A stretch of 64,000 bases of DNA, taken from contig NZ_AP014680.1 in the NCBI RefSeq assembly GCF_000829395.1, forward strand, positions 1,240,001 through 1,304,000. Reading direction: 5' to 3'. This stretch comes from Paucilactobacillus hokkaidonensis JCM 18461. Lineage in GTDB: Bacteria; Bacillota; Bacilli; Lactobacillales; Lactobacillaceae. The notes below the pieces were generated by a model. The model made no database searches. It was not told the DNA's origin and worked only from the letters and a program-made list of their open reading frames with translations. How positions within the stretch are numbered: the stretch's first letter is position 1; each line of letters begins with the position of its first letter. Below are positions 1-64,000 of the stretch, in pieces. The translations under genes and the position numbers were made by a program.

Positions 1-271
1 CGGTTGTTAAATTATTTTGGGGTACTTGGGCAGCAAACATATCGGTAATATCAATTTTAAGCACTTGATTGTCCGAATTATGTTGCTTTACTAAAGTATC
101 TAAAACTCCAACATCCTGATTACTGAGTGGATAATATTTTTTATCACCAGCATCTATAAAAGCGGTCACAATAAAAATTTTCAATACTCTAGGTTCTTCC
201 TTGAGGAGTGAAAGAATCGAAATTAATAACCCATCTTTCATATTTTGATCCCCACAATATAAAACATTCAC
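1..271 (-). CDS. Glycosyltransferase family 8 protein, 5' part only
   Basis: Reading the minus strand from 271 gives an open frame of about 90 codons that runs off the window edge. It begins with VNVLYCGD followed by a GLLISILSLLK segment, which is the typical N-terminus of GT8 enzymes (LPS/teichoic-acid type galactosyl- or glucosyltransferases): a first beta strand, then a nucleotide-sugar loop. The DxD motif would lie beyond the edge. I chose the GTG at 271 because AAGGTGA lies just upstream; an in-frame GTG at 280 overlaps that ribosome binding site. Donor and acceptor cannot be told. It is divergent from the ABC/TetR operon, with about 200 bases and two palindromes between them. Confidence 0.72.
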   Translation of the reverse strand, partial: MNVLYCGDQNMKDGLLISILSLLKEEPRVLKIFIVTAFIDAGDKKYYPLSNQDVGVLDTLVKQHNSDNQVLKIDITDMFAAQVPQNNLTT

Positions 272-310
272 GCTTGTCACCTTTTCTCAGAATATATTTT
301 TAAAATTAAC

Positions 311-324
311 TGAGCGTGCGCTCA
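311..324. promoter_or_regulatory. Candidate TetR operator on the glycosyltransferase side
   Basis: TGAGCGTGCGCTCA is an inverted repeat (TGAGCG/CGCTCA, 2-base centre). Its TGAG-G half-site resembles the perfect palindrome at 433-450, and it lies 40 bases upstream of the glycosyltransferase start. Inference: the TetR encoded at 2371 may bind both sites and control both divergent transcripts. Confidence 0.5.
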
Positions 325-388
325 ATTAATCCACAGACAATATACCATATTTTTTTATAAAAGCAAGCTTGCTACTTTTTATTTCTAA

Positions 389-417
389 TTGACTTTAATA
401 ATGTCACAGTCTATAAT
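389..417 (+). promoter_or_regulatory. Promoter of the ABC exporter/TetR operon
   Basis: TTGACT (389-394), a 17-base spacer and TATAAT (412-417) make a near-consensus vegetative promoter. Predicted start is near 424, so the palindrome at 433-450 sits in the first transcribed bases, a classic repressor position. Confidence 0.8.
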
Positions 418-432
418 CAGTTTTGAAAAGTA

Positions 433-450
433 AGTGAGTGATCACTCACT
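433..450. promoter_or_regulatory. TetR-family operator, perfect 18-bp palindrome
   Basis: AGTGAGTGATCACTCACT is perfectly self-complementary and lies between the predicted transcription start and the GGAGGA ribosome binding site of the ABC gene. TetR-family regulators commonly bind such sites in their own operon; the regulator is the third gene here. Binding is inferred. Confidence 0.75.
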
Positions 451-474
451 AAAAAATCAATTGGAGGAATCGTC

Positions 475-1200
475 ATGGTAGAAACAACCATTTCACTAAC
501 CCATTTAGTGAAAAAGTTTGGAGATCAGACTGTTTTAGCAGATATCAATTTAAATGTAACCAAAGGAGAGATTGTCGGTTTAATTGGCCCGTCAGGAGCT
601 GGTAAATCAACAGTTATTAAAACCACCCTCGGCATGGAAGTTGCCGACGGCGGTAAGGCAACCGTCTTTGGACAAACAATGCCTAAACGTAAACTACTTT
701 CAAGAATTGGATACATGGCACAAACCGATGCCCTTTACGAATCCCTATCTGGACAAGAGAACCTACAATTTTACGCCCAAATGAAGGGACTTTCTAAAGT
801 AGAAACGCAAAAAGAGATCAACCACGTTGCTACCGTGGTTGATCTGACTCCCGATCTAAAGAAACGTGTCAGCGGCTATTCTGGTGGGATGATGCGGCGA
901 CTCTCATTGGCAATCGCCTTATTAGGAACACCTGAGTTGCTCGTTCTTGACGAGCCGACCGTTGGAATTGATCCTGCATTACGTCGACAAGTTTGGAAAG
1001 AACTAAATCAACTTCGAGACGAAGGACGGAGCATTTTAATTACCACCCACGTCATGGATGAAGCCGAGCAAGTCGACAAAGTAGCTCTGTTACTCGGTGG
1101 TAAAGTAATGGCATTTGATACTCCTGAAATATTGAAAGCCCAGTATCAAGTTGACACAATCGAAGATGTATTTTTAAAGGCAGAAGGTGTAGAAAAATGA
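475..1200 (+). CDS. ABC-2 type exporter, ATP-binding protein
   Basis: This 241-residue protein is a complete ABC ATPase. It has Walker A GPSGAGKS near residues 38-45, signature YSGGMMRR near 134, Walker B LLVLDEPT near 154 and the H-loop TTHVMDEAE. The short C-terminus and the DrrA/CcmA-like sequence fit drug, lipid or polymer exporters. It would power the permease encoded next, whose ATG overlaps this stop codon (ATGA), so translation is probably coupled. The start has GGAGGA at good spacing. Operon order is ATPase, permease, TetR, controlled by the palindromic promoter upstream. The substrate is unknown; self-resistance or multidrug export is likely because a TetR is the last gene. Confidence 0.93.
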   Translation: MVETTISLTHLVKKFGDQTVLADINLNVTKGEIVGLIGPSGAGKSTVIKTTLGMEVADGGKATVFGQTMPKRKLLSRIGYMAQTDALYESLSGQENLQFYAQMKGLSKVETQKEINHVATVVDLTPDLKKRVSGYSGGMMRRLSLAIALLGTPELLVLDEPTVGIDPALRRQVWKELNQLRDEGRSILITTHVMDEAEQVDKVALLLGGKVMAFDTPEILKAQYQVDTIEDVFLKAEGVEK

Positions 1201-2339
1201 GAACCTATGCAATTATGACCCGCGTATTAAAAGAACTGATTCGCGATAAACGCACATTAGCACTAATGTTTATTGCTCCAATTTTTATTTTAATTTTGAT
1301 GAATTTGATTTTTTCTGCCAATCAAACAACTAACATTACAGTTGGAACAGTTTCAGTATCACAATCATTAAATAAAGATTTAGGTAAAAGCAAACATGTG
1401 GATGTCAAAACTTATAGTACAAAAACTGATGCTAAAAAGGCCCTAAAAAACGAAACCATTGATGCAGTTATTAAGAAAAATGGCAATAACTATAATTTAA
1501 CGTACGCGAACACTGATTCCAGTAAGACAACTGCCACTAAAATGGCATTTAAAAATGCACTGACAACCAATAGTACAAAAACGTTACAAAGCCATTTAAC
1601 GACTGCCACCACAGCTCTAGCCAAGCTAAAAAGTCAATTGCCAGCAGCGGCAGCTCAATCCACTCAGCAGGCACCAACCGCTACTAAACAAGCGGCCCCG
1701 AAGATCACCAATCACTATGCATATGGCGATTCCAATACTGGCTTTTTCAATAAAATACTACCGATTTTAATGGGATTCTTCGTCTTTTTCTTTGTTTTCC
1801 TAATCTCAGGAATGGCACTATTAAAGGAACGCACAAGCGGAACCCTGGATCGATTACTAGCTACCCCTGTCAAACGCTATGAAATCGTATTTGGATATAT
1901 GGCTAGTTATGGTATTTTAGCTGTTTTCCAAACTATCTTAATTGTTGTAGTCACCATCTGGTTGCTCGGCATCGAGGTGGTTGGTAACGTGTTCGGGGTA
2001 ATCGTTGTTAATTTAGTCCTGGCACTGGTAGCATTGGCGTTTGGAATACTACTTTCGACATTTGCCAATTCCGAATTTCAAATGGTCCAATTTATTCCGT
2101 TGATGGTCATTCCGCAAATCTTCTTTTCTGGTATTATTCCTCTTGACTCCATGGCCGGCTGGGTCAAAGATATTTCGTACGTCATCCCCATCAAATACTC
2201 GGGCGATGCGGCTACTAAAATTATTATGAATGGTCAGGGACTACTAGATGTTCTGCCAGATATTGGTGTATTATTAGTCTTTCTAATCATTTTAACTATT
2301 TTAAATATTAGAGGACTACGCAGATACCGTAAAGTTTAG
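1197..2339 (+). CDS. ABC-2 type exporter, permease protein
   Basis: A 380-residue membrane protein with one N-terminal transmembrane helix (about residues 22-40), an extracellular domain rich in Lys, Thr and Ala (about 45-175), then five C-terminal helices including the segment PQIFFSGIIPLDSMAGW. This is the layout of the ABC2_membrane_3/YhgE-like permease class. A hydrophilic Gln/Ala/Thr-rich stretch (about 150-170) links the outer domain to the membrane part. It pairs with the ATPase that overlaps it by 4 bases and should act as a dimer in the membrane. Substrate cannot be read from sequence. Confidence 0.9.
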   Translation: MRTYAIMTRVLKELIRDKRTLALMFIAPIFILILMNLIFSANQTTNITVGTVSVSQSLNKDLGKSKHVDVKTYSTKTDAKKALKNETIDAVIKKNGNNYNLTYANTDSSKTTATKMAFKNALTTNSTKTLQSHLTTATTALAKLKSQLPAAAAQSTQQAPTATKQAAPKITNHYAYGDSNTGFFNKILPILMGFFVFFFVFLISGMALLKERTSGTLDRLLATPVKRYEIVFGYMASYGILAVFQTILIVVVTIWLLGIEVVGNVFGVIVVNLVLALVALAFGILLSTFANSEFQMVQFIPLMVIPQIFFSGIIPLDSMAGWVKDISYVIPIKYSGDAATKIIMNGQGLLDVLPDIGVLLVFLIILTILNIRGLRRYRKV

Positions 2340-2370
2340 CCGATTTATAATTATGAAAAGGATGTTTTAA

Positions 2371-3006
2371 ATGAACCCAACTATCTTTAAGAATTACCGT
2401 CAATGGTTACTAGATCAGCCAATGCCAAAAGGCAAACGTTCCGTTTTATTAGCGGGATTAGAATTATTTGCGCAACAGGGTTTCAATGGGACGTCCACGG
2501 CTCAAATCGCTGATAAAGCCGGTGTTAGTCAGGCAACAATTTTTAAATATTTTAAAACTAAGCAGGATTTACTATTGTCAATTTTACAACCCATCATTGA
2601 AAACTTTTTCCCGCTGTATCGTGACGACTTTTTAGATTCACTATCACAATTTAAAACATTACAGGAATTAATTCACTTTATTGTTCGTAACCGATATCAA
2701 TTTCTGAAGGACAACGCAGATGCAGTTCTGATATTTACAACAGAAATGTTGACCAATGACACAGCCCGCGAACTATTTACTAACATCATTAAAAAATCAC
2801 TACCAATTATTTACAGTAAATTAATTATGAAAATAAAGAAATTCAACTTACGAACAGAATTGGATTTCCCAATTGTTTTTAGAACCATTATTAGTCAAAC
2901 GCTGGCTTACTTTTTTCAGCGACAATTTATCTCCACCCTTCCAGTTGACGAAGATCATGATTTACAGTTGATTGAAGATCAAATTTTACGCTCCGTTGGC
3001 GCCTAA
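2371..3006 (+). CDS. TetR-family transcriptional regulator
   Basis: This 211-residue protein has a TetR DNA-binding domain near residues 20-70 (LELFAQQGFNGTSTAQIADK, then a recognition helix in GVSQATIFKYFKTK) and an all-helical ligand/dimer domain. It lies 31 bases after the permease with its own AAAAGGA site, so it is probably the last gene of the operon. Inference: it represses the operon at the 433-450 palindrome and is released by the exported compound. The similar site at 311-324 suggests it also acts on the divergent glycosyltransferase. Confidence 0.92.
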   Translation: MNPTIFKNYRQWLLDQPMPKGKRSVLLAGLELFAQQGFNGTSTAQIADKAGVSQATIFKYFKTKQDLLLSILQPIIENFFPLYRDDFLDSLSQFKTLQELIHFIVRNRYQFLKDNADAVLIFTTEMLTNDTARELFTNIIKKSLPIIYSKLIMKIKKFNLRTELDFPIVFRTIISQTLAYFFQRQFISTLPVDEDHDLQLIEDQILRSVGA

Positions 3007-3075
3007 ATTAATATAAAGTAACCCGCCTACAGAAGATTGATTACTTCTATCGGCGGGTTACTTTATATTAATTTA
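3004..3075. terminator. Bidirectional terminator with perfect 24-bp arms
   Basis: Positions 3004-3027 are the exact reverse complement of 3052-3075, with a 24-base loop; the stem core reads ACCCGCC/GGCGGGT and the outer part is AT-rich, giving a T-run on either strand. It separates the converging TetR and pentapeptide genes, and its right arm covers the last codons of the latter. Confidence 0.85.
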
Positions 3076-3701
3076 ATTTTGACACCCAGAAAATAGTTGG
3101 CGAAATAAGTTGCCTGTTGCTCATTAACTTGCATTCCACGAATCAATTCCTGCTGGGCCTCTAATGATTCAAACTCACACGTACTGATATCCACATTTCG
3201 CATATTAGTTTCAAGGATTGCCATTTTATCGATATCACATTGCTCAAATTTAATTTTCTTCAATTTATTTTCATTAAAACTAGCTTCGGCTAAACGGCAC
3301 TCAACGAAGTTAACATCCTTGGCATTCACTATATTCAAACTTGCTAGGTTTAATAAGCAATTTTTAAATTCAACATTGTTAAGATAAGAACCATTCAGGT
3401 TAATTCCGACCATTTTGCAATTTAAAAATTGTACTCGATAAAACGTTGCCTCACTAAAGTTGCAGTTGGAAAAATCACAGTTAGTAAAAATCACATCCGT
3501 AGCTTCAAATCTTGTTATCTCACTGCCATTAAAGATTACATGATCAACAATACACGTTTCTAACATGGGATGATCTTCATTTTGTTGTTCTAATATCTCG
3601 TTTTTGATTAATCCATTCTCTAACAATAAATCTTCATCATCATAAATTTGTAAAAATGATTTTGGTGTTAACATTGCTTCGGTAACCTTGGGTGCTTGCA
3701 A
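3063..3701 (-). CDS. Pentapeptide-repeat protein
   Basis: A 212-residue protein. Residues of about 60-175 follow the A(D/N)LXX-type five-residue periodicity (for example FTNCDFSNCNFSEATFYRVQ), which folds into a right-handed quadrilateral beta helix. The last 35 residues form a predicted helical tail. Start is a TTG at 3701 with GGAG nine bases upstream; no better ATG is present. Relatives include the Qnr/MfpA gyrase-protecting proteins, but most lactobacillar members have no known role, so gyrase binding is only a possibility. It is a single gene, convergent with the TetR gene and sharing a perfect hairpin with it. Confidence 0.85.
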   Translation of the reverse strand: MQAPKVTEAMLTPKSFLQIYDDEDLLLENGLIKNEILEQQNEDHPMLETCIVDHVIFNGSEITRFEATDVIFTNCDFSNCNFSEATFYRVQFLNCKMVGINLNGSYLNNVEFKNCLLNLASLNIVNAKDVNFVECRLAEASFNENKLKKIKFEQCDIDKMAILETNMRNVDISTCEFESLEAQQELIRGMQVNEQQATYFANYFLGVKIKLI

Positions 3702-3755
3702 AATTGATCGCTCCTTAATTTCATCTGGCTACCATTGTACCAAAATTTAAATGTT

Positions 3756-5978
3756 TTAATCATCTTTTTGTGTCAAAATAAATAATCTTGAATTAAAATC
3801 ACTTGAGTCAGTCACATCCATTGTTTTCCCTAAACTTCGAGTAACAAAAATTCCGGCATGCATTAATTCATCCCCATAAAATTTCTCTGTGCCATGATTA
3901 ATAACATACTTTTTAGCTGGATCTAAGCCCTTAAATCGTAAGCGAATATAAGCCGGATTGGGATGATTTAATAATTGATAACGAGCACCAATTGCACAGG
4001 ACTTATCTTTATTGACTACTGCCCAACTGATAACATTCCCATCATTTTCAAACGGATTATCTAGGCGGTAAAAATTACCAAACTGGAATAATCGTCGATA
4101 TTTTTTATAAAAAGTAATCTGCTGCTTAACCGCCTCTTTTTCAGTCGAGCTAAGCTTTGTAATATCTAACTCATAGCCCAAATCACCGAAATAAGCGACA
4201 TCACCCCGTGTTTTAAGTGGTGTAATCCGCCCAGTTTGATCGTTTGGCACCGCTGAAACATGGGCACCCATCATTGATTGCGGATAACCATACGATGTTC
4301 CAAATTGAACGTGCATCCGTTCAACGGCATCCGTATCATCACTAGTCCAGGCCTGAGGAGCGTAATACATCATCCCAAGGTCAAAGCGCCCGCCACCAGA
4401 AGCACATGATTCAAATAGTACGGATGGAAAAGCTGTGATTAAGCGATTATATAACTGGTATACACCTAAAATATAACGATGCGGCATCTCTAATTGCTCA
4501 TTTGCAGCCAGACTAGCTCCAAACATTTCAGTAATATTGCGATTCATATCCCATTTGATGTAATCCAATTTGGTACTAGTAATGATTTTACTCATAGCTT
4601 CGAATAAATAATCAACCACTTCGGTCCTGCTCATATCCAGAACAAATTGATTCCGACCAGGCGATAACTGACGATTAGGCGCCCCGATCATCCAGTCGGG
4701 ATGGTTTTGATACAGCTCACTATCAATCGAAATCATTTCAGGTTCAAACCACAACCCAAACTGCATCTTTTGAGCATGAATCCGATCTGCCAAATGCGCC
4801 AATCCATTAGGAAACTTTTGTGGATCGACAAACCAATCGCCTAATGAAGTCTTATCATCGTTACGATGACCAAACCAGCCATCATCAAGTACAAACATTT
4901 CAATCCCCAGCGTCTTAGCTGCATTGACAATTTTCATTAATTTATCTTCGTTAAAATCAAAATAAGTGGCCTCCCAATTATTGATTAAAATCGGTCGTTC
5001 CTGCTTGGCAAAATGAGGATTAACTAAATGTTGCATATAAAAGGCACCCATTTGTTGACTCAGCTGATTCATGCCCTGGTCCGTATAACTAATCACCGCT
5101 TCAGGTGTTTGAAAACTCTCATTAGGAGCTAAATTCCACGCAAATTCGGCTGGATTGATACCTACTAAAATACGACTAACATCATATTGATCGACTTCGA
5201 CTTGATCGAGAAAATTACCCGAATAAATTAAGTTAAACCCAAATACCTCTCCGTGATCATCAGTAGTTTGCGGTCTAGCTAACATAAAAAATGGATTTTG
5301 TTGATGACTTGAAGCAGTCCGCAAGCTACTAATATTTTGAATTCCAGAACGTAACTGGGTTCGTACCATTTGACGTTCCCGGGCCCAAGAACCAGAGAAT
5401 TGAATGAAATCATAGTTAGCATCAGGTAAATCAATTTGACTGCTAAGTGCTCGATTCAACACAGCCGTTTGCGTTCCACGATTAGTAAATTGGGAACTTC
5501 TGATAATAACATCCTGATTTGGAAAGACAGTATAACTTAAATCCAACTCTATTTTTGTAACTTTATCCTTGAGTAAAATAGTTAACGTTTCTGCATCATC
5601 ATTTGTATCATCAAATGACGATGGTAAAGCCGCCAGCCGCTTTTTACCCGCTGTTAGCGTATACTTTTCAAATGTAAATTCTGAGATCCGACTACCATTG
5701 TCTGCAGTAATTTGAAATGCCGGATATCTAAAATCACCTTTGCCAAAACTAGCATATTCTTGCTTTATCAACTCCGGTTGGAAATCAGGTTGATCCATTT
5801 TCCAAGCAGGTGTAGCAGTATGCTCTTCTCGAATCACTAAATTATCGTAGGCTGACTTACGATGGATTTTACTCCCAAAATAGACCTGACCAAGTTCACC
5901 ATTTTCCATTACACGAAAAATATAGCTAGTATGATCCGTTTGCAGGTGAAAATAATTATGATCGACATAAATAGACAT
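3756..5978 (-). CDS. melA: Alpha-galactosidase, GH36 family
   Basis: A full-length GH36 enzyme (740 residues) that cleaves terminal alpha-1,6-galactose from melibiose, raffinose and stachyose. Visible motifs are DDGWFGHRNDD near residue 361, the nucleophile region DYIKWDMNR near 475, ESCASGGGRFD near 525 and TSDDTD near 545, which carries the acid/base Asp. There is no signal peptide, so it should be cytoplasmic. Start ATG follows AAAAGGAGT. It stands alone: no raffinose permease or LacI regulator adjoins it, so uptake must be encoded elsewhere. A cre-like site at 6025-6038 suggests carbon catabolite or LacI-type control. Confidence 0.95.
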   Translation of the reverse strand: MSIYVDHNYFHLQTDHTSYIFRVMENGELGQVYFGSKIHRKSAYDNLVIREEHTATPAWKMDQPDFQPELIKQEYASFGKGDFRYPAFQITADNGSRISEFTFEKYTLTAGKKRLAALPSSFDDTNDDAETLTILLKDKVTKIELDLSYTVFPNQDVIIRSSQFTNRGTQTAVLNRALSSQIDLPDANYDFIQFSGSWARERQMVRTQLRSGIQNISSLRTASSHQQNPFFMLARPQTTDDHGEVFGFNLIYSGNFLDQVEVDQYDVSRILVGINPAEFAWNLAPNESFQTPEAVISYTDQGMNQLSQQMGAFYMQHLVNPHFAKQERPILINNWEATYFDFNEDKLMKIVNAAKTLGIEMFVLDDGWFGHRNDDKTSLGDWFVDPQKFPNGLAHLADRIHAQKMQFGLWFEPEMISIDSELYQNHPDWMIGAPNRQLSPGRNQFVLDMSRTEVVDYLFEAMSKIITSTKLDYIKWDMNRNITEMFGASLAANEQLEMPHRYILGVYQLYNRLITAFPSVLFESCASGGGRFDLGMMYYAPQAWTSDDTDAVERMHVQFGTSYGYPQSMMGAHVSAVPNDQTGRITPLKTRGDVAYFGDLGYELDITKLSSTEKEAVKQQITFYKKYRRLFQFGNFYRLDNPFENDGNVISWAVVNKDKSCAIGARYQLLNHPNPAYIRLRFKGLDPAKKYVINHGTEKFYGDELMHAGIFVTRSLGKTMDVTDSSDFNSRLFILTQKDD

Positions 5979-6024
5979 TATTAATTACTCCTTTTCATTA
6001 CAAGTTATCACCTTTACCATATCA

Positions 6025-6038
6025 CGAAACCGTTTTCT
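6025..6038. promoter_or_regulatory. cre-like/LacI-type operator upstream of alpha-galactosidase
   Basis: On the minus strand this reads AGAAAACGGTTTCG, matching the TGWAANCGNTNWCA cre consensus at every position but the two ends. It lies 47 bases before the melA start. CcpA or a LacI-family regulator is inferred. Confidence 0.55.
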
Positions 6039-6054
6039 TGTATAATTGCAAAAA

Positions 6055-6080
6055 ACTGGAAAATTATTAAATTTTCCAGT
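6055..6080 (-). terminator. Terminator after the CMD/cupin genes
   Basis: ACTGGAAAATT and AATTTTCCAGT pair around a 4-base loop and are followed on the minus strand by a T-run. It ends transcription 50 bases past the CMD gene and insulates melA. Confidence 0.8.
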
Positions 6081-6128
6081 CATTTGTGTTAGCTCCCGAA
6101 TTTATTCTATTTGATCGTACGCTAATGA

Positions 6129-6446
6129 TTACTCCCCATAAATTTCTTTGGCTAACGCAAATGCCGACCAAGCTTTTGGCCAACCAGCATAGAAAGCTAA
6201 ATGAGTGATTAACTCCACCATTTCATCCTTCGTAACACCATTTTGCTTCGCAATTTTCATGTGAGCATCTAATTGGGGCACCCCTTGCGTCAATAAACTT
6301 GCCACGGTGATCATACTACGATCACGTAGAGATAATTTATCTTCACGTGACCAAACTTCACCAAATAAAACATCATCATTGAGCTCGGCAAATTTAGGCG
6401 CAAATTCACCTAAATTATCTCGGCCTGCTGTTTGTTTTTTTGCCAT
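6129..6446 (-). CDS. Carboxymuconolactone decarboxylase-family protein
   Basis: A 105-residue helical protein of the CMD/AhpD-like superfamily, with the conserved blocks SREDKLSLRDRSMITVASL and an AHMKIAKQNGVTKDEMVELI-type helix pair followed by HLAFYAGWPKAWSA. The AhpD CxxC redox motif is absent (no Cys at all), so peroxidase activity is unlikely; a small lyase, isomerase or scaffold role is more plausible. I placed the start at ATG 6446, one base after the cupin stop, because GAGGAGG lies at the right distance; an upstream in-frame ATG at 6482 lies within the cupin gene. It forms a two-gene operon with the cupin. Confidence 0.88.
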   Translation of the reverse strand: MAKKQTAGRDNLGEFAPKFAELNDDVLFGEVWSREDKLSLRDRSMITVASLLTQGVPQLDAHMKIAKQNGVTKDEMVELITHLAFYAGWPKAWSAFALAKEIYGE

Positions 6447-6447
6447 A

Positions 6448-6867
6448 TTACTTAGCCTCCTCAACTGCTGCATATTGTTCATCTGTCACCGGTTCAAGCC
6501 ATTCTGGTGTTCCTGCTGTGATTGCAATATGTGAGAACCAACTATTTTTGGTTGCACCATGCCAGTGTTTAACACCATCATGTGTTACCACAACATCCCC
6601 TGGTACCAAACGTTGAGCAGGTTTTCCTGCTTCTTGATACCAACCTTCACCACCAGTTGCCAATAAGATCTGGAAACCATCATGATGAATGTGCCAGTTG
6701 TTTCGACAACCTGGTTCAAATGTGACATTGCCAACGCCGACATTGACGTTGGGGTCATTAACTAGGACTTGTAAATAACTTTGGCCGACAAAATATTGAG
6801 CATATGCATCATTTTTAGGTCCCATTGGGAAAATTATTCCGTTTTTTACTGATTCATTTTTTGCCAT
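6448..6867 (-). CDS. Cupin-domain protein
   Basis: 139 residues with one cupin barrel. Motif 1 is around CRNNWHIHHDGFQIL (metal-binding His, His and Gln) and motif 2 is PGDVVVTHDGVKHWHGA (last metal His). This is the small stand-alone cupin type often encoded beside CMD-family proteins. The start ATG has GGAGAAAA upstream. It is translated ahead of the CMD gene with a 1-base gap. Its substrate is not known; the pair may handle a small oxidised or aromatic metabolite, as the SDR and flavodoxin genes lie just upstream on the same strand. Confidence 0.88.
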   Translation of the reverse strand: MAKNESVKNGIIFPMGPKNDAYAQYFVGQSYLQVLVNDPNVNVGVGNVTFEPGCRNNWHIHHDGFQILLATGGEGWYQEAGKPAQRLVPGDVVVTHDGVKHWHGATKNSWFSHIAITAGTPEWLEPVTDEQYAAVEEAK

Positions 6868-6912
6868 GATTTTTTCTCCTATTTTGTATCATATTTATTA
6901 TTTTTATAGATA

Positions 6913-7133
6913 AAACGTGTTCAGCCCTGCAGATGTCTAGGGATAATCCCACTTTACCAATCAATAAATCATAGACCGATTTATTAATCCTTCTACCCTA
7001 TTTTATTGACTAAACGTGTTCAGCCCTGCAGATGTCTAGGGATAAGCCCACTCTACCGACCAATAAATCATAGACCGATTTATTAATCGGTAGAGTGAAC
7101 TTATCCTACAACATCTATTCGCAGGGCTTCACA
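6913..7133. repeat. Hairpin element with a partial direct copy of its left arm
   Basis: A 77-bp segment at 6913-6989 recurs at 7012-7088 (period 99, few mismatches; both contain CGTGTTCAGCCCTGCAGATG). The second copy continues into its own imperfect inverted repeat, so 7016-7133 can fold into one long hairpin (GTTCAGCCCTGCAGATG against CATCTATTCGCAGGGCTTC). The right arm ends at the SDR stop codon. It lies between the SDR and cupin genes and may act as terminator; its structure looks like a MITE or other palindromic repeat. Confidence 0.8.
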
Positions 7134-7877
7134 CTATGCTTGTTTCGTAGGGTAAATCGTAAACTCATTTACGTTCACTTCTTCTGGTTGATCTACTGCA
7201 AAGTTAACCACCCTTGCTACTGCGTCGGGTGTGATTCCAACTTGCTGATAAAATTCTTCCATACCCACTTTGGATTCTCTATCTGTGATCGTTCCTAACA
7301 ATTCCGTATTAATTGCTACTGGGTACAAACTAACTGTTCTGATATTAGTTCCCTCTTGTGCACTTTCCATCCGGATTACTTCCATTAGGTTACGGACAGC
7401 AAATTTAGTGGCACCATACACGCCAGCTCCTGCAAAGCTCTTAATCCCCGCAACCGAGGATGTAGTAATAATTTGACCGGATTTTTGGCTAGTAAAGTCC
7501 GGCATTACGGCTGCCACACCATTCAAAACACCCTTTAAATTGATATCAATCATTTGGTTCCATTCATCCGTGTGTAATGCGCTGATTGGTGAACTGGGCA
7601 TAATACCCGCATTGTTAAAAATCACATCAATCCCACCAAACACAGACTTTGCTTTATCAACTAATCTTTGTACGTCAGCTGGTTTAGTAACATCCGTGAC
7701 ACTATAATCCGCTTGGCCACCATTAGTTTTAATTTCGGTCACAATTTCTTGTAGGCGACTTTCACGCCGAGCACCTAATACAACTTTTGCTCCATTTGAA
7801 GCTAATAATTTAGCTGTTGCTTCACCAATTCCTGAAGAAGCACCTGTAATTACTACTACTTTATTTGTGATTGCCAT
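7134..7877 (-). CDS. Short-chain dehydrogenase/reductase
   Basis: A classical SDR of 247 residues. The NAD(P)-binding TGASSGIGEA is at residues 11-20, the NNAG structural motif near 89, catalytic Ser in TTSSVAG near 140 and YGATKFAVR (YxxxK) near 153-157. ARRESR after the second beta strand favours NADP(H). Substrate is unpredictable from sequence; relatives are annotated clavaldehyde or serine 3-dehydrogenase-like. It follows the flavodoxin gene by 19 bases with its own GAGGAA site, so the two are likely co-transcribed. Confidence 0.93.
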   Translation of the reverse strand: MAITNKVVVITGASSGIGEATAKLLASNGAKVVLGARRESRLQEIVTEIKTNGGQADYSVTDVTKPADVQRLVDKAKSVFGGIDVIFNNAGIMPSSPISALHTDEWNQMIDINLKGVLNGVAAVMPDFTSQKSGQIITTSSVAGIKSFAGAGVYGATKFAVRNLMEVIRMESAQEGTNIRTVSLYPVAINTELLGTITDRESKVGMEEFYQQVGITPDAVARVVNFAVDQPEEVNVNEFTIYPTKQA

Positions 7878-7896
7878 GCTTAAATTCCTCCATCTA

Positions 7897-8421
7897 TTAC
7901 TTAATTACTGCTACATCAATACACTTCAACCAGTTAGTAATTGCTTGGTCTGATCGATATACTTTTGAGCCTCGTACTGCCAGTCCAGAATGAACTCTAG
8001 CTTGTGGTGCTAATAATTTAATCACATCAAGACTATGGCCAAACTGACTACCTTCATGAGTACAAAACGGATAAATCTCCGTTTCAGACAAATCATTGCT
8101 AGCCAGAAACGTTTTCACCACATTAGGAATTGTGCTCCACCAAATAGGAAAGCCTAAAAATATCTGTTTTTCTGCAGTTAAATCAAAATCAGATGGTTCA
8201 ATTTCGACTAATTTATCCTGCTCCTCTTCCTTTTTACTGCGTTGCAGTGTTGCCTCATAGTCTGTTTCGTATGGTTCAATAGTCTGAAGTGCTACACTTT
8301 TACAACCAATTTGTTGCTCGAGTTTACCTGCTACAATGGCAGTATTACCAACATTAATATATTGAAGTGCGCCACTTTGTTTATTCTGACCACTCCGGGA
8401 AAAATAAATAATGACTGCCAC
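7897..8421 (-). CDS. Flavodoxin-family protein (Flavodoxin_4 type)
   Basis: 174 residues with an FMN-binding start VAVIIYFSRSGQNKQSG (phosphate loop SRSGQ), GFPIWWSTIP near residue 90 and PFCTHEGSQFG near 119, all characteristic of long single-domain flavodoxin/NAD(P)H-quinone-like proteins. I prefer GTG 8421 because GGGGG is nine bases upstream; an ATG at 8430 directly abuts that sequence. It would carry electrons or reduce quinones with FMN. It heads the flavodoxin-SDR transcript; regulation may involve the neighbouring LysR regulator, but there is no visible proof. Confidence 0.88.
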   Translation of the reverse strand: MAVIIYFSRSGQNKQSGALQYINVGNTAIVAGKLEQQIGCKSVALQTIEPYETDYEATLQRSKKEEEQDKLVEIEPSDFDLTAEKQIFLGFPIWWSTIPNVVKTFLASNDLSETEIYPFCTHEGSQFGHSLDVIKLLAPQARVHSGLAVRGSKVYRSDQAITNWLKCIDVAVIK

Positions 8422-8543
8422 TTGTATCATCCCCCTTAATTACGTTAACTACCTGATTACAAGGGCCATCATATATCCCAAATATGTATACGTCTAATAC
8501 TTATTTATTTGGTATTAATGCTTATTAGGCATAGTTCGATCAC

Positions 8544-8587
8544 AAAAACCAGCAATTCTGCCAATAAAGGCAGTCTTGCTGGTTTTT
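8544..8587. terminator. Terminator downstream of the YjbR-family gene
   Basis: AAAACCAGCAA and TTGCTGGTTTT pair, with an inner CTGCC/GGCAG extension around an AATAAA loop, and T-runs on both strands. On the minus strand it terminates the gene ending at 8629 before the flavodoxin promoter region. Confidence 0.85.
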
Positions 8588-8628
8588 AGATTGAAAAATT
8601 TATATTATTATATTACTAGATAAAACCA

Positions 8629-8976
8629 TTACCTCTTTTTCGTCAGCTCATCACTTTCCTTAATCATATTGATTAGCTCTTGATTAGACAGCTCTGTGTC
8701 ATTGACCCTAATTGTATTCCAATGGGTCTTATTCATATGATAGCCAGGAAAAACGCCTCTATAATTACGCATCACTACCCCATGTTCAGGTTCTAATTTC
8801 AAATCAATCATGAGCTGGTCATCTTTTTCAAAAATTAAAGCTACGATTTTATTACTACTTCGTTGTTTCATAACTGTCCACAAAGTAGTTTCACGACTTT
8901 TGCCACCATTGAAGGGATAGTCTTCATATGAATCAGTATAATCAGTTACTAACTTAATTAATTCTGGTCTCGTCAA
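8629..8976 (-). CDS. MmcQ/YjbR-family protein
   Basis: 115 residues that match the YjbR (DUF419) fold from end to end: EDYPFNGG, a LWTVMKQ strand, KIVALIF, DLKLEPEHGVVMR and the family hallmark GVFPGYHMNKTHWNTI. The family has a double-wing, CyaY-like fold and is often called DNA-binding, but its function is not established. Start is TTG 8976 with GGTGAG seven bases upstream. It is a single gene ending in a strong hairpin. Confidence 0.85.
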   Translation of the reverse strand: MTRPELIKLVTDYTDSYEDYPFNGGKSRETTLWTVMKQRSSNKIVALIFEKDDQLMIDLKLEPEHGVVMRNYRGVFPGYHMNKTHWNTIRVNDTELSNQELINMIKESDELTKKR

Positions 8977-9042
8977 TTAACACTCACCAATCCTTTTAAA
9001 ATTACTAATTAAAGTATTTGCTTTTCCCAAAAAAAATTAGTA

Positions 9043-9924
9043 TTAACATTTTTCAAATGCTTCTCTAAAATATCGAATAAATTCTCTGACTACCGGTGAC
9101 GTCTCGCGCTCTTTGCGCCACGCCAACACACAGTTAGTTTTCATTGTTGGTTCAAATGGAATAAACTTTGTTCCACTGGTGTACGTGGGTGCTCCTTCAA
9201 TTCCGATTGCAGAACCAACCTGCCGTTCTACTAATGAAATAACATTAAAAATTAAATTAAAATTACCGATGACATTCATTGCTTCAACCGGTTTATTTGC
9301 CCAATTAGAAAGTAAGCTCTGCACTTCTGATCTTCCTGAAATTATCAGCGGGATTCCAGTTAAATCATCTGGCTTAATCGTTTTACTATCTGCCAAAAAT
9401 GATTCATCAGAAACTAATAATCCCCACCGTTCTACCCGTGGTAAGATAATTTTATGATATTTATCAGTATTAATCGGTTCCAACAAAATTGCTAAATCTA
9501 AGAGGCCTTTATCAATTCGATCAACGATTTCATCACTGGTACCGGTATAAATATTAAATGTTACTTCTGGATAATCAGCAATAAATTCTTCTAACATTAA
9601 TGACATCGTATCTGAGTTATCCGCTTCAATACAACCAATTGAGATATGACCACTAAATAACTGTCTGCGTTGCGACTGAAATTCTTGTTCTGTCCGATCA
9701 GACAATTCCAATATTTCAGTTGCCCGACTTTTTAAGAATAACCCGGCCTGTGTCAGGCGTAAACGATTTTTATCACGCGTAAAAAGTTCAGTATCTAATT
9801 GTGTTTCTAATTCTCTTAGCTGCCGACTTAATGTTGGTTGTGTAATATGCAATACTTCAGCCGCCTTAGAAACAGTACCTTCCTCCGCAATTGCCACAAA
9901 ATACTTTAATAATCTGATTTCCAT
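9043..9924 (-). CDS. LysR-family transcriptional regulator
   Basis: 293 residues with the N-terminal LysR winged helix (MEIRLLKYFVAIAEEGTVSK, then AAEVLHITQPTLSRQLREL) and a periplasmic-binding-protein-like effector domain from about residue 90. I set the start at ATG 9924, which has GGGGGA upstream and matches the normal LysR N-terminus; an ATG at 9942 adds six residues without a ribosome site. It lies 29 bases after a TetR-family gene, likely in one transcript. LysR proteins usually act on a divergent neighbour, but here the flanks run in the same direction, so its target is unclear; the flavodoxin-SDR and cupin-CMD genes downstream are candidates. Confidence 0.92.
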   Translation of the reverse strand: MEIRLLKYFVAIAEEGTVSKAAEVLHITQPTLSRQLRELETQLDTELFTRDKNRLRLTQAGLFLKSRATEILELSDRTEQEFQSQRRQLFSGHISIGCIEADNSDTMSLMLEEFIADYPEVTFNIYTGTSDEIVDRIDKGLLDLAILLEPINTDKYHKIILPRVERWGLLVSDESFLADSKTIKPDDLTGIPLIISGRSEVQSLLSNWANKPVEAMNVIGNFNLIFNVISLVERQVGSAIGIEGAPTYTSGTKFIPFEPTMKTNCVLAWRKERETSPVVREFIRYFREAFEKC

Positions 9925-9953
9925 TGCGATCCCCCATCTCATTGTAACGGAGA

Positions 9954-10523
9954 TTATAAATTTATTTTTAACTTAATCCCAGTAATGGCGGACTTAACAG
10001 GTGCAATTTGCCCAGTCATTTTTGTCATAATCATTGTACTTTGAAGTAATTTAACAGCATTTTTTGCTTGCAACTCACTTTTCGCAGTTCCAATCCATGG
10101 ATGCAATTTTGCTATTTTTACTGCCAATGCACTGGACCAACTATTTGTGAATGCATCAATTTTGCCAGCAAAGTCTTTGTCAACATTGTAGAGTTCATAC
10201 AAAATATTACTAATTGAATACGAAAATTGTTCATCTGATTTACTGTTCAGATCCATGATCCAATCAAACATTGCATTAATTGCTGGTTTAGCCAAACTCT
10301 TCCCCAAAATATCTTGGATTAGGTGCTTATTCCAAAAATCAGTGACCTGATCAATAACTGCTAAAACAATTTCCTTTTTAGAAGTAAAATATTTCTCCAG
10401 TTCTTCTTTACTTACATTGGCACGCTTTCTAACATCATTCATATTTGTCTCGACATAACCATTTTTATATATGAGTTCACGAGCTGCATTAATAATATTA
10501 AACTGAGCTTCATCTGCTATCAT
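9954..10523 (-). CDS. TetR-family transcriptional regulator
   Basis: 189 residues. The N-terminal domain (AARELIYKNGYVETNMNDVR, then ANVSKEELEKYFTSKKEI) is a TetR helix-turn-helix, though the recognition helix reads KEELEKYF instead of the usual xxLYxYF. The rest is helical with no recognised ligand domain. It is followed closely by the LysR gene, an uncommon pairing of two regulators in one likely transcript. No clear operator is visible upstream apart from a weak dyad near 10590-10607. Confidence 0.85.
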   Translation of the reverse strand: MIADEAQFNIINAARELIYKNGYVETNMNDVRKRANVSKEELEKYFTSKKEIVLAVIDQVTDFWNKHLIQDILGKSLAKPAINAMFDWIMDLNSKSDEQFSYSISNILYELYNVDKDFAGKIDAFTNSWSSALAVKIAKLHPWIGTAKSELQAKNAVKLLQSTMIMTKMTGQIAPVKSAITGIKLKINL

Positions 10524-10618
10524 TGTACATATCTCCTTAAAATTTTAGTCAACGCTCCCTATAAACAATAAGAAAAAGTGTACCAGACATTCTAAAATAA
10601 TTAGAACGTAAACACTTG

Positions 10619-12001
10619 TCAGTCATCAATTCCAGTCATCTTAACCGGATCAATCCACTGGTCAAATTGTGCTGCGGTAATTTTGCCTGATTCAATTGCC
10701 GCTTCCCGCAAAGTAACCCCATCTTTTTGTGCTTGTTGCGCAATTTTAGCACTGTCATGATAACCAATATGTGGCGATAAAGCCGTCACCGTCATTAATG
10801 AGCGGTCAACTAATTCTTCCATTCGGTCTGCATTAACCGTTAAACCAGCGATCATCAAATCAGTAAAACTGGTAATTGTTCCAGTCAGAAGTTCGGCTGA
10901 TTCTAGAAATGTACTGATTATAACAGGTTTGTAGACATTCATTTCAAAGTTTCCCTGACTAGCAGCCATTGAAACAACCACATCATTGCCGATCACTCTA
11001 ACTGCTGCCATCGTGATTGCTTCAGCCTGAGTTGGGTTAACTTTACCAGGCATAATTGATGAACCCGGTTCATTAGCGGGCAGGTTTAATTCCCCATAAC
11101 CAGCACGCGGACCACTTGCCAAAAATCGGACGTCGTTAGCAATTTTCATTAAATCACCTGCCAATGTTTTCAGCGCCCCATGAACAACATTCAATCCCGA
11201 ATGAGCAGCCAAGCCATAAAACTTATTGGAATCAGCCGTAAACTCGATTCCATAAACAGTGCTCATTTGCTGCGCAATCATGGTCGCAAAATGAGGCACC
11301 GCATTTAGACCAGTTCCAACTGCTGTTCCGCCAATCGCGAGTTCATGCAACGTACTGCTTAATTCGTTTAAATAGCCTAAATCATGCTCCAACATACTCT
11401 TCCAACCACTAATTTCTTGTCCAAATGTGATCGGCGTTGCATCTTGCAAATGTGTGCGGCCAATCTTGACTACCCGCCAATATTCTTTTTGCTTAACAGC
11501 CAACTGGTCAATCAAATGTTGAACCGCCGTTTTTAATTTAACAATCGCTAGGGCCGCGGTAATATTCATGGCAGTTGGAAAGATATCGTTCGAACTTTGG
11601 CCATGATTAACATCATCATTAGGTAAAATTTTAATCTCCGGATTAAGTTTAGCAGCCATATTGGCCACCACTTCGTTAACGTTCATGTTAGTTTGGGTCC
11701 CAGAACCAGTTTGATAAACAACTAATGGAAAATCTTGTCTAAGCTCGGTATCATCCAAACTCAATAAATGATTAATCGCTGCAAGAATTAAATCCGCCTT
11801 ATCAGTAGAAATAGCGTTTAATTCCGCATTCGCTGTCGCTGCGGCCTTTTTTATTTGGAGCAACACCTTAATGAGCACTAATGGCATTTTGGCGCCAGTG
11901 GAAAAATTTTGTAAACTTCTTTGTGTTTGTGGTCCCCACAACGCGTCCGCTGGAATTTTAACGGGTCCTAAAGTATCTGCTTCTGTGCGATAATTTGGCA
12001 T
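10619..12001 (-). CDS. fumC: Class II fumarate hydratase
   Basis: A 460-residue class II fumarase catalysing reversible hydration of fumarate to malate without an iron-sulfur cluster. Motifs are GSGTQTNMNVNEV near residue 100, GRTHLQDATPITFGQE near 180, and the superfamily signature GSSIMPGKVNPTQ near 315, whose loop bears the catalytic Ser. The start at 12001 has GGAGGG seven bases upstream; an earlier ATG at 12016 overlaps that site. In lactobacilli this enzyme serves the reductive branch of an incomplete TCA cycle. No malate dehydrogenase, fumarate reductase or aspartase adjoins it. Confidence 0.95.
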   Translation of the reverse strand: MPNYRTEADTLGPVKIPADALWGPQTQRSLQNFSTGAKMPLVLIKVLLQIKKAAATANAELNAISTDKADLILAAINHLLSLDDTELRQDFPLVVYQTGSGTQTNMNVNEVVANMAAKLNPEIKILPNDDVNHGQSSNDIFPTAMNITAALAIVKLKTAVQHLIDQLAVKQKEYWRVVKIGRTHLQDATPITFGQEISGWKSMLEHDLGYLNELSSTLHELAIGGTAVGTGLNAVPHFATMIAQQMSTVYGIEFTADSNKFYGLAAHSGLNVVHGALKTLAGDLMKIANDVRFLASGPRAGYGELNLPANEPGSSIMPGKVNPTQAEAITMAAVRVIGNDVVVSMAASQGNFEMNVYKPVIISTFLESAELLTGTITSFTDLMIAGLTVNADRMEELVDRSLMTVTALSPHIGYHDSAKIAQQAQKDGVTLREAAIESGKITAAQFDQWIDPVKMTGIDD

Positions 12002-12148
12002 GGTAGTGCCCTCCATTTATTGATCTAAAGTAACCAACGGCGATAATTTGTTGATATAACTTTCAATTTACTAACTAATTATTTTATTACACCGTTAATA
12101 CTATCTTTTATCCATAAAAAAACAAACTACTATCGTAATTTTACCATT

Positions 12149-12180
12149 AAAAAAACAGGACAAAATTTATTTTTGCCCTG
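12149..12180 (-). terminator. Terminator of the 12201-13142 reductase gene
   Basis: CAGGACAAAA and TTTTTGCCCTG pair around a short loop, followed on the minus strand by seven T. It separates the reductase from fumC. Confidence 0.75.
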
Positions 12181-12200
12181 CTCTATTTAACTACCGCACC

Positions 12201-13142
12201 TTATGGATTAAAGACCAATCGTCGATCAGTTTTCAGATTCCATTTACTTGTAACTTGATCTAATGGTACCGCCTCAACGTCAACGTTAAATTTGCCTTGG
12301 CTAATTAATTGTGCCAGTGCTGGTAACTCAGTCAAAAATAACTTGGGATCAATTGACCCTTGCCCACTACCAATTAAGTTTAAATTGATTGATCTTAATG
12401 CCGCAGATGGCAGAACCAAATCTGCTCCCGCCATACTGCCAATTTCAATCCAAGTTAACGATTGACTATGATTAGATCGGGCCGGTAAAAGTGCCAACAT
12501 GACTTGTTTGGCCGCATCCCCCCACAGGTAATCTAGTACAACATCAACATCCGCTACTTCTTTTATTTCCTGCTTTAACTTAGCTGGCTCATCTAATAAT
12601 GAAATCGTCTTTTCTGCTGTTAATTTGGCCAATTTATCTCTATTACGACCAATTGCAACCACACTTTTTGCTCCTAGATAATGACTAATTTCAACCGCCA
12701 AGCTCCCAGAATTACCGGTCGCTCCTAGAATCATAATTTTTTTACTGTTAATATCAGTTCCGAGACGTGACTTTAATGCCATCCAAGATGACATTGCTGG
12801 ATTCATCGAGGCTGCCACGCTATTTACATCAATATCTGATGGCAATGGAATAATTCTTCGGTGGTCAACCACCGTTTGTTCGGCTAACGAACCATAAATC
12901 GGATTCGAGGTCACAAAATATGCCAATCTGCCATCAGCCAATTGTCCCACACCGTCCAGCCCTGGGATAAATGGTAACTTACCATCACTCGTATAATGAG
13001 TACCATCCGCCTGTGACTGTACTCGATGATTCACACTAGCAGCCCGCACCTGAATAAGTTGTTCCTTAGTTTGTGGTTGTGGCTTCTCAAATGATTGATA
13101 CTGGGGAACTTGCTCAAAATTATTTACTACTGCTGCTTTCAT
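12201..13142 (-). CDS. Zinc-free MDR-family quinone oxidoreductase-like protein
   Basis: 313 residues of the medium-chain dehydrogenase/reductase superfamily: GroES-like N-terminal half (ASVNHRVQS, GLDGVGQL) and a Rossmann fold with ILGATGNSGSLAVEISHYLG near residue 139, followed by a GRNRDKL loop suited to NADPH. There are no cysteine zinc ligands, so it belongs to the quinone reductase-type branch. It is divergent from a MarR gene, and the 118-base gap holds two identical 12-bp palindromes, so the pair looks like an inducible detoxification unit. The start has GAGGTG at good spacing. Confidence 0.88.
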   Translation of the reverse strand: MKAAVVNNFEQVPQYQSFEKPQPQTKEQLIQVRAASVNHRVQSQADGTHYTSDGKLPFIPGLDGVGQLADGRLAYFVTSNPIYGSLAEQTVVDHRRIIPLPSDIDVNSVAASMNPAMSSWMALKSRLGTDINSKKIMILGATGNSGSLAVEISHYLGAKSVVAIGRNRDKLAKLTAEKTISLLDEPAKLKQEIKEVADVDVVLDYLWGDAAKQVMLALLPARSNHSQSLTWIEIGSMAGADLVLPSAALRSINLNLIGSGQGSIDPKLFLTELPALAQLISQGKFNVDVEAVPLDQVTSKWNLKTDRRLVFNP

Positions 13143-13177
13143 TAAAACACCTCATTTAAATTTTTACTTGAAAATTA

Positions 13178-13240
13178 ATTACCGGTAATACATAATCAGT
13201 ATACACAGAAATTTTAAAAATACAATAGATTACCGGTAAT
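13178..13240. promoter_or_regulatory. Twin MarR operators in the divergent promoter region
   Basis: The palindrome ATTACCGGTAAT occurs exactly at 13178-13189 and again at 13229-13240, 51 bp centre to centre (near five helical turns, so on about the same DNA face). They lie between the reductase and MarR genes and are each shared with TTAAT flanks on one side. MarR proteins bind palindromes of this size; target assignment is by position. Confidence 0.75.
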
Positions 13241-13260
13241 TAATTTTAGGAGGTACCCTG

Positions 13261-13761
13261 ATGACTGATCAAACAACTCAATTACTAGCAGCAATTCGGA
13301 CGGCTCAACAGCAACACGAACGGTTTAAAGTTGGCTTTTGGCAGTTTGCACTCAATAATCTAGCAAGTGAAATTCCCGCAGCAATTATCACCCAATTTGA
13401 ATCGCTAAAAATGACACATTCTGAGATGGAAATTTTAAGTCAATTAACCACCTTTAAAACTAATTTGGTTCCTTACAAAACACTCCAAGCACAAGTTTCA
13501 TTTTCGCAAGGGATGTTTTCACGTTATATTAATCGACTTGCCAAAACCGAACTAATCACCAAAACTAAACAACCAGATAATAAAAAAGAAGTGCTTCTTA
13601 CAATCACTCAAACTGGTCGATATGTTGCTAAACTACACACGCGCATGCATCAGTTGGAACAAGAACATAATGAAGCCGTTTTAGCTCAATTTAGCAAAGA
13701 TGAGGTTCAGACGACCATCAAAGTACTCAATAGCTTAAACTCAAATGAAACGGAACTATGA
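13261..13761 (+). CDS. MarR-family transcriptional regulator
   Basis: 166 residues. A winged helix spans about 55-120, with a recognition helix in SFSQGMFSRYINRLAKTELI and a wing at KQPDNKKEVLLTITQTG. Long helical arms at both ends would form the dimer. It is divergent from the quinone-reductase-like gene and almost certainly controls it and itself through ATTACCGGTAAT. The start has AGGAGG upstream, within 20 bases of the right-hand operator, so binding should block transcription of its own gene. Confidence 0.9.
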   Translation: MTDQTTQLLAAIRTAQQQHERFKVGFWQFALNNLASEIPAAIITQFESLKMTHSEMEILSQLTTFKTNLVPYKTLQAQVSFSQGMFSRYINRLAKTELITKTKQPDNKKEVLLTITQTGRYVAKLHTRMHQLEQEHNEAVLAQFSKDEVQTTIKVLNSLNSNETEL

Positions 13762-13840
13762 TTGCTTATTGCTAAACCTTTTAGTCGCCGGGTGGTACAT
13801 TAAAAGTACACATTAAATTGATAATGGAGGGTACAATACT

Positions 13841-15166
13841 TTGAAACAAGAATCCCTGTTTACAGATGAAAATAAACAAAATAGTCCCCTCGCCAACCGC
13901 GTCCGCCCACAAACATTAGACGAGTTTACCGGGCAACAACATTTATTAGCACCGGGCCAAGTTTTACGGGACATCATCGACCAAGATCAATTGCCGTCGA
14001 TTATTTTTTGGGGCCCGCCTGGTGTTGGTAAAACAACTCTAGCCCGCATCATTGCTAATAAAACAAAGTCCCATTTTATCACATTTAGCGCGGTCACCAG
14101 TGGCATTAAAGATATTCGCAAAATAATGGAAGAAGCAGAAGACAACCGTGAACTAGGTGAAAAAACAATTGTCTTTGTCGATGAAATCCATCGTTTTAAT
14201 AAGGCGCAGCAAGACGCATTTTTACCATTCGTAGAAAAAGGAAGTATTATCTTAATTGGTGCAACCACCGAGAATCCTTCCTTTGAAATCAATTCGGCCC
14301 TCCTTTCTCGCTGTAAAGTATTCGTCCTAAAGCAACTAGAAGTGGAAGACATTATTGAACTCTTGCATAAAGCGTTAGCCCATCCGAATGCTTTTCCAAA
14401 ATTAACAATCAATATTGATGATGATTCGATCCGGCTGATTGCCGAATCTGCAAACGGTGATGCTCGAATCGCACTCAATACATTGGAAATGGTCATTTTA
14501 AATGCTAGCCATGATCAAAATACGGTGACCATTGATCAACACAATTTAAATCAGCTGATCAATACTAAGTCCCTGCGTTATGATAAAAACGGTGAAGAAC
14601 ATTACAATATTATTTCCGCGCTCCATAAATCGATGCGCAACAGCGATGTCGATGCTGCTATTTACTGGATGTCACGCATGCTGGATGGCGGTGAGGATCC
14701 ACTATACATTGCTCGACGACTTGTGCGTTTTGCTAGTGAAGATATTGGAGTTGCAGATACAAAGGCACTGGAACTGACAATTAATGTCTTTCAGGCCTGC
14801 CAGTTTTTAGGTATGCCCGAATGTGATGTTCATTTGACTGAAGCGGTAATTTATTTGTCATTAGCACCAAAATCAAACTCAGTCTATAAAGCCCGCCTGA
14901 ACGCTAAAAAAGATGTTAAAAAGTCGGGCAACGAACCTGTACCAATGCAAATTAGGAATGCCCCCACTAAGCTAATGGATGAACTCGGCTATGGTAAAGA
15001 TTACCAGTACGCTCATTCACAAGAAGATAAATTAACTTCAATGAAGACAATGCCACCAGATTTAGCAGATCATCAATACTATTTTCCTAGTGATCAAGGT
15101 AACGAGCAACGCTTCAAACAACGTCTCGAATACATTAAAAATTGGCATACCAACCATGATCAATAA
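13841..15166 (+). CDS. rarA: Replication-associated recombination protein A (AAA+ ATPase)
   Basis: 441 residues, the usual RarA/MgsA length. The AAA+ core has Walker A GPPGVGKTTLA near residue 59, Walker B IVFVDEIHRFNKAQQDAF near 109 and sensor GATTENPSFEIN near 140; the C-terminal MgsA tetramerisation domain includes LYIARRLVRFASEDIG near 287. It acts at stalled replication forks together with SSB and RecA. Start is TTG 13841 with GGAGG upstream. Adjacent genes are unrelated. Confidence 0.95.
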   Translation: MKQESLFTDENKQNSPLANRVRPQTLDEFTGQQHLLAPGQVLRDIIDQDQLPSIIFWGPPGVGKTTLARIIANKTKSHFITFSAVTSGIKDIRKIMEEAEDNRELGEKTIVFVDEIHRFNKAQQDAFLPFVEKGSIILIGATTENPSFEINSALLSRCKVFVLKQLEVEDIIELLHKALAHPNAFPKLTINIDDDSIRLIAESANGDARIALNTLEMVILNASHDQNTVTIDQHNLNQLINTKSLRYDKNGEEHYNIISALHKSMRNSDVDAAIYWMSRMLDGGEDPLYIARRLVRFASEDIGVADTKALELTINVFQACQFLGMPECDVHLTEAVIYLSLAPKSNSVYKARLNAKKDVKKSGNEPVPMQIRNAPTKLMDELGYGKDYQYAHSQEDKLTSMKTMPPDLADHQYYFPSDQGNEQRFKQRLEYIKNWHTNHDQ

Positions 15167-15168
15167 TC

Positions 15169-15177
15169 TGCTATAAT
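15169..15177 (+). promoter_or_regulatory. Extended -10 promoter for the 15213 gene
   Basis: TGCTATAAT is an extended -10 (TGN plus perfect hexamer) just past the rarA stop, 35 bases before the next start. No good -35 is present, as usual for this class. Confidence 0.55.
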
Positions 15178-15212
15178 CAAATCGAAAACATAAAATGAAT
15201 CGAGGTAACATG

Positions 15213-15674
15213 ATGGCTTACAAGGTAGATTTCAAGGATGTCTCAACAGTAGGATTAGAAAGTTCTCCGGTTGCAACAGCGCTAGCAGGCTTACGTGCTA
15301 ATGAAGCAAGATACTACTGGAATAAATATAAGCATATATTTATCACCGTCCCCGCTAAAGATGATCTGGAAACATTGAAATGGATTGAAACGATTCTCAT
15401 GGAAAAGGAAATGAGTTTTCCTTATAAACCGCTTGAAGTAACCTCATTTGAAGTGGACGGGTTGCGGATGGCTTATGTATTTTATGAAAATGGTCTGACT
15501 GTCAATGTTATGTACAGTGTGGCCTCGGATGGAAAACGCGCCGTAGGCTTTAAGTTATCCGATGGAATGGAAATTCCGCAAGAGTTTGAAGGTAAGTTTA
15601 AATTTGCCCGACAAAAGTCCAAATTGGCTGGTACGATTCGCGGTTCGTTCTTTGTCATTAAAGGAACTTATTAA
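15213..15674 (+). CDS. Conserved-looking cytoplasmic protein of unknown function
   Basis: A 153-residue soluble protein I do not recognise. It has no signal peptide or membrane helix. It alternates beta-rich segments (FEVDGLRMAYVFYENGLTVN) with charged helices and ends in a Lys/Arg-rich region FARQKSKLAGTIRGSFFVIK. Two adjacent ATGs (15210, 15213) are possible; GAGG lies seven bases before the second. It has its own extended -10 promoter after rarA and is followed by a palindromic repeat that probably ends the transcript. Confidence 0.75.
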   Translation: MAYKVDFKDVSTVGLESSPVATALAGLRANEARYYWNKYKHIFITVPAKDDLETLKWIETILMEKEMSFPYKPLEVTSFEVDGLRMAYVFYENGLTVNVMYSVASDGKRAVGFKLSDGMEIPQEFEGKFKFARQKSKLAGTIRGSFFVIKGTY

Positions 15675-15783
15675 ATAACGGTCAAATACTAATTTTCAAA
15701 TATCCATCAAAGTTCTGATTTCCATGTAATGAATTCACGATTGTTTACTGTATACTTGATTACTTTTAAAACTATTAAGATTC

Positions 15784-15980
15784 AAAAAAATGAGAGTGGG
15801 CAATAAGGCGATTAGATTCTGAGCATAGCCTAGATTAACGAATGATCCGTACTTTGGATCGTTTGTTAATCGTAGCTAAGCGGAAGAATCTGCCTTATTG
15901 CCCACGTTTTAGCAATAAAAGTTCGTAAATAATAAAGAGGACGCAGCAAAAATGAAGTTTTTGCCCATCCTCATTTTTTG
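15784..15980 (-). repeat. Modular palindromic element, copy 1 (short form)
   Basis: A 110-bp core at 15796-15905 is a near-perfect palindrome with ends GTGGGCAATAAGGC and GCCTTATTGCCCAC. Next to it, across a conserved linker (TTCGTAAATAATAAAG), is a second hairpin (15935-15972) built on GAGGACGCAGCAAAAA. The same core, linker and second hairpin recur at 23275-23500 and 43656-43950. The outer flanks AAAAATGAG (15786-15794) and CTCATTTTT are inverted to each other but are not shared with the other copies. It lies directly after the lactate oxidase stop and can serve as its terminator. Confidence 0.88.
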
Positions 15981-15985
15981 TCTAA

Positions 15986-17086
15986 TTAATCAATTAAAGT
16001 TGTATTTTTAATTGCAGTAACATCCTTAGTACCGGCCAATTGCATTGTAATTGATAATTCCATATTAAGGTGATCAAATACCGACTTGACACCCTTTGCT
16101 CCGCCTAAATTTAGACCATAAATTACTGGTCGGCCAATCGCCACTAAATCTGCTCCGCTGGCAAGCGCTTTGAACACATGCTCGCCACGGCGAACGCCAC
16201 TATCAAAAATAATTGGTACTCGTTTAGCGACCGTATGAGCAATCGCTGGTAAAACATCAAAGGAAGCTGGACCACCGTCTAATTGTCGCCCACCATGGTT
16301 AGAAACCCAAATTGCATCGGCACCAGACAAAATTACCGCTTCAGCATCTTCTGGCGCTTGGATACCCTTTACGATCACTGGTAAATGAGTCCACTCTTTT
16401 ACTTTACGAATATCAGCTAATACCAAACCCTGTTTAGCGGCTGCATAAATTTCACTAATTCCCTTGCCTTGACCATCCCCACTGTCAGTTTGATCACTAT
16501 AAGCAGCTAAGTTTGGCATTGGTAATGGAAATTGAAAGCCATTAATTACGTCCGCTTCACGATAGCCGCCAAGGGTTGAATCTGCGGTCAAAATAATTGC
16601 TTTAGCGCCGGCTTTAACTGCCTTATCCAAAATAAATTTATTAAAACCATCATCTTTACTCATATACAATTGGAAAAATTGCGGTGCATCTGGCACTGCT
16701 GCAGCCGCATCTTCTATCTTGGTATTGGCATAGGTACTAATTGAAAAAATCGAACCTGCGTCAGCAACTCCTTTAGCAGTATCAATTTCACCCTTTGTAT
16801 GTGCCAGCCCTTGTGCAGCTGATGGTGCTTCAATAATAGGTGTTTTCAAATCAATACCAAAAATATTAGTATGCAAGTCCGCACTATCAATGCCTTTCAA
16901 AACATGTGGCATAATCTTTTTGTGTTGAAAAGCCACCGTGTTTTGTTGCATTGTCCATTCATCTTCTGAACCACCACGAATATAACCGAAAGCGCCAGCT
17001 TCCATTCTTGGCTTAACTCGTGCCTCCAGTGATGCTAGATTAACAATTTTAAGATCCTTTTCTTCATTACTTGCTTGATAACTCAT
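15986..17086 (-). CDS. L-lactate oxidase, FMN-dependent
   Basis: 366 residues of the FMN-dependent alpha-hydroxy-acid oxidase family. Features are GYIRGGSEDEWT near residue 34, the FMN region APSAAQGLAH near 90, QLYMSKDD near 141, the active-site SNHGGRQLDGGPAS near 263 and DSGVRRGEHVFKAL near 293. Its length and sequence style are those of lactate oxidases (lactate plus O2 to pyruvate plus H2O2) instead of the longer membrane-linked LldD dehydrogenases. Glycolate or another 2-hydroxy acid remains possible. It is a single gene with an AAGAAGG site; an inverted repeat CTTAC/GTAAG lies upstream near 17130-17144. Confidence 0.9.
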   Translation of the reverse strand: MSYQASNEEKDLKIVNLASLEARVKPRMEAGAFGYIRGGSEDEWTMQQNTVAFQHKKIMPHVLKGIDSADLHTNIFGIDLKTPIIEAPSAAQGLAHTKGEIDTAKGVADAGSIFSISTYANTKIEDAAAAVPDAPQFFQLYMSKDDGFNKFILDKAVKAGAKAIILTADSTLGGYREADVINGFQFPLPMPNLAAYSDQTDSGDGQGKGISEIYAAAKQGLVLADIRKVKEWTHLPVIVKGIQAPEDAEAVILSGADAIWVSNHGGRQLDGGPASFDVLPAIAHTVAKRVPIIFDSGVRRGEHVFKALASGADLVAIGRPVIYGLNLGGAKGVKSVFDHLNMELSITMQLAGTKDVTAIKNTTLID

Positions 17087-17171
17087 AATTAAAGCCTTCT
17101 TTCAATAATGTACATGCAAATAATAGATCACTTACGAAAAGTAAGCAACACTTTTTACTCATTATTTGGTT

Positions 17172-18911
17172 TTATTTTTTTACCATTTGGATAAGCCCCA
17201 ACAATCCCATCCCTATCCAGGCCACAATGGATACGATTAATAACCCTGTAAAAAGTATTGGCTGCTTAAAATGCATTGTCACTACATTTTTACCCATCTT
17301 TTGCTGAACAATTAAGGCCCCAATATTGGTCACATGAACCTTATTTCGGTTTAATAATTGCCCGTTTAATTTAATTTGAGATTCTCTGTAAGCAATCAAT
17401 GGTAGCTGCTTCGTTCCTGTTTTTTTTGTATTCCAGGTTAATTCTAACCTGCCACCTGACAAAACTTGATGATTGAATTCATTTTGTCGATCAATCACCT
17501 GGTGTTCATAGGCTTTGGTCCGTTTAAACCGTTCTGCTTGTACTTGCGGTGGTACTGGTAAATAATCCGGGTGCCGTTTTTCGACAAACTTAAATACCTT
17601 GCCTGGATGTTTAGAATTTAGTGCTCCCCGAACTTTATGTGGACTATCAGTTCTGGTTGTAATGCCCTTCCAGCTGCTTAACACAGTCGATGACTTAAAT
17701 ACTAATGACCGTTGCACCATATTATTTAGGTTGGGAATGGCACAAAAGATAATCGCTACCGAAGCCAAACCAACCACTACACTAGATCTCGGTCGATATT
17801 TGACGATTAGCTGTGATAATGTTATTGATAACCCACATAGTAACAATGGGTAAGCCATAATGGTCAGTCGGGCTGGAAATTGCAAAGTATTTTCCAAGAT
17901 TGGAAATTGATGTTGAATTGCTGGCCAAGGGAAAAATTCAGATGACAGTACCAAAAAAATGGTCCCGATAATAGTGACAACCCGATTAACAAATCCGCTC
18001 TTTCGATTAACTAATACATATAAAATTTGAATGGTAAACAATATTAAACAAACAATTCCCAATTGCGAACGCCCATTATTAAATTCCATCACCTGCAATG
18101 CATTATTGGCTAAATCAAACTGGGCCGGCTTGGCAATTTGATTTGTCGCGAAAATAGTTAAAAAGCTCCCCCAAATATTGGCCGTCAGCGTCAGTGTCAA
18201 TAATACTGCTTTAACTAAATCCCACCAGATTGACAATTTATGTTGTGCTCGAATTAATCCAATTAAGAAAAACGGAATCAGTACGACCACAAAAATGATG
18301 CTGCTTAAAATATGAATTTGAATGATCACTGACATAATTAACGCCAGTGGAATTACCTTGATTGGCTTGTTTGAATCTTGAATCATACGAATAGCACAGA
18401 TTAAGACGAATGGTGCTAGTGCAGCTCCCCAGGCATTAAAGTTTTGGGCTAGTCCCCATCTAGGTAACCAACCGATATTCATGAACAAAAGTGAAACCAG
18501 TAGTGCATTTTTATTAGCGGAATGAGCCCGTCGAGCCAACAAATACATGCCAGTCCCGCCAAGAACATAAATAAATAGTGTTGACACAATTTCAAAATTG
18601 TACCAACTGCGAACTATTATGAGTAATAGTCCCCCTAAATAAGAGAAATACGGCCCATACAGACCATTAATAATTCGACCACTTTGTTGAAAACCATAAT
18701 TAGTTTGGAAGTAACTAAAATTCAAATTTAGAATTTGCTTGGCACTGTCATAAGTACGATTAAAATGAAACATGGCATCCGAACCAACAATTGCACTGTG
18801 CAAGACTATTTGTGGCATCAAAGTTATGATCGCCATTCCTACAATTAATATGTATGGCATGATTTTTCTTAATCGATTACTTTTTAAAAATGATTGTAAT
18901 TTGGGAAACAT
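17172..18911 (-). CDS. Polytopic membrane protein, GT-C/PTPS_related type
   Basis: 579 residues with about a dozen transmembrane helices, then an extracytoplasmic domain (about 410-550) and a final helix (about 553-575). The first loop carries SAIVGSDAMFHFNRTYDSAK, with Asp residues placed as in GT-C glycosyltransferases; this layout corresponds to the membrane proteins named '6-pyruvoyl-tetrahydropterin synthase related'. A cell-surface polymer glycosyltransferase is the best guess. It resembles YfhO-type proteins in design, like the product at 60380. The start has AAAGGG upstream. Confidence 0.75.
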   Translation of the reverse strand: MFPKLQSFLKSNRLRKIMPYILIVGMAIITLMPQIVLHSAIVGSDAMFHFNRTYDSAKQILNLNFSYFQTNYGFQQSGRIINGLYGPYFSYLGGLLLIIVRSWYNFEIVSTLFIYVLGGTGMYLLARRAHSANKNALLVSLLFMNIGWLPRWGLAQNFNAWGAALAPFVLICAIRMIQDSNKPIKVIPLALIMSVIIQIHILSSIIFVVVLIPFFLIGLIRAQHKLSIWWDLVKAVLLTLTLTANIWGSFLTIFATNQIAKPAQFDLANNALQVMEFNNGRSQLGIVCLILFTIQILYVLVNRKSGFVNRVVTIIGTIFLVLSSEFFPWPAIQHQFPILENTLQFPARLTIMAYPLLLCGLSITLSQLIVKYRPRSSVVVGLASVAIIFCAIPNLNNMVQRSLVFKSSTVLSSWKGITTRTDSPHKVRGALNSKHPGKVFKFVEKRHPDYLPVPPQVQAERFKRTKAYEHQVIDRQNEFNHQVLSGGRLELTWNTKKTGTKQLPLIAYRESQIKLNGQLLNRNKVHVTNIGALIVQQKMGKNVVTMHFKQPILFTGLLIVSIVAWIGMGLLGLIQMVKK

Positions 18912-19020
18912 GTTTTTGCCCTTTCGAAGTTAGCAAATTTAACTACCTTATCACAACTTCAACGCTATCAGAATTCAGTAATGATAACAATCAATAACTC
19001 TTCAACAATTTTTATTAGCA

Positions 19021-19063
19021 AAAAAAGAATTGATCTCCAATAACATAGATCAACTCTTTTGAT
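19021..19063 (-). terminator. Terminator after the small membrane protein gene
   Basis: AAAGAATTGATCT pairs with AGATCAACTCTTT, and the minus strand continues with six T. The hairpin's right arm overlaps the last codons of the gene ending at 19050. Confidence 0.75.
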
Positions 19064-19304
19064 CGCCAAAAAAATCTAAACTTCGTTCGAAAAATAAAAA
19101 TGCATCCATCAGCACAATTACTAACAAAATTCGACCAACGCCGACTAAATACCAGCTCGCTAGCCAGCCAACTAAATTATATAACCCAAACAAAACAACC
19201 AAACAGATATCAGCTCGGACCAAATCATCTAACCAAATATGATTTTTGATATATTCATACAAACTTCGACAGTCATCGGCCAAGTTTTCCATTAAATTAG
19301 TCAT
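19050..19304 (-). CDS. Small membrane protein of unknown function
   Basis: 84 residues with a charged N-terminal region (EYIKNHIWLDDLVRADI) and two hydrophobic segments at about 33-52 and 56-72. I do not recognise a family. It overlaps the upstream L,D-transpeptidase gene by 8 bases and has AAGGTGG at proper spacing, so both are co-translated. The link suggests an envelope role, but that is inference from position alone. Confidence 0.72.
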   Translation of the reverse strand: MTNLMENLADDCRSLYEYIKNHIWLDDLVRADICLVVLFGLYNLVGWLASWYLVGVGRILLVIVLMDAFLFFERSLDFFGDQKS

Positions 19305-19908
19305 TACTAATTACCACCTTTGTACCCTCTGGAATTGTATCATACATCCACTTTGAATCAGGCAATGATAATCGCACACAACCATGTGAAACAGCACTCT
19401 TTCCTAATTTATCTGCTTGTGATTTAACGATCTGATTATTTTGGTCAGTCGGCACAGAATGGAATAAATAAATGCCATGATCCTTCCAAGAAACCCAGTT
19501 TCGAGCCCCTTCCCCACTTTTAGCGTTATAAAAGAAGGTCCCACGTTCCGCCTGAATATGATACGTACCAACTGGTGTTACATTATCACCACCGCTCCCA
19601 GTTGATGCATACATTTTGTAGAGGCATTTTCGCCCGTCCATAATATAAACTCGTTGTCGTTTTAACGAAACGTGTACCCAAGCATGCGGGTGTTGACTCC
19701 AATCAGGATATGGTTTTGTTTCCGATGACTTTCTCCAGTTGATCTGCTCTGGCTTACTTTTCTTTTTTGGCACCTGAACCGTCTGCTTTTTGTGACTGAC
19801 CTGCTTTTGTGTATCTGAATTCACTGTCCCCAAAATCACTGTATAAGCAATTGTCAAAATAAAAAATGCCAATACAACTCGCAACATATGTTTCAAACGA
19901 TTATTCAA
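19297..19908 (-). CDS. L,D-transpeptidase (YkuD family)
   Basis: 203 residues: an N-terminal membrane anchor (about 9-28), a Lys/Gln/Ser-rich linker, and a YkuD catalytic domain from about residue 75. The active-site block is KSAVSHGCVRLSLPDSKWM (catalytic Cys in SHGCVRL). It forms 3-3 or protein cross-links in peptidoglycan, or trims and attaches to it, outside the membrane. Start is a TTG at 19908 with GGTGGGGG upstream. It is followed by an overlapping small membrane protein gene. Confidence 0.92.
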   Translation of the reverse strand: MNNRLKHMLRVVLAFFILTIAYTVILGTVNSDTQKQVSHKKQTVQVPKKKSKPEQINWRKSSETKPYPDWSQHPHAWVHVSLKRQRVYIMDGRKCLYKMYASTGSGGDNVTPVGTYHIQAERGTFFYNAKSGEGARNWVSWKDHGIYLFHSVPTDQNNQIVKSQADKLGKSAVSHGCVRLSLPDSKWMYDTIPEGTKVVISND

Positions 19909-20065
19909 AATCCCCCACCTAACTCACTCATAAAATCCTATCATCACCATTATAGAAACTAACCATTATTTTTACAATGTAAGATTCTATAAAGCTTTAC
20001 AGAGTTACCTTTCAATTATATTTATATAACCGCGTTAACTAATTTTTAATTAAAGCCATAATAAA

Positions 20066-20103
20066 AACCACATACCTAATCCTACTAATCAGGTATATGG
20101 TTA
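20066..20103 (-). terminator. Terminator after the 20125 gene
   Basis: AACCACATACCT pairs with AGGTATATGGTT (one mismatch) over a 14-base loop; the minus strand then reads TTTTTATTATG. Confidence 0.7.
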
Positions 20104-20124
20104 ACCGAGTCGAATCACCCACTG

Positions 20125-20340
20125 CTAATACTGTTCAGCATCATTTTCTAATTTTTCTTCTAAAATATGAATTGATTCATTAATATCTGTCATTTGATCT
20201 GTGATTTCATCAAGAGTTAATCCACTTGAACTATAGCCTTTGTATGTGGCGGTCATGTAATCCACATCCTCCAGCTGACGCAAATGCTCACGTAAATCAC
20301 CTAGTTGTTCAATTGTTCGTTCATATTCAAGATCATTCAT
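20125..20340 (-). CDS. Small coiled-coil-like protein of unknown function
   Basis: 71 acidic residues, mostly helical (RTIEQLGDLREHLRQLED and a second helix ESIHILEEKLENDA), with a YKGYSSSGLT turn between them, so a helical hairpin is likely. No family recognised. GAGGTAAA lies upstream, 31 bases after the 194-residue protein gene, so it is the second gene of that transcript and shares its MarR-type operator. Confidence 0.75.
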   Translation of the reverse strand: MNDLEYERTIEQLGDLREHLRQLEDVDYMTATYKGYSSSGLTLDEITDQMTDINESIHILEEKLENDAEQY

Positions 20341-20371
20341 TTATTTTACCTCGATTCACAGGTAATAACTA

Positions 20372-20956
20372 TTATGCTAACGCTTCGGGAGCTGCTAATT
20401 GTGGCCCTTTCCCCTCATATGCCAACACCCATGCATCATAGTTCCACTCTTGCGTCGCACGTCTGGAATGCATGTAATCCCAGCGAGACTCACGTTCAAC
20501 TTCTAATATTTGTCCGCCAGGCCCAATCGTCACCCAATTATATGAACCATTATTATGGGCAAACTTCACCCACAAAACCTCATACTCATTCCTATTGCCA
20601 TGATTATCAATAAAAAAGCGGTTCAAAGTATCGATTCGCATGAAGTGCAAGCCACGGGCATACTCAGCATCTAAATTATGCCAAACATCAGCTGCAGTTT
20701 GAACTAATTCATCATCAGTGGGCAGTTCCAACTTAACATCACCTAGAGTATTATTATAACTAATTAACCGGTCATCTTCGCCGTATACTAAGGTTACATG
20801 AGCATTATTTGGAATAATATTTGCACCGTGTTGATACCTTTCGACTTGTACCCGCTCGCTATTTCGCTCACGTTCAACCGTAGAAACTAGCGTAAAATCA
20901 ACAGGAATTACTAAATCACAATCAAGCTTACCTTTTACCATTACATACTTAGCCAT
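20372..20956 (-). CDS. Unknown protein under MarR-type control
   Basis: A 194-residue, acidic, soluble protein with no signal peptide. It is beta-rich at the start (VKGKLDCDLVIPVDFTLVST) and in the middle (HVTLVYGEDDRLISYNN, then a helical ELVQTAADVWHNL and FHMRIDT-like strand). The central part recalls PepSY/YcdB-like folds, but I cannot assign it. The C-terminal 25 residues are Ala-rich. The start has AAGGAGAG upstream. A -35/-10 pair (TTGCCT, 16 bases, TATACT) whose -35 sits within the palindrome at 20996-21013 suggests repression by the neighbouring MarR protein. Confidence 0.8.
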   Translation of the reverse strand: MAKYVMVKGKLDCDLVIPVDFTLVSTVERERNSERVQVERYQHGANIIPNNAHVTLVYGEDDRLISYNNTLGDVKLELPTDDELVQTAADVWHNLDAEYARGLHFMRIDTLNRFFIDNHGNRNEYEVLWVKFAHNNGSYNWVTIGPGGQILEVERESRWDYMHSRRATQEWNYDAWVLAYEGKGPQLAAPEALA

Positions 20957-20995
20957 TCAGCTCACTCTCCTTTTCTTGCTTTAGTATACTCAATA

Positions 20996-21013
20996 TATTT
21001 GCCTAGGCAAATA
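20996..21013. promoter_or_regulatory. MarR operator O1, perfect 18-bp palindrome
   Basis: TATTTGCCTAGGCAAATA is self-complementary. On the minus strand its TTGCCT half acts as a -35, 16 bases before TATACT, upstream of the 20956 start. It shares the core TTGCYTARGCAA with the site at 21511-21530. Confidence 0.75.
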
Positions 21014-21025
21014 CTTTGCTCTTTA

Positions 21026-21463
21026 TTATAATAAACCGTCTAATCTGGCCTCCATCTTGGCCATTAGTTGCTTAAAAATTACCAACTGATCCCGATCTAG
21101 TGCACTGACGATCGAATTATTAATTTGTGGTAACCGCTCCTTTAATTTTTCATAATTTTGGTATCCTAGTTTTGTCAGTTTAATGATCTTACTTCGACCA
21201 TCGACAGCAGATTTTTCTTTGCTAATGTATCCCAGTTTAATTAATCGATTTAACCGCCGTGTCACATTACTTGGATTTAAATAAATTAACTTAAACAATT
21301 GATCTTGCGACAATTCGCCACTATCGCCAACTTTTAAAATAAAAAAATACGTACTTGAGGTGAGCCCCAAATCCTTTAATTGATTATTCAAATATAATTG
21401 GGTCTTATGTGATATTGTATTAATAGTTCTAATATAACCATCTGATTCATCTGAATGTTTCAT
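21026..21463 (-). CDS. MarR-family transcriptional regulator
   Basis: 145 residues with a MarR winged helix: DSGELSQDQLFKLIYLNPSN, recognition helix SNVTRRLNRLIKLGYI, and wing KSAVDGRSKIIKLTKLG. There is no conserved OhrR-type Cys near the N-terminus. It lies between two palindromes of the same design, one over its own promoter and one over the promoter of the next genes downstream, so it probably represses itself, the 20956-20125 transcript and perhaps the divergent quinone reductase. The start has GGAGGGGG upstream. Confidence 0.92.
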   Translation of the reverse strand: MKHSDESDGYIRTINTISHKTQLYLNNQLKDLGLTSSTYFFILKVGDSGELSQDQLFKLIYLNPSNVTRRLNRLIKLGYISKEKSAVDGRSKIIKLTKLGYQNYEKLKERLPQINNSIVSALDRDQLVIFKQLMAKMEARLDGLL

Positions 21464-21497
21464 TCTCTAAGTCCCCCTCCAAGTAATTATTGACTGA

Positions 21498-21530
21498 ATC
21501 ATATGCCTTTTTAATTGCTTAAGCAATTAA
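21498..21530 (-). promoter_or_regulatory. MarR promoter with operator O2 over its -35 box
   Basis: The 20-bp palindrome TTAATTGCTTAAGCAATTAA is at 21511-21530. On the minus strand, TTGCTT within it is followed after 17 bases by TATGAT (21503-21498), the promoter for the MarR gene. The overlap mirrors that at O1. Confidence 0.78.
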
Positions 21531-21646
21531 TCTAATCTGTGAACCACTTAAATGAAATTACCATCTATCCATCCCAAATTAAGTTATAATTAAATGTATT
21601 GAATAAAGTAATTAGTTAAAAAAATTATAAAAGAGTTGATTGCTAA

Positions 21647-22597
21647 GTGAAAGCACTATATTTTAATGAATTTGGCACTCCTGATGTTTTGCAATATGGC
21701 AGTGTTCCGGATCCTCGCATCACTGACACTGAACTACTAGTTGAAATGAAATTCATCGGTCTTAATTTTGCCGATATTTATCGCCGTCAGGGTACTTATC
21801 ATATTAAAAAAAATACACCCTATATTGACGGCTACGAGGGTGTCGGCACGATTATTGCGGCTGGTATAAATGTCACTAAATTTCACGTTAGTGAAACCAT
21901 TTTATTTGTGGATGTGCCATTAGCAAACGCACAATTAGTGGCCGTACCTGAAAATCATGGTATTAAAATTCCGGCCTCAATCGATTTTAAACTTGCAGCT
22001 AGTATTGGTCTTCAGGGTCTTACTGCTGATTTTTTGGCCCACGATTTGGGTCAAAATAAACCTGGAGATAATGTTTTTATCCATGGAATTAGTGGCGGCG
22101 TTGGGCAATTACTTTCCCAAATGCTAACGGCCGACGGGATTAACGTATTTGGCGTTACTTCAACCGAAGAAAAACAGCATTTAGCAATTAAGCAGGGCGC
22201 TAAAAAAGTCTTTTTACGAAATTCAAAGTGGTTGAAACAATATGCTGGATCATTTAACACAGTTTACGATGGAATCGGCAGTACGCTAAACCAAAGTATC
22301 CAACTCCTTAAACATCGTGGTAAAGTAGTTTTCTTTGGTATGGCCGGCGGTAATCCACCTGCATTTAATCTAATTGAATTACTTAATCAATCCAAAAGTA
22401 TCTTAACTGGCGATTTATGGGACTATTTAACCTCATATTCGGAACGTAAAAGTCGTAGTCAACGATTATTTGGCTATTTTGAAAGTCAAACAATCACAAT
22501 TAGTGCACCAACTATCTTTGCTTTGTCGGATGGCCAGGAAGCCCACGAATTATTAGAGTCTGGACGAAGCACTGGTAAAATATTGTTACGACCATGA
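21647..22597 (+). CDS. NADPH:quinone oxidoreductase-like protein
   Basis: 316 residues of the zinc-free MDR family: N-terminal substrate half (FNEFGTPDVLQYGSV, GLNFADIYRRQGTYH, DGYEGVGTI) and Rossmann half (GASIGLQGLTA, HGISGGVGQLLSQML, then VTSTEEK). This is the typical qor architecture, reducing quinones or alpha,beta-unsaturated carbonyls with NADPH. Start is GTG 21647; the ribosome site AAGAG is weak. It is divergent from the MarR gene with O2 in the gap, so induction with that regulator is likely. It converges with argR, with only 10 bases between stops. Confidence 0.9.
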   Translation: MKALYFNEFGTPDVLQYGSVPDPRITDTELLVEMKFIGLNFADIYRRQGTYHIKKNTPYIDGYEGVGTIIAAGINVTKFHVSETILFVDVPLANAQLVAVPENHGIKIPASIDFKLAASIGLQGLTADFLAHDLGQNKPGDNVFIHGISGGVGQLLSQMLTADGINVFGVTSTEEKQHLAIKQGAKKVFLRNSKWLKQYAGSFNTVYDGIGSTLNQSIQLLKHRGKVVFFGMAGGNPPAFNLIELLNQSKSILTGDLWDYLTSYSERKSRSQRLFGYFESQTITISAPTIFALSDGQEAHELLESGRSTGKILLRP

Positions 22598-22607
22598 AAA
22601 AAGATTT

Positions 22608-23084
22608 CTACTCCTTATTAACATACAATTCCTGGTTAACATATTCCATCAATTTTTTATTAAAATCTCGTGCAACATTAGTCGTTGGACTAATCACAAA
22701 AATAGTATCATGGCCTGCTAACGTACCAGCCACCTCCTTCAATCCTAAATCGTCAATAATTGCCGCCAACATATTGCCATCACTGGGTAACGTGCGAATA
22801 ATATTCATAAATTCCACTCTAGTAATATTAGTGACAACGTCGTAAATCGTACTATATAGGCGTGCCTCTTCACTTTTATTGCCCGTTTTAAAAATCGTGT
22901 AACGCAATTTTCCATTACCATCAGCACTTTTGACAATTTGCATCTCACGAATATCACGTGAAATAGTTGCCTGCGTGGCACTTGTTCCTGCTCTTTTTAG
23001 CTGATTCATCAATTCTTCTTGTGTGGCAATAGAATATTGGCTAATAAGCTGTTCAATTTTTGATTGGCGAACTGATTTTTTCAT
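22608..23084 (-). CDS. argR: Arginine repressor ArgR
   Basis: 158 residues, full length for ArgR. The winged-helix DNA-binding domain (KSVRQSKIEQLISQYSIATQ, QEELMNQLKRAGTSATQATIS, then RDIREMQIVK) is followed by the hexamerisation and arginine-binding domain with VRTLPSDGNMLAAIIDDLG-like residues and AGHDTIFVI. It senses arginine and binds ARG boxes. A well-matched ARG box lies at its own promoter. Many lactobacilli carry two ArgR proteins; only one is seen here. It lies on the same strand as argS, separated by a 440-base region with a repeat. Confidence 0.95.
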   Translation of the reverse strand: MKKSVRQSKIEQLISQYSIATQEELMNQLKRAGTSATQATISRDIREMQIVKSADGNGKLRYTIFKTGNKSEEARLYSTIYDVVTNITRVEFMNIIRTLPSDGNMLAAIIDDLGLKEVAGTLAGHDTIFVISPTTNVARDFNKKLMEYVNQELYVNKE

Positions 23085-23105
23085 TAGTCGATCGACCTTT
23101 CATCC

Positions 23106-23126
23106 GAAATAATTATTCACATTATA
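23106..23126 (-). promoter_or_regulatory. argR promoter -10 and ARG box
   Basis: On the minus strand TATAAT (23126-23121) is followed by TGAATAATTATTTC (23119-23106), which differs from the TGAATAATTATTCA ARG consensus only at the end. Position over the start point implies autorepression. The -35 is poor. Confidence 0.65.
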
Positions 23127-23274
23127 CCAAAAAATGAATTATATTAACAGTTTTCGTTTGTTTTCGCATATTGATTCACAGTTTTAGCTTAGTAAAATTT
23201 TATTTGTTACTACTATCCGATTTAAAATTTATATATCGGTGGATATTTATTGATTAATTGTGTTCGTGGCCGCT

Positions 23275-23500
23275 GATTCCTATCGTGTGGCGCAAAAGAG
23301 GACGCAGCAAAAGCTTCATTTTTGCTGTGTCCTCTTTATTATTTACGAATTTTTATTGCTAAAACGTGGGCAATAAGGCAGATTCTTCCGCCTAGCTACG
23401 ATTAACAAACGATCCAAAGTACGGATCATTCGTTAATCTAGGCTATGCTCAGAATCTAATCGCCTTATTGCCCACTCTCTTTGCGTTACACCACGGAATC
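23275..23500 (+). repeat. Modular palindromic element, copy 2 (short form)
   Basis: Opposite orientation to copy 1: second hairpin first (GAGGACGCAGCAAAAG at 23299 onward), the conserved linker (TTATTATTTACGAA), then the 110-bp palindromic core at 23366-23475. The whole is nested in another imperfect inverted repeat: GATTCC...GTGTGGCGCAAAAGAG on the left and CTCTTTGCGTTACACCACGGAATC-like sequence on the right (23475-23500), unrelated to the flanks of copies 1 and 3. It fills the gap between argR and the 3' end of argS; with the ARG box region (23085-23130) it accounts for that gene-free stretch. Confidence 0.88.
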
Positions 23501-23526
23501 AACCCGCGACTCTCGCACATTCTTTT

Positions 23527-25218
23527 TTACATTTCATCCGGTGCCTTAACACCTAACAATGCCAATGCGGACTTCAATACATCACTAACCGCCTGGACCA
23601 ATGCCAACCGTGCCATTTTTTCATCATCTTCCACTAAAATCTTGGAATGAGCATAGTATTGATTAAAGTCCTTAGCCAACTGAATCGCATACTTAGCCAC
23701 TACCGATGGTTCATATTCACGTGCTGCTCGTTGAATAATATCTTGGTACTGTCCTAACGCCTTGACAACCTCCCAGGCATTTGGATCACTAATTGACTTG
23801 TCAACGTTACTCAAATCAGGTTGACTAGCCTTACGCAAAATACTTTCGGCACGTGCATGGGCGTATTGCACGTATGGACCAGTTTCGCCTTCAAAACGCA
23901 CAACTTCTGCTAAATCAAAATCAAAGTTGTTAAGTCGTTCATTTTTTAAATCATGGAATACTACCGCTCCTACTCCAACTGATTTGGCTACTTCATCTGC
24001 CTGTGGTAGATCAGGATTCTTTTCATCGATTTGTTTACGCGCTAAATCAATTGCATCGTTCAACACGTTTTCTAATAGGATAATCCGGCCTTCACGAGTT
24101 GATAACTTGCGCCCACCCTGTGTAATTAAACCAAAAGGAACGTGATGAATATTGTCTGACCAATCAAAACCCATTTCCTTTAACACTGCTTTAAGTTGCT
24201 TGAAATGATTTTGTTGCTCGTTACCAACAACATACAAAGATTGCACAAAATTGTATGTCCGCTGTCGATAAATGGCTGCCGCTAAATCACGCGTAATATA
24301 TAAGGTGGCGCCATCTGTTTTTTTAATCAATGCCGGATTAAGATCATACTTTTCTAGATCAACAATTTCAGCACCCTTACTTTCTTGCAACAGATGCTTA
24401 TCTTCTAGCATTTGAACGACTTCATCCATTTTGTCATTGTAGAATGCCTCACCATTAAATGAATCAAATTCAATTCCTAACACATCGTAAATCTTCATAA
24501 ATAACTTCAAAGATTCAGATCGGAACCATTCCCAGAGATGGGTTGCTTCTTCATCCCCATCTTCCAATTTTTTAAACCAAGCACGTGCGTCATCGTCGAG
24601 TGCCGGGTTTCCTTTGTCTTCTTGGTGGAATCGCACGTAGTATTTTTGTAACGTGTTAATCGGATCAGCCTTAACTTCTTCTTCACTACCCCACATTTTA
24701 TAGGCAGCCATTAACTTGCCAAATTGTGTGCCCCAGTCTCCCAGATGGTTAATTTTAATTGGATTGTAGTTAACCTTTGATAAAATGTTGGCTAATGAAT
24801 TACCAATTACAGTTGACCGTAAATGGCCCATTGACATTGGTTTGGCAATATTTGGTGATGACATATCAATGGGCACGTTACCACCATGGCCCAAATCAGA
24901 CGAACCATAATTTTTAGGATCTGCTAATACTTCACCCAAAATAGCTGCACCAACCTGAACTTTATCTAAGAAAAAATTGATATATGGTCCAGCAACAACT
25001 ACCTTTTCAAAGTTACTTTGATCAATTTGGGGTAATAATTCCTGGGCAATCATTTGTGGTGCTTTATGGAGTTCTTTTGCTAAGAAAAACGTTGGAAAAG
25101 CATAATCACCATTGTCGCTATCCTTAGGACGTTCGATTTTTATTTCAATTTGTTCTGGTGTCATTGTAGCCGGTAAAACATGCACTAGTGCATCAACGAT
25201 TTGTTGTTTTGAATTCAT
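23527..25218 (-). CDS. argS: Arginyl-tRNA synthetase
   Basis: 563 residues, complete class Ia synthetase. It has the N-terminal Add1 domain, the HIGH-type signature [16 protein letters not shown] near residue 120-135, [16 protein letters not shown] near 334, a KMSK-like STREGR loop near 371, and the C-terminal DALR anticodon-binding domain ([15 protein letters not shown]). It charges tRNA-Arg. The start has AAGGAGG. A T-box leader upstream links expression to uncharged tRNA-Arg. Confidence 0.97.
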
Positions 25219-25244
25219 AATTTCCTCCTTGTTAGCGTGAAAAT

Positions 25245-25446
25245 AAAAAAGTCCCCTACAAGTTCAAACTGAACTTATAAGAGACGAGATTTCCCGCGGT
25301 ACCACTCTACTTGATTTTGATCCACTCAAATTTTATTCAACTGACCTCTAGAAAACACGCTTCATTGTTGTCTATGACTTACCTTTCACCATCGTAAGCT
25401 CGCTAACATAGACCGCACAACTACTACTTTTTCATCACTGAGAATT
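25245..25446 (-). promoter_or_regulatory. T-box riboswitch of argS
   Basis: On the minus strand the T-box core AGAGTGGTACCGCGGGA (complement near 25291-25307) precedes a terminator stem (GTCTCTTATAAGTTC with GAACTTGTAGGGGAC, several G-U pairs) and a T-run at 25250-25245. Stem I shows AGTA and GCGAGC elements. Its 3' side reads GAAGCGTG, so CGT (25359-25357) is the proposed Arg specifier. T-boxes read through when uncharged tRNA pairs with the specifier and T-box. Confidence 0.92.
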
Positions 25447-25487
25447 ATAACACCAGTTATTATAACAAATTGGTAGCCAAAAACAAG

Positions 25488-25934
25488 TTACTTGAGTTTT
25501 AAAGTCATATCAACGTGCTTAATATTATCTTCCAAATATGGTTCTGATACTATTTGTGCGCCAAAACTAGCATAAAATGCTCGCAAATAATATTGTGCCT
25601 GGATGGCCAACGTTGCTGACTTAGGAAATAAAAACTTAGTCTGTTTGATGGCTTCCGTTACCAATTCGGTAGCATGACCTTGTTGCCGATACTTTTTATT
25701 TACTAATACCCGCCCCAGCCGAGCGGTTTCATCGTCAGTTGGAATTAGACGGGCATACGCTACAATCTCACCCTGGTTATCACGCGAAAAAAGATGATAC
25801 GCCTTTAAATCGTCTGGATCAACTTCTTGGTACGCACATTCTTGTTCGACCACAAAAACCGCCACGCGCTCCTGGTAAATTGCAAAAAGTTCCTTTGATG
25901 ATAATTGATCAAACGCCTTACACTTAAAATCCAT
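25488..25934 (-). CDS. ElaA-type GNAT N-acetyltransferase
   Basis: 148 residues of the GNAT superfamily, ElaA branch: opening MDFKCKAFDQLSSKEL, RVAVFVVEQECAYQEVDPDD near residue 27, and the acetyl-CoA loop GRVLVNKKYRQQGHATELV (R/Q-xx-G-x-A type) near 92. Start choice: ATG 25934 matches the normal ElaA N-terminus and has GAGG nine bases upstream; ATG 25940 is only three bases from it. Acceptor substrate is unknown. It follows the isochorismatase-like gene by 17 bases and may be co-transcribed with it. Confidence 0.9.
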   Translation of the reverse strand: MDFKCKAFDQLSSKELFAIYQERVAVFVVEQECAYQEVDPDDLKAYHLFSRDNQGEIVAYARLIPTDDETARLGRVLVNKKYRQQGHATELVTEAIKQTKFLFPKSATLAIQAQYYLRAFYASFGAQIVSEPYLEDNIKHVDMTLKLK

Positions 25935-25951
25935 TTCCATTATCCTCTAAT

Positions 25952-26434
25952 CTAAAATACTTTCGCAAATCTGCCCTGCCAAATATGCTCATGGTGTTTA
26001 TTTATCTGTTCAGCCGTCATAATTTCATTGTTTAACGTCCCCACTAAGTCATGTTGGACGCTAATTTGATAACCTAAATGAAATCCGACTCTGATTGTTG
26101 TATCAATACAGTATTCAGTCTGTGCTCCACATATTTCAAAATTAGTATATTCATTGTCCCTTAAAATTGACTCCAAATTTGTTTCAAGAAATGAATCTGG
26201 ATAAGTCTTTGAAACGACACTGTCGGCATTAGTAATATCCAACTGATCCGCAAACTCCCATGACTTACTATTCAAGGGCATATCTTTATCATTATGTTGC
26301 ACAAAAATAACCTGTTTGCCAACAGTACGATAGGACATAATTCGGTGGTTAATCCTAGTCAAAAAATGGTTAAAATCTGGAATTTCATTAAGCCCTTTTT
26401 GAACATCCACAACAATCAATACATCATTCATCAT
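25952..26434 (-). CDS. Isochorismatase-family cysteine hydrolase
   Basis: 160 residues with the family triad in order: Asp in VLIVVDVQKGL near residue 10, Lys in VSKTYPDSF near 77, and nucleophilic Cys in ICGAQTEYCIDTTIR near 108. The cis-peptide G-A/V-Q-T-E context is standard for nicotinamidase/isochorismatase-like hydrolases. It lacks the metal-site His pair of true nicotinamidases, so the substrate is open. Two ATGs (26434, 26431) are possible after GGAG. It probably leads the transcript into the GNAT gene. Confidence 0.9.
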   Translation of the reverse strand: MMNDVLIVVDVQKGLNEIPDFNHFLTRINHRIMSYRTVGKQVIFVQHNDKDMPLNSKSWEFADQLDITNADSVVSKTYPDSFLETNLESILRDNEYTNFEICGAQTEYCIDTTIRVGFHLGYQISVQHDLVGTLNNEIMTAEQINKHHEHIWQGRFAKVF

Positions 26435-26490
26435 TATTTCTCCATCTCACTGAATTTACTATTATTATACCTTAACAATAAATTATAGTA

Positions 26491-26643
26491 TCAATGCAGC
26501 GGGCATTTATTTTTGACCACATGGTATCCAATAACCAACAGTCCAATTATTAAAACTGCCTTTATGCTCCAAATAGTCAGCCAACCCAGCATGATTTTAC
26601 TTACTAAATCCTGGTTGGTCATGATCCCTATGAGTGAATTCAT
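26491..26643 (-). CDS. Small hydrophobic peptide divergent from an XRE-TPR regulator
   Basis: 50 residues from ATG 26643, which has AAGGAGA nine bases upstream, so translation is credible. Residues of about 18-41 form one membrane helix (WLTIWSIKAVLIIGLLVIGY) and the tail is VVKNKCPLH. Its start is 80 bases from the divergent start of an XRE/TPR regulator. Peptide pheromone precursors (PapR, Shp) sit next to such regulators, so this may be a signal precursor. Against it: the helix is near the C-terminus, and 50 residues is long for Shp. A plain small membrane protein is the alternative. Confidence 0.6.
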   Translation of the reverse strand: MNSLIGIMTNQDLVSKIMLGWLTIWSIKAVLIIGLLVIGYHVVKNKCPLH

Positions 26644-26664
26644 CGATTTAACATCTCCTTTTAA

Positions 26665-26693
26665 TTGCAATTGATACATAAAAACCATATATT
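26665..26693 (+). promoter_or_regulatory. Promoter of the XRE-TPR regulator gene
   Basis: TTGCAA (26665-26670), 17 bases, TATATT (26688-26693). The -35 overlaps a 10-bp palindrome AATTGCAATT at 26663-26672, in the 79-base divergent gap. Confidence 0.6.
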
Positions 26694-26722
26694 AGGTTCA
26701 ATTAAATTAACGGGGTAAAACA

Positions 26723-27568
26723 ATGGATAATTCTGACGCCAACTATGGCCATCAAATTCAAGCACAGCGCAAACGTTTAAACATGACACAGCAACAACTA
26801 GCTGATAGTATCTGTTCGCAATCTATGCTCAGTGGTATTGAAAAGGGCATCTATATCCCTAACATCATGTTATTTGCACAGCTTTGTGCTCGACTTGGAC
26901 TTAGTGTCGAACACGCCCTTTTACACGACTATCCTACAATCAACCATTCAACTGAATTTAACCAAACAATTAAACAGCTATGCAATGCCCATCATTATGC
27001 AGAAATGATCAACTATTTAGCAAAAGCACAAGTAATTAACTATTTGATTACCGATCAGGATTTCCAAACTTACTATTACTATATGGGAATTGCGATTTAT
27101 CAAGCTAAGCATGACTATCAGAATGCAAAACAAAATTTAGTCCTTGCTCTTTCATACACTCCAACTGATCAAATTAAAACCGCACTCGAAAATTTAATTG
27201 CTGCAACAATTGCATTTATTGACTTCAAGCACTCAGATCGTAATGTAGCTTCGGTTGAATTTCAGGCTTGTTTAGATCGCATTAAACAAAACAAGATCCT
27301 ATTTAAAAACGAAAATCTAAACTCCATTTACTATCAATATACGGTACGTTTGTATCAAAAAAACAATTTTGCTACTGCACTAGCAATTGTCGATACTGGC
27401 ATTCAACATATTACAGATATTGATTCACACTTTATGCTAGCTGACTTATTTTTATTGAAATCAGCGATTCATATTAAACTCAATCAACTTAAAGATGCAC
27501 AGATAGCAGGAGCCAAGGCTGCGTCTTTAAGTGAAATTTTTTCTTTGGAACTTTACCCACTGACTTAG
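26723..27568 (+). CDS. XRE-family regulator with TPR-like C-terminal domain (Rgg/PlcR type)
   Basis: 281 residues. The N-terminal helix-turn-helix (about 9-63: IQAQRKRLNMTQQQLADSIC, then SQSMLSGIEKGIYIPNIM) is followed by about 210 residues of paired helices with TPR-like repeats (TYYYYMGIAIYQAKHDYQNA; YYQYTVRLYQKNNFATALAI). This is the RRNPP layout: peptide-responsive DNA-binding regulators such as PlcR and Rgg. No ribosome site beyond weak GGGG is visible. The divergent 50-residue peptide gene is the natural candidate partner. Its 3' end overlaps the stop of the broken reductase gene. Confidence 0.88.
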   Translation: MDNSDANYGHQIQAQRKRLNMTQQQLADSICSQSMLSGIEKGIYIPNIMLFAQLCARLGLSVEHALLHDYPTINHSTEFNQTIKQLCNAHHYAEMINYLAKAQVINYLITDQDFQTYYYYMGIAIYQAKHDYQNAKQNLVLALSYTPTDQIKTALENLIAATIAFIDFKHSDRNVASVEFQACLDRIKQNKILFKNENLNSIYYQYTVRLYQKNNFATALAIVDTGIQHITDIDSHFMLADLFLLKSAIHIKLNQLKDAQIAGAKAASLSEIFSLELYPLT

Positions 27569-28488
27569 TTAAATGATAATAATATTCTACCCTGAGAGTG
27601 TTTAAACTTGGCTATTTTTTGCGCTTCGATAACTTGTTGAAATGGAAATATCTGTTGCACATGTGCTGTTAGATCACCATTGCTCAGTAAATTCAATATT
27701 TGATTATAGTCTCGCAATGCGATGCGCCCATTATTAAATTGAAAATGTTGCTTAATTTTGGGTGGATTAAAATTAGTTTGCGACAACGACAAAATATCAA
27801 CGTCGCCAGTATGTTCCAAAATTTGATTCAACAAATTAGGATCTCCAACTGCATCAACTATTTTAGTTACTGATTTTAATTTTGTTAGCTGATTTTTAAG
27901 ATGATTGTCATATACAATTACTTCATCTGATCCTAATTTTACTGCAAAATCGCTACTATCTTCCGAGACTATCGAAAATATAGTTGCATTCCGCAATTTG
28001 CTTAACTGCAATAAGTATTGACCAACGCCACCCGAAGCCCCAATTATCAAAACTCGATCAGCTTGGTTAACCTTTAAGACATCATTAATCGCATGCCAGG
28101 CAGTATCAGCTCCACCAATTATTGTCGCCGCTTGTTGCAATGTAATTCCGTTTGGGATTTCAAATAACAGCAGCGGAATTTGTGCATTAATGACTTCACT
28201 TGCAGTCCCACCAGGATTGGCACCAAAAACCGACTTACCAATCAAATTTGTATTACGCAATAAGCCGACATCAGTGACAATCCCAGCAAAGCTGAATCCA
28301 ATCGTAGTTGGTAAAACAACCGGATGAATTGACTGTAATTATCCCTCTTCGCTTAACCAATCCCAGGGTAAAACGGGGACATATTTGTTTTCAACAATTG
28401 CCGAAAACGGTGATTTGGTTGGTTGCGTCTTATCTACTATTTTTAAAGCATCAATTCCATTAAAACTATCCTGTATGATCTGTTTCAC
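27565..28488 (-). pseudogene. Quinone reductase-like gene interrupted by one in-frame stop
   Basis: From GTG 28488 (GAGGTGAG upstream) the frame encodes VKQIIQDSFNGIDALKIVDK and on to PWDWLSEEG, then TAA at 28341-28339, and continues without any shift as LQSIHPVVLPTTIGFSFAGI, GKSVFGANPGGTASE and a Rossmann domain (IIGASGGVGQYLLQLSKL). Together the 307 codons make a complete zinc-free MDR protein, and the stop sits where family members have a Lys (EEGKLQ), so one base change (AAA to TAA) explains it. The rest is unscarred, so inactivation is recent, or this is a sequencing error. A re-start inside could still give a 231-residue fragment. Confidence 0.88.
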
Positions 28489-28569
28489 TTTACTCACCTC
28501 TATTTAAGTTTGAGGCCAGTGTATCTTAATTAGAGTGAAACAATAAAATCAGAATACTAATAATTTCAG

Positions 28570-28606
28570 ACCAAAAAGGATCAGCAAAATGCGAATCCTT
28601 TTTGGT
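28570..28606 (-). terminator. Terminator of the LysE-type exporter gene
   Basis: ACCAAAAAGGAT and ATCCTTTTTGGT are perfectly complementary over a 13-base loop, four bases after the exporter stop. Confidence 0.75.
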
Positions 28607-28609
28607 GTT

Positions 28610-29227
28610 CTAAACTTTTTGAATAAACGTAATTAGTAATTTAATCCCATAAATGATAATAATAACACCACAGATCCGATTCAATAGTACTAAAAATCGT
28701 GGTTGAAATCGGTCTTTTAATACCGAAACAATCGTTGTTAGGCTAATAAACCAAATAAAGGAAGCGACTGCTACTCCTAAAATAAAATAATTTTGCACAT
28801 TAGTTGCTAGTGAAATGCGAAAAGCTCCTAATAACATAGTACCGTCCAACAATGCTTGCGGATTTAACCACGCTACGCTAAATGCAGATAAGACGGCACT
28901 TTTATAACTAAAACGATTATCTTTTTTGGATTGATCAGCGCTTTGTCCATGCGATAACAACAGCGTAATTCCGATGTACATCACAATAATGCTACCGATG
29001 GCTAAAACGATCAATTCTAACCACGGATACAATTCTAATAATTTACCAATGCCATAAAAACATGCTACGGCGAGTGAAATGTCAAAAAACGTCACAATTA
29101 ATGCCACTCGCAGTGCCCGCTTACGCGGTTGTGCTAACGCAGTATTGATCATGAACAAGTTTTGTAATCCAATTGGAGCAATATAAGCAATTCCAAATAA
29201 TAATCCTTGAAACCATGTAGTTAACAT
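28610..29227 (-). CDS. LysE/ArgO-family amino acid exporter
   Basis: 205 residues, six predicted transmembrane helices, opening TWFQGLLFGIAYIAPIGLQN, which is the LysE family start (the GP-x-G/QN region). WLNPQALLDG near residue 124 is also a family hallmark. It exports basic or other amino acids down the proton gradient; substrate cannot be fixed, though the nearby arginine genes (argR, argS) make arginine or lysine plausible. It is a single gene with AGGATAAG upstream and a strong terminator. Confidence 0.9.
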   Translation of the reverse strand: MLTTWFQGLLFGIAYIAPIGLQNLFMINTALAQPRKRALRVALIVTFFDISLAVACFYGIGKLLELYPWLELIVLAIGSIIVMYIGITLLLSHGQSADQSKKDNRFSYKSAVLSAFSVAWLNPQALLDGTMLLGAFRISLATNVQNYFILGVAVASFIWFISLTTIVSVLKDRFQPRFLVLLNRICGVIIIIYGIKLLITFIQKV

Positions 29228-29446
29228 TAAACTTATCCTATTATCTATAATTTTAGAAATAATCTCTCAAACATCTTCGAATTAAATTAAACAAACAAGA
29301 ATTTATTATACACCAAATGCATTACCTTTTTCCCTAACTTTCATAGTAGTTACTTATATTAAGTACATTTTAGTCAATCACTAATTGTCCAACAGACCTT
29401 CTTAGCTAAATCACATACACATATTTTAACAATTTCAGCGTTTCAT

Positions 29447-29476
29447 TTGACTAGTTGATGTACTTTCTGAAATAAT
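29447..29476 (+). promoter_or_regulatory. Probable promoter of the P-type ATPase gene
   Basis: TTGACT (29447-29452), 18 bases, AATAAT (29471-29476), about 65 bases before the start codon. The rest of the gap 29228-29446 is AT-rich, and I see no other structure in it. Confidence 0.45.
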
Positions 29477-29542
29477 TATGTATGTAATAATATTTTTGTT
29501 ATAAATGATTAATTGACCACATTGAACAAGGAGGAATCTGCC

Positions 29543-32329
29543 ATGTACTCACAACACCGCCACGACGCAGTGAAACAGCTCAAGACATCGCGCCATGATG
29601 GCTTAACTACTGTAACAGCCAACGACAGACTCACAAAATATGGCCAAAATGAAATCCAACACGAACAGCGTGAACCAGCCTGGAAAGTATTTTTGCGTTC
29701 GTTAGGAGAACCAATTGTAATCATTCTATGGATTGCGATTGGACTAACTTTAATTAGTGCTAGTTATGATTTTTTTGTTAAAAATGATCATGCTCATGGT
29801 ATGTCCGCAATTTATGAAGGACTGGTCATTTTTGTAGTTATTCTAATTAATTCTAGCCTCACCTATTGGCAGAAACTAAAGGCCCAAAAATCATTGGATG
29901 CCCTCAGTGCTGTCTCGCGACACCAATCCAATGTTTTGCGTGATAATACTTGGCAAAAAATTGATGCCACTCAACTAGTGCCTGGTGATATTGTCGACGT
30001 TAAAATGGGTGACTTTATTGAGGCCGACTTGCGCTGGCTCTCAGTTAACGAACTGCAAGTTAACGAATCACATTTAACCGGTGAATCAGATGCCGTCCAA
30101 AAAACACGTGACGCACTGCCGAAAGAAACCGAACTAGGTGATCGAACTAACATGGGCTTTTCCGGATCAACCGTTGTTAACGGTAGTGGTATCGGGGTAG
30201 TTACCGCCACTGGAATGGATACTGAACTAGGAAAAATTGCCAATCTGTTGCAACAAACCAAACAACAAAAAACTCCCATTGAACAAACAGTTAGTCAGTT
30301 AACTAAACGTTTAATGCTCGCGGCCTTTGGAGTAGTAACAGTTGCAATCGCATACGACCTAGTGAAAGAATATCTCAATACCGGCATGATTACCATTACT
30401 GGACTAATGAACAATATTTCTGGAGCAATTGCCCTGGCGGTTGCCTCCATTCCTGATGCTCTGCCTGTTGTGCTTTCAATTGTGCTGACCATTGGTGCAC
30501 GCGTGTTGGCTCGTAATAAAGGGTTGATCAAATCTCTTAGTAGTGTTGAAACACTGGGTGCCACCACCTTTATTGCTTCTGATAAAACAGGAACACTGAC
30601 TAAAAATGAAATGACAGTCACCCGGTTTTTTGCCAATGGCGTAAATTTTGCAGTCGACGGTGATGGCTATGACCCGGTTGGTGAAATTAATTCTATTAAA
30701 GATGGTAAGAATGTCCAAGAGTCAGATTTCATCTCTTTTCTCCAAAGTGCCGTTTTAAATAATGAAGCCCAAATTCAACGGGATGAAAATGGCAATTACG
30801 CGCCCCTTGGTAATCCGACTGATGTTTCTTTAATTGTGTTGGGTCACAAAGCACAGATATCACGAGATCATTTGTTAAGCCAAACCGGTGAACAAGATTG
30901 TGATATTCTCCGAGTTCTCCCCTTCGAAAGTACCCGTAAAATGATGAGTACTGTCGTTAAAATTGGGAATAAATACCAATTATTGACTAAGGGCGCCCCG
31001 GATGTCTTAATGCGCCATTCTGAGAGTGCTGTTTTAGCTGACAATTCAGTAGCAATTGATGACGCCAAAGCAACCTTAGAACAGCAAGTTTTAGATTATG
31101 CTAATGATGCCTTACGCACAATTGCAGTAGCAAAACGCGAATTAACAAAAGAGGAAGCCCTCAATGCAACACAAACCCAACTAGAACAAAAATTAACGAT
31201 TCTCGGTATTGCTGGAATTATTGATCCACCACGGCCGGAAGTGCAAAAATCAATTGCCACGTTGCGTAAAGCGGCAGTCGAGGTGGTCATGATTACGGGT
31301 GATCACGCAGCGACCGCTCGTGCAATTGCCTATCGGCTCGGCATTGTCACAGACAAACAAGCACCTGTCATTGAAGGACGTGAGATCGAACAGCTATCAG
31401 ATGAACAGTTGTTTGAATTAGCACCTGATATTCGCGTTTATGCGCGTGTCTCTCCGGAACACAAGCAACGCATTATTAAGGCACTACAAAAACATGATCA
31501 AGTTGTAGCAATGACCGGAGATGGAGTGAATGATGCTCCGGCATTACGTGCCGCTGATATCGGTATCGCCATGGGAATCAACGGTACTGAGGTTACAAAA
31601 GACTCTGCCGACCTTATCTTGCTAGATGACAAATTTACAACAATTGAAAAATCAGTCGCAGCCGGCCGCACAATTTTTGCTAATATCAAAAACTTTATGC
31701 GCCAGGAACTAACTACCAATGTTGCGGAAGTATTATCAATCTTGTTAGGAACCTTTTTAATCACCCAACCAATCGGCCACATTTCAGAATTAACCCCCAC
31801 ATTAACCACCATCATGGTCTTATGGGTAAACATGATTAGTGATTCAATGCCCTCCTTTGCCATGGGCTATGATGAACCAGAACATGATATCATGGCCGTC
31901 AAGCCACGTAATGTAAACGAATCAGTATTAGCTAACCACCTGTTATCCCGTGTCATGATTCGTGGATTTGTAATGGGATTCGCAGTTTTTATTGCCTTTT
32001 ATTGGGCTGCCAAAGCAGGGATGCAGCCAAACGAAGCTCAAACGGTAGCCTTCCTGACCTTAGTGTTTGGCCAATTATGGCATGTATTCGATGCCCGAAG
32101 CTCACATACCTTATTTAGACGTAATCCGTTTAGTAATCCATATTTAATTGCTACCGTATTATTCGCCGGAATTTCATCGCTGGCGATTACCATGTTGCCA
32201 TTCTTCAACACTTTGATGGGAACCAGCCCGCTTAGTTGGGAAGTGTACATTGCCGTTATTTTCTTACCGGCACTACCAACATTTATCCTATCAGGATTGA
32301 AAGAAGCCTTTAAGATCAAAATATGGTAA
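29543..32329 (+). CDS. P-type (P2A-like) cation-transporting ATPase
   Basis: 928 residues from ATG 29543, chosen for AAGGAGG at eight bases; an in-frame TTG at 29513 has no such site. All P-type motifs are present: actuator HLTGESD, phosphorylation DKTGTLTKNE, nucleotide domain KGAPD, MITGDHAATARAIA and hinge TGDGVNDAPALRAADIG. Membrane ligands match Ca2+ pumps: TTNVAEVLS in M5 and NMISDSMPSFAMGYD in M6 (SERCA Glu, Asn, Asp). M4 reads PDALP in place of PEGLP, so the M4 carboxylate is Asp. Calcium export is likely, though another divalent cation is possible. It is followed by a VOC gene 34 bases on. Confidence 0.93.
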   Translation: MYSQHRHDAVKQLKTSRHDGLTTVTANDRLTKYGQNEIQHEQREPAWKVFLRSLGEPIVIILWIAIGLTLISASYDFFVKNDHAHGMSAIYEGLVIFVVILINSSLTYWQKLKAQKSLDALSAVSRHQSNVLRDNTWQKIDATQLVPGDIVDVKMGDFIEADLRWLSVNELQVNESHLTGESDAVQKTRDALPKETELGDRTNMGFSGSTVVNGSGIGVVTATGMDTELGKIANLLQQTKQQKTPIEQTVSQLTKRLMLAAFGVVTVAIAYDLVKEYLNTGMITITGLMNNISGAIALAVASIPDALPVVLSIVLTIGARVLARNKGLIKSLSSVETLGATTFIASDKTGTLTKNEMTVTRFFANGVNFAVDGDGYDPVGEINSIKDGKNVQESDFISFLQSAVLNNEAQIQRDENGNYAPLGNPTDVSLIVLGHKAQISRDHLLSQTGEQDCDILRVLPFESTRKMMSTVVKIGNKYQLLTKGAPDVLMRHSESAVLADNSVAIDDAKATLEQQVLDYANDALRTIAVAKRELTKEEALNATQTQLEQKLTILGIAGIIDPPRPEVQKSIATLRKAAVEVVMITGDHAATARAIAYRLGIVTDKQAPVIEGREIEQLSDEQLFELAPDIRVYARVSPEHKQRIIKALQKHDQVVAMTGDGVNDAPALRAADIGIAMGINGTEVTKDSADLILLDDKFTTIEKSVAAGRTIFANIKNFMRQELTTNVAEVLSILLGTFLITQPIGHISELTPTLTTIMVLWVNMISDSMPSFAMGYDEPEHDIMAVKPRNVNESVLANHLLSRVMIRGFVMGFAVFIAFYWAAKAGMQPNEAQTVAFLTLVFGQLWHVFDARSSHTLFRRNPFSNPYLIATVLFAGISSLAITMLPFFNTLMGTSPLSWEVYIAVIFLPALPTFILSGLKEAFKIKIW

Positions 32330-32363
32330 TCTAACGCTAAATTAAAAGGAGGCATACTAAATT

Positions 32364-32798
32364 ATGAACACAATTCACCTAATCTGTTTAGGCGTGCAAA
32401 GTTTGGCCAAATCACGAAAATTTTATAAACAGCTAGGCTTTATGGAACCGAATATTGAATATTCCGACAAAATTGTCTTTTTTAATAATTCTGGAACCAG
32501 ATTAGAATTATTCCCATATAATGAATTATTGAAGGATATTGGCCTCAAGGCGGAGGAAAATCCATTTCCAACAACTTTTAATGGTGTTACGCATGCATTT
32601 AATGCCAAAAGTAAGGATGAAGTTGATTTTGTTTTTAAAAAAGCATTAAAAAATGGTGCCAAAGACATTAAACAACCTGTTTGGGGCGATTGGGGCGGTT
32701 ATAGTGGTTATTTTAGTGATCCCGATAATTATCTTTGGGAAGTTGCTTATTCAGATTCGTGGCAATTTGATAATGATGACATGCTAATAATTGAATAG
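32364..32798 (+). CDS. VOC/glyoxalase-fold protein
   Basis: 144 residues forming two babbb modules: ICLGVQSLAKSRKFYKQLGF at the start and THAFNAKSKDEVDFVFKKAL in the second, ending YFSDPDNYLWEVAY, which holds the metal-ligand Glu typical of the VOC superfamily. The His/Glu set is not fully that of glyoxalase I, so it is probably an uncharacterised VOC protein. It has AAAGGAGG upstream and its own terminator; it could be read from the ATPase promoter. Confidence 0.85.
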   Translation: MNTIHLICLGVQSLAKSRKFYKQLGFMEPNIEYSDKIVFFNNSGTRLELFPYNELLKDIGLKAEENPFPTTFNGVTHAFNAKSKDEVDFVFKKALKNGAKDIKQPVWGDWGGYSGYFSDPDNYLWEVAYSDSWQFDNDDMLIIE

Positions 32799-32810
32799 TT
32801 GTATTGACCA

Positions 32811-32840
32811 AAAACAGATGCCTTCAGTGATCTGTTTTTT
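32811..32840 (+). terminator. Terminator after the VOC gene
   Basis: AAAACAGAT and ATCTGTTTT pair over a 10-base loop, followed by a T-rich tail. Confidence 0.85.
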
Positions 32841-32909
32841 ATTTACAAATAAAGCTGTTCATCTTGCATTTCGGTGGTAAAATTAAGCAAAAATAGTTAG
32901 GATAAAACG

Positions 32910-33728
32910 GTGAATTGGATGGTTAACGAACAGGTTCAAGCTTTAACAATTGCGGGAAATGATTCAGATGGTAGTGCTGGAATGCCAGCAGATCTCCATG
33001 CTTTTTTCATTTCGAATGTTTATGGCATGGGATTACTAACCTCTGCTGTATCGGGTAATTCATACGGTATTGATGCAGCCCATATTGTCCCGTTAGATTT
33101 TATTAAACAGCAGTTTAAAACACTTGCTGCTGATTTTAAAATTAGGGCCGCTAAAACAGGTATGCTGGCTAATGTGGAAGTTATGGATACAGTTGCACAA
33201 TGCTACCAAGAAGTTGACTTCGGCCCTCTTGTAGTTGATCCAGTAATTAGTACCAAACATGGTGCTATGCTGATGGAACAAGCTGCCTACGAAGAGTTCA
33301 AAGCAAAAATAATTCCGTTGGCCACTGTTATTACGCCAAACTTCTTTGAAGCCCAAAAATTAACTGAATCTACTTTAGAAACTACGGACGATATTGTGGC
33401 CGGTGCTGCTAAACTGCAAAAAATGGGCGCCAAAAATGTAGTTATCAAAGGCCAACATCACACTGACGACCGCGAAACAGTAGATGATTATATTTTATTA
33501 GAAAATGGTGACCATTTTTGGCTGAAAGAACCGTACATCAAAACTGATCGCGTGAATGGAACCGGAGATACTTTTTCGGCAGTAATTGCTGCTGAAATTG
33601 CCAAGGGTAATACAGTTGAAGCAGCAATTCGAACCGCGAAAAAAGTGGTCCACGTTTCAATTGCTAATTCTATTCAAGTTGGACATAAATTTGGTCCAAT
33701 TAATCACTGGGCCGGCCAACAGGCTTAA
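32910..33728 (+). CDS. Pyridoxal/hydroxymethylpyrimidine kinase (PdxK/ThiD type)
   Basis: 272 residues of the ribokinase-like vitamin kinase family: start block ALTIAGNDSDGSAGMPADLH, VVDPVISTKHGAMLM near residue 110, TPNFFEAQKL near 140 and the anion-hole DRVNGTGDTFSAVIAAEIA near 212 (catalytic Asp in GTGD). It phosphorylates pyridoxine/pyridoxal or HMP; low-GC PdxK proteins arose from ThiD, so sequence alone does not separate them. No thiamine genes are near, which slightly favours vitamin B6 salvage. Start is GTG 32910 with a weak AGGA; ATG 32919 is an alternative. Confidence 0.88.
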   Translation: MNWMVNEQVQALTIAGNDSDGSAGMPADLHAFFISNVYGMGLLTSAVSGNSYGIDAAHIVPLDFIKQQFKTLAADFKIRAAKTGMLANVEVMDTVAQCYQEVDFGPLVVDPVISTKHGAMLMEQAAYEEFKAKIIPLATVITPNFFEAQKLTESTLETTDDIVAGAAKLQKMGAKNVVIKGQHHTDDRETVDDYILLENGDHFWLKEPYIKTDRVNGTGDTFSAVIAAEIAKGNTVEAAIRTAKKVVHVSIANSIQVGHKFGPINHWAGQQA

Positions 33729-33771
33729 TTAGTTGTGCTTAGCAATAAGCTGTTACAAAACATAAAACGAG

Positions 33772-33806
33772 CAAACCACACTTAATCGTGGCCTGCTCGT
33801 TTTTTG
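33772..33806. terminator. Bidirectional terminator between kinase and YhgE genes
   Basis: AAACGAGCA plus CCAC pair with GTGG plus TGCTCGTTT, and T-runs are present for both directions between two converging genes. Confidence 0.85.
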
Positions 33807-33815
33807 GATGTTGGA

Positions 33816-36452
33816 TTATTTTTCTAAACCTTGTAACTGTTGATTATTGTCCAATTGCGATTTACCGTGCCAATGTAATTTTTGCAGTAAAATCATGCTG
33901 GGCAGCAGTAATGCTAATCCGAGCAATGCAAAGATTAATAGCACACCAGCTGCTTGCCAAACCACTTGTGATCCTAACCCAGAAGTCAATGCTTCCCTGA
34001 ACCCCATGATAGAATACGTCATCGGTAACCATGGATGAATTGCATTGAAAAATGAGTTGGTGACTTCCATTGGGAATGTTCCACCCGATCCGCCTAACTG
34101 GAGCATCAACAACACCATGGCAACAAATCGACCTGGATTATCAAACGTCATTGATAAGAACATGACGATATACATAGATGCCAGTGAGAACATAATCGCA
34201 ATGAAAAACATCTGGGCCGGATGATCGGCATCTAAACCGGCAACTAACATTAATCCTGTTTCGATAACTGCCATGCCAATTGCTACGATGCCGCCTACTG
34301 TTACCTTACTGGCAAACCATTCTTTTGGCGTTCTCCCCAGCATGGCCACCTTTCTAATGGGGTAAGCAAAGTTAAACACTAAGCTACCGACAAATAAAGC
34401 AACTGATAAAACGTATGGTGCTAATGCATGTCCATAATTTGGTACATAACTATATGACTTATGATTTAGGTCTGCTGGTGCCGCAAACATATCTGCAGTC
34501 TTACTAGTTGGCTTAATACTATTTACCTGGTTAGACCCATTAGTTAATGCATCTTGCAATTGACCAGATCCATTTGCTAATTGACTGGTTCCATTAATAA
34601 GCCGACCAGAATTATCCGCCAACTGTTGGGTACCATTAGCCAGTTGATTAACACCATTAGTTAAGGTTGGTACTTGTGAATTTAACTGACCCAATCCAGA
34701 ATTCAATTGTGTAGCCCCACTAGTTAACTCTGACGAATTATTGGTGAGTTGCTGGGTACCGGACTGCGCCTGTGAAACGCCATTAGTATAGGCAGACACA
34801 CCATTTATTAATCCGTTTTGACCACTGATACCAGCTTGCAATTGTGTCAGTCCTGACCCAACAGTTTCGGACGCCTGAATGAATCCCATCGTATTAGCAG
34901 TAGAACCAACTTGTTTTAGACCTGTATTAATAGTCAATAGACCTGATTCTAATTGATTAATGGCTTGAATTCCATCAGCCATTCCGTTGGGATTATCTGC
35001 TTGTTGCTCTTTTAAACTATTTAAAACCGGTAGAATCTGTCCAATTTGGTTATTAACATCTTTTAATTTAGTTTTAGAATCATTAAGTGGCTGTGACATG
35101 TTACTTAAACTGGTATTTAAACCAGCGACAGAAGTTCCGGCAGAAACTAAACTGGATTTAGCTGTAGTAATATTTCCTTGAATAGAACCAACTTCTGCTG
35201 TAACTTTCGCGGCCGTAGTCTGGTCATTAGACGCCATTTGTTTGTACGCATCACTGTCCAAAATTGTTTGCAAAGCCTTTGTATTAGCGTCTGCTTTACT
35301 CAACTGAACAGCCGTGCTATTTTGATTGCCAGTATCAAACACTTTACTATAAACGTCTTTAAAATTAGCCCCACTTTCCGTAGCTAATTTACCAACAGCT
35401 GCCGTATTCGTTCCAACACCGGTTAAATCACTTTGCAACTGCACTTCTAAATTAGTACCCGTTGGACCTGATATGCTATTTAAAACTGACGAAAGTTCCG
35501 TTAATGTATTTGTAAACTGCTGTAACTCTTGTTGATTTTGTGGAGTCAAAGTTGTGTCAATTTGTTGTGAAACTTCTTTTAATTTGGCAGTAATTTGTGA
35601 ATTACCATTTTGTAATTGATCAATACCTAATCCAGCCTGCTGTGTTCCACTGACTAATGCACCAGAATTAGCCGTCAACTGCTGTAATCCGTTGTTAACT
35701 TGCCCGACGCCGCCAGTATAACTTTGCAATGCCGTTGCCAAGGTACCACCACCATTTGCCAACTGACTGATACCATTAGATAGTGGTACCACACTGACCT
35801 TGAGTGTCTGCACTCCAGTATTAACCTGATTAACTCCAACAGCGTAAGTGTTCAACCCATCATTAAGTGTCACGGTACCGTCATGAAGTTTGGTTTCAGC
35901 CTTAGCTGCCGATTTCATTCCCGTTCCCACTGTCTTTAATTGCGTGAATACGGCCGTCGCGTACGCCTTAGTTACTTGCTCTCTAATTTGTGTATTGAGT
36001 TGTTTAGCCCCCATTTCACTGATGACCTCACCAATATAGTTTAAGGAATCATTGGTTTTATACGTTAAATGCATTTTTTTAGGTGTTGTACTCATCACTG
36101 TGGTTGCATTTTTAGAAAAATCTTTAGGAATTGTCACCACTGTATAATATTTTCGCTGCTTCAATCCAGCTTGTGCTTTTTGTTTGGAAACAAATCGCCA
36201 GCCTAACTGCTTATTTTTCTTCAACTCCTGTACAGTTTGCTTACCGACATTCATCGTTTTGCCTTCATATTTTACTGGTTGATCATTATTAACCACCGCC
36301 ACCGGCAGATCACCTGTGTTCCCATATGGATCCCACACCGACTTTAAAAAGAAGATACTGTACAAAAACGGAATTATCATAATCACAATCGTTGATAACA
36401 TAATCAACTTATTATGAAAAATAAATTTAAACTCACCTTTAATCATTTTCAA
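33816..36452 (-). CDS. YhgE/Pip-domain membrane protein
   Basis: 878 residues. An N-terminal helix (about 16-36, MLSTIVIMIIPFLYSIFFLK) precedes the WDPYGNTGDLPVAVVNND block that defines the YhgE family. A very large extracellular region follows, with many repeats of the form QLxxGxxQL (for example ANGTQQLADNSGRLINGTSQ), predicted coiled-coil. Five or six membrane helices close the protein from about residue 690. YhgE/Pip proteins act in phage adsorption, secretion (type VII-like) or export; function here is unknown. Start is TTG 36452 with GGGAG upstream; an ATG at 36482 has no ribosome site. Confidence 0.9.
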   Translation of the reverse strand: MKMIKGEFKFIFHNKLIMLSTIVIMIIPFLYSIFFLKSVWDPYGNTGDLPVAVVNNDQPVKYEGKTMNVGKQTVQELKKNKQLGWRFVSKQKAQAGLKQRKYYTVVTIPKDFSKNATTVMSTTPKKMHLTYKTNDSLNYIGEVISEMGAKQLNTQIREQVTKAYATAVFTQLKTVGTGMKSAAKAETKLHDGTVTLNDGLNTYAVGVNQVNTGVQTLKVSVVPLSNGISQLANGGGTLATALQSYTGGVGQVNNGLQQLTANSGALVSGTQQAGLGIDQLQNGNSQITAKLKEVSQQIDTTLTPQNQQELQQFTNTLTELSSVLNSISGPTGTNLEVQLQSDLTGVGTNTAAVGKLATESGANFKDVYSKVFDTGNQNSTAVQLSKADANTKALQTILDSDAYKQMASNDQTTAAKVTAEVGSIQGNITTAKSSLVSAGTSVAGLNTSLSNMSQPLNDSKTKLKDVNNQIGQILPVLNSLKEQQADNPNGMADGIQAINQLESGLLTINTGLKQVGSTANTMGFIQASETVGSGLTQLQAGISGQNGLINGVSAYTNGVSQAQSGTQQLTNNSSELTSGATQLNSGLGQLNSQVPTLTNGVNQLANGTQQLADNSGRLINGTSQLANGSGQLQDALTNGSNQVNSIKPTSKTADMFAAPADLNHKSYSYVPNYGHALAPYVLSVALFVGSLVFNFAYPIRKVAMLGRTPKEWFASKVTVGGIVAIGMAVIETGLMLVAGLDADHPAQMFFIAIMFSLASMYIVMFLSMTFDNPGRFVAMVLLMLQLGGSGGTFPMEVTNSFFNAIHPWLPMTYSIMGFREALTSGLGSQVVWQAAGVLLIFALLGLALLLPSMILLQKLHWHGKSQLDNNQQLQGLEK

Positions 36453-36670
36453 ATTACCCACTCCCACATCATAATTACACATTACGGATTATTTTTATCC
36501 ATAATTAATTCAGTAAACAATATACACTGTCAGGATAAAAATAGCTACCCCCTAATGCAATCATGACATGGGCTACATCATAGTTGACCATGCTAATAAT
36601 ACTATCCTGATAACTATTGTATAAAAATAATAATATGCAAAATTTTTTTATCAAATTATTGCTTATTAAA

Positions 36671-36684
36671 ATTGACTAGTCAAT
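36671..36684. promoter_or_regulatory. 14-bp palindrome in the YhgE/APC divergent gap
   Basis: ATTGACTAGTCAAT is perfect and contains a TTGACT -35-like hexamer, but no -10 lies at 17 bases. The gap 36453-36809 also holds an inverted pair TCAGGATA (36530-36537)/TATCCTGA (36603-36610). Both may be regulator sites; I see nothing else in this 357-base gap. Confidence 0.4.
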
Positions 36685-36809
36685 CGTATCAAAACTGGTA
36701 CAATAAAATTATAGTTTTCTAATTTTTAATAACCATAATAGTGCACTTTCTACCATTTTGATTTACAATAATTAAAATTAGATGATAATTAATCCGAAAG
36801 GAATACATA

Positions 36810-38219
36810 ATGCTGAATAAAAAGAAACGAAATCTGTTTGTGCGCAAAAATATTACACAAGATGTTTTAAAAAAGACTGGTTTGGAAAAATCGTTAACGG
36901 CTTTTAGCCTGACAACAATGGGGGTTGGTGCAATTGTGGGCGCCGGAATCTTTATCACCCCTGGAATTATTGCTGCTAAATACACTGGACCGGGTGCTCT
37001 ATTAGCCTTTGTTCTAGCTGCAGTTGTTTGTTCACTGGCCGCTCTGTGTTATTCAGAATTTTCTTCGACAATTCCACTCGCCGGTAGTGCTTATACATAT
37101 ATTTATGCTGTTTTTGGTGAATTCATCGCTTGGATCCTTGGCTGGGCACTAGTTTCAGAATATTTATTTTCAGTCTCGGCAGTCGCAGCAAGTTGGTCGT
37201 CTTATTTTCAAAATATTTTAGCCGGTTTTAATTTACACTTACCCAGTGCATTGCAGGCCGCTTATGGTACTGCCGGCATGCCCCATGCAATTTTTGATTT
37301 ACCAGCGTTCGTTATTATCATGGTAATTTCTTTATTATTAGTTGGTGGTATTCGTGAATCCGCGCGAATTAATGCTGTGATGGTTATTTTAAAAATTTTG
37401 GTAATCATTTTGTTCATTGTAGTTGGCCTCTTTTATATTAAACCAGCTAACTATCATCCCTTTCTCCCATTTGGAATGAAGGGCGTTGTCTCTGGTGCCG
37501 CAGTAGCGTTTTATGCCTATATTGGTTTTGATGCCGTCTCAACTGCTTCCGAAGAAGTTAAAAATCCACAAAAAAATGTTCCAATTGGTATCATTGGATC
37601 ACTTTTAATTGCCACCGCATTGTATATCGCGTTATCCGCCGTACTTGTTGGTACCGTTAAATACACCAAGTTAAACGTTGCTGATCCAGTTGCTTATGCA
37701 CTCCATTTCATTCATCAAGATTGGATTTCAGGAATTGTTTCATTAGGTGCCGTGATTGGGATGACTACGGTTTTAATTGTCTTTTTATATGGCGGCACAC
37801 GACTCGTATTTGCGATTAGTCGCGACGGCCTTTTGCCACCAATATTTAGCAAGTTAGCACCTAAAACTCATACCCCGGTACTCAATACTTGGATATTTGG
37901 AATTGTCGGTAGTGTTTTTGCCTGCATTATCCCAATTGATAAAATTACTGAATTGGTTAATATTGGAACGCTATTTGCCTTTGCAATGGTCTCACTTGGA
38001 ATCATCTTCTTACGTCGTGATCCTGAATTCAAAGACCTTGATTCTGCATTTAAGGTCCCATTTTATCCCGTTTTACCAATCATTTCGTTTATTCTCTGTG
38101 CAATACTGATGCTTGAATTAAAGCTCTTTACTTGGATTGCATTTTTCATCTGGCTTATCATTGGACTGATTCTGTACTTTAGCTATGGCTACCGTCACAG
38201 CATTGCGCGCAACCAATAA
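36810..38219 (+). CDS. APC-family amino acid permease
   Basis: 469 residues, 12 transmembrane helices. The first helix carries the APC signature GVGAIVGAGIFITPGIIAAK; later FYAYIGFDAVSTASEEVKNP marks helix 6 and its following loop, as in the cationic amino acid transporter (CAT/YfnA) branch. It is a proton-coupled importer or exchanger; the substrate is unknown. The start has GAAAGGAAT upstream. It ends in a strong bidirectional hairpin facing brnQ. Confidence 0.92.
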   Translation: MLNKKKRNLFVRKNITQDVLKKTGLEKSLTAFSLTTMGVGAIVGAGIFITPGIIAAKYTGPGALLAFVLAAVVCSLAALCYSEFSSTIPLAGSAYTYIYAVFGEFIAWILGWALVSEYLFSVSAVAASWSSYFQNILAGFNLHLPSALQAAYGTAGMPHAIFDLPAFVIIMVISLLLVGGIRESARINAVMVILKILVIILFIVVGLFYIKPANYHPFLPFGMKGVVSGAAVAFYAYIGFDAVSTASEEVKNPQKNVPIGIIGSLLIATALYIALSAVLVGTVKYTKLNVADPVAYALHFIHQDWISGIVSLGAVIGMTTVLIVFLYGGTRLVFAISRDGLLPPIFSKLAPKTHTPVLNTWIFGIVGSVFACIIPIDKITELVNIGTLFAFAMVSLGIIFLRRDPEFKDLDSAFKVPFYPVLPIISFILCAILMLELKLFTWIAFFIWLIIGLILYFSYGYRHSIARNQ

Positions 38220-38241
38220 GTCAATTCGTCGAACACTAATT

Positions 38242-38280
38242 AAAAGGGTTCCGGCCAAAATATTTGGCCAGAACCCTTTT
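38242..38280. terminator. Bidirectional terminator between APC permease and brnQ
   Basis: AAAAGGGTTC and GAACCCTTTT, extended by GGCCAAA/TTTGGCC with one bulge pair, form a long stem with a 3-base loop. Confidence 0.9.
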
Positions 38281-38306
38281 AAGATGCGTTTCAAAATATG
38301 TACAAC

Positions 38307-39713
38307 TTACTTAACATTAACGTGCTCTGAGGTAACGACTCGTCTGCCAGCAAATACTGGTTTTAAGAAGTGAATTCCAAGCCCTAACACCGCCCCAATC
38401 AATGCTGGTACCACCCAATCCATTCCTAAACTAGCAAATGGTAATGTATCTTGTTGAAATGCTGCTAACGCTTTACCAAATCCACTTTGGCTAACTACTG
38501 GAGGAAATGCAGCAACCATATCAAGCAATGCAGGCACTGCGGTAAAGACAACGACAAACGCATAGACAACCGGATCGCGTTTAAAAAATGGTGAAAAGAC
38601 AGATAATAAAATCAAAGCCATTGCAAATGGATATAAAAACATCAACATTGGCGTTGACCATAAAAGAATCTGGTCTAATCCAAAATTAGCTGTCAGAAAT
38701 GAAGCCAAACACATGAATGCCAACCATTGACGATAGCTAACCTTGGAAAAGTGTTTATGAAAATCTTGTGCAAAAGCTGCAACAAGCCCGACTGCAGTGG
38801 TTAAACAAGTCACAGTCAACAGTGTCGCCAGTAATGCATGACCCACGCCACCTAAGTAGTGTGTAAACATTTGATTAAAAGCAACACCACCATCTGCTGA
38901 AACCTTATAGCGGCCAAGTGTCGTTGCACCCAACCAGATCAAACCAACATAAATTACTCCAATCATTGAAGTGGCAATCAAACCCGCTTTAGCGGTTACT
39001 TTGGCATTACTCTTTGCGGATGTTTTACCTAGTTGCCGGACAGCAGTAACGACAGTAACCCCAAACGCTAGTCCAGCCAATGCATCCATTGTATTATATC
39101 CTTGTAAAAATCCATTGAAAAATGATGCATGTTGATACGCTGTCGTAACAGACTGTTTCGCAGCGGTACCCATTGGGGACAAGAAACCTAGCATAAATAC
39201 TGCAAACAATAAGACTAAGAATACTGGATTTAGAATTTTACCAACACTTGACATGATGTTAGATTCTTTGTAAGAAACTAAAAATGCTGCGCCAAAAAAT
39301 AAGACTGAGAATACAAACAATCCTACATGGGCTAAATTACTTGGCAATAATGGCTGAACACCAACTGAAAATGGAATAGTTGCAGTTCGTGGTGTCCCAA
39401 ATAATGGTCCAATCGTTGCATGAATTAAAATCATGAATACCAGTGCAAACGCTGGCCCCAGCGGACGACCGATATCATATACCCCTTCAGAACGGGTTAC
39501 ACTAACGGCTAAAACTGACAGTAATGGCAATACGACCGCAGTAACCAGAAAGCCGACTGTCGCAAGACCCCAATGAGCACCAGCTAATTGTCCTAAGTGA
39601 ATTGGAAAAATTAAATTCCCAGCTCCAAAAAATAACCCAAACAACATTGAACTAACGACTAAGTACTGTTTAACTGTTAATGGTTTTGAATTTAAATCCT
39701 TAACATTTTCCAT
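38307..39713 (-). CDS. brnQ: Branched-chain amino acid transporter BrnQ
   Basis: 468 residues, 12 membrane helices, with the LIVCS-family N-terminus YLVVSSMLFGLFFGAGNLIFPI followed by HLGQLAG and later GYNTMDALAGLAFG near residue 210. It imports leucine, isoleucine and valine with a cation. The start has GGAGGTG. The T-box upstream would raise expression when branched-chain aminoacyl-tRNA is short, matching the substrate. Confidence 0.95.
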   Translation of the reverse strand: MENVKDLNSKPLTVKQYLVVSSMLFGLFFGAGNLIFPIHLGQLAGAHWGLATVGFLVTAVVLPLLSVLAVSVTRSEGVYDIGRPLGPAFALVFMILIHATIGPLFGTPRTATIPFSVGVQPLLPSNLAHVGLFVFSVLFFGAAFLVSYKESNIMSSVGKILNPVFLVLLFAVFMLGFLSPMGTAAKQSVTTAYQHASFFNGFLQGYNTMDALAGLAFGVTVVTAVRQLGKTSAKSNAKVTAKAGLIATSMIGVIYVGLIWLGATTLGRYKVSADGGVAFNQMFTHYLGGVGHALLATLLTVTCLTTAVGLVAAFAQDFHKHFSKVSYRQWLAFMCLASFLTANFGLDQILLWSTPMLMFLYPFAMALILLSVFSPFFKRDPVVYAFVVVFTAVPALLDMVAAFPPVVSQSGFGKALAAFQQDTLPFASLGMDWVVPALIGAVLGLGIHFLKPVFAGRRVVTSEHVNVK

Positions 39714-39813
39714 TTAATAAACACCTCCGTATGTATGTTCATAAATCTAAGTGTATTTCTTGTAATATGACTAATCTGATCTTCCAACCTCACCATCTCC
39801 TTATATTTACGCT

Positions 39814-40080
39814 AAAAAGCACCCCTAATCCAAGTTGGATTAAGGGTGCTTGCACGGTACCACCTTAAATTGCCATTTTATCACTAAAATAACCTCTTCA
39901 TGTACGGCAAATAAATTGCGATACACTAACACGATAGTGGGTGTGCCCAATGTGGATTACTATTAGTTCACCACATCGCTCAAAAGGGATTTTCGCAATT
40001 TCATTTTTGCTTTCTCTCACCAAACAAAGCTCGCTGACAAAATGATAATTGCTACTCAACTTTCTCATAGCGTTTTAATT
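39814..40080 (-). promoter_or_regulatory. T-box riboswitch of brnQ
   Basis: The minus strand shows AAGGTGGTACCGTGC (T-box core, complement near 39853-39867), then the terminator stem AGCACCCTTAATCC/GGATTAGGGGTGCT and a T-run at 39818-39814. Stem I has AGTA and GCGAGC elements, and its 3' side reads GAAAATCC, so ATC (Ile) is the proposed specifier, using the same GAA-N-codon spacing as in the argS leader. It fills most of the 589-base gap; 40081-40260 is AT-rich and I see nothing more in it. Confidence 0.9.
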
Positions 40081-40261
40081 TATAAATTATCATAGTCATC
40101 TTTGATCCATATGTCAACAGCATAATTAAAAAAATACTTTCTAATCGATCTTTAATACATAAATACTTTTTTTAATAATCAAATCATAAATATGCTTCCA
40201 GCTGCTGGTTAAAATATGGGTATTTTGAGTACATTAACATGATAACAATCGCTAAATAAAA

Positions 40262-40299
40262 AGATACTCAGCAACCGTGTAAGCGGCCAAAGAGTATCT
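40262..40299 (-). terminator. Terminator after the surface protein gene
   Basis: AGATACTC and GAGTATCT pair; the minus strand continues TTTTTATTTAG. An inner GCAACCG/CGGCC part may extend it. Confidence 0.75.
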
Positions 40300-40302
40300 A
40301 TA

Positions 40303-40983
40303 TTAAATATTTTTACGGAAACGATATACCAACAAACCACTGACAATTAAACCTAAAGTACCGATTGTAACCACCACTGACCGATTATTTTGTCCATCCG
40401 TCTTAGGCAATACTTTGCTATCATATTTAATCTCGACAACTTTAGCCTTTGTTTTTGGCTTTACTACCGCATTTTTAGTGGGTGATAATTCAACTTTTCC
40501 TTCTGAACTCTCAATAACTTTAACTGGCGTTGATTTACTAATATCTGCTGACTTGTTATTTGTATCTTTTGTGCTTTCAGAGGCAGCCGAGACAACTGCC
40601 TTATTTTCACTATCACTACCTGAAGTTTTTGTTTTGCCATCAGTTTTACCAATTGCTGTAGTTGAGCTTTCACTATCTGAATTGTTTGCTTTATTACTTA
40701 TCGTTTTTCTACTTGAACCACTATCGGCCACAGTTGTGGAATCTTCATTATTATTATCAGATTTAACAATTTCACTTTCCTGATCAACTTGCTGTTCAGC
40801 AACGACAGGAACTTCTTTTTCAGTTTTCACTAAGCTGCTTTCAGTAACTTCTGGTTGTACCATTGCTGTAGCAGTCATATCATCTGCCTTAACAACTTTA
40901 GTATCAAGTCCTGCCCCCACAGCCATCCCAACTAATAACATTGTCGCAACTAAAATTGTTTTTGTTAATTTGCTTGTCGTCAT
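40303..40983 (-). CDS. Small sortase-type cell wall-anchored protein (LPKTD motif)
   Basis: 226 residues from ATG 40983 (GGGGGT eight bases upstream). It begins with a signal peptide (KLTKTILVATMLLVGMAVGA, cleavage near VVKADD), continues as a low-complexity Ser/Thr/Asp/Lys-rich stalk without a recognisable domain, and ends KVLPKTDGQNN, a hydrophobic helix and RFRKNI. That tail is a cell-wall sorting signal with LPKTD in place of LPXTG. It is probably a simple spacer or adhesive surface protein. An ORF on the opposite strand is a by-product of the repetitive composition. No sortase gene is near. Confidence 0.85.
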   Translation of the reverse strand: MTTSKLTKTILVATMLLVGMAVGAGLDTKVVKADDMTATAMVQPEVTESSLVKTEKEVPVVAEQQVDQESEIVKSDNNNEDSTTVADSGSSRKTISNKANNSDSESSTTAIGKTDGKTKTSGSDSENKAVVSAASESTKDTNNKSADISKSTPVKVIESSEGKVELSPTKNAVVKPKTKAKVVEIKYDSKVLPKTDGQNNRSVVVTIGTLGLIVSGLLVYRFRKNI

Positions 40984-41088
40984 TATCGTTACCCCCAAAT
41001 AACTCAATTTTAAAAAAATTATCAACTTGATTAGTTTTATCTTTAAGTTAACTATATCAAATTAACCGGTTTCAAACAACTAAAAACA

Positions 41089-41118
41089 AAAAGCCGAGTA
41101 AATAAATACTCGACTTTT
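41089..41118 (-). terminator. Terminator of tRNA-Gly
   Basis: AAAAGCCGAGTA and TACTCGACTTTT pair (one mismatch) downstream of the tRNA; the minus strand T-run follows. Confidence 0.8.
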
Positions 41119-41131
41119 GACTTTTTAGTTA

Positions 41132-41202
41132 AGCGGGTGACGAGAATCGAACTCGCGACGCAAGCTTGGGAAGCTTGAATTTTACCACTAAACTACACCC
41201 GC
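41132..41202 (-). tRNA. tRNA-Gly (anticodon CCC)
   Basis: 71 nt cloverleaf on the minus strand: acceptor GCGGGTG/CACCCGC, D-arm TAGTTTAGTGGTAAAA, anticodon stem CAAGC/GCTTG with loop TTCCCAA (anticodon CCC), T-arm GCGAGTTCGATTCTCGT, discriminator T. CCA is not encoded. It is a lone tRNA gene with its own terminator. Confidence 0.93.
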
Positions 41203-41267
41203 AAAGCAGTTACAATTATATCATAACCACTCTTTACTGTGTATATTAAATTTAATTTAACCCAATA

Positions 41268-41312
41268 AAAAAGTTACCATATCCATTTAAAATGAATCTA
41301 GTAACAATTTTG
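41268..41312 (-). terminator. Weak hairpin after the DUF2187 gene
   Basis: AAAAAGTTAC and GTAACAATTTTT can pair over a long AT-rich loop just after the stop at 41318. Weak by stem length. Confidence 0.4.
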
Positions 41313-41317
41313 ATAAC

Positions 41318-41554
41318 CTATTCGATGATTTCAATCTCACTTTTACGTACAATGGCACGTTTATTCAATTCACTAACTGCCATTTGATCCTCATCATCAA
41401 ATTCAGTAATGTTGACCAATACTGAATTTTCATATACTTTTTCAATTTCACCAGTGAAATCGTGTTCTAATGAGCCAAACTTCTTACATGTAAGAGTGTC
41501 ACCGATCTTGAATTTTTCTTCAACTTCTTCTTCATTATCATTCCCGTTATTCAT
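41318..41554 (-). CDS. DUF2187-family (YkvS-like) protein
   Basis: 78 residues with an acidic N-terminus (DNEEEVEEKFK) and a KOW-like small barrel: IGDTLTCKKFGSLEHDFTGE, then EKVYENSVLVNIT and KRAIVRKSEIEII. This matches the YkvS/DUF2187 family of Firmicutes, whose role is unknown. ATG 41554 has GAGGTG at proper distance; the GTG at 41563 lies inside that site. Confidence 0.82.
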   Translation of the reverse strand: MNNGNDNEEEVEEKFKIGDTLTCKKFGSLEHDFTGEIEKVYENSVLVNITEFDDEDQMAVSELNKRAIVRKSEIEIIE

Positions 41555-41614
41555 CTTATTCACCTCATAAAATTAATCATGTAATACTAACAAAAATAGA
41601 CACAATAAGCAAAT

Positions 41615-43066
41615 TTATACTTCTCCGACACCAGCTAATTTTTGCTTTCTGCCTGGATTAAGTGTTCTGCGCATCTGTGTTTGAACTTGCTCTTTAACAA
41701 CCGGATCAGCTGTTGTTTCAACCATTTCACGCATCCGTTGTAACTTGTGTAATCGTTTGTTGGCAGCCAAATATGAACCAATTAATACTAATGTTGATCC
41801 TAACCAAGCTAGTGGCTCTGAGAAACTTGCACCTGCATAGCCAAACATTCCAGCCAATACAATTGCACTAAACGAACGCATAACCAATTCTGAAACACCT
41901 GCAATTGTTGGAACAACACTTTGTCCCAATCCTTGCAATGTGTATCGAATAATAAACAAAATTGCCAGTAATGAATATGAGCTTCCAACAATATTAAAGT
42001 AAACTTGACTCAATTTCAAAACTTCAACATCTTGACTACCAACAAACATTGTTACCATCTGTTGTCCGAAAATGATAATTAGTGCGCCGACAATAATGCT
42101 GAACGTAACTGACACAATTAATGCTTGCCGAACACCTTTGATGATTCGTTCATATTCACCTGCTCCAATATTTTGAGCAGCAAATGTTGCCATTGTAATC
42201 CCGATTGACATCATTGGCATTGTAGCTAATTGATCGATTTTTGATGCAGCTGTAGTTGCTGCAACCGCTGTAGTGCCTAAGCCATTCAAAGCTGATTGCA
42301 TGAATATTGCACCAATTGCAATAATTGATGATTGAAATGCCATTGGAAATCCCATCTTGAAATGGGCAGTAAATTCTTTGGTAACGTGTTTGAAATCAAC
42401 TAAACGCACTTGTAACATTGGAATGTGTCGATAAATATAAATGACACATAATACGCTAGAAACAACTTGCGAAATAATGGTTGCCCAGCCGGCACCAGCG
42501 ACACCCCAATGGAATACTAGAATAAACAGTAGTTCCAGTACCAAATTAACTAGAGTCCCAATAATTAAAAACCAAAGTGGTGTTTTAGAATCACCTAATG
42601 CGCGAATTTCATTTGATAATAGGTTAAATGCAACTGAAGCAAAGATTCCCAGAAAAATAATAGAAATAAATGTTCGGGCATTGGCATAAATATCAGCAGG
42701 AGTGCTCATTAAATGCATAATTGGATCTAGAAAGATCAAACTGATCGCTGTCAATGCAACAGTAACTAGTAAACTGATGATAATGCTCGCAGCAAAACTA
42801 CGCCGCACACCACGAAAATCTTGTGCCCCAAATCGTTGCGCCGTAACAATCGATAGGCCAGCCGTCAGTCCAGAAGCAAACCCAATAATCAAAAAGTTTA
42901 AACTTCCCGTTGATCCGACAGCAGCTAAAGCGTTCAAGCCTAAGGTTTGTCCGACAATCAAAACATCAGAAAAATTATATAGTTGTTGAAACAGGTTGCC
43001 AATAAAAAGTGGCAATGTAAAGATTAAAATTAATTTGATTGGATTGCCCTTTGTAAGATCACGCAT
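41615..43066 (-). CDS. MATE-family efflux transporter
   Basis: 483 residues, 12 membrane helices in two homologous halves. It opens MRDLTKGNPIKLILIFTLPL and includes QQLYNFSDVLIVGQTLGLNA, the MATE helix 1-2 region. It exports cationic drugs or metabolites using Na+ or H+. ATG 43066 has GAGGAGGAG seven bases upstream; an ATG at 43141 adds 25 hydrophilic residues with no ribosome site. It is a single gene. The gap to the next gene (43067-43319) holds only AT-rich promoter-like DNA. Confidence 0.93.
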   Translation of the reverse strand: MRDLTKGNPIKLILIFTLPLFIGNLFQQLYNFSDVLIVGQTLGLNALAAVGSTGSLNFLIIGFASGLTAGLSIVTAQRFGAQDFRGVRRSFAASIIISLLVTVALTAISLIFLDPIMHLMSTPADIYANARTFISIIFLGIFASVAFNLLSNEIRALGDSKTPLWFLIIGTLVNLVLELLFILVFHWGVAGAGWATIISQVVSSVLCVIYIYRHIPMLQVRLVDFKHVTKEFTAHFKMGFPMAFQSSIIAIGAIFMQSALNGLGTTAVAATTAASKIDQLATMPMMSIGITMATFAAQNIGAGEYERIIKGVRQALIVSVTFSIIVGALIIIFGQQMVTMFVGSQDVEVLKLSQVYFNIVGSSYSLLAILFIIRYTLQGLGQSVVPTIAGVSELVMRSFSAIVLAGMFGYAGASFSEPLAWLGSTLVLIGSYLAANKRLHKLQRMREMVETTADPVVKEQVQTQMRRTLNPGRKQKLAGVGEV

Positions 43067-43319
43067 AATAGCACTCCTCCTCTTTTGAATTTCGAATTTA
43101 TCACAATGTTTGAAAGTATACGACCATCCATTTAAAAACACAAGAGAAAAGTTTGTTTGTAATCAAACCGTTACAAAGACGTTATAAAAGACGCTTTCAT
43201 TCTCCTTTTTCATTAAATGGATTTGTGTGTACCTTACGTTTTTAGTTTTACGGAATCTTTGCACTCTTAGCTAACAAAGCATGTTAAAATCTAAATAAGT
43301 TAAAAAGGAGCTTATCAAT

Positions 43320-43652
43320 ATGTGGACAATAATTAATCTGACCATAGCCATTGTTTTAATTGTGACTGTTATTATCGGTCTAACCGCCAAATCACAAAAA
43401 CAAGTCAAAAAGTGGATGACTATTACTCGCTGCCTATATCTTCTCTTACTGATTACTGGTGTTGTCATTTTATTTTATCTATTTCCAATTAAACCGCTCG
43501 TAGCTATTCTTAAATTTGCCCTAGCTATTTGCTTAGTGGTCTTAATTGAAATGTCGTTTGCAAAAAAACAGGAACAAAGTATGACAATTGGTCTATCCGC
43601 CGTTTTATCATTATTTTTCATTCTAGTTATTGCTTGTGGTTACTATTTATAG
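43320..43652 (+). CDS. DUF1516-family (YisL-like) membrane protein
   Basis: 110 residues, four predicted membrane helices with short basic loops (TAKSQKQVKKWMTITRCLYL). Matches the UPF0344/YisL family in length and layout; function unknown. Start has AAAAAGGAG upstream. The gene is followed within four bases by palindromic element copy 3, which likely terminates it. Confidence 0.82.
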   Translation: MWTIINLTIAIVLIVTVIIGLTAKSQKQVKKWMTITRCLYLLLLITGVVILFYLFPIKPLVAILKFALAICLVVLIEMSFAKKQEQSMTIGLSAVLSLFFILVIACGYYL

Positions 43653-43655
43653 AAG

Positions 43656-43950
43656 ACAAAACAAGAGGATGTGCAAAAACTTCATTTTTGCTGCGTCCTC
43701 TTTATTATTTACGAACTTTTATTGCTAAAACGTGAGCAATAAGGCAGATTCTCTTCGATGTCCATATTACTAAGCCGAAAACCGGCAAGTAATAATGGCT
43801 TCCGCTTAGCTACGATTAACAAACGATCCAAAGTACGGATCATTCGTTAATCTAGGCTGCCATGAGAACTTACTGCTTTAGCAGTTAGTTCTTTGGACAA
43901 CGGAGTATGCTCAGAATCTAAGCGCCTTATTGCTCACTCTTGTTTTTTGA
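43656..43950 (+). repeat. Modular palindromic element, copy 3 (long form)
   Basis: Same order as copy 2: second hairpin (43663 onward), the conserved linker (TTATTATTTACGAA) and palindromic core (43732-43937). Here the core is 206 bp instead of 110 because each arm carries a 48-base insert: near 43752-43799 and near 43859-43906. Each insert can form its own hairpin (GCCGAAAACCGGC; CTGCTTTAGCAG), and the two inserts are broadly complementary to one another. Outer flanks AAAACAAGAG and CTCTTGTTTT are inverted and unlike those of the other copies. The right end holds the folP stop codon. Confidence 0.88.
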
Positions 43951-45073
43951 TCCAATATCCTTTTTTTATTTCATCCAACATTTTCACTAACTGAACTGTT
44001 TCCGTCACATCATGGACGCGCAAAATATTGCCACCATGCAAATACATATATGCTTCGGCCACCAAAGTTACCGGTAATCGGTCTTCTTTGGCTAAGCCAA
44101 ATAATTTAGCACCAAATCCTTTACGTGATATGGCAATCATCATTGGTCGCTGCAAATAATTAAATTGGTCAATATTTCGCATCATCGCATAATCTTGGTA
44201 GCCATCAGCTACTTTAGAATAACCAATTCCTTGATCAAGAGCGATCCGTTGCCGAGCAACTCCACTATCCATTATAGTAGCAATATTTTGTTCAAAAAAG
44301 TGTCTCATCTCTTGAGTTAAATTCTGATATTCATGATTGCGGCTACTGTGCATCGTTAATAGTCCAACCTTAGTTGGTGACAGCAACTGCAATTTACGTG
44401 TATCATCCGTAAATGCATTAACATCATTAATGATATCCACACCCATTTCAATCACCGCATGCATTACATTCAATTTATATGTATCCACAGCTATCGCAAC
44501 TCGTGGAAATCTAGCAGTAATTATTTTGATGGCCGGTGCAATCCTGTCAATTTCCATTTGATCAGTAATTTCTTCAAATCCTGGGCGCGTTGTTTGGCCA
44601 CCAACTTCAATTACGTTGGCCCCCGCAGTTACCATTGCTGCAATCTGCTCACTCATCTGTGATTCACTCTGATATCGCCCACCATCATAAAATGAATCCG
44701 GTGTAACATTTAAAATACCATAAATAATTGGCTGTTTAGTCACGTTAAAATTAAATCGTCCAGCTTGCCAAAAAATTGTATGTTGCTGCTCAATTGATTC
44801 AAACTCTTCATTTAGTTGCCAATCATGCCACATTGAAAAGCACTGTTCCTTTAAGATGGGAAGAATGGCCGGTGACACGCTGCAAGTTACAATAAGCTGT
44901 CCAATCTGGCTGATAACATCAAATCGGTTTAATAGCCCAACAAGTGCCTTTAAATCGTCTGACGATTGCAAGTGAAACTGCAAAAACAGCTGCCGTTGTC
45001 TCAAGGCCATGTCATGCAGCACCAAACTCTTAAAATCATTGGTTGCCTCAAATTTAATTTCTTGCACTTGCAT
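43934..45073 (-). CDS. folP: Dihydropteroate synthase
   Basis: 379 residues: a 110-residue N-terminal extension, then the DHPS TIM barrel with ILNVTPDSFYDGG near residue 121, EVGGQTTRPGFEEI near 156, INDVNAFTDD near 212 and AISRKGFGAKLFG near 315. It joins pterin pyrophosphate with p-aminobenzoate. The N-terminal extension is typical of lactobacillar and streptococcal-type enzymes. It starts four bases after the xtp3-type gene and is the last gene of the operon. Its final Glu codon and TGA fall at the edge of repeat copy 3, so the element meets the coding region exactly. Confidence 0.95.
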   Translation of the reverse strand: MQVQEIKFEATNDFKSLVLHDMALRQRQLFLQFHLQSSDDLKALVGLLNRFDVISQIGQLIVTCSVSPAILPILKEQCFSMWHDWQLNEEFESIEQQHTIFWQAGRFNFNVTKQPIIYGILNVTPDSFYDGGRYQSESQMSEQIAAMVTAGANVIEVGGQTTRPGFEEITDQMEIDRIAPAIKIITARFPRVAIAVDTYKLNVMHAVIEMGVDIINDVNAFTDDTRKLQLLSPTKVGLLTMHSSRNHEYQNLTQEMRHFFEQNIATIMDSGVARQRIALDQGIGYSKVADGYQDYAMMRNIDQFNYLQRPMMIAISRKGFGAKLFGLAKEDRLPVTLVAEAYMYLHGGNILRVHDVTETVQLVKMLDEIKKGYWIKKQE

Positions 45074-45077
45074 AAAT

Positions 45078-45671
45078 TTAATCTCCTAACTGGCTGATGA
45101 GGTTTTTAATCGCCTTAGTCCGGTGTAATAACGGAAGCTTTTCACGATCTGGTAACTGCGCTAAGGTTTGTTGCATCCCCTGTGGTACTAAAATCAAATC
45201 AAAACTTGTTCCGTTCGTGCCACACTCACGAGTCGCAATTGTACCTTTAAATTCTCCTCGAGCAATAAACTCAACCTTATTTGATGTTATCAATACCAAT
45301 TGACTTACCATTTTAACAATCCGACTTTTATTGGCTACCAACGCCAATATTTTATCATTGAGCTCATTCATATTTTGGCATGGTTTCAATTGCCGAGCTG
45401 TGGTCACTCCCAGTTCATCGGGCAATGCTTGTAATTCCATCCCCGAATCATCAGCTATCACCCATTCTTCAGGTAGATATTTGGCAATAAATAGTGCTTT
45501 TCCACGTGCATTATCCAAATAAGTAGTTGTTGCTTCATTTGGAAATTCCAATGGCGCGATGAAGTCTTGATACGATTGTGCGTGCAAACCCAGAAAATTA
45601 AAACATTCAATTAATTCATTTGTTTTATTACTATTATTTGAAGCAATCACAAAAGTTGGTAAAGTTTTCAC
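45078..45671 (-). CDS. Non-canonical purine NTP pyrophosphatase-like protein (Ham1/RdgB family)
   Basis: 197 residues with the family start FVIASNNSNKTNELIECF (usual ATxNxxKxxE) and catalytic VIADDSGMELQAL near residue 73. Later regions, such as FKGTIATRECGTNGTSFD, are diverged but in register. The gene lies between folC and folP in folate clusters of lactobacilli, where it is called xtp3; hydrolysis of dihydroneopterin triphosphate is an attractive unproven role, as a pyrophosphatase for that step is otherwise missing here. It starts with GTG overlapping the folC stop (GTGA). Confidence 0.9.
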   Translation of the reverse strand: MKTLPTFVIASNNSNKTNELIECFNFLGLHAQSYQDFIAPLEFPNEATTTYLDNARGKALFIAKYLPEEWVIADDSGMELQALPDELGVTTARQLKPCQNMNELNDKILALVANKSRIVKMVSQLVLITSNKVEFIARGEFKGTIATRECGTNGTSFDLILVPQGMQQTLAQLPDREKLPLLHRTKAIKNLISQLGD

Positions 45672-46942
45672 TTTTTAAATAACTCCTTTACAACGTAAAA
45701 CGAGCCAGTAACGATAATTACTGTTTGTTTGTCTGCTAATTTTAATGCCTCATCTATCCCTTGCTGGGCAGTTGTCACTACTTGACTAGTTGGCAATAAC
45801 TGCTGCAATTGTGTTGCTGGTAAGGCACGACTTCCATTATCCGGAGTAGTTGCAAAAATGCGATCAGCGACTTGACTATATAGTTTGGTCATTAACTGAT
45901 AATTTTTATCTCGCAAAAAACCTAGTACAAACACAAATCGCCTGTCCGAAAATAGAACATGTAATGAACCAATCAGCCGTTGAGCTGCATCTGGATTATG
46001 AGCACCATCTAAAATAACAACCGGATTCGTCTGTAAAACTTCTAATCTCCCGGGTATTGTAACCTGAGCAGCTGCGTTAATTAACACTGCTGGTGCACTA
46101 ACAATTTGCTGTTCAAATAACCAGTCGTAGATAGCGACCACATTTTTAAAATTATCAATTTGAAAATCACCCAGCATTTTCAAAGTTACTGCAACATGAT
46201 CAAGGTAACGGCTGGTAACAAGCAAATTAGTCCCTGTAATCTTTCGCTCTGCAACCTCTACCTGTATATCATTAGAATCAAACACCGCTTGCGCCTGATT
46301 TTTTCTTGCCACATCATTCAAAACCGTTATAGCATCATGATGCTGATTAGGTGCCACAAAGACTGTCGTTTTTGGTTTAATAATCTGTGATTTGTTATAT
46401 GCAATCTTTTTAATTGTATTACCCAATATCTTAGTGTGATCGAGATCAATATGGGTAAAGACAGTCACTAATGGTGGTTGAATTGCATTAGTTGCATCAT
46501 CTTTTCCGCCGAGTCCAGCCTCAACAATTGCCCAATTAACTTTTTGATCTGAAAAATACTGCAACATAATTAACACGAACCATTCAAAAACGGTTAAATC
46601 ATCTGCAGATATGTCACCCGGTAGTCGCTCACTAATCCAGTTATATATCCGGACAAAATCAGTTGTGGTTATTTGTTGATGGTTAATCACAATCTGTTCT
46701 CGTTGATCTACTAATGCCGGGCTTGAAAAATGACCAACTTTATAGCCCTGATTAATCAACATTTGCGCCACTAAGCTACCCGTGGACCCTTTTCCATTTG
46801 TTCCAGCAAGATGCACTACCTTAAAATTAAGATCTGGATGATTGATGGCTGCCAAAACTCGTCGTACCAGTGCTACCCGATCGTCATCATTAGCTAACAT
46901 TGCTTGATTCATATGTTTTAGCAGTTCTTCGTAGTTATTCAC
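45668..46942 (-). CDS. folC: Folylpolyglutamate/dihydrofolate synthase
   Basis: 424 residues of the Mur ligase fold: P-loop GTNGKGSTGSLVAQM near residue 48, EAGLGGKDDATN near 140, HIDLDHTKILGNT near 165, and PGRLEVL plus LDGAHNPDAAQRL near 290-315. It adds glutamates to folates. I place the start at GTG 46942 (GGGGA six bases upstream, overlapping the folE stop as GTGAATAA); an ATG at 46972 lies deeper inside folE. Confidence 0.93.
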   Translation of the reverse strand: MNNYEELLKHMNQAMLANDDDRVALVRRVLAAINHPDLNFKVVHLAGTNGKGSTGSLVAQMLINQGYKVGHFSSPALVDQREQIVINHQQITTTDFVRIYNWISERLPGDISADDLTVFEWFVLIMLQYFSDQKVNWAIVEAGLGGKDDATNAIQPPLVTVFTHIDLDHTKILGNTIKKIAYNKSQIIKPKTTVFVAPNQHHDAITVLNDVARKNQAQAVFDSNDIQVEVAERKITGTNLLVTSRYLDHVAVTLKMLGDFQIDNFKNVVAIYDWLFEQQIVSAPAVLINAAAQVTIPGRLEVLQTNPVVILDGAHNPDAAQRLIGSLHVLFSDRRFVFVLGFLRDKNYQLMTKLYSQVADRIFATTPDNGSRALPATQLQQLLPTSQVVTTAQQGIDEALKLADKQTVIIVTGSFYVVKELFKK

Positions 46943-47504
46943 TATGATTCCCCGTTTGCCGTAAAAATTCATTTTTTAATTCTAGATCGTCTTTAAATAC
47001 ACCCTCAAATTTAGACGTGTAAGTAAACAAGCCTGACTTGCTAATTCCACGCATTTCCATACACATATGCCTTGCAGATAGAGACACCGCAATTCCTTTA
47101 GGATGCAGAATTTGTTCCATTTGGGCCACAATTTGAGTCGTAATTCGCTCCTGGACACCCGGACGTTTAGCTACGAAATCAACTAATCGTGGTATTTTAC
47201 TCAAGCCCATTATTTTGCCATCACGTGGTACATATGCAACATTAGCAGTACCAAAAAATGGTAATAGATGATGCTCACACATTGAATAGAATGGAATTTG
47301 TTGAATTAAAACCATTCCCGGATCCTCATCAACATGAAAAACCTTATAATCATCAAATGTCGCCTTTTCGTCAAGTGATGCAAAAACCTCACCATACATT
47401 TTGGCGACACGAGCAGGCGTTTCTACCAAGCCTTCTCTGTTTGGATCGTCTCCAATTGCATTCAAAATTTCTTTAACAGCATTTTCTATTCTTTTTTCAT
47501 CCAT
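46935..47504 (-). CDS. folE: GTP cyclohydrolase I
   Basis: 189 residues, normal length. Motifs: DDPNREGLVETPARVAKMY near residue 19, zinc-site SMCEHHLLPFFG near 73 (Cys and His ligands), and SARHMCMEMRG near 142 (third ligand Cys). It converts GTP to dihydroneopterin triphosphate, the first folate step. The start ATG shares its A with the folK stop (TAATG), indicating coupled translation. Confidence 0.96.
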   Translation of the reverse strand: MDEKRIENAVKEILNAIGDDPNREGLVETPARVAKMYGEVFASLDEKATFDDYKVFHVDEDPGMVLIQQIPFYSMCEHHLLPFFGTANVAYVPRDGKIMGLSKIPRLVDFVAKRPGVQERITTQIVAQMEQILHPKGIAVSLSARHMCMEMRGISKSGLFTYTSKFEGVFKDDLELKNEFLRQTGNHSE

Positions 47505-48007
47505 TAAATCAATTCACCACCATCATTATATTTTCGAACCCAATTTTGATCACTAGTCGTATTAATCATTGACTTAATTTGTTGCAACTTTTTAGGGTCG
47601 TCTGCCGTAATTTCCTCCATCGGTACTAACACAAATAACCGATTTTTAATTTCTGGATGCGGCAATGTTAACGTTTTGTCTGCACTTACCAAATCGTCAA
47701 AATACAAAATATCTAAATCAATTGTCCGTGGTCCCCAACGGACTAACCGCTTTCGGTGCAACGCTTGCTCTACTTCATGAAGATAATCTAGTAGTACGTT
47801 TGGATTCAAACTAGTTTGAATCGCCACCGCAATATTAAGAAAATCATCTTGTTTTACACCCCCAACAGGTTGCGTTTCATAAATACTAGAAACTCGCACA
47901 ACTTTTATTTGCTGGTTGGCCTTTAATTGTTCTACTGCTTGTTGTAGATTAGCTTGCCGCTCACCAATATTAGAACCAATACTGAGATATGCTCGACTAG
48001 TCATCAT
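47504..48007 (-). CDS. folK: HPPK (6-hydroxymethyl-7,8-dihydropterin pyrophosphokinase)
   Basis: 167 residues with the HPPK start AYLSIGSNIGERQANLQQAV, central KQDDFLNIAVAIQT and the ATP/metal motif RWGPRTIDLDILYFDD near residue 90, then LPHPEIKNRLFVLVPM. The start is ATG 48007 (or the next codon), overlapping the end of folB, with GGGG nine bases upstream; a start at 48100 would lie wholly inside folB. Confidence 0.94.
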   Translation of the reverse strand: MMTSRAYLSIGSNIGERQANLQQAVEQLKANQQIKVVRVSSIYETQPVGGVKQDDFLNIAVAIQTSLNPNVLLDYLHEVEQALHRKRLVRWGPRTIDLDILYFDDLVSADKTLTLPHPEIKNRLFVLVPMEEITADDPKKLQQIKSMINTTSDQNWVRKYNDGGELI

Positions 48008-48368
48008 GCTTTTGAGCCCCGGAAACCTCAATTTCAACATTATCAAAAATTCCAGCAATCGGAACACTGTATTTACGGACCCGCAAAGTAATTGCCTCAA
48101 TCGTTGGATACGTAGCTAACAATTTTTGAAGCAAATGATTAGCCACACTTTCAATCAAGTTATAATTATTGCTTAAAACGAAATCCTCAATTGTTTGATA
48201 AACATCTGCATAACTGACTGTTTCTTTTAAATCATCGTGTTGAACAAGTTGTTCAATCGGATAAGATAGCTCCGCATCCAACTGAAGCTTTTGTCCTAGC
48301 TTTTTTTCTTCTGCAAACACACCATTGTACGTATGAAAACTCATATTATTAATTCTAATTTTACCCAA
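47997..48368 (-). CDS. folB: Dihydroneopterin aldolase
   Basis: 123 residues matching FolB along its length: GKIRINNMSFHTYNGVFAEE at the start, SYADVYQTIEDFVLSN in the middle, ESVANHLLQKLL and RKYSVPIAGIFDNVEIEV near the end. It splits dihydroneopterin to hydroxymethyldihydropterin and glycolaldehyde. I prefer TTG 48368 (GAGG 11 bases away, and the family's MGKI-like start); GTG 48377 is only two bases from that site. It is first in the six-gene folate operon. No pabA or pabB lies in the window. Confidence 0.9.
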   Translation of the reverse strand: MGKIRINNMSFHTYNGVFAEEKKLGQKLQLDAELSYPIEQLVQHDDLKETVSYADVYQTIEDFVLSNNYNLIESVANHLLQKLLATYPTIEAITLRVRKYSVPIAGIFDNVEIEVSGAQKHDD

Positions 48369-48445
48369 CTTAACCACTTCCTCAAAAGTAACTTCGTTTA
48401 TTATGATATCATTTTTACCCTGTCATTGCGTTTAAATAATCGCCA

Positions 48446-48495
48446 AATAAAAAATATCAAACACCAATTTAATCATTGTAGTTTGATATTTTATT
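48446..48495 (-). terminator. Terminator between the OhrR-like gene and the folate operon
   Basis: AATAAAAAATATCAAAC pairs with GTTTGATATTTTATT around an 18-base loop; the stem reaches the stop codon of the gene at 48495. Confidence 0.75.
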
Positions 48496-48944
48496 TATCG
48501 TTCCCTTTGGTCAACGCTTTTGTCCAGTCTGTGCTGAATATCATCAATTGTATCCATTGCTTTTTGATATGTTGAATCATCAAAATCAAGTTTGGAAATA
48601 CAATTACTAGTTTCCTCCAAAATTGACGACTTACTTTGCACTGCTTTACTTGTTAAATTAACAATCACTCGGCGCTCATCTTCAGTTGACCGCGTTCTCG
48701 TTAACCAACCGGCTGTTTCCATTCGCTTCAGTAACGGTGTCAATGTCCCCGTGCCCAATCCTAATTTATCACCTAACTGATTAATTGTAACCCCTTGGTG
48801 TTCCCACAACGCTAATAAAACAGTGTATTGCGCATACGTTAGTTCAAATTTTTTTAACGGAGATTGGTAGAAACGATTGAACAACTGGTGCGCTCGATTG
48901 ATCTGAAAACATAATTGATTGTCTAACACAACTTTATCTGTCAT
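48495..48944 (-). CDS. MarR-family regulator, OhrR/MgrA-like
   Basis: 149 residues. It opens LDNQLCFQINRAHQLFNRFY, with a Cys at residue 12 in the position of the peroxide-sensing Cys of OhrR, followed by LTYAQYTVLLALWEHQGVTI. The winged helix has GDKLGLGTGTLTPLLKRMET and the wing TRSTEDERRVIVNLTSK. One-Cys OhrR proteins sense organic peroxides through this residue. No ohr gene or clear operator adjoins it, so its target is unknown. Confidence 0.88.
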   Translation of the reverse strand: MTDKVVLDNQLCFQINRAHQLFNRFYQSPLKKFELTYAQYTVLLALWEHQGVTINQLGDKLGLGTGTLTPLLKRMETAGWLTRTRSTEDERRVIVNLTSKAVQSKSSILEETSNCISKLDFDDSTYQKAMDTIDDIQHRLDKSVDQRER

Positions 48945-49031
48945 TAGTCTAGTCTCCCACTTAATTTATTCGTCCAATTATCTATAATATATCTCTTATC
49001 ACTTGAAAAGTAAATAATATTTTAATTTTCA

Positions 49032-49397
49032 TTATCTTGCTGGTGGGATCAAGTTTTCTACTCCTGGCACCCGTGGCGATTTACCAACGTAACGCGGAAT
49101 GAGATGAACGTGGCAATGCATCACACTTTGCCCCGCTGCAGTTCCCGCGTTTACTCCTATATTATATCCATCCGGATAGTACTCGGCATCCAGATATTGT
49201 TTTGTTTGTTCAATAAGTTCCCACATCGCTTTTAATTCTGCTGTTTGCAACTGCCAAACCTCTTCAACGTGGCGTTTGGGAATAATTAAAGTGTGTCCAC
49301 GTGAAACTGGAGCAAAATCAAAAAAGGCCGCACTTAAATCATTTTCTAAGAGAAAGTCTCGTGATGTTTTCTGACAAAAGACACATTCGTTATTCAT
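49032..49397 (-). CDS. HIT-family protein
   Basis: 121 residues with two CxxC zinc Cys at the start (CVFCQK), HTLIIPKRHVEEVW near residue 35 and the histidine triad QSVMHCHVHLIPRY near 90 (HxHxH). It is a nucleotidyl hydrolase/transferase of the Hint/Hit branch. The start has AAAGGG upstream. It is divergent from the TetR/MMPL operon. Confidence 0.93.
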   Translation of the reverse strand: MNNECVFCQKTSRDFLLENDLSAAFFDFAPVSRGHTLIIPKRHVEEVWQLQTAELKAMWELIEQTKQYLDAEYYPDGYNIGVNAGTAAGQSVMHCHVHLIPRYVGKSPRVPGVENLIPPAR

Positions 49398-49421
49398 AAT
49401 GAAAACCCTTTCGTAAATAAA

Positions 49422-49464
49422 CTACAGTTTGTAGATTGATTTCTTCAATCAGTAATGTTATAGT
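49422..49464 (+). promoter_or_regulatory. Promoter and operator of the TetR/MMPL operon
   Basis: TTGATT (49436-49441), 17 bases, TATAGT (49459-49464). An inverted repeat CTACAGTTTGTAG (49422-49434) abuts the -35 and lies in the gap shared with the HIT gene; it is the likely site for the TetR encoded downstream. Confidence 0.7.
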
Positions 49465-49495
49465 AGTTACCGTTTTAGTGGAGGTGAACTTAGAC

Positions 49496-50071
49496 ATGAC
49501 CAAGAAAAGAAATCTAGATCAAGAAAAAGTATTGAGTACGGCAACTGAAATTGTTCGTAATGAAGGCATTAAGGCCCTTACTTTATCCAGATTAGCAAGT
49601 GAGCTTGATATCCGAACACAATCATTGTACAACTATATTGCTAACCTAGACGAACTAATTGCCCTAGTTGGCGCCCGATTAGTTAATAAACTGCGGCAAA
49701 AAATAACTGATGGCATCTTAGGATTTTCTGGTACCGAGGCACTCATCAAATTTGCTGATATTGCGCGTAACTTTTTGCTCGATGAAGGAACTTTGGGAGT
49801 GATTATCTTTTATTTGCACGAATATCCTAAAGACTCTCCATTTAATACTGAAGCACAAAAATTAGTCGCACTATTGAATCAAGTAATTGATTCTTCTCAT
49901 ACTAATGTAGGCACTGACGCACCATTTTCACATGCCCTCATCGGATCTGTTTTGGGTTTTGTGTTCATCGAAACATCTGGATTTTATCAAGATGAAACTG
50001 ACGCCAGTTCTACCGAAAGTTATCATCAAATGATTAAACGAATCATCACTCCGAGTGGTGAACCGGCATAG
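49496..50071 (+). CDS. TetR-family transcriptional regulator
   Basis: 191 residues from ATG 49496 (GGAGGTGA eight bases upstream); longer readings to 49436 begin inside the -35 box. The DNA-binding domain is ATEIVRNEGIKALTLSRLAS followed by ELDIRTQSLYNYIANLDELI, and the C-terminal part resembles the TetR_C_33/WHG-like domain (LIGSVLGFVFIETSGFY). It is followed by the MMPL exporter gene after 45 bases and probably represses both. Confidence 0.92.
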   Translation: MTKKRNLDQEKVLSTATEIVRNEGIKALTLSRLASELDIRTQSLYNYIANLDELIALVGARLVNKLRQKITDGILGFSGTEALIKFADIARNFLLDEGTLGVIIFYLHEYPKDSPFNTEAQKLVALLNQVIDSSHTNVGTDAPFSHALIGSVLGFVFIETSGFYQDETDASSTESYHQMIKRIITPSGEPA

Positions 50072-50116
50072 GGAAATGTTTATTGTTATTTCAAGCACGA
50101 AAGAGGAGGAGCACCA

Positions 50117-53100
50117 TTGGCTAAATTTCTAAAAAATCATGTTGGCTCATTGATTGCATGGATTGTCGTCCTTATTTTGGCAGTCTTTATGCTGCCAAAT
50201 ATCAACCAGTTAACCCGTGAACACTCAACAATTGATCTGCCAAAAGACTCGCAGAGTCAAATCGCGGATTCCATTCAGAAAAAATGGGGGTACCACCAAG
50301 GTAATACCTACCAAGTTGTAGCTGTCTTCAATAATGGCAACTCAGCGATGTCAAAGACTGATCGACAAAATGTTCAGTCAACGATCAATGAATTAAAGAA
50401 ACATAAATCAGAATATGGCATTAAGAGCATCACCGCCCCTAATGATAATTCTGAAACCAAATCTCAACTGATTTCAAAGGACAAATCGACGCAGCTCGTC
50501 CAGCTAATGATTAGCAAAGATCATGGTACCGTCAAGAAGATCAATCAACAACTTACTAAGTCAATCAAAACCAGTGGCGTTAAATCTTATATCACTGGTT
50601 CAGATATTTTAAACGATGATTTTTCCGGCGCCATTCAAGATGGAATTAAGAAAACAGAAATAATTTCAGTAATCTTCATCTTCTTAGTATTAGTATTGGT
50701 ATTTCAATCACCAATTGTACCGTTAATTTCACTACTAACGGTCGGTGTTTCATTCATTACATCTTTGAGTATCGTTACCAATTTAGTTGAGAAATTTAAC
50801 TTTCCATTTTCTAACTTTACACAGGTGTTCATGGTAATTGTGCTATTTGGGATTGGAACCGACTATAATATTTTGTTGTATAACCAATTTAAGGATGAAC
50901 TTAGTCGTGGTATCTCAAATTGGAAGGCAGCTCAACGCGCTAGACGCGTTGCTGGAAAAACAATTCTTTATTCCGGTTCATCAGTCCTAATTGGATTTTC
51001 AGCCCTTGCATTAGCTAAGTTTTCAATCTATCAGTCCGCAATTGGTGTGGCTGTTGGTGTCGCTGTATTGTTAGTCGTTTTGCTAACACTCAATCCATTT
51101 TTCATGGCCGTACTAGGAAAGAAAATGTTCTGGCCATCCAAAAACTTTGATGGTGAAGGTACTAGTTCACTGTGGCACCGATTATCTTCAAGTTCTGTCA
51201 TCCACCCAATTATTTCAATTTTTGCGGTGTTGATTATCCTGTTACCCTTCTATTTCACATTTAACCATCCGTTAAATTATGATGATACTGATGAAATTAG
51301 TAATTCAACGCCTGCTAAACAGGGATTCTTGACCGTTCAGGATCATTTTTCCAAGGGTACGGCAGAACCATCAACGCTGTATATCAGATCAAATCACCGC
51401 TTAGATAATGAAAAAGATCTGAAGTTAATTGATGAAATAACTCGTAAACTCCAAGCTGATCCGGATGTTAAGACGGTTGCTTCAGTCACCCAACCTGGAG
51501 GTACTAAAGTTAAGAAGCTCTACGTTTCCAATCAATTAGGAACTGTCAACTCTGGCCTCACCTCAGCACAAAAAGGGCTCGGTCAACTTTCAACCGGGAG
51601 TCAACAAATGACAACCGGATTAGGACAGCTTTCAAATGGAAGTCAGCAATTAGTCGATGGTGTATCACAATTAACTAGTCAACTAAACAGTCAACTATCC
51701 GGCAGTAATGCTGCTCAAATTGCACAGTTGGAAAGCGGTCTACCACAAATCAATAATGGTATTCAGCAATTAAACTCCGCATTACAACAATCTGGGAGTT
51801 CCATTGATACCAGCAGCTTGACGTCAGAATTAACTAATGTTGGTAACCAGGCCCAAGTCATTGGCACTAATTTGACACAAGCTGGTAATACGCTCCAAGG
51901 ATTACAAGGTCAAAGCTCATCTTCGAGTGACTCGGCTAATCAAATTATTCAAGCAGCCAATCAAAATGGTGCCAGCCTACAGCCTGGTCAGCAAGCCGTT
52001 TTAAGCGCAGTTATTACTAGTGCACTCAATAAACAATCACAATCACTTGAAGGCTCATTATCATCAGTTGCTGCCAATATTCAAGCAGCAGGTAATGCGG
52101 ACAAGAGTCTGGCAGGTTCAATGACTAGTGTTAGCAACTCCGCTGGTTCATTAAATAGCATGATGAGCCAAGTGGCTACTTTAAAAACTGAAGTTAACCA
52201 ATTAGCAACTGCGTCTAACACAGCTCTTCCTGGTGCTGCTACAGCATTAACCCAACTAACTAGCGGTCTTAACCAGGTTCAGTCTGCATTAGGTTCAAGT
52301 CAAAGCGGCTTAATTCAAATTAATACTGGAATTAATCAATTGGCTGACCAATCACCACAATTAACCTCTGGCATTGATAAAGTAAATAGCGGGTTAGGCT
52401 CTGGTGGATCATACTTGAAGGCACTGAAAAAATCAGCTGCTGCAGATTCTTATTATGTTCCAAAAAACATATTACACAGCAAGTCATATAAGCCAGCAAT
52501 CAAAGCTTATCTGTCTGAAGATAAAAAATCGGCTAAAATCACTGTTGTTTTAGGAACTAATCCAAGTGATGCCACAGCAACTAAAAAAGTTCGAACCCTC
52601 TCAAATATGGCTAAAAAGAATTTGAAAGGTACAGATTTAAAGAACGCGACAGTTGCTATGGGCGGTCAATCATCAACCCTTGCAGATACCAAGAGCCTTG
52701 CTAGTCAAGACTTTATCCGAACTGCAGCAATTATGTTGATCGGAATTGCACTAGCCCTCGTATTTGTTACTCGTTCGCTACTGCAGCCAGTCTATATCAT
52801 TGGGACATTGATGATAGCCTACATGACTTCACTAAGTTTGACACGTTGGCTCACACATCTAATCTTAGGCAGAGATATGCTAACGTGGAATACACCGTTC
52901 TTCTCATTCATTATGCTAATTGCATTAGGAGTGGATTACAGTATCTTCTTAATGATGAAGTACCGTGAATTTGGTCGGGATAATATGATGCCATCTAAGC
53001 GAATCGTTAAATCCGCTGGCATCATTGGTACAGTCGTCATTTCGGCCGCCATTATTCTTTGTGGAACCTTTGCTGCTTTAATTCCTTCTGGAGTACCAAC

Positions 53101-53254
53101 CTTAATTGAAGTTGCCATGGCAGTTATAATTGGATTAATTATCTTAGTATTTATTATTCCAATTATGATTCCAAGTACCATTCGCCTGACATACCCTGTT
53201 AAATCCGGTTTCCAGGATGCTGAAAAGCGTGAGGATGATAATAAGAAAAAATAG
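50117..53254 (+). CDS. MMPL/RND-family membrane transporter
   Basis: 1045 residues in two halves. Each half has one helix, an extracellular domain, then five or six helices. The proton-relay segments are GIGTDYNILLYNQFKDE near residue 247 and ALGVDYSIFLMMKYREFGRD near 937. The second extracellular domain holds a long QLxxGxxQL coiled-coil (TGLGQLSNGSQQLVDGVSQL and many more), as in the YhgE protein at 33816. Related YdgH/YdfJ-type proteins export lipids or antimicrobials under TetR control. Start is TTG 50117 with GGAGGA six bases upstream. Confidence 0.92.
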   Translation: MAKFLKNHVGSLIAWIVVLILAVFMLPNINQLTREHSTIDLPKDSQSQIADSIQKKWGYHQGNTYQVVAVFNNGNSAMSKTDRQNVQSTINELKKHKSEYGIKSITAPNDNSETKSQLISKDKSTQLVQLMISKDHGTVKKINQQLTKSIKTSGVKSYITGSDILNDDFSGAIQDGIKKTEIISVIFIFLVLVLVFQSPIVPLISLLTVGVSFITSLSIVTNLVEKFNFPFSNFTQVFMVIVLFGIGTDYNILLYNQFKDELSRGISNWKAAQRARRVAGKTILYSGSSVLIGFSALALAKFSIYQSAIGVAVGVAVLLVVLLTLNPFFMAVLGKKMFWPSKNFDGEGTSSLWHRLSSSSVIHPIISIFAVLIILLPFYFTFNHPLNYDDTDEISNSTPAKQGFLTVQDHFSKGTAEPSTLYIRSNHRLDNEKDLKLIDEITRKLQADPDVKTVASVTQPGGTKVKKLYVSNQLGTVNSGLTSAQKGLGQLSTGSQQMTTGLGQLSNGSQQLVDGVSQLTSQLNSQLSGSNAAQIAQLESGLPQINNGIQQLNSALQQSGSSIDTSSLTSELTNVGNQAQVIGTNLTQAGNTLQGLQGQSSSSSDSANQIIQAANQNGASLQPGQQAVLSAVITSALNKQSQSLEGSLSSVAANIQAAGNADKSLAGSMTSVSNSAGSLNSMMSQVATLKTEVNQLATASNTALPGAATALTQLTSGLNQVQSALGSSQSGLIQINTGINQLADQSPQLTSGIDKVNSGLGSGGSYLKALKKSAAADSYYVPKNILHSKSYKPAIKAYLSEDKKSAKITVVLGTNPSDATATKKVRTLSNMAKKNLKGTDLKNATVAMGGQSSTLADTKSLASQDFIRTAAIMLIGIALALVFVTRSLLQPVYIIGTLMIAYMTSLSLTRWLTHLILGRDMLTWNTPFFSFIMLIALGVDYSIFLMMKYREFGRDNMMPSKRIVKSAGIIGTVVISAAIILCGTFAALIPSGVPTLIEVAMAVIIGLIILVFIIPIMIPSTIRLTYPVKSGFQDAEKREDDNKKK

Positions 53255-53265
53255 TAATATATTAA

Positions 53266-53295
53266 AGTAAATCTGTAATGGATTTACTTTTTTTG
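53266..53295 (+). terminator. Terminator of the TetR/MMPL operon
   Basis: AGTAAATC and GATTTACT pair over a 7-base loop, followed by a run of seven or more T, 12 bases past the MMPL stop. Confidence 0.9.
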
Positions 53296-53330
53296 TCGAT
53301 AAATATGCTAAAGTCCAGCCAAGTAAAAGT

Positions 53331-53529
53331 CCGCAGAAGCTTGCGTGTAACATCAAAATACTGCTATGGGTGATCAAAAAGCTCTCTTTATCTTGGTTGT
53401 CGAAATGTGTTTGCAACCGCAGAAGCTTGCGTGTAACACCAAAATACCGCTTATGGATGGTCAAAATTCGACCATCCATAAGCGGCATTTTACCGTTACT
53501 CTCCAGCTTCTGAACGCGGTTGTTCACAC
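53331..53529. repeat. Long hairpin preceded by a partial direct copy of its left arm
   Basis: CCGCAGAAGCTTGCGTGTAA starts at 53331 and again at 53417 (period 86), with similarity continuing for about 50 bases. The second copy is the left arm of a 120-bp imperfect palindrome (53407-53529) whose inner stem CCGCTTATGGATGGTC/GACCATCCATAAGCGG is perfect. The arrangement equals that at 6913-7133, but the sequence differs. It lies between the converging MMPL and ABC transporter genes and abuts the latter's stop. Confidence 0.8.
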
Positions 53530-53532
53530 TCT

Positions 53533-55023
53533 CTAAACTATGTTTGAATCACTACTCAAATTGAACTTCTTCTCGACTAATCTCAATAATCTTGATAATC
53601 CAAACGTTAATACAAAGTATAGCAATGAAGCAATAATTAATGGGAAAAATGGTTTAAAACTTGCTCCTTGAATAACTCCAGTTTGGAACATAATTTCGCC
53701 AACTCCGACAACTGAAACAATGGAAGACTCCTTAATAACTGAAATAAATTCATTCCCTAACGCTGGCAGAATATTTTTAAATGCTTGCGGTAAAATCACA
53801 TAGCGCATACTTTGCCCCGACGCCAGTCCCAATGATCGTGCCGCTTTATCTTGTCCTGTATCCACCGAATTAATCCCACCACGGATAATTTCAGAAACGT
53901 ACGCACCACTGTTCATTCCCATTGCCAATGAACTTGAAACAAACGCCGACACATGAAGGCCAAGAATTTGGGTTCCAAAGAAAACAATAAATACTTGAAC
54001 CAGCAGTGGTGTGCCACGAGTATATTCAACGTATACCGCCCCAATTGCCTTGACCAACCAAATTTTGGAACGACGCATCATTGCTAACAACGTTCCTAGT
54101 AACGTTCCAAAAATAACACCAATCAATGCTAAAGCAACTGTTATTTCGACTCCGGTAACATAGTAGTTACCATATTGCTGCAAGAAATTTTGCTTAGAAA
54201 ACATTAATTTATTAGCAGTCTTTTGATACTTATCCATTAAATTATGTTTATCAACATACGTAATTGTCTTATTAACGTGGGCCAACAATGCTGGCGCGTC
54301 TTTAGAAACAGCCACGTTAGTTTGCTTGGTGCCACTGGTGAATCCTGGATTAATCATCGTCAAAGTCTTGGACTGGTTGGCATAGGCCTTCCCGATTGGA
54401 GTTTGCGTCACAATGCCATCAATCTTTTTATTATTCAATTGCAACACTAAATCAGTGAACTTGGCCAGCGACACTGGTGTCGACCCTGTCAATTGATTCT
54501 GTACAAATTCCAATTCAGTTGATTCTGTCTGAGCTCCCACCTTGTGACCGCTAAAATCCTGTGTGGTTTTAAATTTATTCTTATCCGTGGTTCGAATTAA
54601 CATCCGTTCTTGTACCGATAAATAATTTTTAGAAAATGAAACTTCTTTGGCCCGCGCAGGTGTGCTATTCATACCAGAAATAATCATATCAATCTTGCCA
54701 GTTTTCAAAGCCCCCAATAAACTTGAAAATTGCATTTCATTAATTCGTAGCTTAACTCCTAGTTGCTTGGCTACTTTTTTGGCCAGTGAGACATCAAACC
54801 CAACAATTTTGTCTTCACCGTTAATCGTTTTATGAAATTCAAACGGTGGATAGTCAGCTGACAATCCGACGGTAATATACCCTTGCTTTTTAATTTTTTG
54901 CAACGTCTGATCTGTTTTAGTCGTTGACGCCGCTTCAACCGGCTGTGTCGTTGCTAAGCAAGCCGAGACAGTCATTGTTAAAACAAGCAACAGCGCCAAT
55001 AATAAGTGCTGTATTTTTTTCAT
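53533..55023 (-). CDS. Glutamine-type amino acid ABC transporter, substrate-binding/permease fusion
   Basis: 496 residues. A signal sequence (residues 1-32) is followed by one periplasmic-type binding domain (ITVGLSADYPPFEFHK near 50, GFDVSLAKKVAKQLG near 75, DMIISGMNSTPARAKEVSFS near 112) and then a HisM/GlnP permease domain of about 215 residues with VEYTRGTPLLVQVFIVFFG near 345 and the EAA loop DKAARSLGLASGQSMRYVIL near 390. This is the fused form common in lactic acid bacteria. No ATPase gene is adjacent, so it must borrow one. Substrate is likely a polar amino acid. The start has GGAGGAT upstream. Confidence 0.94.
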   Translation of the reverse strand: MKKIQHLLLALLLVLTMTVSACLATTQPVEAASTTKTDQTLQKIKKQGYITVGLSADYPPFEFHKTINGEDKIVGFDVSLAKKVAKQLGVKLRINEMQFSSLLGALKTGKIDMIISGMNSTPARAKEVSFSKNYLSVQERMLIRTTDKNKFKTTQDFSGHKVGAQTESTELEFVQNQLTGSTPVSLAKFTDLVLQLNNKKIDGIVTQTPIGKAYANQSKTLTMINPGFTSGTKQTNVAVSKDAPALLAHVNKTITYVDKHNLMDKYQKTANKLMFSKQNFLQQYGNYYVTGVEITVALALIGVIFGTLLGTLLAMMRRSKIWLVKAIGAVYVEYTRGTPLLVQVFIVFFGTQILGLHVSAFVSSSLAMGMNSGAYVSEIIRGGINSVDTGQDKAARSLGLASGQSMRYVILPQAFKNILPALGNEFISVIKESSIVSVVGVGEIMFQTGVIQGASFKPFFPLIIASLLYFVLTFGLSRLLRLVEKKFNLSSDSNIV

Positions 55024-55066
55024 ATTTTATCCTCCAAAATATACCATGCATTTCTTAATTAAAGCT

Positions 55067-55095
55067 AATATACGCTTTTAGGACTATTTATACAA
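55067..55095 (-). promoter_or_regulatory. Promoter of the ABC transporter gene
   Basis: On the minus strand TTGTAT (55095-55090), 17 bases, TATATT (55072-55067). The IS begins 57 bases upstream of the -35, so the core promoter survived the insertion. Confidence 0.65.
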
Positions 55096-55222
55096 GAAAA
55101 ATCACAAATTACTAAATTTTATTCATCATTAATGCTAATATTCATCTTTACCGTTAGTGTAAGGTTTTCCTAGATGGTCAACATATTTCTAGGAATATTC
55201 ATTTTAGATTGAATATATAAGA

Positions 55223-55276
55223 AAAGACCTGTAGCCTTTTAATCGACGAAGATTAAAAGAAAGGATGCAGGTCTTT
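55223..55276 (+). promoter_or_regulatory. Hairpin hiding the transposase ribosome binding site
   Basis: AAAGACCTG plus CCTTTTAATC pair with GATTAAAAG plus CAGGTCTTT, ending one base before the transposase ATG. The ribosome site AAAGGA lies in the 3' arm. Such hairpins limit translation from read-through transcripts in several insertion sequences. Confidence 0.7.
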
Positions 55277-55277
55277 C

Positions 55278-56642
55278 ATGTTTATTTTAGCAGATTTTAT
55301 TGATTCATTGAAGAATTTAGATAGTTTATTTGATTTGGAGGAACAAGTTATTCGTTGTTTGCGGGAAATGTTTCAAGAAATTGTATCTAAATACTTAATT
55401 CAACTAGACGAAACGTTAGTTTCTCAGATTCCAAGTGACCATACCTTTATTAACCGACAACCACGAACAATCAATTTTATGTTTGGTGCTGTTTCATTTG
55501 AACGTAGATGCTATAGGAAGACAGATGGAACCAATTATTTTCCACTGGATACACATTTAAAACTTGCGTCGCGAAAAAGGTTTTCACCATATTTCAAAAG
55601 TGTTGTTAGTAAGATTGGTCAAATGACTACCATGAGAAACACAGCGGATATGATTAACCTTGCCAGTCAGACTGATATTAGTGCATGGGCAGTCGACAAA
55701 ATCGTTAGAGAGATGGCCGACATCGTTGCTGTCGAGGAAGAAACACTTGATAAAGAAATTGTTCATCGTAAAAAAGTGGATAATTTAGTAATTGAAGGAG
55801 ATGCTTTTGAAGTCCGAGAACGTGGTAAGCAACGGGTTTCTGTGCATCATTATAAGGTATACGAATCCACTAATGCTGGTCCAGTAAATAAGCGTGAATT
55901 TGTTGAAACTAATCATTTAAAAGCACGAAAACAAGTTTGTGATTATCTGGAAGCACATTATAAATTAAGCGAAATGGTAGTGTTTTTAGCAAGTGATGCC
56001 GCTCCTGGATATGATCCCATCAGTATGCGCGAATTAGTTCCTGGGGCAAAAAAAGTTGAGTATGTAATTGATCGGTATCACTTTATTCGAAAATTCGAGC
56101 AGACCATCGGTCTACAAAACCCGTTAAGTAGAAAGGCTACAGCAGCTATTAGAGGACATAATTTGAACCAATTAGAGGCTATTTTAGATACTTTTGAATC
56201 GCAAATTACAACTGGAAAAGATTCCGAAAAGTTGATCAAATTAAGACATTATCTAAGCCGTAATTGGAAATATATCAAACGTCCCAAAGATCGCGGCTAT
56301 AAATATATGGGCAAATTAGGCTCAGTTGAGAGCTCACACAGAGCTTTCACCTACCGCTTAAAAAAGCAGGGTAAGAGTTGGTCTAAAGAAGGATTACAAG
56401 CTATGTTAGTTCTCATACTAGCAAGAGTTAACAGACATCTTAATCAAGACCTATCATCAGGATTAAGAAGGCTAAGAGAACTTAAAATTGAAGTATCTCT
56501 CGAGTCAATTAAATCAATTAGGTTCACAGATTTAAACCGAAAAACACGTTCACATCACATAGGCGTTAAAATTGGTAATATTACTGTTGATTCATCAACG
56601 AGTAGCCCCATAGGGGCAATGGCAAAAGCATACTCCCGTTAA
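55278..56642 (+). CDS. ISLre2-family (UPF0236) transposase
   Basis: 454 residues, full length for this family. The N-terminal part (RQPRTINFMFGAVSFERRCY, then a YRKTDG strand) and the central LVIEGDAFEVRERG, VVFLASDAAPGYDPIS and YVIDRYHFIRKFEQT give the acidic residues of a DDE-type core, with the conserved LGSVESSHRAFTYRLKKQGK near residue 349. It moves the surrounding element by cut or copy. The reading frame is unbroken. Translation is likely limited by the hairpin at 55223-55276. Confidence 0.95.
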   Translation: MFILADFIDSLKNLDSLFDLEEQVIRCLREMFQEIVSKYLIQLDETLVSQIPSDHTFINRQPRTINFMFGAVSFERRCYRKTDGTNYFPLDTHLKLASRKRFSPYFKSVVSKIGQMTTMRNTADMINLASQTDISAWAVDKIVREMADIVAVEEETLDKEIVHRKKVDNLVIEGDAFEVRERGKQRVSVHHYKVYESTNAGPVNKREFVETNHLKARKQVCDYLEAHYKLSEMVVFLASDAAPGYDPISMRELVPGAKKVEYVIDRYHFIRKFEQTIGLQNPLSRKATAAIRGHNLNQLEAILDTFESQITTGKDSEKLIKLRHYLSRNWKYIKRPKDRGYKYMGKLGSVESSHRAFTYRLKKQGKSWSKEGLQAMLVLILARVNRHLNQDLSSGLRRLRELKIEVSLESIKSIRFTDLNRKTRSHHIGVKIGNITVDSSTSSPIGAMAKAYSR

Positions 56643-56778
56643 TTCGGATGTATAAATATTAAGTCGAATAAAAGGTATCTAGGAAAACTTGACACATACA
56701 TCTTTACCTGCATATTAATCCGCTTCAAGTTAAGTATGGTAAAATAAAGCTAATTCTGATAGAAAATGGAAATTAACT

Positions 56779-56967
56779 ATGCAGGCTTTCAAAATCACAA
56801 TCCTAATTTTTTTGATTATTGCAGTGATTGGATTACTATCAACTGCAGTGCTATTAATTATGCATCGTGGAAACACCCGAATAATCGGTATCTATTGTTT
56901 CCTGTCATTTTTAATTACACTATCGTTTTCAGCCCTTTATTTTATAGTTCTACGACTCTACCAATAA
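56779..56967 (+). CDS. Small two-helix membrane protein
   Basis: 62 residues with two membrane helices (about 4-28 and 37-58) joined by a basic loop HRGNTRIIG. No family recognised. It precedes the YbjQ-like gene by 15 bases and is probably co-transcribed. An overlapping +1 frame at 56766 is less membrane-like and lacks a sensible composition. The ribosome site (GGAAA) is modest. Confidence 0.6.
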   Translation: MQAFKITILIFLIIAVIGLLSTAVLLIMHRGNTRIIGIYCFLSFLITLSFSALYFIVLRLYQ

Positions 56968-56982
56968 ACAGGAGATGGTCAA

Positions 56983-57282
56983 ATGTTTTTAACTACTGGA
57001 AGTATTGACAAACCGCATGTTATCAAGGGAATCGTAAACGCAACTAGCCACTTGATGCTGGCATCAGAAACCATTGATGCCTTTGAATCAATGGACCAAC
57101 TTTTTCCTGACGTGCAAGAAAAAATGAAACAACGCGCGAGTGACAATGGTGCCGATGGAATTATTAATATTAAATTCAATACAGAAATTGCTCAATTACA
57201 AGTTGCTCCAAAATTTTTAGTAGTCACTGGATATGGCACCATGATTTCTTTTCTAGATAATAAAACAGACGAATCTAAGTAG
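56983..57282 (+). CDS. YbjQ/UPF0145-family protein
   Basis: 99 residues of the YbjQ family (putative heavy-metal-binding domain): LTTGSIDKPHVIKGIVNATS at the start, then a helix (LFPDVQEKMKQRASDNGAD) and GIINIKFNTE with a final VVTGYGTMI strand. The family forms pentameric rings in crystal structures; function is unknown. AGGAGA lies seven bases before ATG 56983. Confidence 0.85.
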   Translation: MFLTTGSIDKPHVIKGIVNATSHLMLASETIDAFESMDQLFPDVQEKMKQRASDNGADGIINIKFNTEIAQLQVAPKFLVVTGYGTMISFLDNKTDESK

Positions 57283-57293
57283 ACTCGCCTGTT
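57264..57293. terminator. Hairpin at the end of the YbjQ-like gene
   Basis: AACAG-CGA-TCT and AGA-TCG-CTGTT pair with single mismatches around an AAGT loop, overlapping the stop codon; a TTATTTGTT tail follows. Confidence 0.6.
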
Positions 57294-57313
57294 ATTTGTT
57301 AAAATTGAATTAT

Positions 57314-57511
57314 TTATTCCATTTTAAATTTTAATGGTTTACCGCTAAAAACCTCATCAGCATGTAAATCGATAAATTTTTGAGCAATTTCTGTCTGTTG
57401 TTTTGTTTTCACATTGACAAATTTAACATCATAAGCTGACTCAACCAACAATTGCATCTTGTTTTTAGTTGCAACTTCCATTGCATAATTAATTAATTCG
57501 ATTCGCGACAT
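57314..57511 (-). CDS. Small cytoplasmic protein of unknown function
   Basis: 65 residues, helical start (SRIELINYAMEVATKNKMQL), then a beta segment YDVKFVNVKTKQQTE and a helix. No family recognised. A very good ribosome site (GGAGGA, six bases from ATG) supports translation. It converges with the YbjQ-like gene. Confidence 0.72.
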   Translation of the reverse strand: MSRIELINYAMEVATKNKMQLLVESAYDVKFVNVKTKQQTEIAQKFIDLHADEVFSGKPLKFKME

Positions 57512-57688
57512 TTAAAATCCTCCGTCCTATTACTAACTACTTTCAGTGTCTATAATGCAATTAGATTTATTTAATGTCAACCATAGTTTTTACTTATTGC
57601 AACTATTAATTTATGCCTGCATATATTTTTACAACCAAAAAATACTTTTCAATTCAGGAATGATAGTGTAAACTTGTAACTGTTGCTT

Positions 57689-57772
57689 GCCCCAGTGGCG
57701 GAACTGGCAGACGCGCAGCGTTCAGGTCGCTGTATGGGTAACCATGTACAGGTTCGAATCCTGCCTGGGGCA
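57689..57772 (+). tRNA. tRNA-Leu (anticodon CAG)
   Basis: 84-nt class II tRNA: acceptor GCCCCAG/CTGGGGC, D-arm with GGCAGACGCG, anticodon stem CAGCG/CGCTG with loop TTCAGGT (anticodon CAG), long variable arm TATGGGTAACCATG, T-arm with GGTTCGAATCC, discriminator A. CCA is not encoded. The upstream gap 57512-57688 is AT-rich, and I see nothing else in it. Confidence 0.95.
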
Positions 57773-57783
57773 GTCTTGTGAAA

Positions 57784-57959
57784 TGATATAATGTGTCGTT
57801 AAAAGGCGGTATATCACCATTCACAACATGATAGAGTTAGTGAAACTTTTTAAAAGTGTGTGTAATTGTGTATTTTTAATGTAATTCACATTCACGAAAA
57901 TGATACATATAACTCTGGGACAGAAAAAGATTAATCTTAATTGATTAGTCTTTTTTTTT
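57784..57959 (+). ncRNA. Candidate small RNA downstream of tRNA-Leu
   Basis: An extended -10 TGATATAAT (57784-57792) begins 12 bases past the tRNA, and a strong intrinsic terminator ends at 57959. No ORF fills the 160 bases between. The region has internal dyads (GTGTGTAATTGTG, ATTCACATTCACGAA). It may be a small RNA or just the tRNA trailer. No homology could be checked. Confidence 0.3.
57926..57959. terminator. Bidirectional terminator
   Basis: AAAGATTAATC and GATTAGTCTTT pair over a 6-base loop, with nine T on the plus strand and five on the minus strand. It serves the tRNA-side transcript and the 57985 gene. Confidence 0.88.
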
Positions 57960-57984
57960 GCATATTTTTTACATCCGCCTAATG

Positions 57985-58191
57985 CTAATTGAAAATTAGA
58001 TTAACTTCCTTGATAGTCCCTGATCTACCTTTTTCATCGCATACATAATTAATGTTGTAGTTTGTGATTGTTCCGTCTTTACAAGTTTGACAATTAATTG
58101 ACTCTACATTCTTCCATGTTTTACTAAATTCAAGAATAACCTGTTCTTTTTGTTTCTCAGTTAAATCTGCTTTTAAAATTATTTTATTCAT
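57985..58191 (-). CDS. Small protein of unknown function
   Basis: 68 residues starting MNKIILKADLTEKQKEQVIL, with two Cys in NCQTCKDG near residue 35 and a third in NYVCDEKGR, so metal binding is conceivable. No family recognised. ATG 58191 follows GGAAG by nine bases; GTG 58206 is less likely. It ends at a bidirectional terminator. Confidence 0.62.
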   Translation of the reverse strand: MNKIILKADLTEKQKEQVILEFSKTWKNVESINCQTCKDGTITNYNINYVCDEKGRSGTIKEVNLIFN

Positions 58192-58267
58192 GAAAAATAC
58201 TTCCACTCTTTTCTATGTACCCTTTTATTTTCCACACCAACAGTATTTACATTTTATCACACACAAA

Positions 58268-58296
58268 AGCCTCTAACGCACAATGTGCTAGAGGCT
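58268..58296 (-). terminator. Terminator of kdgK
   Basis: GCCTCTA and TAGAGGC pair, with GCAC/GTGC inside; the minus strand continues with TTTTGTGTG. Confidence 0.8.
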
Positions 58297-58357
58297 AAAT
58301 TAATCAAGTAAACATTATTTAGTTCCTTAAAAGTTCCACAGTAGAAATCTTAGTTTT

Positions 58358-59380
58358 TTAACGTTTCATCCCCGAACCACCACGACTCTCCATCAACGAT
58401 CTAATCTCTTGATCACTAACTAAATTGAGATCGCCACTAATCGTCAGTTTTAACACACTAGCGGCCATTGCATAATTAATTTGTTCCTGTGGTACAAAAT
58501 TATTCACCAAACCATGAACTATTCCAGCACCAAAGGCATCCCCTGCTGCAACTCCTTCCATAACGTGCATTTGATAAATTGGTGCCTCATAAAATTTACC
58601 ATCACGAAGTAATATAGACGTCCATTGACTATCCTCTACTGAATTAATATCACGTAAAACGCTGGCTATCGTATGACACTGTGGATACTTTTCAGTGACC
58701 GCCTTCATCGACTTCTTGAACTGATCCTTTTGTTCAATTCCATGGCGCATATCACCATCAAAAGCTTCAATTCCAAGTGTCGCAATAAAATCCTCGTCAT
58801 GAGCTAAACAAACGTTCACGTATTGCATCAACTCGCCCATTACTTTTTGTGCTTTTTCAGGAGACCATAGTTTACTCCGATAGTTCAAATCACAAATGAT
58901 CGGAATTTGATGTGTCTGGCAATATTGACATGCCTTTAAGGTCGCTAATTGCAATTGATCAGAGAGTGCTGGTGTAATGCCCGAAAAATAAAAATAATCA
59001 ACATCAGTTAATATTTTTTCCCAATTAAATTCATTGGCATCAACTGTTGAAAATGAACTCCCCGCCCGATCGTAAACAACATTCGTTGGACGAACGCTGG
59101 CTCCCTTTTCGAAAAAATAGATGCCCATCCGAGCCCCACCACGGTGAATTCCACCAGTATCGACATGATGTTTTAACAAGGTTGCTTCTGCACTATCACC
59201 TAATAAATTAGGTGGCAATTTAGTTAGAAACGCGGCATTATCATCTAACAAAGCTAACGAAACTGCTACGTTAGCCTCCGATCCACCATAAGAAACCTCA
59301 AATTTATTAGCCTGAATAAGCCGTTCGTTATCTGGCGTTTTAAGTCTTAACATCATTTCACCAAATGTTAAAATTTTCAT
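58358..59380 (-). CDS. kdgK: 2-dehydro-3-deoxygluconate kinase (PfkB family)
   Basis: 340 residues from ATG 59380 (GAAGGGG seven bases upstream; ATG 59398 overlaps that site). PfkB features: MKILTFGEMMLRLKTP start, SYGGSEANVAVSLALL near residue 30, ICDLNYRSKLWS near 160 and the anion hole GVAAGDAFGAGIVHGL near 285 (catalytic Asp in AGDAFG). It phosphorylates KDG from hexuronates or pectin. No KDPG aldolase, isomerase or transporter is next to it, so the pathway is split. A LacI-type operator/cre lies 47 bases upstream. Confidence 0.92.
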   Translation of the reverse strand: MKILTFGEMMLRLKTPDNERLIQANKFEVSYGGSEANVAVSLALLDDNAAFLTKLPPNLLGDSAEATLLKHHVDTGGIHRGGARMGIYFFEKGASVRPTNVVYDRAGSSFSTVDANEFNWEKILTDVDYFYFSGITPALSDQLQLATLKACQYCQTHQIPIICDLNYRSKLWSPEKAQKVMGELMQYVNVCLAHDEDFIATLGIEAFDGDMRHGIEQKDQFKKSMKAVTEKYPQCHTIASVLRDINSVEDSQWTSILLRDGKFYEAPIYQMHVMEGVAAGDAFGAGIVHGLVNNFVPQEQINYAMAASVLKLTISGDLNLVSDQEIRSLMESRGGSGMKR

Positions 59381-59426
59381 AATATAACCCCTTCTCATAA
59401 TTTCTTTAATACACTAATTATAGCAT

Positions 59427-59440
59427 TGAAATCGGTTTCA
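59427..59440. promoter_or_regulatory. cre/KdgR-type operator upstream of kdgK
   Basis: TGAAATCGGTTTCA matches the cre consensus fully and is a near-perfect LacI-family dyad. It lies in the divergent gap between kdgK and the DedA gene. CcpA or a KdgR-like regulator could bind. Confidence 0.7.
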
Positions 59441-59563
59441 TCATGGCTGTTTTTTCTTTAGTAATCTATCAATAAAAGTTAATATGCTTTACAACCCAGA
59501 TTAAAGTCTGTATCATTAACCTACTTAATGCCCCCCCACTATAACTTGGAATAGGAGACATCA

Positions 59564-60220
59564 ATGCCACAACTAATTGACTTTATTATGCACATCGATC
59601 AACATCTGATTTCAATCGTGAATCAATTTGATTCAATGACCTACCTGATCTTGTTTGCCTTGATTTTCATCGAGACGGGTGTCGTTATTTTACCTTTCTT
59701 ACCTGGTGACTCATTATTATTTGCTGCCAGTGCATTAGCTGCTAATCAAGCCTTTAATTTAAATTTTGGAATGTTCCTAGTAACATTCTTTGTTGCAGCG
59801 GTTCTTGGTGATTCACTTAATTATGAAATCGGCAAACATACTGGTTTATTGGTTAGTCGCAATTCATTTTTTGGGCGTTTCTTGAATCAAGAAAAGTTGG
59901 ACAAAGCGGAAACATTTTTCAATAAACATGGTGGTAAAACGATCGTAATCGCAAGATTTATGCCGTTTGTCCGCACATTTGCTCCCTTTATTTCGGGTGG
60001 TAGTAAAATGAATTACCGTAAATTTGCTTTTTATAACATCATAGGTGGCTTTTTGTGGGTCCTGGTTTGTTGCCTAACAGGCTTTTTCTTTGGTAACCTA
60101 CCAATTGTCCAAGATAATTTTACATTTGTTATTTTTGGCATTATCGGCGTCTCATTGCTACCTGCTATCATTACGTACCTTAAAAGTAAAATTAGCGCAC
60201 CACAAAAAGAAATCGAATAG
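59564..60220 (+). CDS. DedA-family membrane protein
   Basis: 218 residues with the DedA/VTT domain: LIFIETGVVILPFLPGDSLL near residue 32 (acidic Glu and PGDS motif), FFVAAVLGDSLNYEIGKHTG near 75, HGGKTIVIARFMPFVRTFAP near 124 and a final helix. DedA proteins include lipid scramblases that recycle undecaprenyl phosphate or phosphatidylethanolamine; this one may do the same. The start has ATAGGAG upstream. Confidence 0.93.
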   Translation: MPQLIDFIMHIDQHLISIVNQFDSMTYLILFALIFIETGVVILPFLPGDSLLFAASALAANQAFNLNFGMFLVTFFVAAVLGDSLNYEIGKHTGLLVSRNSFFGRFLNQEKLDKAETFFNKHGGKTIVIARFMPFVRTFAPFISGGSKMNYRKFAFYNIIGGFLWVLVCCLTGFFFGNLPIVQDNFTFVIFGIIGVSLLPAIITYLKSKISAPQKEIE

Positions 60221-60234
60221 TATTTAAAATAATG

Positions 60235-60271
60235 AGTTAGCCAGTATAATGAATGCTGGTTAACTTTTTTT
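60235..60271 (+). terminator. Terminator of the DedA gene
   Basis: GTTAGCCAG and CTGGTTAAC pair (one mismatch) over about 10 bases, followed by seven T. Confidence 0.88.
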
Positions 60272-60379
60272 GTGAATTTATTCCATCTAATTTTGACCTA
60301 TGGACCACAAGTAAGATAAAATAGCGTTCATAGGTTCTTTCACCCGCTTGTTAAATTAAAATTAAAGGTCGATAACAAT

Positions 60380-63193
60380 ATGTCATTGCGTCAGAAACTA
60401 AGTAAAAACATCTACATTAACTATGCATTCTGTTTTCTCTTAATTGGAATCCTAGTTTTTGCAGTTGTCCCAATCTCAAAATCAACACTCATTTGGAACT
60501 CAGATGGGATCACACAACACTATCCAGCATTATTATACTGGCGTAAACTATTACGGGGGTTAGTTTTTCATCACCATTTATTTGCGCAGTGGAATTGGAA
60601 CATCGGCTTAGGTTCAGACACATTTCAAGTATTTTCATACTATGTTATGGGTGACATCTTCACCTACCCGGCCATTTTGTTTTCACAGGCACATATGGCT
60701 GCCTACTATTCCATCTTAATCGTTGTGCGCTTATTTTTAGCTGGAATCACTTTTATCTTTGCAGCAAAACGCCTAATTCCACACGTTAAACCAGCTTCAA
60801 TTTTAATCGCTAGTTTTGTCTATGTATTTTCCGGCTACAGTGCTTATGTCACATTTGCACATCCTTTTTTCTTAAATCCACTTATCATTTTACCGCTGCT
60901 GATCTACTCAATTAATAAATCCTTAACCACTAAAAAAACAACGTTATTATTCATAATGACTGCTTGGGCCTTATTCAATAACTTCTATTTGGGCGCAGTA
61001 ATGGGAATTGGCATGGCAATTTATTGGGTTATTTTATTAATTACCAACCCCCAATTGCGTCAACTTAAATTAAACCTCAAGTTAATCCTGAGCGTTATTG
61101 GCGGAATTGGTCTCAGTGCCGTCCTCTTTGTACCTTCAATGTATCAATTACTTAACTCGGCACGTTCAAGCAGCCAGGTCGCTAATGGCATGACAGTTTA
61201 TCCACTTGCCTACTACTTAACGCTTCCCGGAATGGCTATCAGTAATTATTCTCGACCATACTGGGTAACTGGCGGTATTTTAGCAATTGGCGTTATTGCA
61301 ATTCTCTGGTCACTAAGACGCTTTCGCCAATTTAAAACAATTAATTTGACCTTCACTATTAGTGGCATCATTTTGTTGGTACCGTTTTTGGCTGCACTGA
61401 TGAATGGTGGCTCATCCCCATCTAATCGTTGGACTTTTTTAGTTATGTTTCCAATCGCAATTGCGGTTATTCACTTATTGGATAACCTAGTGACTGTTGA
61501 TCGAAAGGATCTAATTATTTTTACAATTGCCGGATTATTAATGGCAATCAGTCTATTTATTACACATAGTTTCAGCTTTACATTCGATTTGGGCGGTGTA
61601 TTAATAATTTATGGATGCTTCGTTATTTTGTTACTTTTAGCCCAAAACATCCATACTATCAATATTACGCCGAATAAAATTGCTGCCATAATTTTGATTT
61701 TAACCAGCCTAAACGCAGTTATCATCATGCGCGATCGCCACACTAATCAATTTTCGCAAAGTAAAACCATGCTAATGACCTCTTCGGCTACCCAGCAGTT
61801 AACTAATGCGCAAAAAGCGTATGAAACCGAAGCAACACCAAAATCGGCCGATTCTTCCCGGTCGTTAATTGATGGCCAACTACAAAACTATCTTGGAAAA
61901 GCACCTGCCGATAATTTACCGATTCTTGCTGAAACTAAAAATATTAATAGCTATTGGTCACTGCAAAATACCTACTTGAGTAAGTTAAATAACGAATTAG
62001 AAAACAACACTGGAAATCCAAATGATGTCACTAATAATGCCGATTACCGTTCACTCATGCTTCAATATTTTGGTGTTTCACGTTTTTTCAAAAACAGCGA
62101 TAATGAATTTGAACCTGCTGGCTACGAAGATTCCGGTACAGCTACTAATTCGCAAGAACTCCTAACTGCTGACCAAACGATACCATTGATCTATCATTCA
62201 GCTGGAACAATGAGTCAGCAACAATTTAATCGGCTAGATCCTAGCCAAAAAGAAGCTGCCTTGATCAATAATACGATCACTAAAAAAGCCAAGACAACTT
62301 CGAACCAAACCTTGCTTAACCAGGTCATTAAAGTCCCATTTTCATATCTTAATGGTGACACTGTAACCAAGAAACATGTTTCGGTAACGATGCCGTCAAC
62401 CAAGATTGATCCATTCATCACCATTGATTCAACCCAAAAAAATATTAAAGGCTATGAGCTGCATGCCCACATTAGTAACATTTCCTTTCACTCTGGCTCG
62501 TTGAACCAACGATACCAAAATGCCACTAATAACTATATTCAAACACATAGTGAAGAAATGATGCTCAGTGGCCAAGATACCGATTTAAGATATAGTACTC
62601 AACTATTCAAATTGAATTGGTTACGCAAAAATGCAACCAGTATAAGTGGTAATACCGGAACTTTCAGTATTCAATTAGGTTATGGTGAGACCACGAATGT
62701 TTTTGAGCAAATGGGAAATGATAATTTATCATTTTACGATCCAAAAGCTTCAACAACGTTAAACTTGGGCACCGTTAAATCATCAGAAAACTTAGTTTCA
62801 CTTTCACTACCTTCAAGTGGTAAATACGACTTTGATCTGACTTTGTGGGCAGTTCCAACTGGTTCTGCCGTTACCAAGGCAATTAATAAAAATACTCCTG
62901 CCAAAAATATTCGTTTACAGAAAAATAGTGTGACTGCTGATTATCAAGCAAAACGATCTGGTATATTGGCAACCACAATTCCATATTCCACAGGCTGGCA
63001 TTTAAAGGGTTCAACTTCAAAATTACCACGTGTAAATGAAGCATTTGTTGGCATTCCAATAAAAAGTGGTCATAACCATCTTCAATTGGTTTACCAGACC
63101 CCACTATTAAAAGTTAGTTTTATAATCAGTACCGTTTGTTTTCTAAGTTTATTATGTTTGGCCCTATTCGAATTTCGACCTGTCAAAAAATAA
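60380..63193 (+). CDS. YfhO-family membrane glycosyltransferase-like protein
   Basis: 937 residues. About 12 membrane helices fill the first 450 residues; the first outer loop SKSTLIWNSDGITQHYPALL carries the GT-C-type Asp, and GLGSDTFQVFSYYVMGDIF is a YfhO hallmark. A large extracellular region (about 460-900) and a final helix (about 910-932) close it. YfhO-type proteins attach sugars to teichoic or lipoteichoic acid on the outer face. No undecaprenyl-sugar synthase (such as CsbB/GtcA partner) is adjacent. The start has AAAGG upstream. Confidence 0.9.
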   Translation: MSLRQKLSKNIYINYAFCFLLIGILVFAVVPISKSTLIWNSDGITQHYPALLYWRKLLRGLVFHHHLFAQWNWNIGLGSDTFQVFSYYVMGDIFTYPAILFSQAHMAAYYSILIVVRLFLAGITFIFAAKRLIPHVKPASILIASFVYVFSGYSAYVTFAHPFFLNPLIILPLLIYSINKSLTTKKTTLLFIMTAWALFNNFYLGAVMGIGMAIYWVILLITNPQLRQLKLNLKLILSVIGGIGLSAVLFVPSMYQLLNSARSSSQVANGMTVYPLAYYLTLPGMAISNYSRPYWVTGGILAIGVIAILWSLRRFRQFKTINLTFTISGIILLVPFLAALMNGGSSPSNRWTFLVMFPIAIAVIHLLDNLVTVDRKDLIIFTIAGLLMAISLFITHSFSFTFDLGGVLIIYGCFVILLLLAQNIHTINITPNKIAAIILILTSLNAVIIMRDRHTNQFSQSKTMLMTSSATQQLTNAQKAYETEATPKSADSSRSLIDGQLQNYLGKAPADNLPILAETKNINSYWSLQNTYLSKLNNELENNTGNPNDVTNNADYRSLMLQYFGVSRFFKNSDNEFEPAGYEDSGTATNSQELLTADQTIPLIYHSAGTMSQQQFNRLDPSQKEAALINNTITKKAKTTSNQTLLNQVIKVPFSYLNGDTVTKKHVSVTMPSTKIDPFITIDSTQKNIKGYELHAHISNISFHSGSLNQRYQNATNNYIQTHSEEMMLSGQDTDLRYSTQLFKLNWLRKNATSISGNTGTFSIQLGYGETTNVFEQMGNDNLSFYDPKASTTLNLGTVKSSENLVSLSLPSSGKYDFDLTLWAVPTGSAVTKAINKNTPAKNIRLQKNSVTADYQAKRSGILATTIPYSTGWHLKGSTSKLPRVNEAFVGIPIKSGHNHLQLVYQTPLLKVSFIISTVCFLSLLCLALFEFRPVKK

Positions 63194-63259
63194 ATCATAT
63201 TTTAACAAGTTAATCTTTGTTATGTGTTATCTAGGTATGTTAGGATTCTTATATAAACT

Positions 63260-63384
63260 ATAATAATTTTAATTAAACCTAGAAAGTACCTAACTATGAT
63301 CTTTTTGCCAGTCAAATTGATTTCGCTAATAGAACGTAGTAGCTTAACTAGGTTTGGGATAATATCCCAAACCTTTTATTTTAT
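63260..63384 (+). promoter_or_regulatory. Candidate attenuator leader of the 63402 gene
   Basis: After TATAAT (63260-63265) lies AAACCTAG (63276-63283), complementary to CTAGGTTT (63348-63355). The latter overlaps the 5' arm of a strong terminator, AGGTTTGGGAT/ATCCCAAACCT (63350-63374) with a T-rich tail, placed right before the ribosome site. Pairing of the two would open the terminator. The -35 is poor. The rest of the gap 63194-63259 shows nothing further. Confidence 0.5.
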
Positions 63385-63401
63385 CTAAAGGAGGTTTTAT
63401 G

Positions 63402-63776
63402 ATGACACCCTACAAAATATTTTTCAATAATCGGATTACCACTAATTCTGTTGTCGTAAGCTATAACGCGAGTACCCTATCAAATGAAGAAATTTTTAAT
63501 GGTCGCATCAAATTACAACTCAGCACTGCAAACGGCCGCTTTTTAAAATCTGGTAATGTGGCCTTACGTGCAATTGAAACAACGATGATGGGTATTGATA
63601 CGAACTATCGTCTAGTAGCAGTAACTTTCACAAAACCATCTCAAGCGACAATTCTCAGTATTCCAGACTATGATAGCTTTAACAAATATGTTTTTGATCA
63701 TGGCATGACCCACGGTGTTTTGATGGTAATGGATAAAAACAAAAAAAGAATTGGCGTTAAAATAATTGAAGTTTAA
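63402..63776 (+). CDS. Protein of unknown function behind an attenuator-like leader
   Basis: 124 residues, no signal or membrane segment. It is mixed alpha/beta: a strand-rich start (YKIFFNNRITTNSVVVSYNA), NGRIKLQLSTANGRFLKSGN, NYRLVAVTFTKPSQATIL and an end HGVLMVMDKNKKRIGVKIIE. I do not recognise a family. AAAGGAGG is seven bases before ATG 63402 (ATG 63399 is also possible). The strong terminator upstream of the ribosome site suggests regulated read-through. Confidence 0.75.
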   Translation: MTPYKIFFNNRITTNSVVVSYNASTLSNEEIFNGRIKLQLSTANGRFLKSGNVALRAIETTMMGIDTNYRLVAVTFTKPSQATILSIPDYDSFNKYVFDHGMTHGVLMVMDKNKKRIGVKIIEV

Positions 63777-63789
63777 TCAGTGGATTGAA

Positions 63790-63845
63790 TTATATAAATA
63801 AGGACTACGACACAAATTAGCTTGTCATAGTCCCCCCTTTATATA
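63790..63845. terminator. Bidirectional terminator
   Basis: GGACTA-GACA and TGTC-TAGTCC pair (one mismatch), extended by outer TATATAAA/TTTATATA, between converging genes. Confidence 0.82.
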
Positions 63846-63853
63846 CAATTATT

Positions 63854-64000
63854 TTAATTAGTCGTAACCTGTTGAATTCGATAAGCCACAATCACTCGAA
63901 TTAATTTAACTGGCAGCGGTTTATCGTAAGGAATCTTAATGGTCCCTTTTGACGTCTGATAATTTTTTAATTGGTCTTTAAAAGCCACTATAGGATCGGC
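63854..64000 (-). CDS. DUF1801/YdhG-family protein, C-terminal part only
   Basis: The minus strand from the window edge encodes 48 residues: FKDQLKNYQTSKGTIKIPYD, then KPLPVKLIRVIVAYRIQQ and a stop at 63856-63854. The YxTSKGTIxxPxDKPLPxxLI motif is the C-terminal hallmark of DUF1801 (YdhG/YdeI-like) proteins, which have been called iron chaperones in Bacillus. The start lies outside the window. Confidence 0.82.
   Translation of the reverse strand, partial: ADPIVAFKDQLKNYQTSKGTIKIPYDKPLPVKLIRVIVAYRIQQVTTN

Follow-up and report, generated by a model that had tools for sequence, protein, structure and literature searches.

What are the long palindromes that lie behind several genes of this 64-kb stretch of DNA (the window): ordinary terminators, copies of a mobile repeat, or RNA domains that serve the host? 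A preliminary description of the sequence had reported one module, a 110-bp palindromic core with a linker and a second hairpin, at 15784-15980 (minus), 23275-23500 (plus) and 43656-43950 (plus), which we call copies 1, 2 and 3. It had taken this module for a MITE- or BOX-like repeat pressed into terminator duty, and had predicted many copies per genome.

Five family members in the window

Sequence comparison places the three copies where they had been reported: copies 1 and 2 are 97% complementary across 176 nt, and copy 3 has parts 91-100% identical to other copies. Copy 3, however, does not have the 110-bp core ascribed to all three: it belongs to the long form, whose core measures 210 nt and contains a four-way junction. 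Its outer stem, linker, second hairpin and central 60 nt match those of copies 1 and 2, and it has extra arms besides. Folding energies lie 11.0 (copy 3) and 12.0 (copy 2) standard deviations below those of dinucleotide shuffles, which excludes a chance origin of the palindromes. A motif-only scan of the window (GAGTG...CACG) returned all three copies together with two unrelated matches, while six control motif pairs gave 0 to 8; because of this lack of specificity, a covariance model, R1, was used in its place. Its alignment comprises 31 of the 39 short elements located, 16 taken from the host genome and the remainder contributed by five species of its genus and two belonging to other genera. 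With R1 the window holds five family members, the two additional ones being more diverged and both abutting or overlapping a stop codon (Table 1).

Table 1. Features of the repeat family in the window; strand is that of the conserved fold.
Feature	Position	Strand	Basis or remark
Copy 1, short folded core (GAGAGTG ... CAC)	15792..15905	+	model R1 147.7 bits, E 8.9e-48
Copy 1, linker	15906..15936	+	similar linkers in most host-genome copies read
Copy 1, terminator-like hairpin	15937..15972	+	bulged; no call there in strict consensus terminator scan
Copy 2, short folded core behind argS	23366..23479	-	model R1 145.8 bits
Copy 2, terminator-like hairpin	23298..23334	-	sequence and folding
Older palindromic element behind argS, arms bracketing copy 2	23266..23521	-	approximate limits, by eye
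Copy 3, long folded core with four-way junction	43732..43941	-	partial model R1 match, 49.5 bits
folP stop codon	43934-43936		inside the end of the copy 3 core
Copy 3, terminator-like hairpin	43665..43700	-	sequence and folding
Diverged member directly behind stop of amino-acid ABC transporter gene 53533-55023	53393..53533	-	70.7 bits
Diverged member overlapping stop of SDR-like gene 7134-7877	7002..7138	-	70.4 bits
Truncated tandem copy of the 7002-7138 member	6902..6989	-	only 8.9-10.8 bits with model R1

For copies 1 to 3 the strands in Table 1 are the reverse of those first assigned, the conserved folding strand being identified by the count of G.T against A.C pairs (see below). The gene assignments change in part: copy 2 does lie behind argS and copy 3 behind folP, but copy 1, read on its conserved strand, follows not lactate oxidase but a plus-strand open reading frame (ORF) at 15195-15674, about 120 nt away. 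In Rfam 15, the matches above cut-off in the window are a T-box and two tRNAs, none of them at the elements; with E values up to 5 allowed on four element loci, all 14 matches stay below cut-off, the best being P14 with 32 of 45 bits. The T-box leader lies at window 39839-40077 on the minus strand (111.5 bits).

A covarying, strand-specific fold

The core is a covarying fold of one particular single strand. In the RNAalifold structure of the 31 aligned sequences, 33 of the 38 base pairs show compensatory change and 97.6% of 1176 cells are paired, in comparison with a mean of 79.3% in shuffles and 30-46% when the structure is slid along the alignment. None of 500 shuffles reaches any of the five measures used, a test that is inflated by the relatedness of the sequences and by taking the structure from the same alignment; the slid controls keep that relatedness. 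The conserved strand is fixed by the wobble count, since G.T pairs outnumber A.C mismatches by 84 to 13 over the 31 sequences, with G.T in excess in 30, one tie and the reverse in none, a measure that gives the same answer for RNA and for single-stranded DNA. Read on this strand, the unit runs AGAGTG, core, CACGTTT, linker, hairpin. The internal loops hold conserved bases, GAGCA on the 5' side and TAAGCG on the 3' side, which are near-invariant over several genera. Between seven close pairs of Levilactobacillus copies, base pairs that have changed (taken from single-sequence folds) are broken in 15 cases and kept in 15, four by change on both sides and 11 by change on one, so current selection on pairing looks modest.

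Copy number and forms in the host genome

A DNA search of the host genome (2.4 Mb, three contigs) gives 72 matches, and R1 gives 118 rows, made up of 82 sense sites and 36 overlapping antisense shadows. All of these, from either search, lie on contig 1; the other two contigs have no site against 4.4 expected from their length. The figure of 82 is a lower bound because two window members, at 53393-53533 and 7002-7138 (about 70 bits each), are missing from the genome-wide set. The predicted abundance is thus borne out, with at least 82 sites, and the three copies first described are far from the only ones.

The unit consists of the core (about 114 nt in the short form and 210 nt in the long), a linker of about 30 nt and, often, a hairpin resembling an intrinsic terminator. 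Cores occur as short forms, as long forms with the four-way junction, and as hybrids of one long and one short half in which the pairing is broken. A recognisable centre of the first subfamily is present at 32 of the 40 host loci examined; related subfamilies are found among the weaker genome matches and at the argS locus. By eye, the type of hairpin mostly goes with the linker subtype in this genome (exceptions are loci L010, L021, L022, L024 and L028), which suggests that hairpin and core move together there.

Placement behind stop codons and beside terminators

The usual order on the conserved strand is stop codon, core, linker, terminator. ORFs were assigned by a simple longest-ORF rule, with no gene finder. 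Among the 32 host copies of the first subfamily, 28 have a co-oriented ORF upstream, as do 58 of the 81 usable host sites, with a median gap among these of 8 nt that is overstated for long cores with a partial model match; 22 of the 81, counted from the rows, start within 5 nt of the stop codon. Sites in named genomes agree: 67 of the 82 usable ones follow a co-oriented ORF, again at a median of 8 nt (quartiles 3.5 and 29). The named set comes from 80 of at least 120 stretches with a pattern match and comprises 94 of 136 rows, with antisense shadows and four weak matches making up the 42 rows left out; unusable were 12 of the 94 in the ORF test and five in the terminator test, and one of the 82 host sites in the ORF test. 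Both sets support the earlier claim that the repeat sits at gene 3' ends.

Orientation is ambiguous where two genes converge. Between genes in tandem, sense sites outnumber antisense ones by 28 to 12 in the named set (binomial p 0.017) and by 22 to 12 in the host, with arrays counted singly (p 0.12); pooled, the excess has p 0.003.

Terminators are found mainly downstream of the core. Within 115 nt downstream, one is called at 50 of 89 named sites in the sense direction and at 55 of 89 in the antisense direction, against 19 and 17 upstream; for the 32 host copies the numbers are 17 and 26 downstream against three and three upstream, and random windows of the named loci give 79 of 400. At nearly half of the copies no terminator is called. 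The terminator duty once ascribed to the whole module suits the hairpin next to the core and not the 110-bp palindrome itself. There are departures from the usual order: two copies have no evident hairpin nearby (L009, L026), some Levilactobacillus copies are placed behind a terminator and not before one, and at L063 and L122, by eye, two inverted elements stand either side of one shared terminator.

Distribution across genomes

The covariance-model search of the family, which the preliminary description had proposed along with that of the genome, finds R1 matches in 161 of 301 Lactobacillaceae genomes and in 23 of 40 genera, often 11 or more per genome; the other 140 genomes have no match. 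In a draw across the class, matches appear in six of 299 genomes: the host genome, three from one other family (G507, G517, G592), one from the same order (G046), and a weak one (G475, E 7e-4). The elements in G517, G507 and G592 (L243, L244, L246, L249, L250, L253), which are outside the window's order, are diverged and have a similar internal motif; G517 has six element matches. A pattern scan of named genomes gave at least 120 stretches, and those listed all belong to Lactobacillaceae genera or to uncultured Lactobacillus, among them Levilactobacillus, Lactiplantibacillus, Companilactobacillus, Lapidilactobacillus, Loigolactobacillus and Pediococcus. No copy was found in plasmids or phages by blastn and exact pattern, nor in viral contigs by exact pattern, searches that diverged copies can escape; horizontal carriers were set aside on this basis.

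Occupancy and orientation differ between species

Both inspection by eye and R1 were used to compare four loci in the seven genomes of the genus. Occupancy differs between species, and some positions persist. At folP, the element is present in the host genome alone among the seven species: G001, G002 and G006 have plain terminators with unrelated stems, G003 has nothing, and in G004, which shows a plain terminator, as in G005, the contig breaks off within about 150 nt. The lactate oxidase (lox) gene occurs in four genomes. In G001, where the protein is 88% identical, it is followed by a plain terminator, in G003 by a short hairpin and a different neighbour, and in G005, where the gene has an internal stop, two tandem members of another subfamily are present. 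At argS, an older palindrome of the host holds the first-subfamily copy at its tip; the homologous palindrome in G001 has no insert. In G006 tandem members of another subfamily are present, neither element nor terminator is seen in G003 and G005, and G002 and G004 have short terminators, with a weak 38.7-bit match in G004 further on, behind argR. We therefore do not see an ordinary conserved leader or terminator at orthologous loci, which the preliminary description had considered as an alternative. By comparison, the member behind the ABC transporter gene 53533-55023 has a counterpart in the same position in G001 (64.5 bits), more distant homologues of the gene have no match there, and the host's own paralogue of this gene has a member behind it (116.5 bits).

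More can be seen in other genera. In Lapidilactobacillus concavus, locus L182 has a plain hairpin where the paralogous L133 has a core at the hairpin tip; L150 was dropped as a further empty site, as a masked run follows its junction. The L. concavus loci L133, L150, L159, L182 and L184 belong to a repeated region in which other palindromes abound and several cores occupy the tips of hairpins. A 176-nt unit, made up of core, linker and hairpin, is 90.3% identical but lies in opposite orientations in Levilactobacillus humaensis (L196) and L. paucivorans (L222), inside flanks that are conserved (95.1% and 90.4%), consistent with an inversion in place. The element is kept in place and in orientation in the other seven of eight Levilactobacillus pairs, picked from pairs with both flanks matched on one strand.

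Unit ends, target and mobiliser

The unit inverted between L196 and L222 extends from AGAGTG to the hairpin base. In some copies the unit ends are similar inverted repeats, GAGAGTGGGC and GAGGATGGGC; by eye such terminal repeats are present in the commonest subtype of the host genome and poor in others, and the end sequences vary between subfamilies. At several host copies the bases just outside the unit are complementary, with many A on the left and many T on the right. In permutations this complementarity was equalled in 3091 of 50000 when anchored (25 of the 32 host copies used) and in 880 of 20000 when unanchored (28 of 32). The core-flank test at named sites gave 23 of 20000, but six of the seven best sites are L. 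concavus copies. With such weak permutation support, a split terminator was given up as a general rule and kept only where a relative shows the site. A stand-alone hairpin (hairpin A) was likewise rejected as the target family: its pattern gives five rows at four places, every one a known core.

By eye, no target duplication is seen at argS, lox, L133/L182 or L196/L222, where the relatives are too distant for exact empty sites. As to a transposase with matching ends, for which a search had also been proposed earlier, no ORF-bearing relative stood out by eye in the host loci read, and the Y1 transposase domain (PF01797), the family searched for, has no match in the host genome and is present in one of seven genomes of the genus. 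A mobiliser of the IS200/REP type was rejected on this ground, and a REP/RAYT mechanism is unlikely to be at work at present. Of the MITE/BOX-like label, the data support a modular, BOX-like interspersed repeat in many copies; a MITE of an identifiable transposase finds no support in the host loci read or in the Y1 search.

Relation to known elements

REP/BIME elements, with their RAYT transposases, are small palindromes at gene 3' ends in tandem and inverted arrangements. The present family is like them in size class, position and arrangement, but its host lacks a Y1 transposase, and its longer core has internal loops that are conserved. Group IIC introns insert in a polar manner beside terminators, a placement that the family shares; unlike them it is much smaller, has no ORF that we could see, and has no Rfam match above cut-off in the window or at the four loci.

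The nearest known kinds are BOX and SPRITE of Streptococcus pneumoniae. According to Croucher et al. 2011 (PMC3049150), BOX is modular, tightly folded, intergenic, over-represented between convergent genes and of unidentified mobiliser; its insertion duplicates the target, and among other streptococci it is nearly confined to S. mitis and S. suis. Our family matches the first five of these traits, a likeness by description, and the modular, tight fold with paired ends is of the BOX type. It differs from BOX, as portrayed there, in that no target duplication is seen, polarity is fixed by covariation, 23 Lactobacillaceae genera are involved, and many of the units begin at a stop codon and include a terminator. 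SPRITE, in the same paper, consists of terminator-like repeats near gene 3' ends, with a single 18-bp duplex and a U-rich tract (PMC3049150). The resemblance lies in terminator-like sequence near gene 3' ends; but here the hairpin is preceded by a separate fold, some 114 nt long or longer, and this fold is not a simple long terminator-like stem with a U-rich tract. Literature searches, in which subscription papers are thinly covered, found no description of this Lactobacillaceae family, and the accessible part of the main text of PMC8040213 does not mention lactobacilli.

How the unit may spread

By a slight margin over even chances, we favour a Lactobacillaceae-wide family of small interspersed repeats, whose unit spreads within the chromosome into terminator dyads behind stop codons and brings its own terminator along. 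The unit would spread as a discrete segment. It would insert into dyads rich in A/T, most of them terminators already present close behind a stop codon, and leave no visible target duplication; its own hairpin would keep termination intact, so that the insertion is tolerated, and the core, when co-transcribed, would fold as a 3'-UTR domain. The unit could be mobilised in trans by an enzyme specific for the folded strand, or by template switching when palindromes are replicated. Several results count against this reading: no mobilising gene was found; copies are absent from the plasmids, phages and viral contigs searched, unexpected for an active transposon; sites persist behind the ABC transporter gene in G001 and in seven of the eight Levilactobacillus pairs; complementary flanks are weakly supported as a general rule; broken base pairs equal kept ones in close pairs; some Levilactobacillus copies come after a terminator; and nearly half of the copies have no terminator call. 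A sharper form, a transposase-independent and chromosome-confined element whose main conserved feature is the strand-specific fold, entering the centres of terminator palindromes behind stop codons in either orientation without duplication, we think rather unlikely.

Alternatively, the core may be a host-functional 3'-UTR RNA, a protein-bound or exonuclease-blocking fold selected on the mRNA, of which rare duplications are retained where useful. Compensatory evolution and the near-invariant loop bases over several genera agree with this, as do the tight placement at stop codons, the sense excess in tandem pairs and the lack of copies in the plasmids and phages searched; the differing occupancy within the genus at argS, folP and lox, the broken pairing of hybrid copies, the unit flipped between two species, the 140 family genomes with no match and the equal numbers of broken and kept base pairs do not, and we regard it as a minority possibility. 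We are equally tentative about a passive palindrome that has no enzyme of its own and is carried from one terminator to another by gene conversion and template switching. Nesting at hairpin tips, tandem partial duplications, long/short hybrids, the L196/L222 inversion and the lack of copies outside chromosomes in the searches made are what it would produce, but one would not expect such a palindrome to conserve its internal loops and its strand polarity over several genera. A classical MITE, dependent on a transposase that acts in trans now or did so in the past, would account for the discrete unit ends, the high identity among copies, the differing occupancy and the inverted repeats at the ends of some copies; with no target duplication at the compared sites, no Y1 transposase in the host, no ORF-bearing relative in the loci read and end sequences that differ among subfamilies, it is improbable. 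Least of all do we credit an ordinary family of intrinsic terminators: terminator-like hairpins do stand beside many copies, but the covarying fold has asymmetric loops, the T-run hairpin lies beside that fold and not in it, and the copies with no evident hairpin nearby fit badly, making this reading very unlikely indeed.

The family is strongly covarying, has at least 82 sites in one genome, occurs in half of the sampled Lactobacillaceae species and has no matching Rfam entry. One folded domain placed on the 3' ends of many genes bears on transcript ends and genome annotation, and on how BOX-like repeats with no known transposase spread. If the element were indeed transposase-independent, the 3' ends of many Lactobacillaceae genes would have been re-equipped with a common RNA domain. 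Named strains are among the carriers, which opens the family to testing.

Variant arrangements of the unit

Several arrangements in the host genome depart from the single unit. Loci L273, L291 and L300 (near 473131, 2056377 and 2248477) each hold two or three cores arranged head to tail and repeating every 127-132 nt. At L062 (near 846424) the core is absent between two GCAATA repeats while the ends, linker and hairpin remain. A smaller hairpin, CTTGCCG..CGGC flanked by ACATCG, recurs by eye in L066-L069, L010, L030, L034 and L052; this sub-module seems common to several subfamilies and is also seen within long cores.
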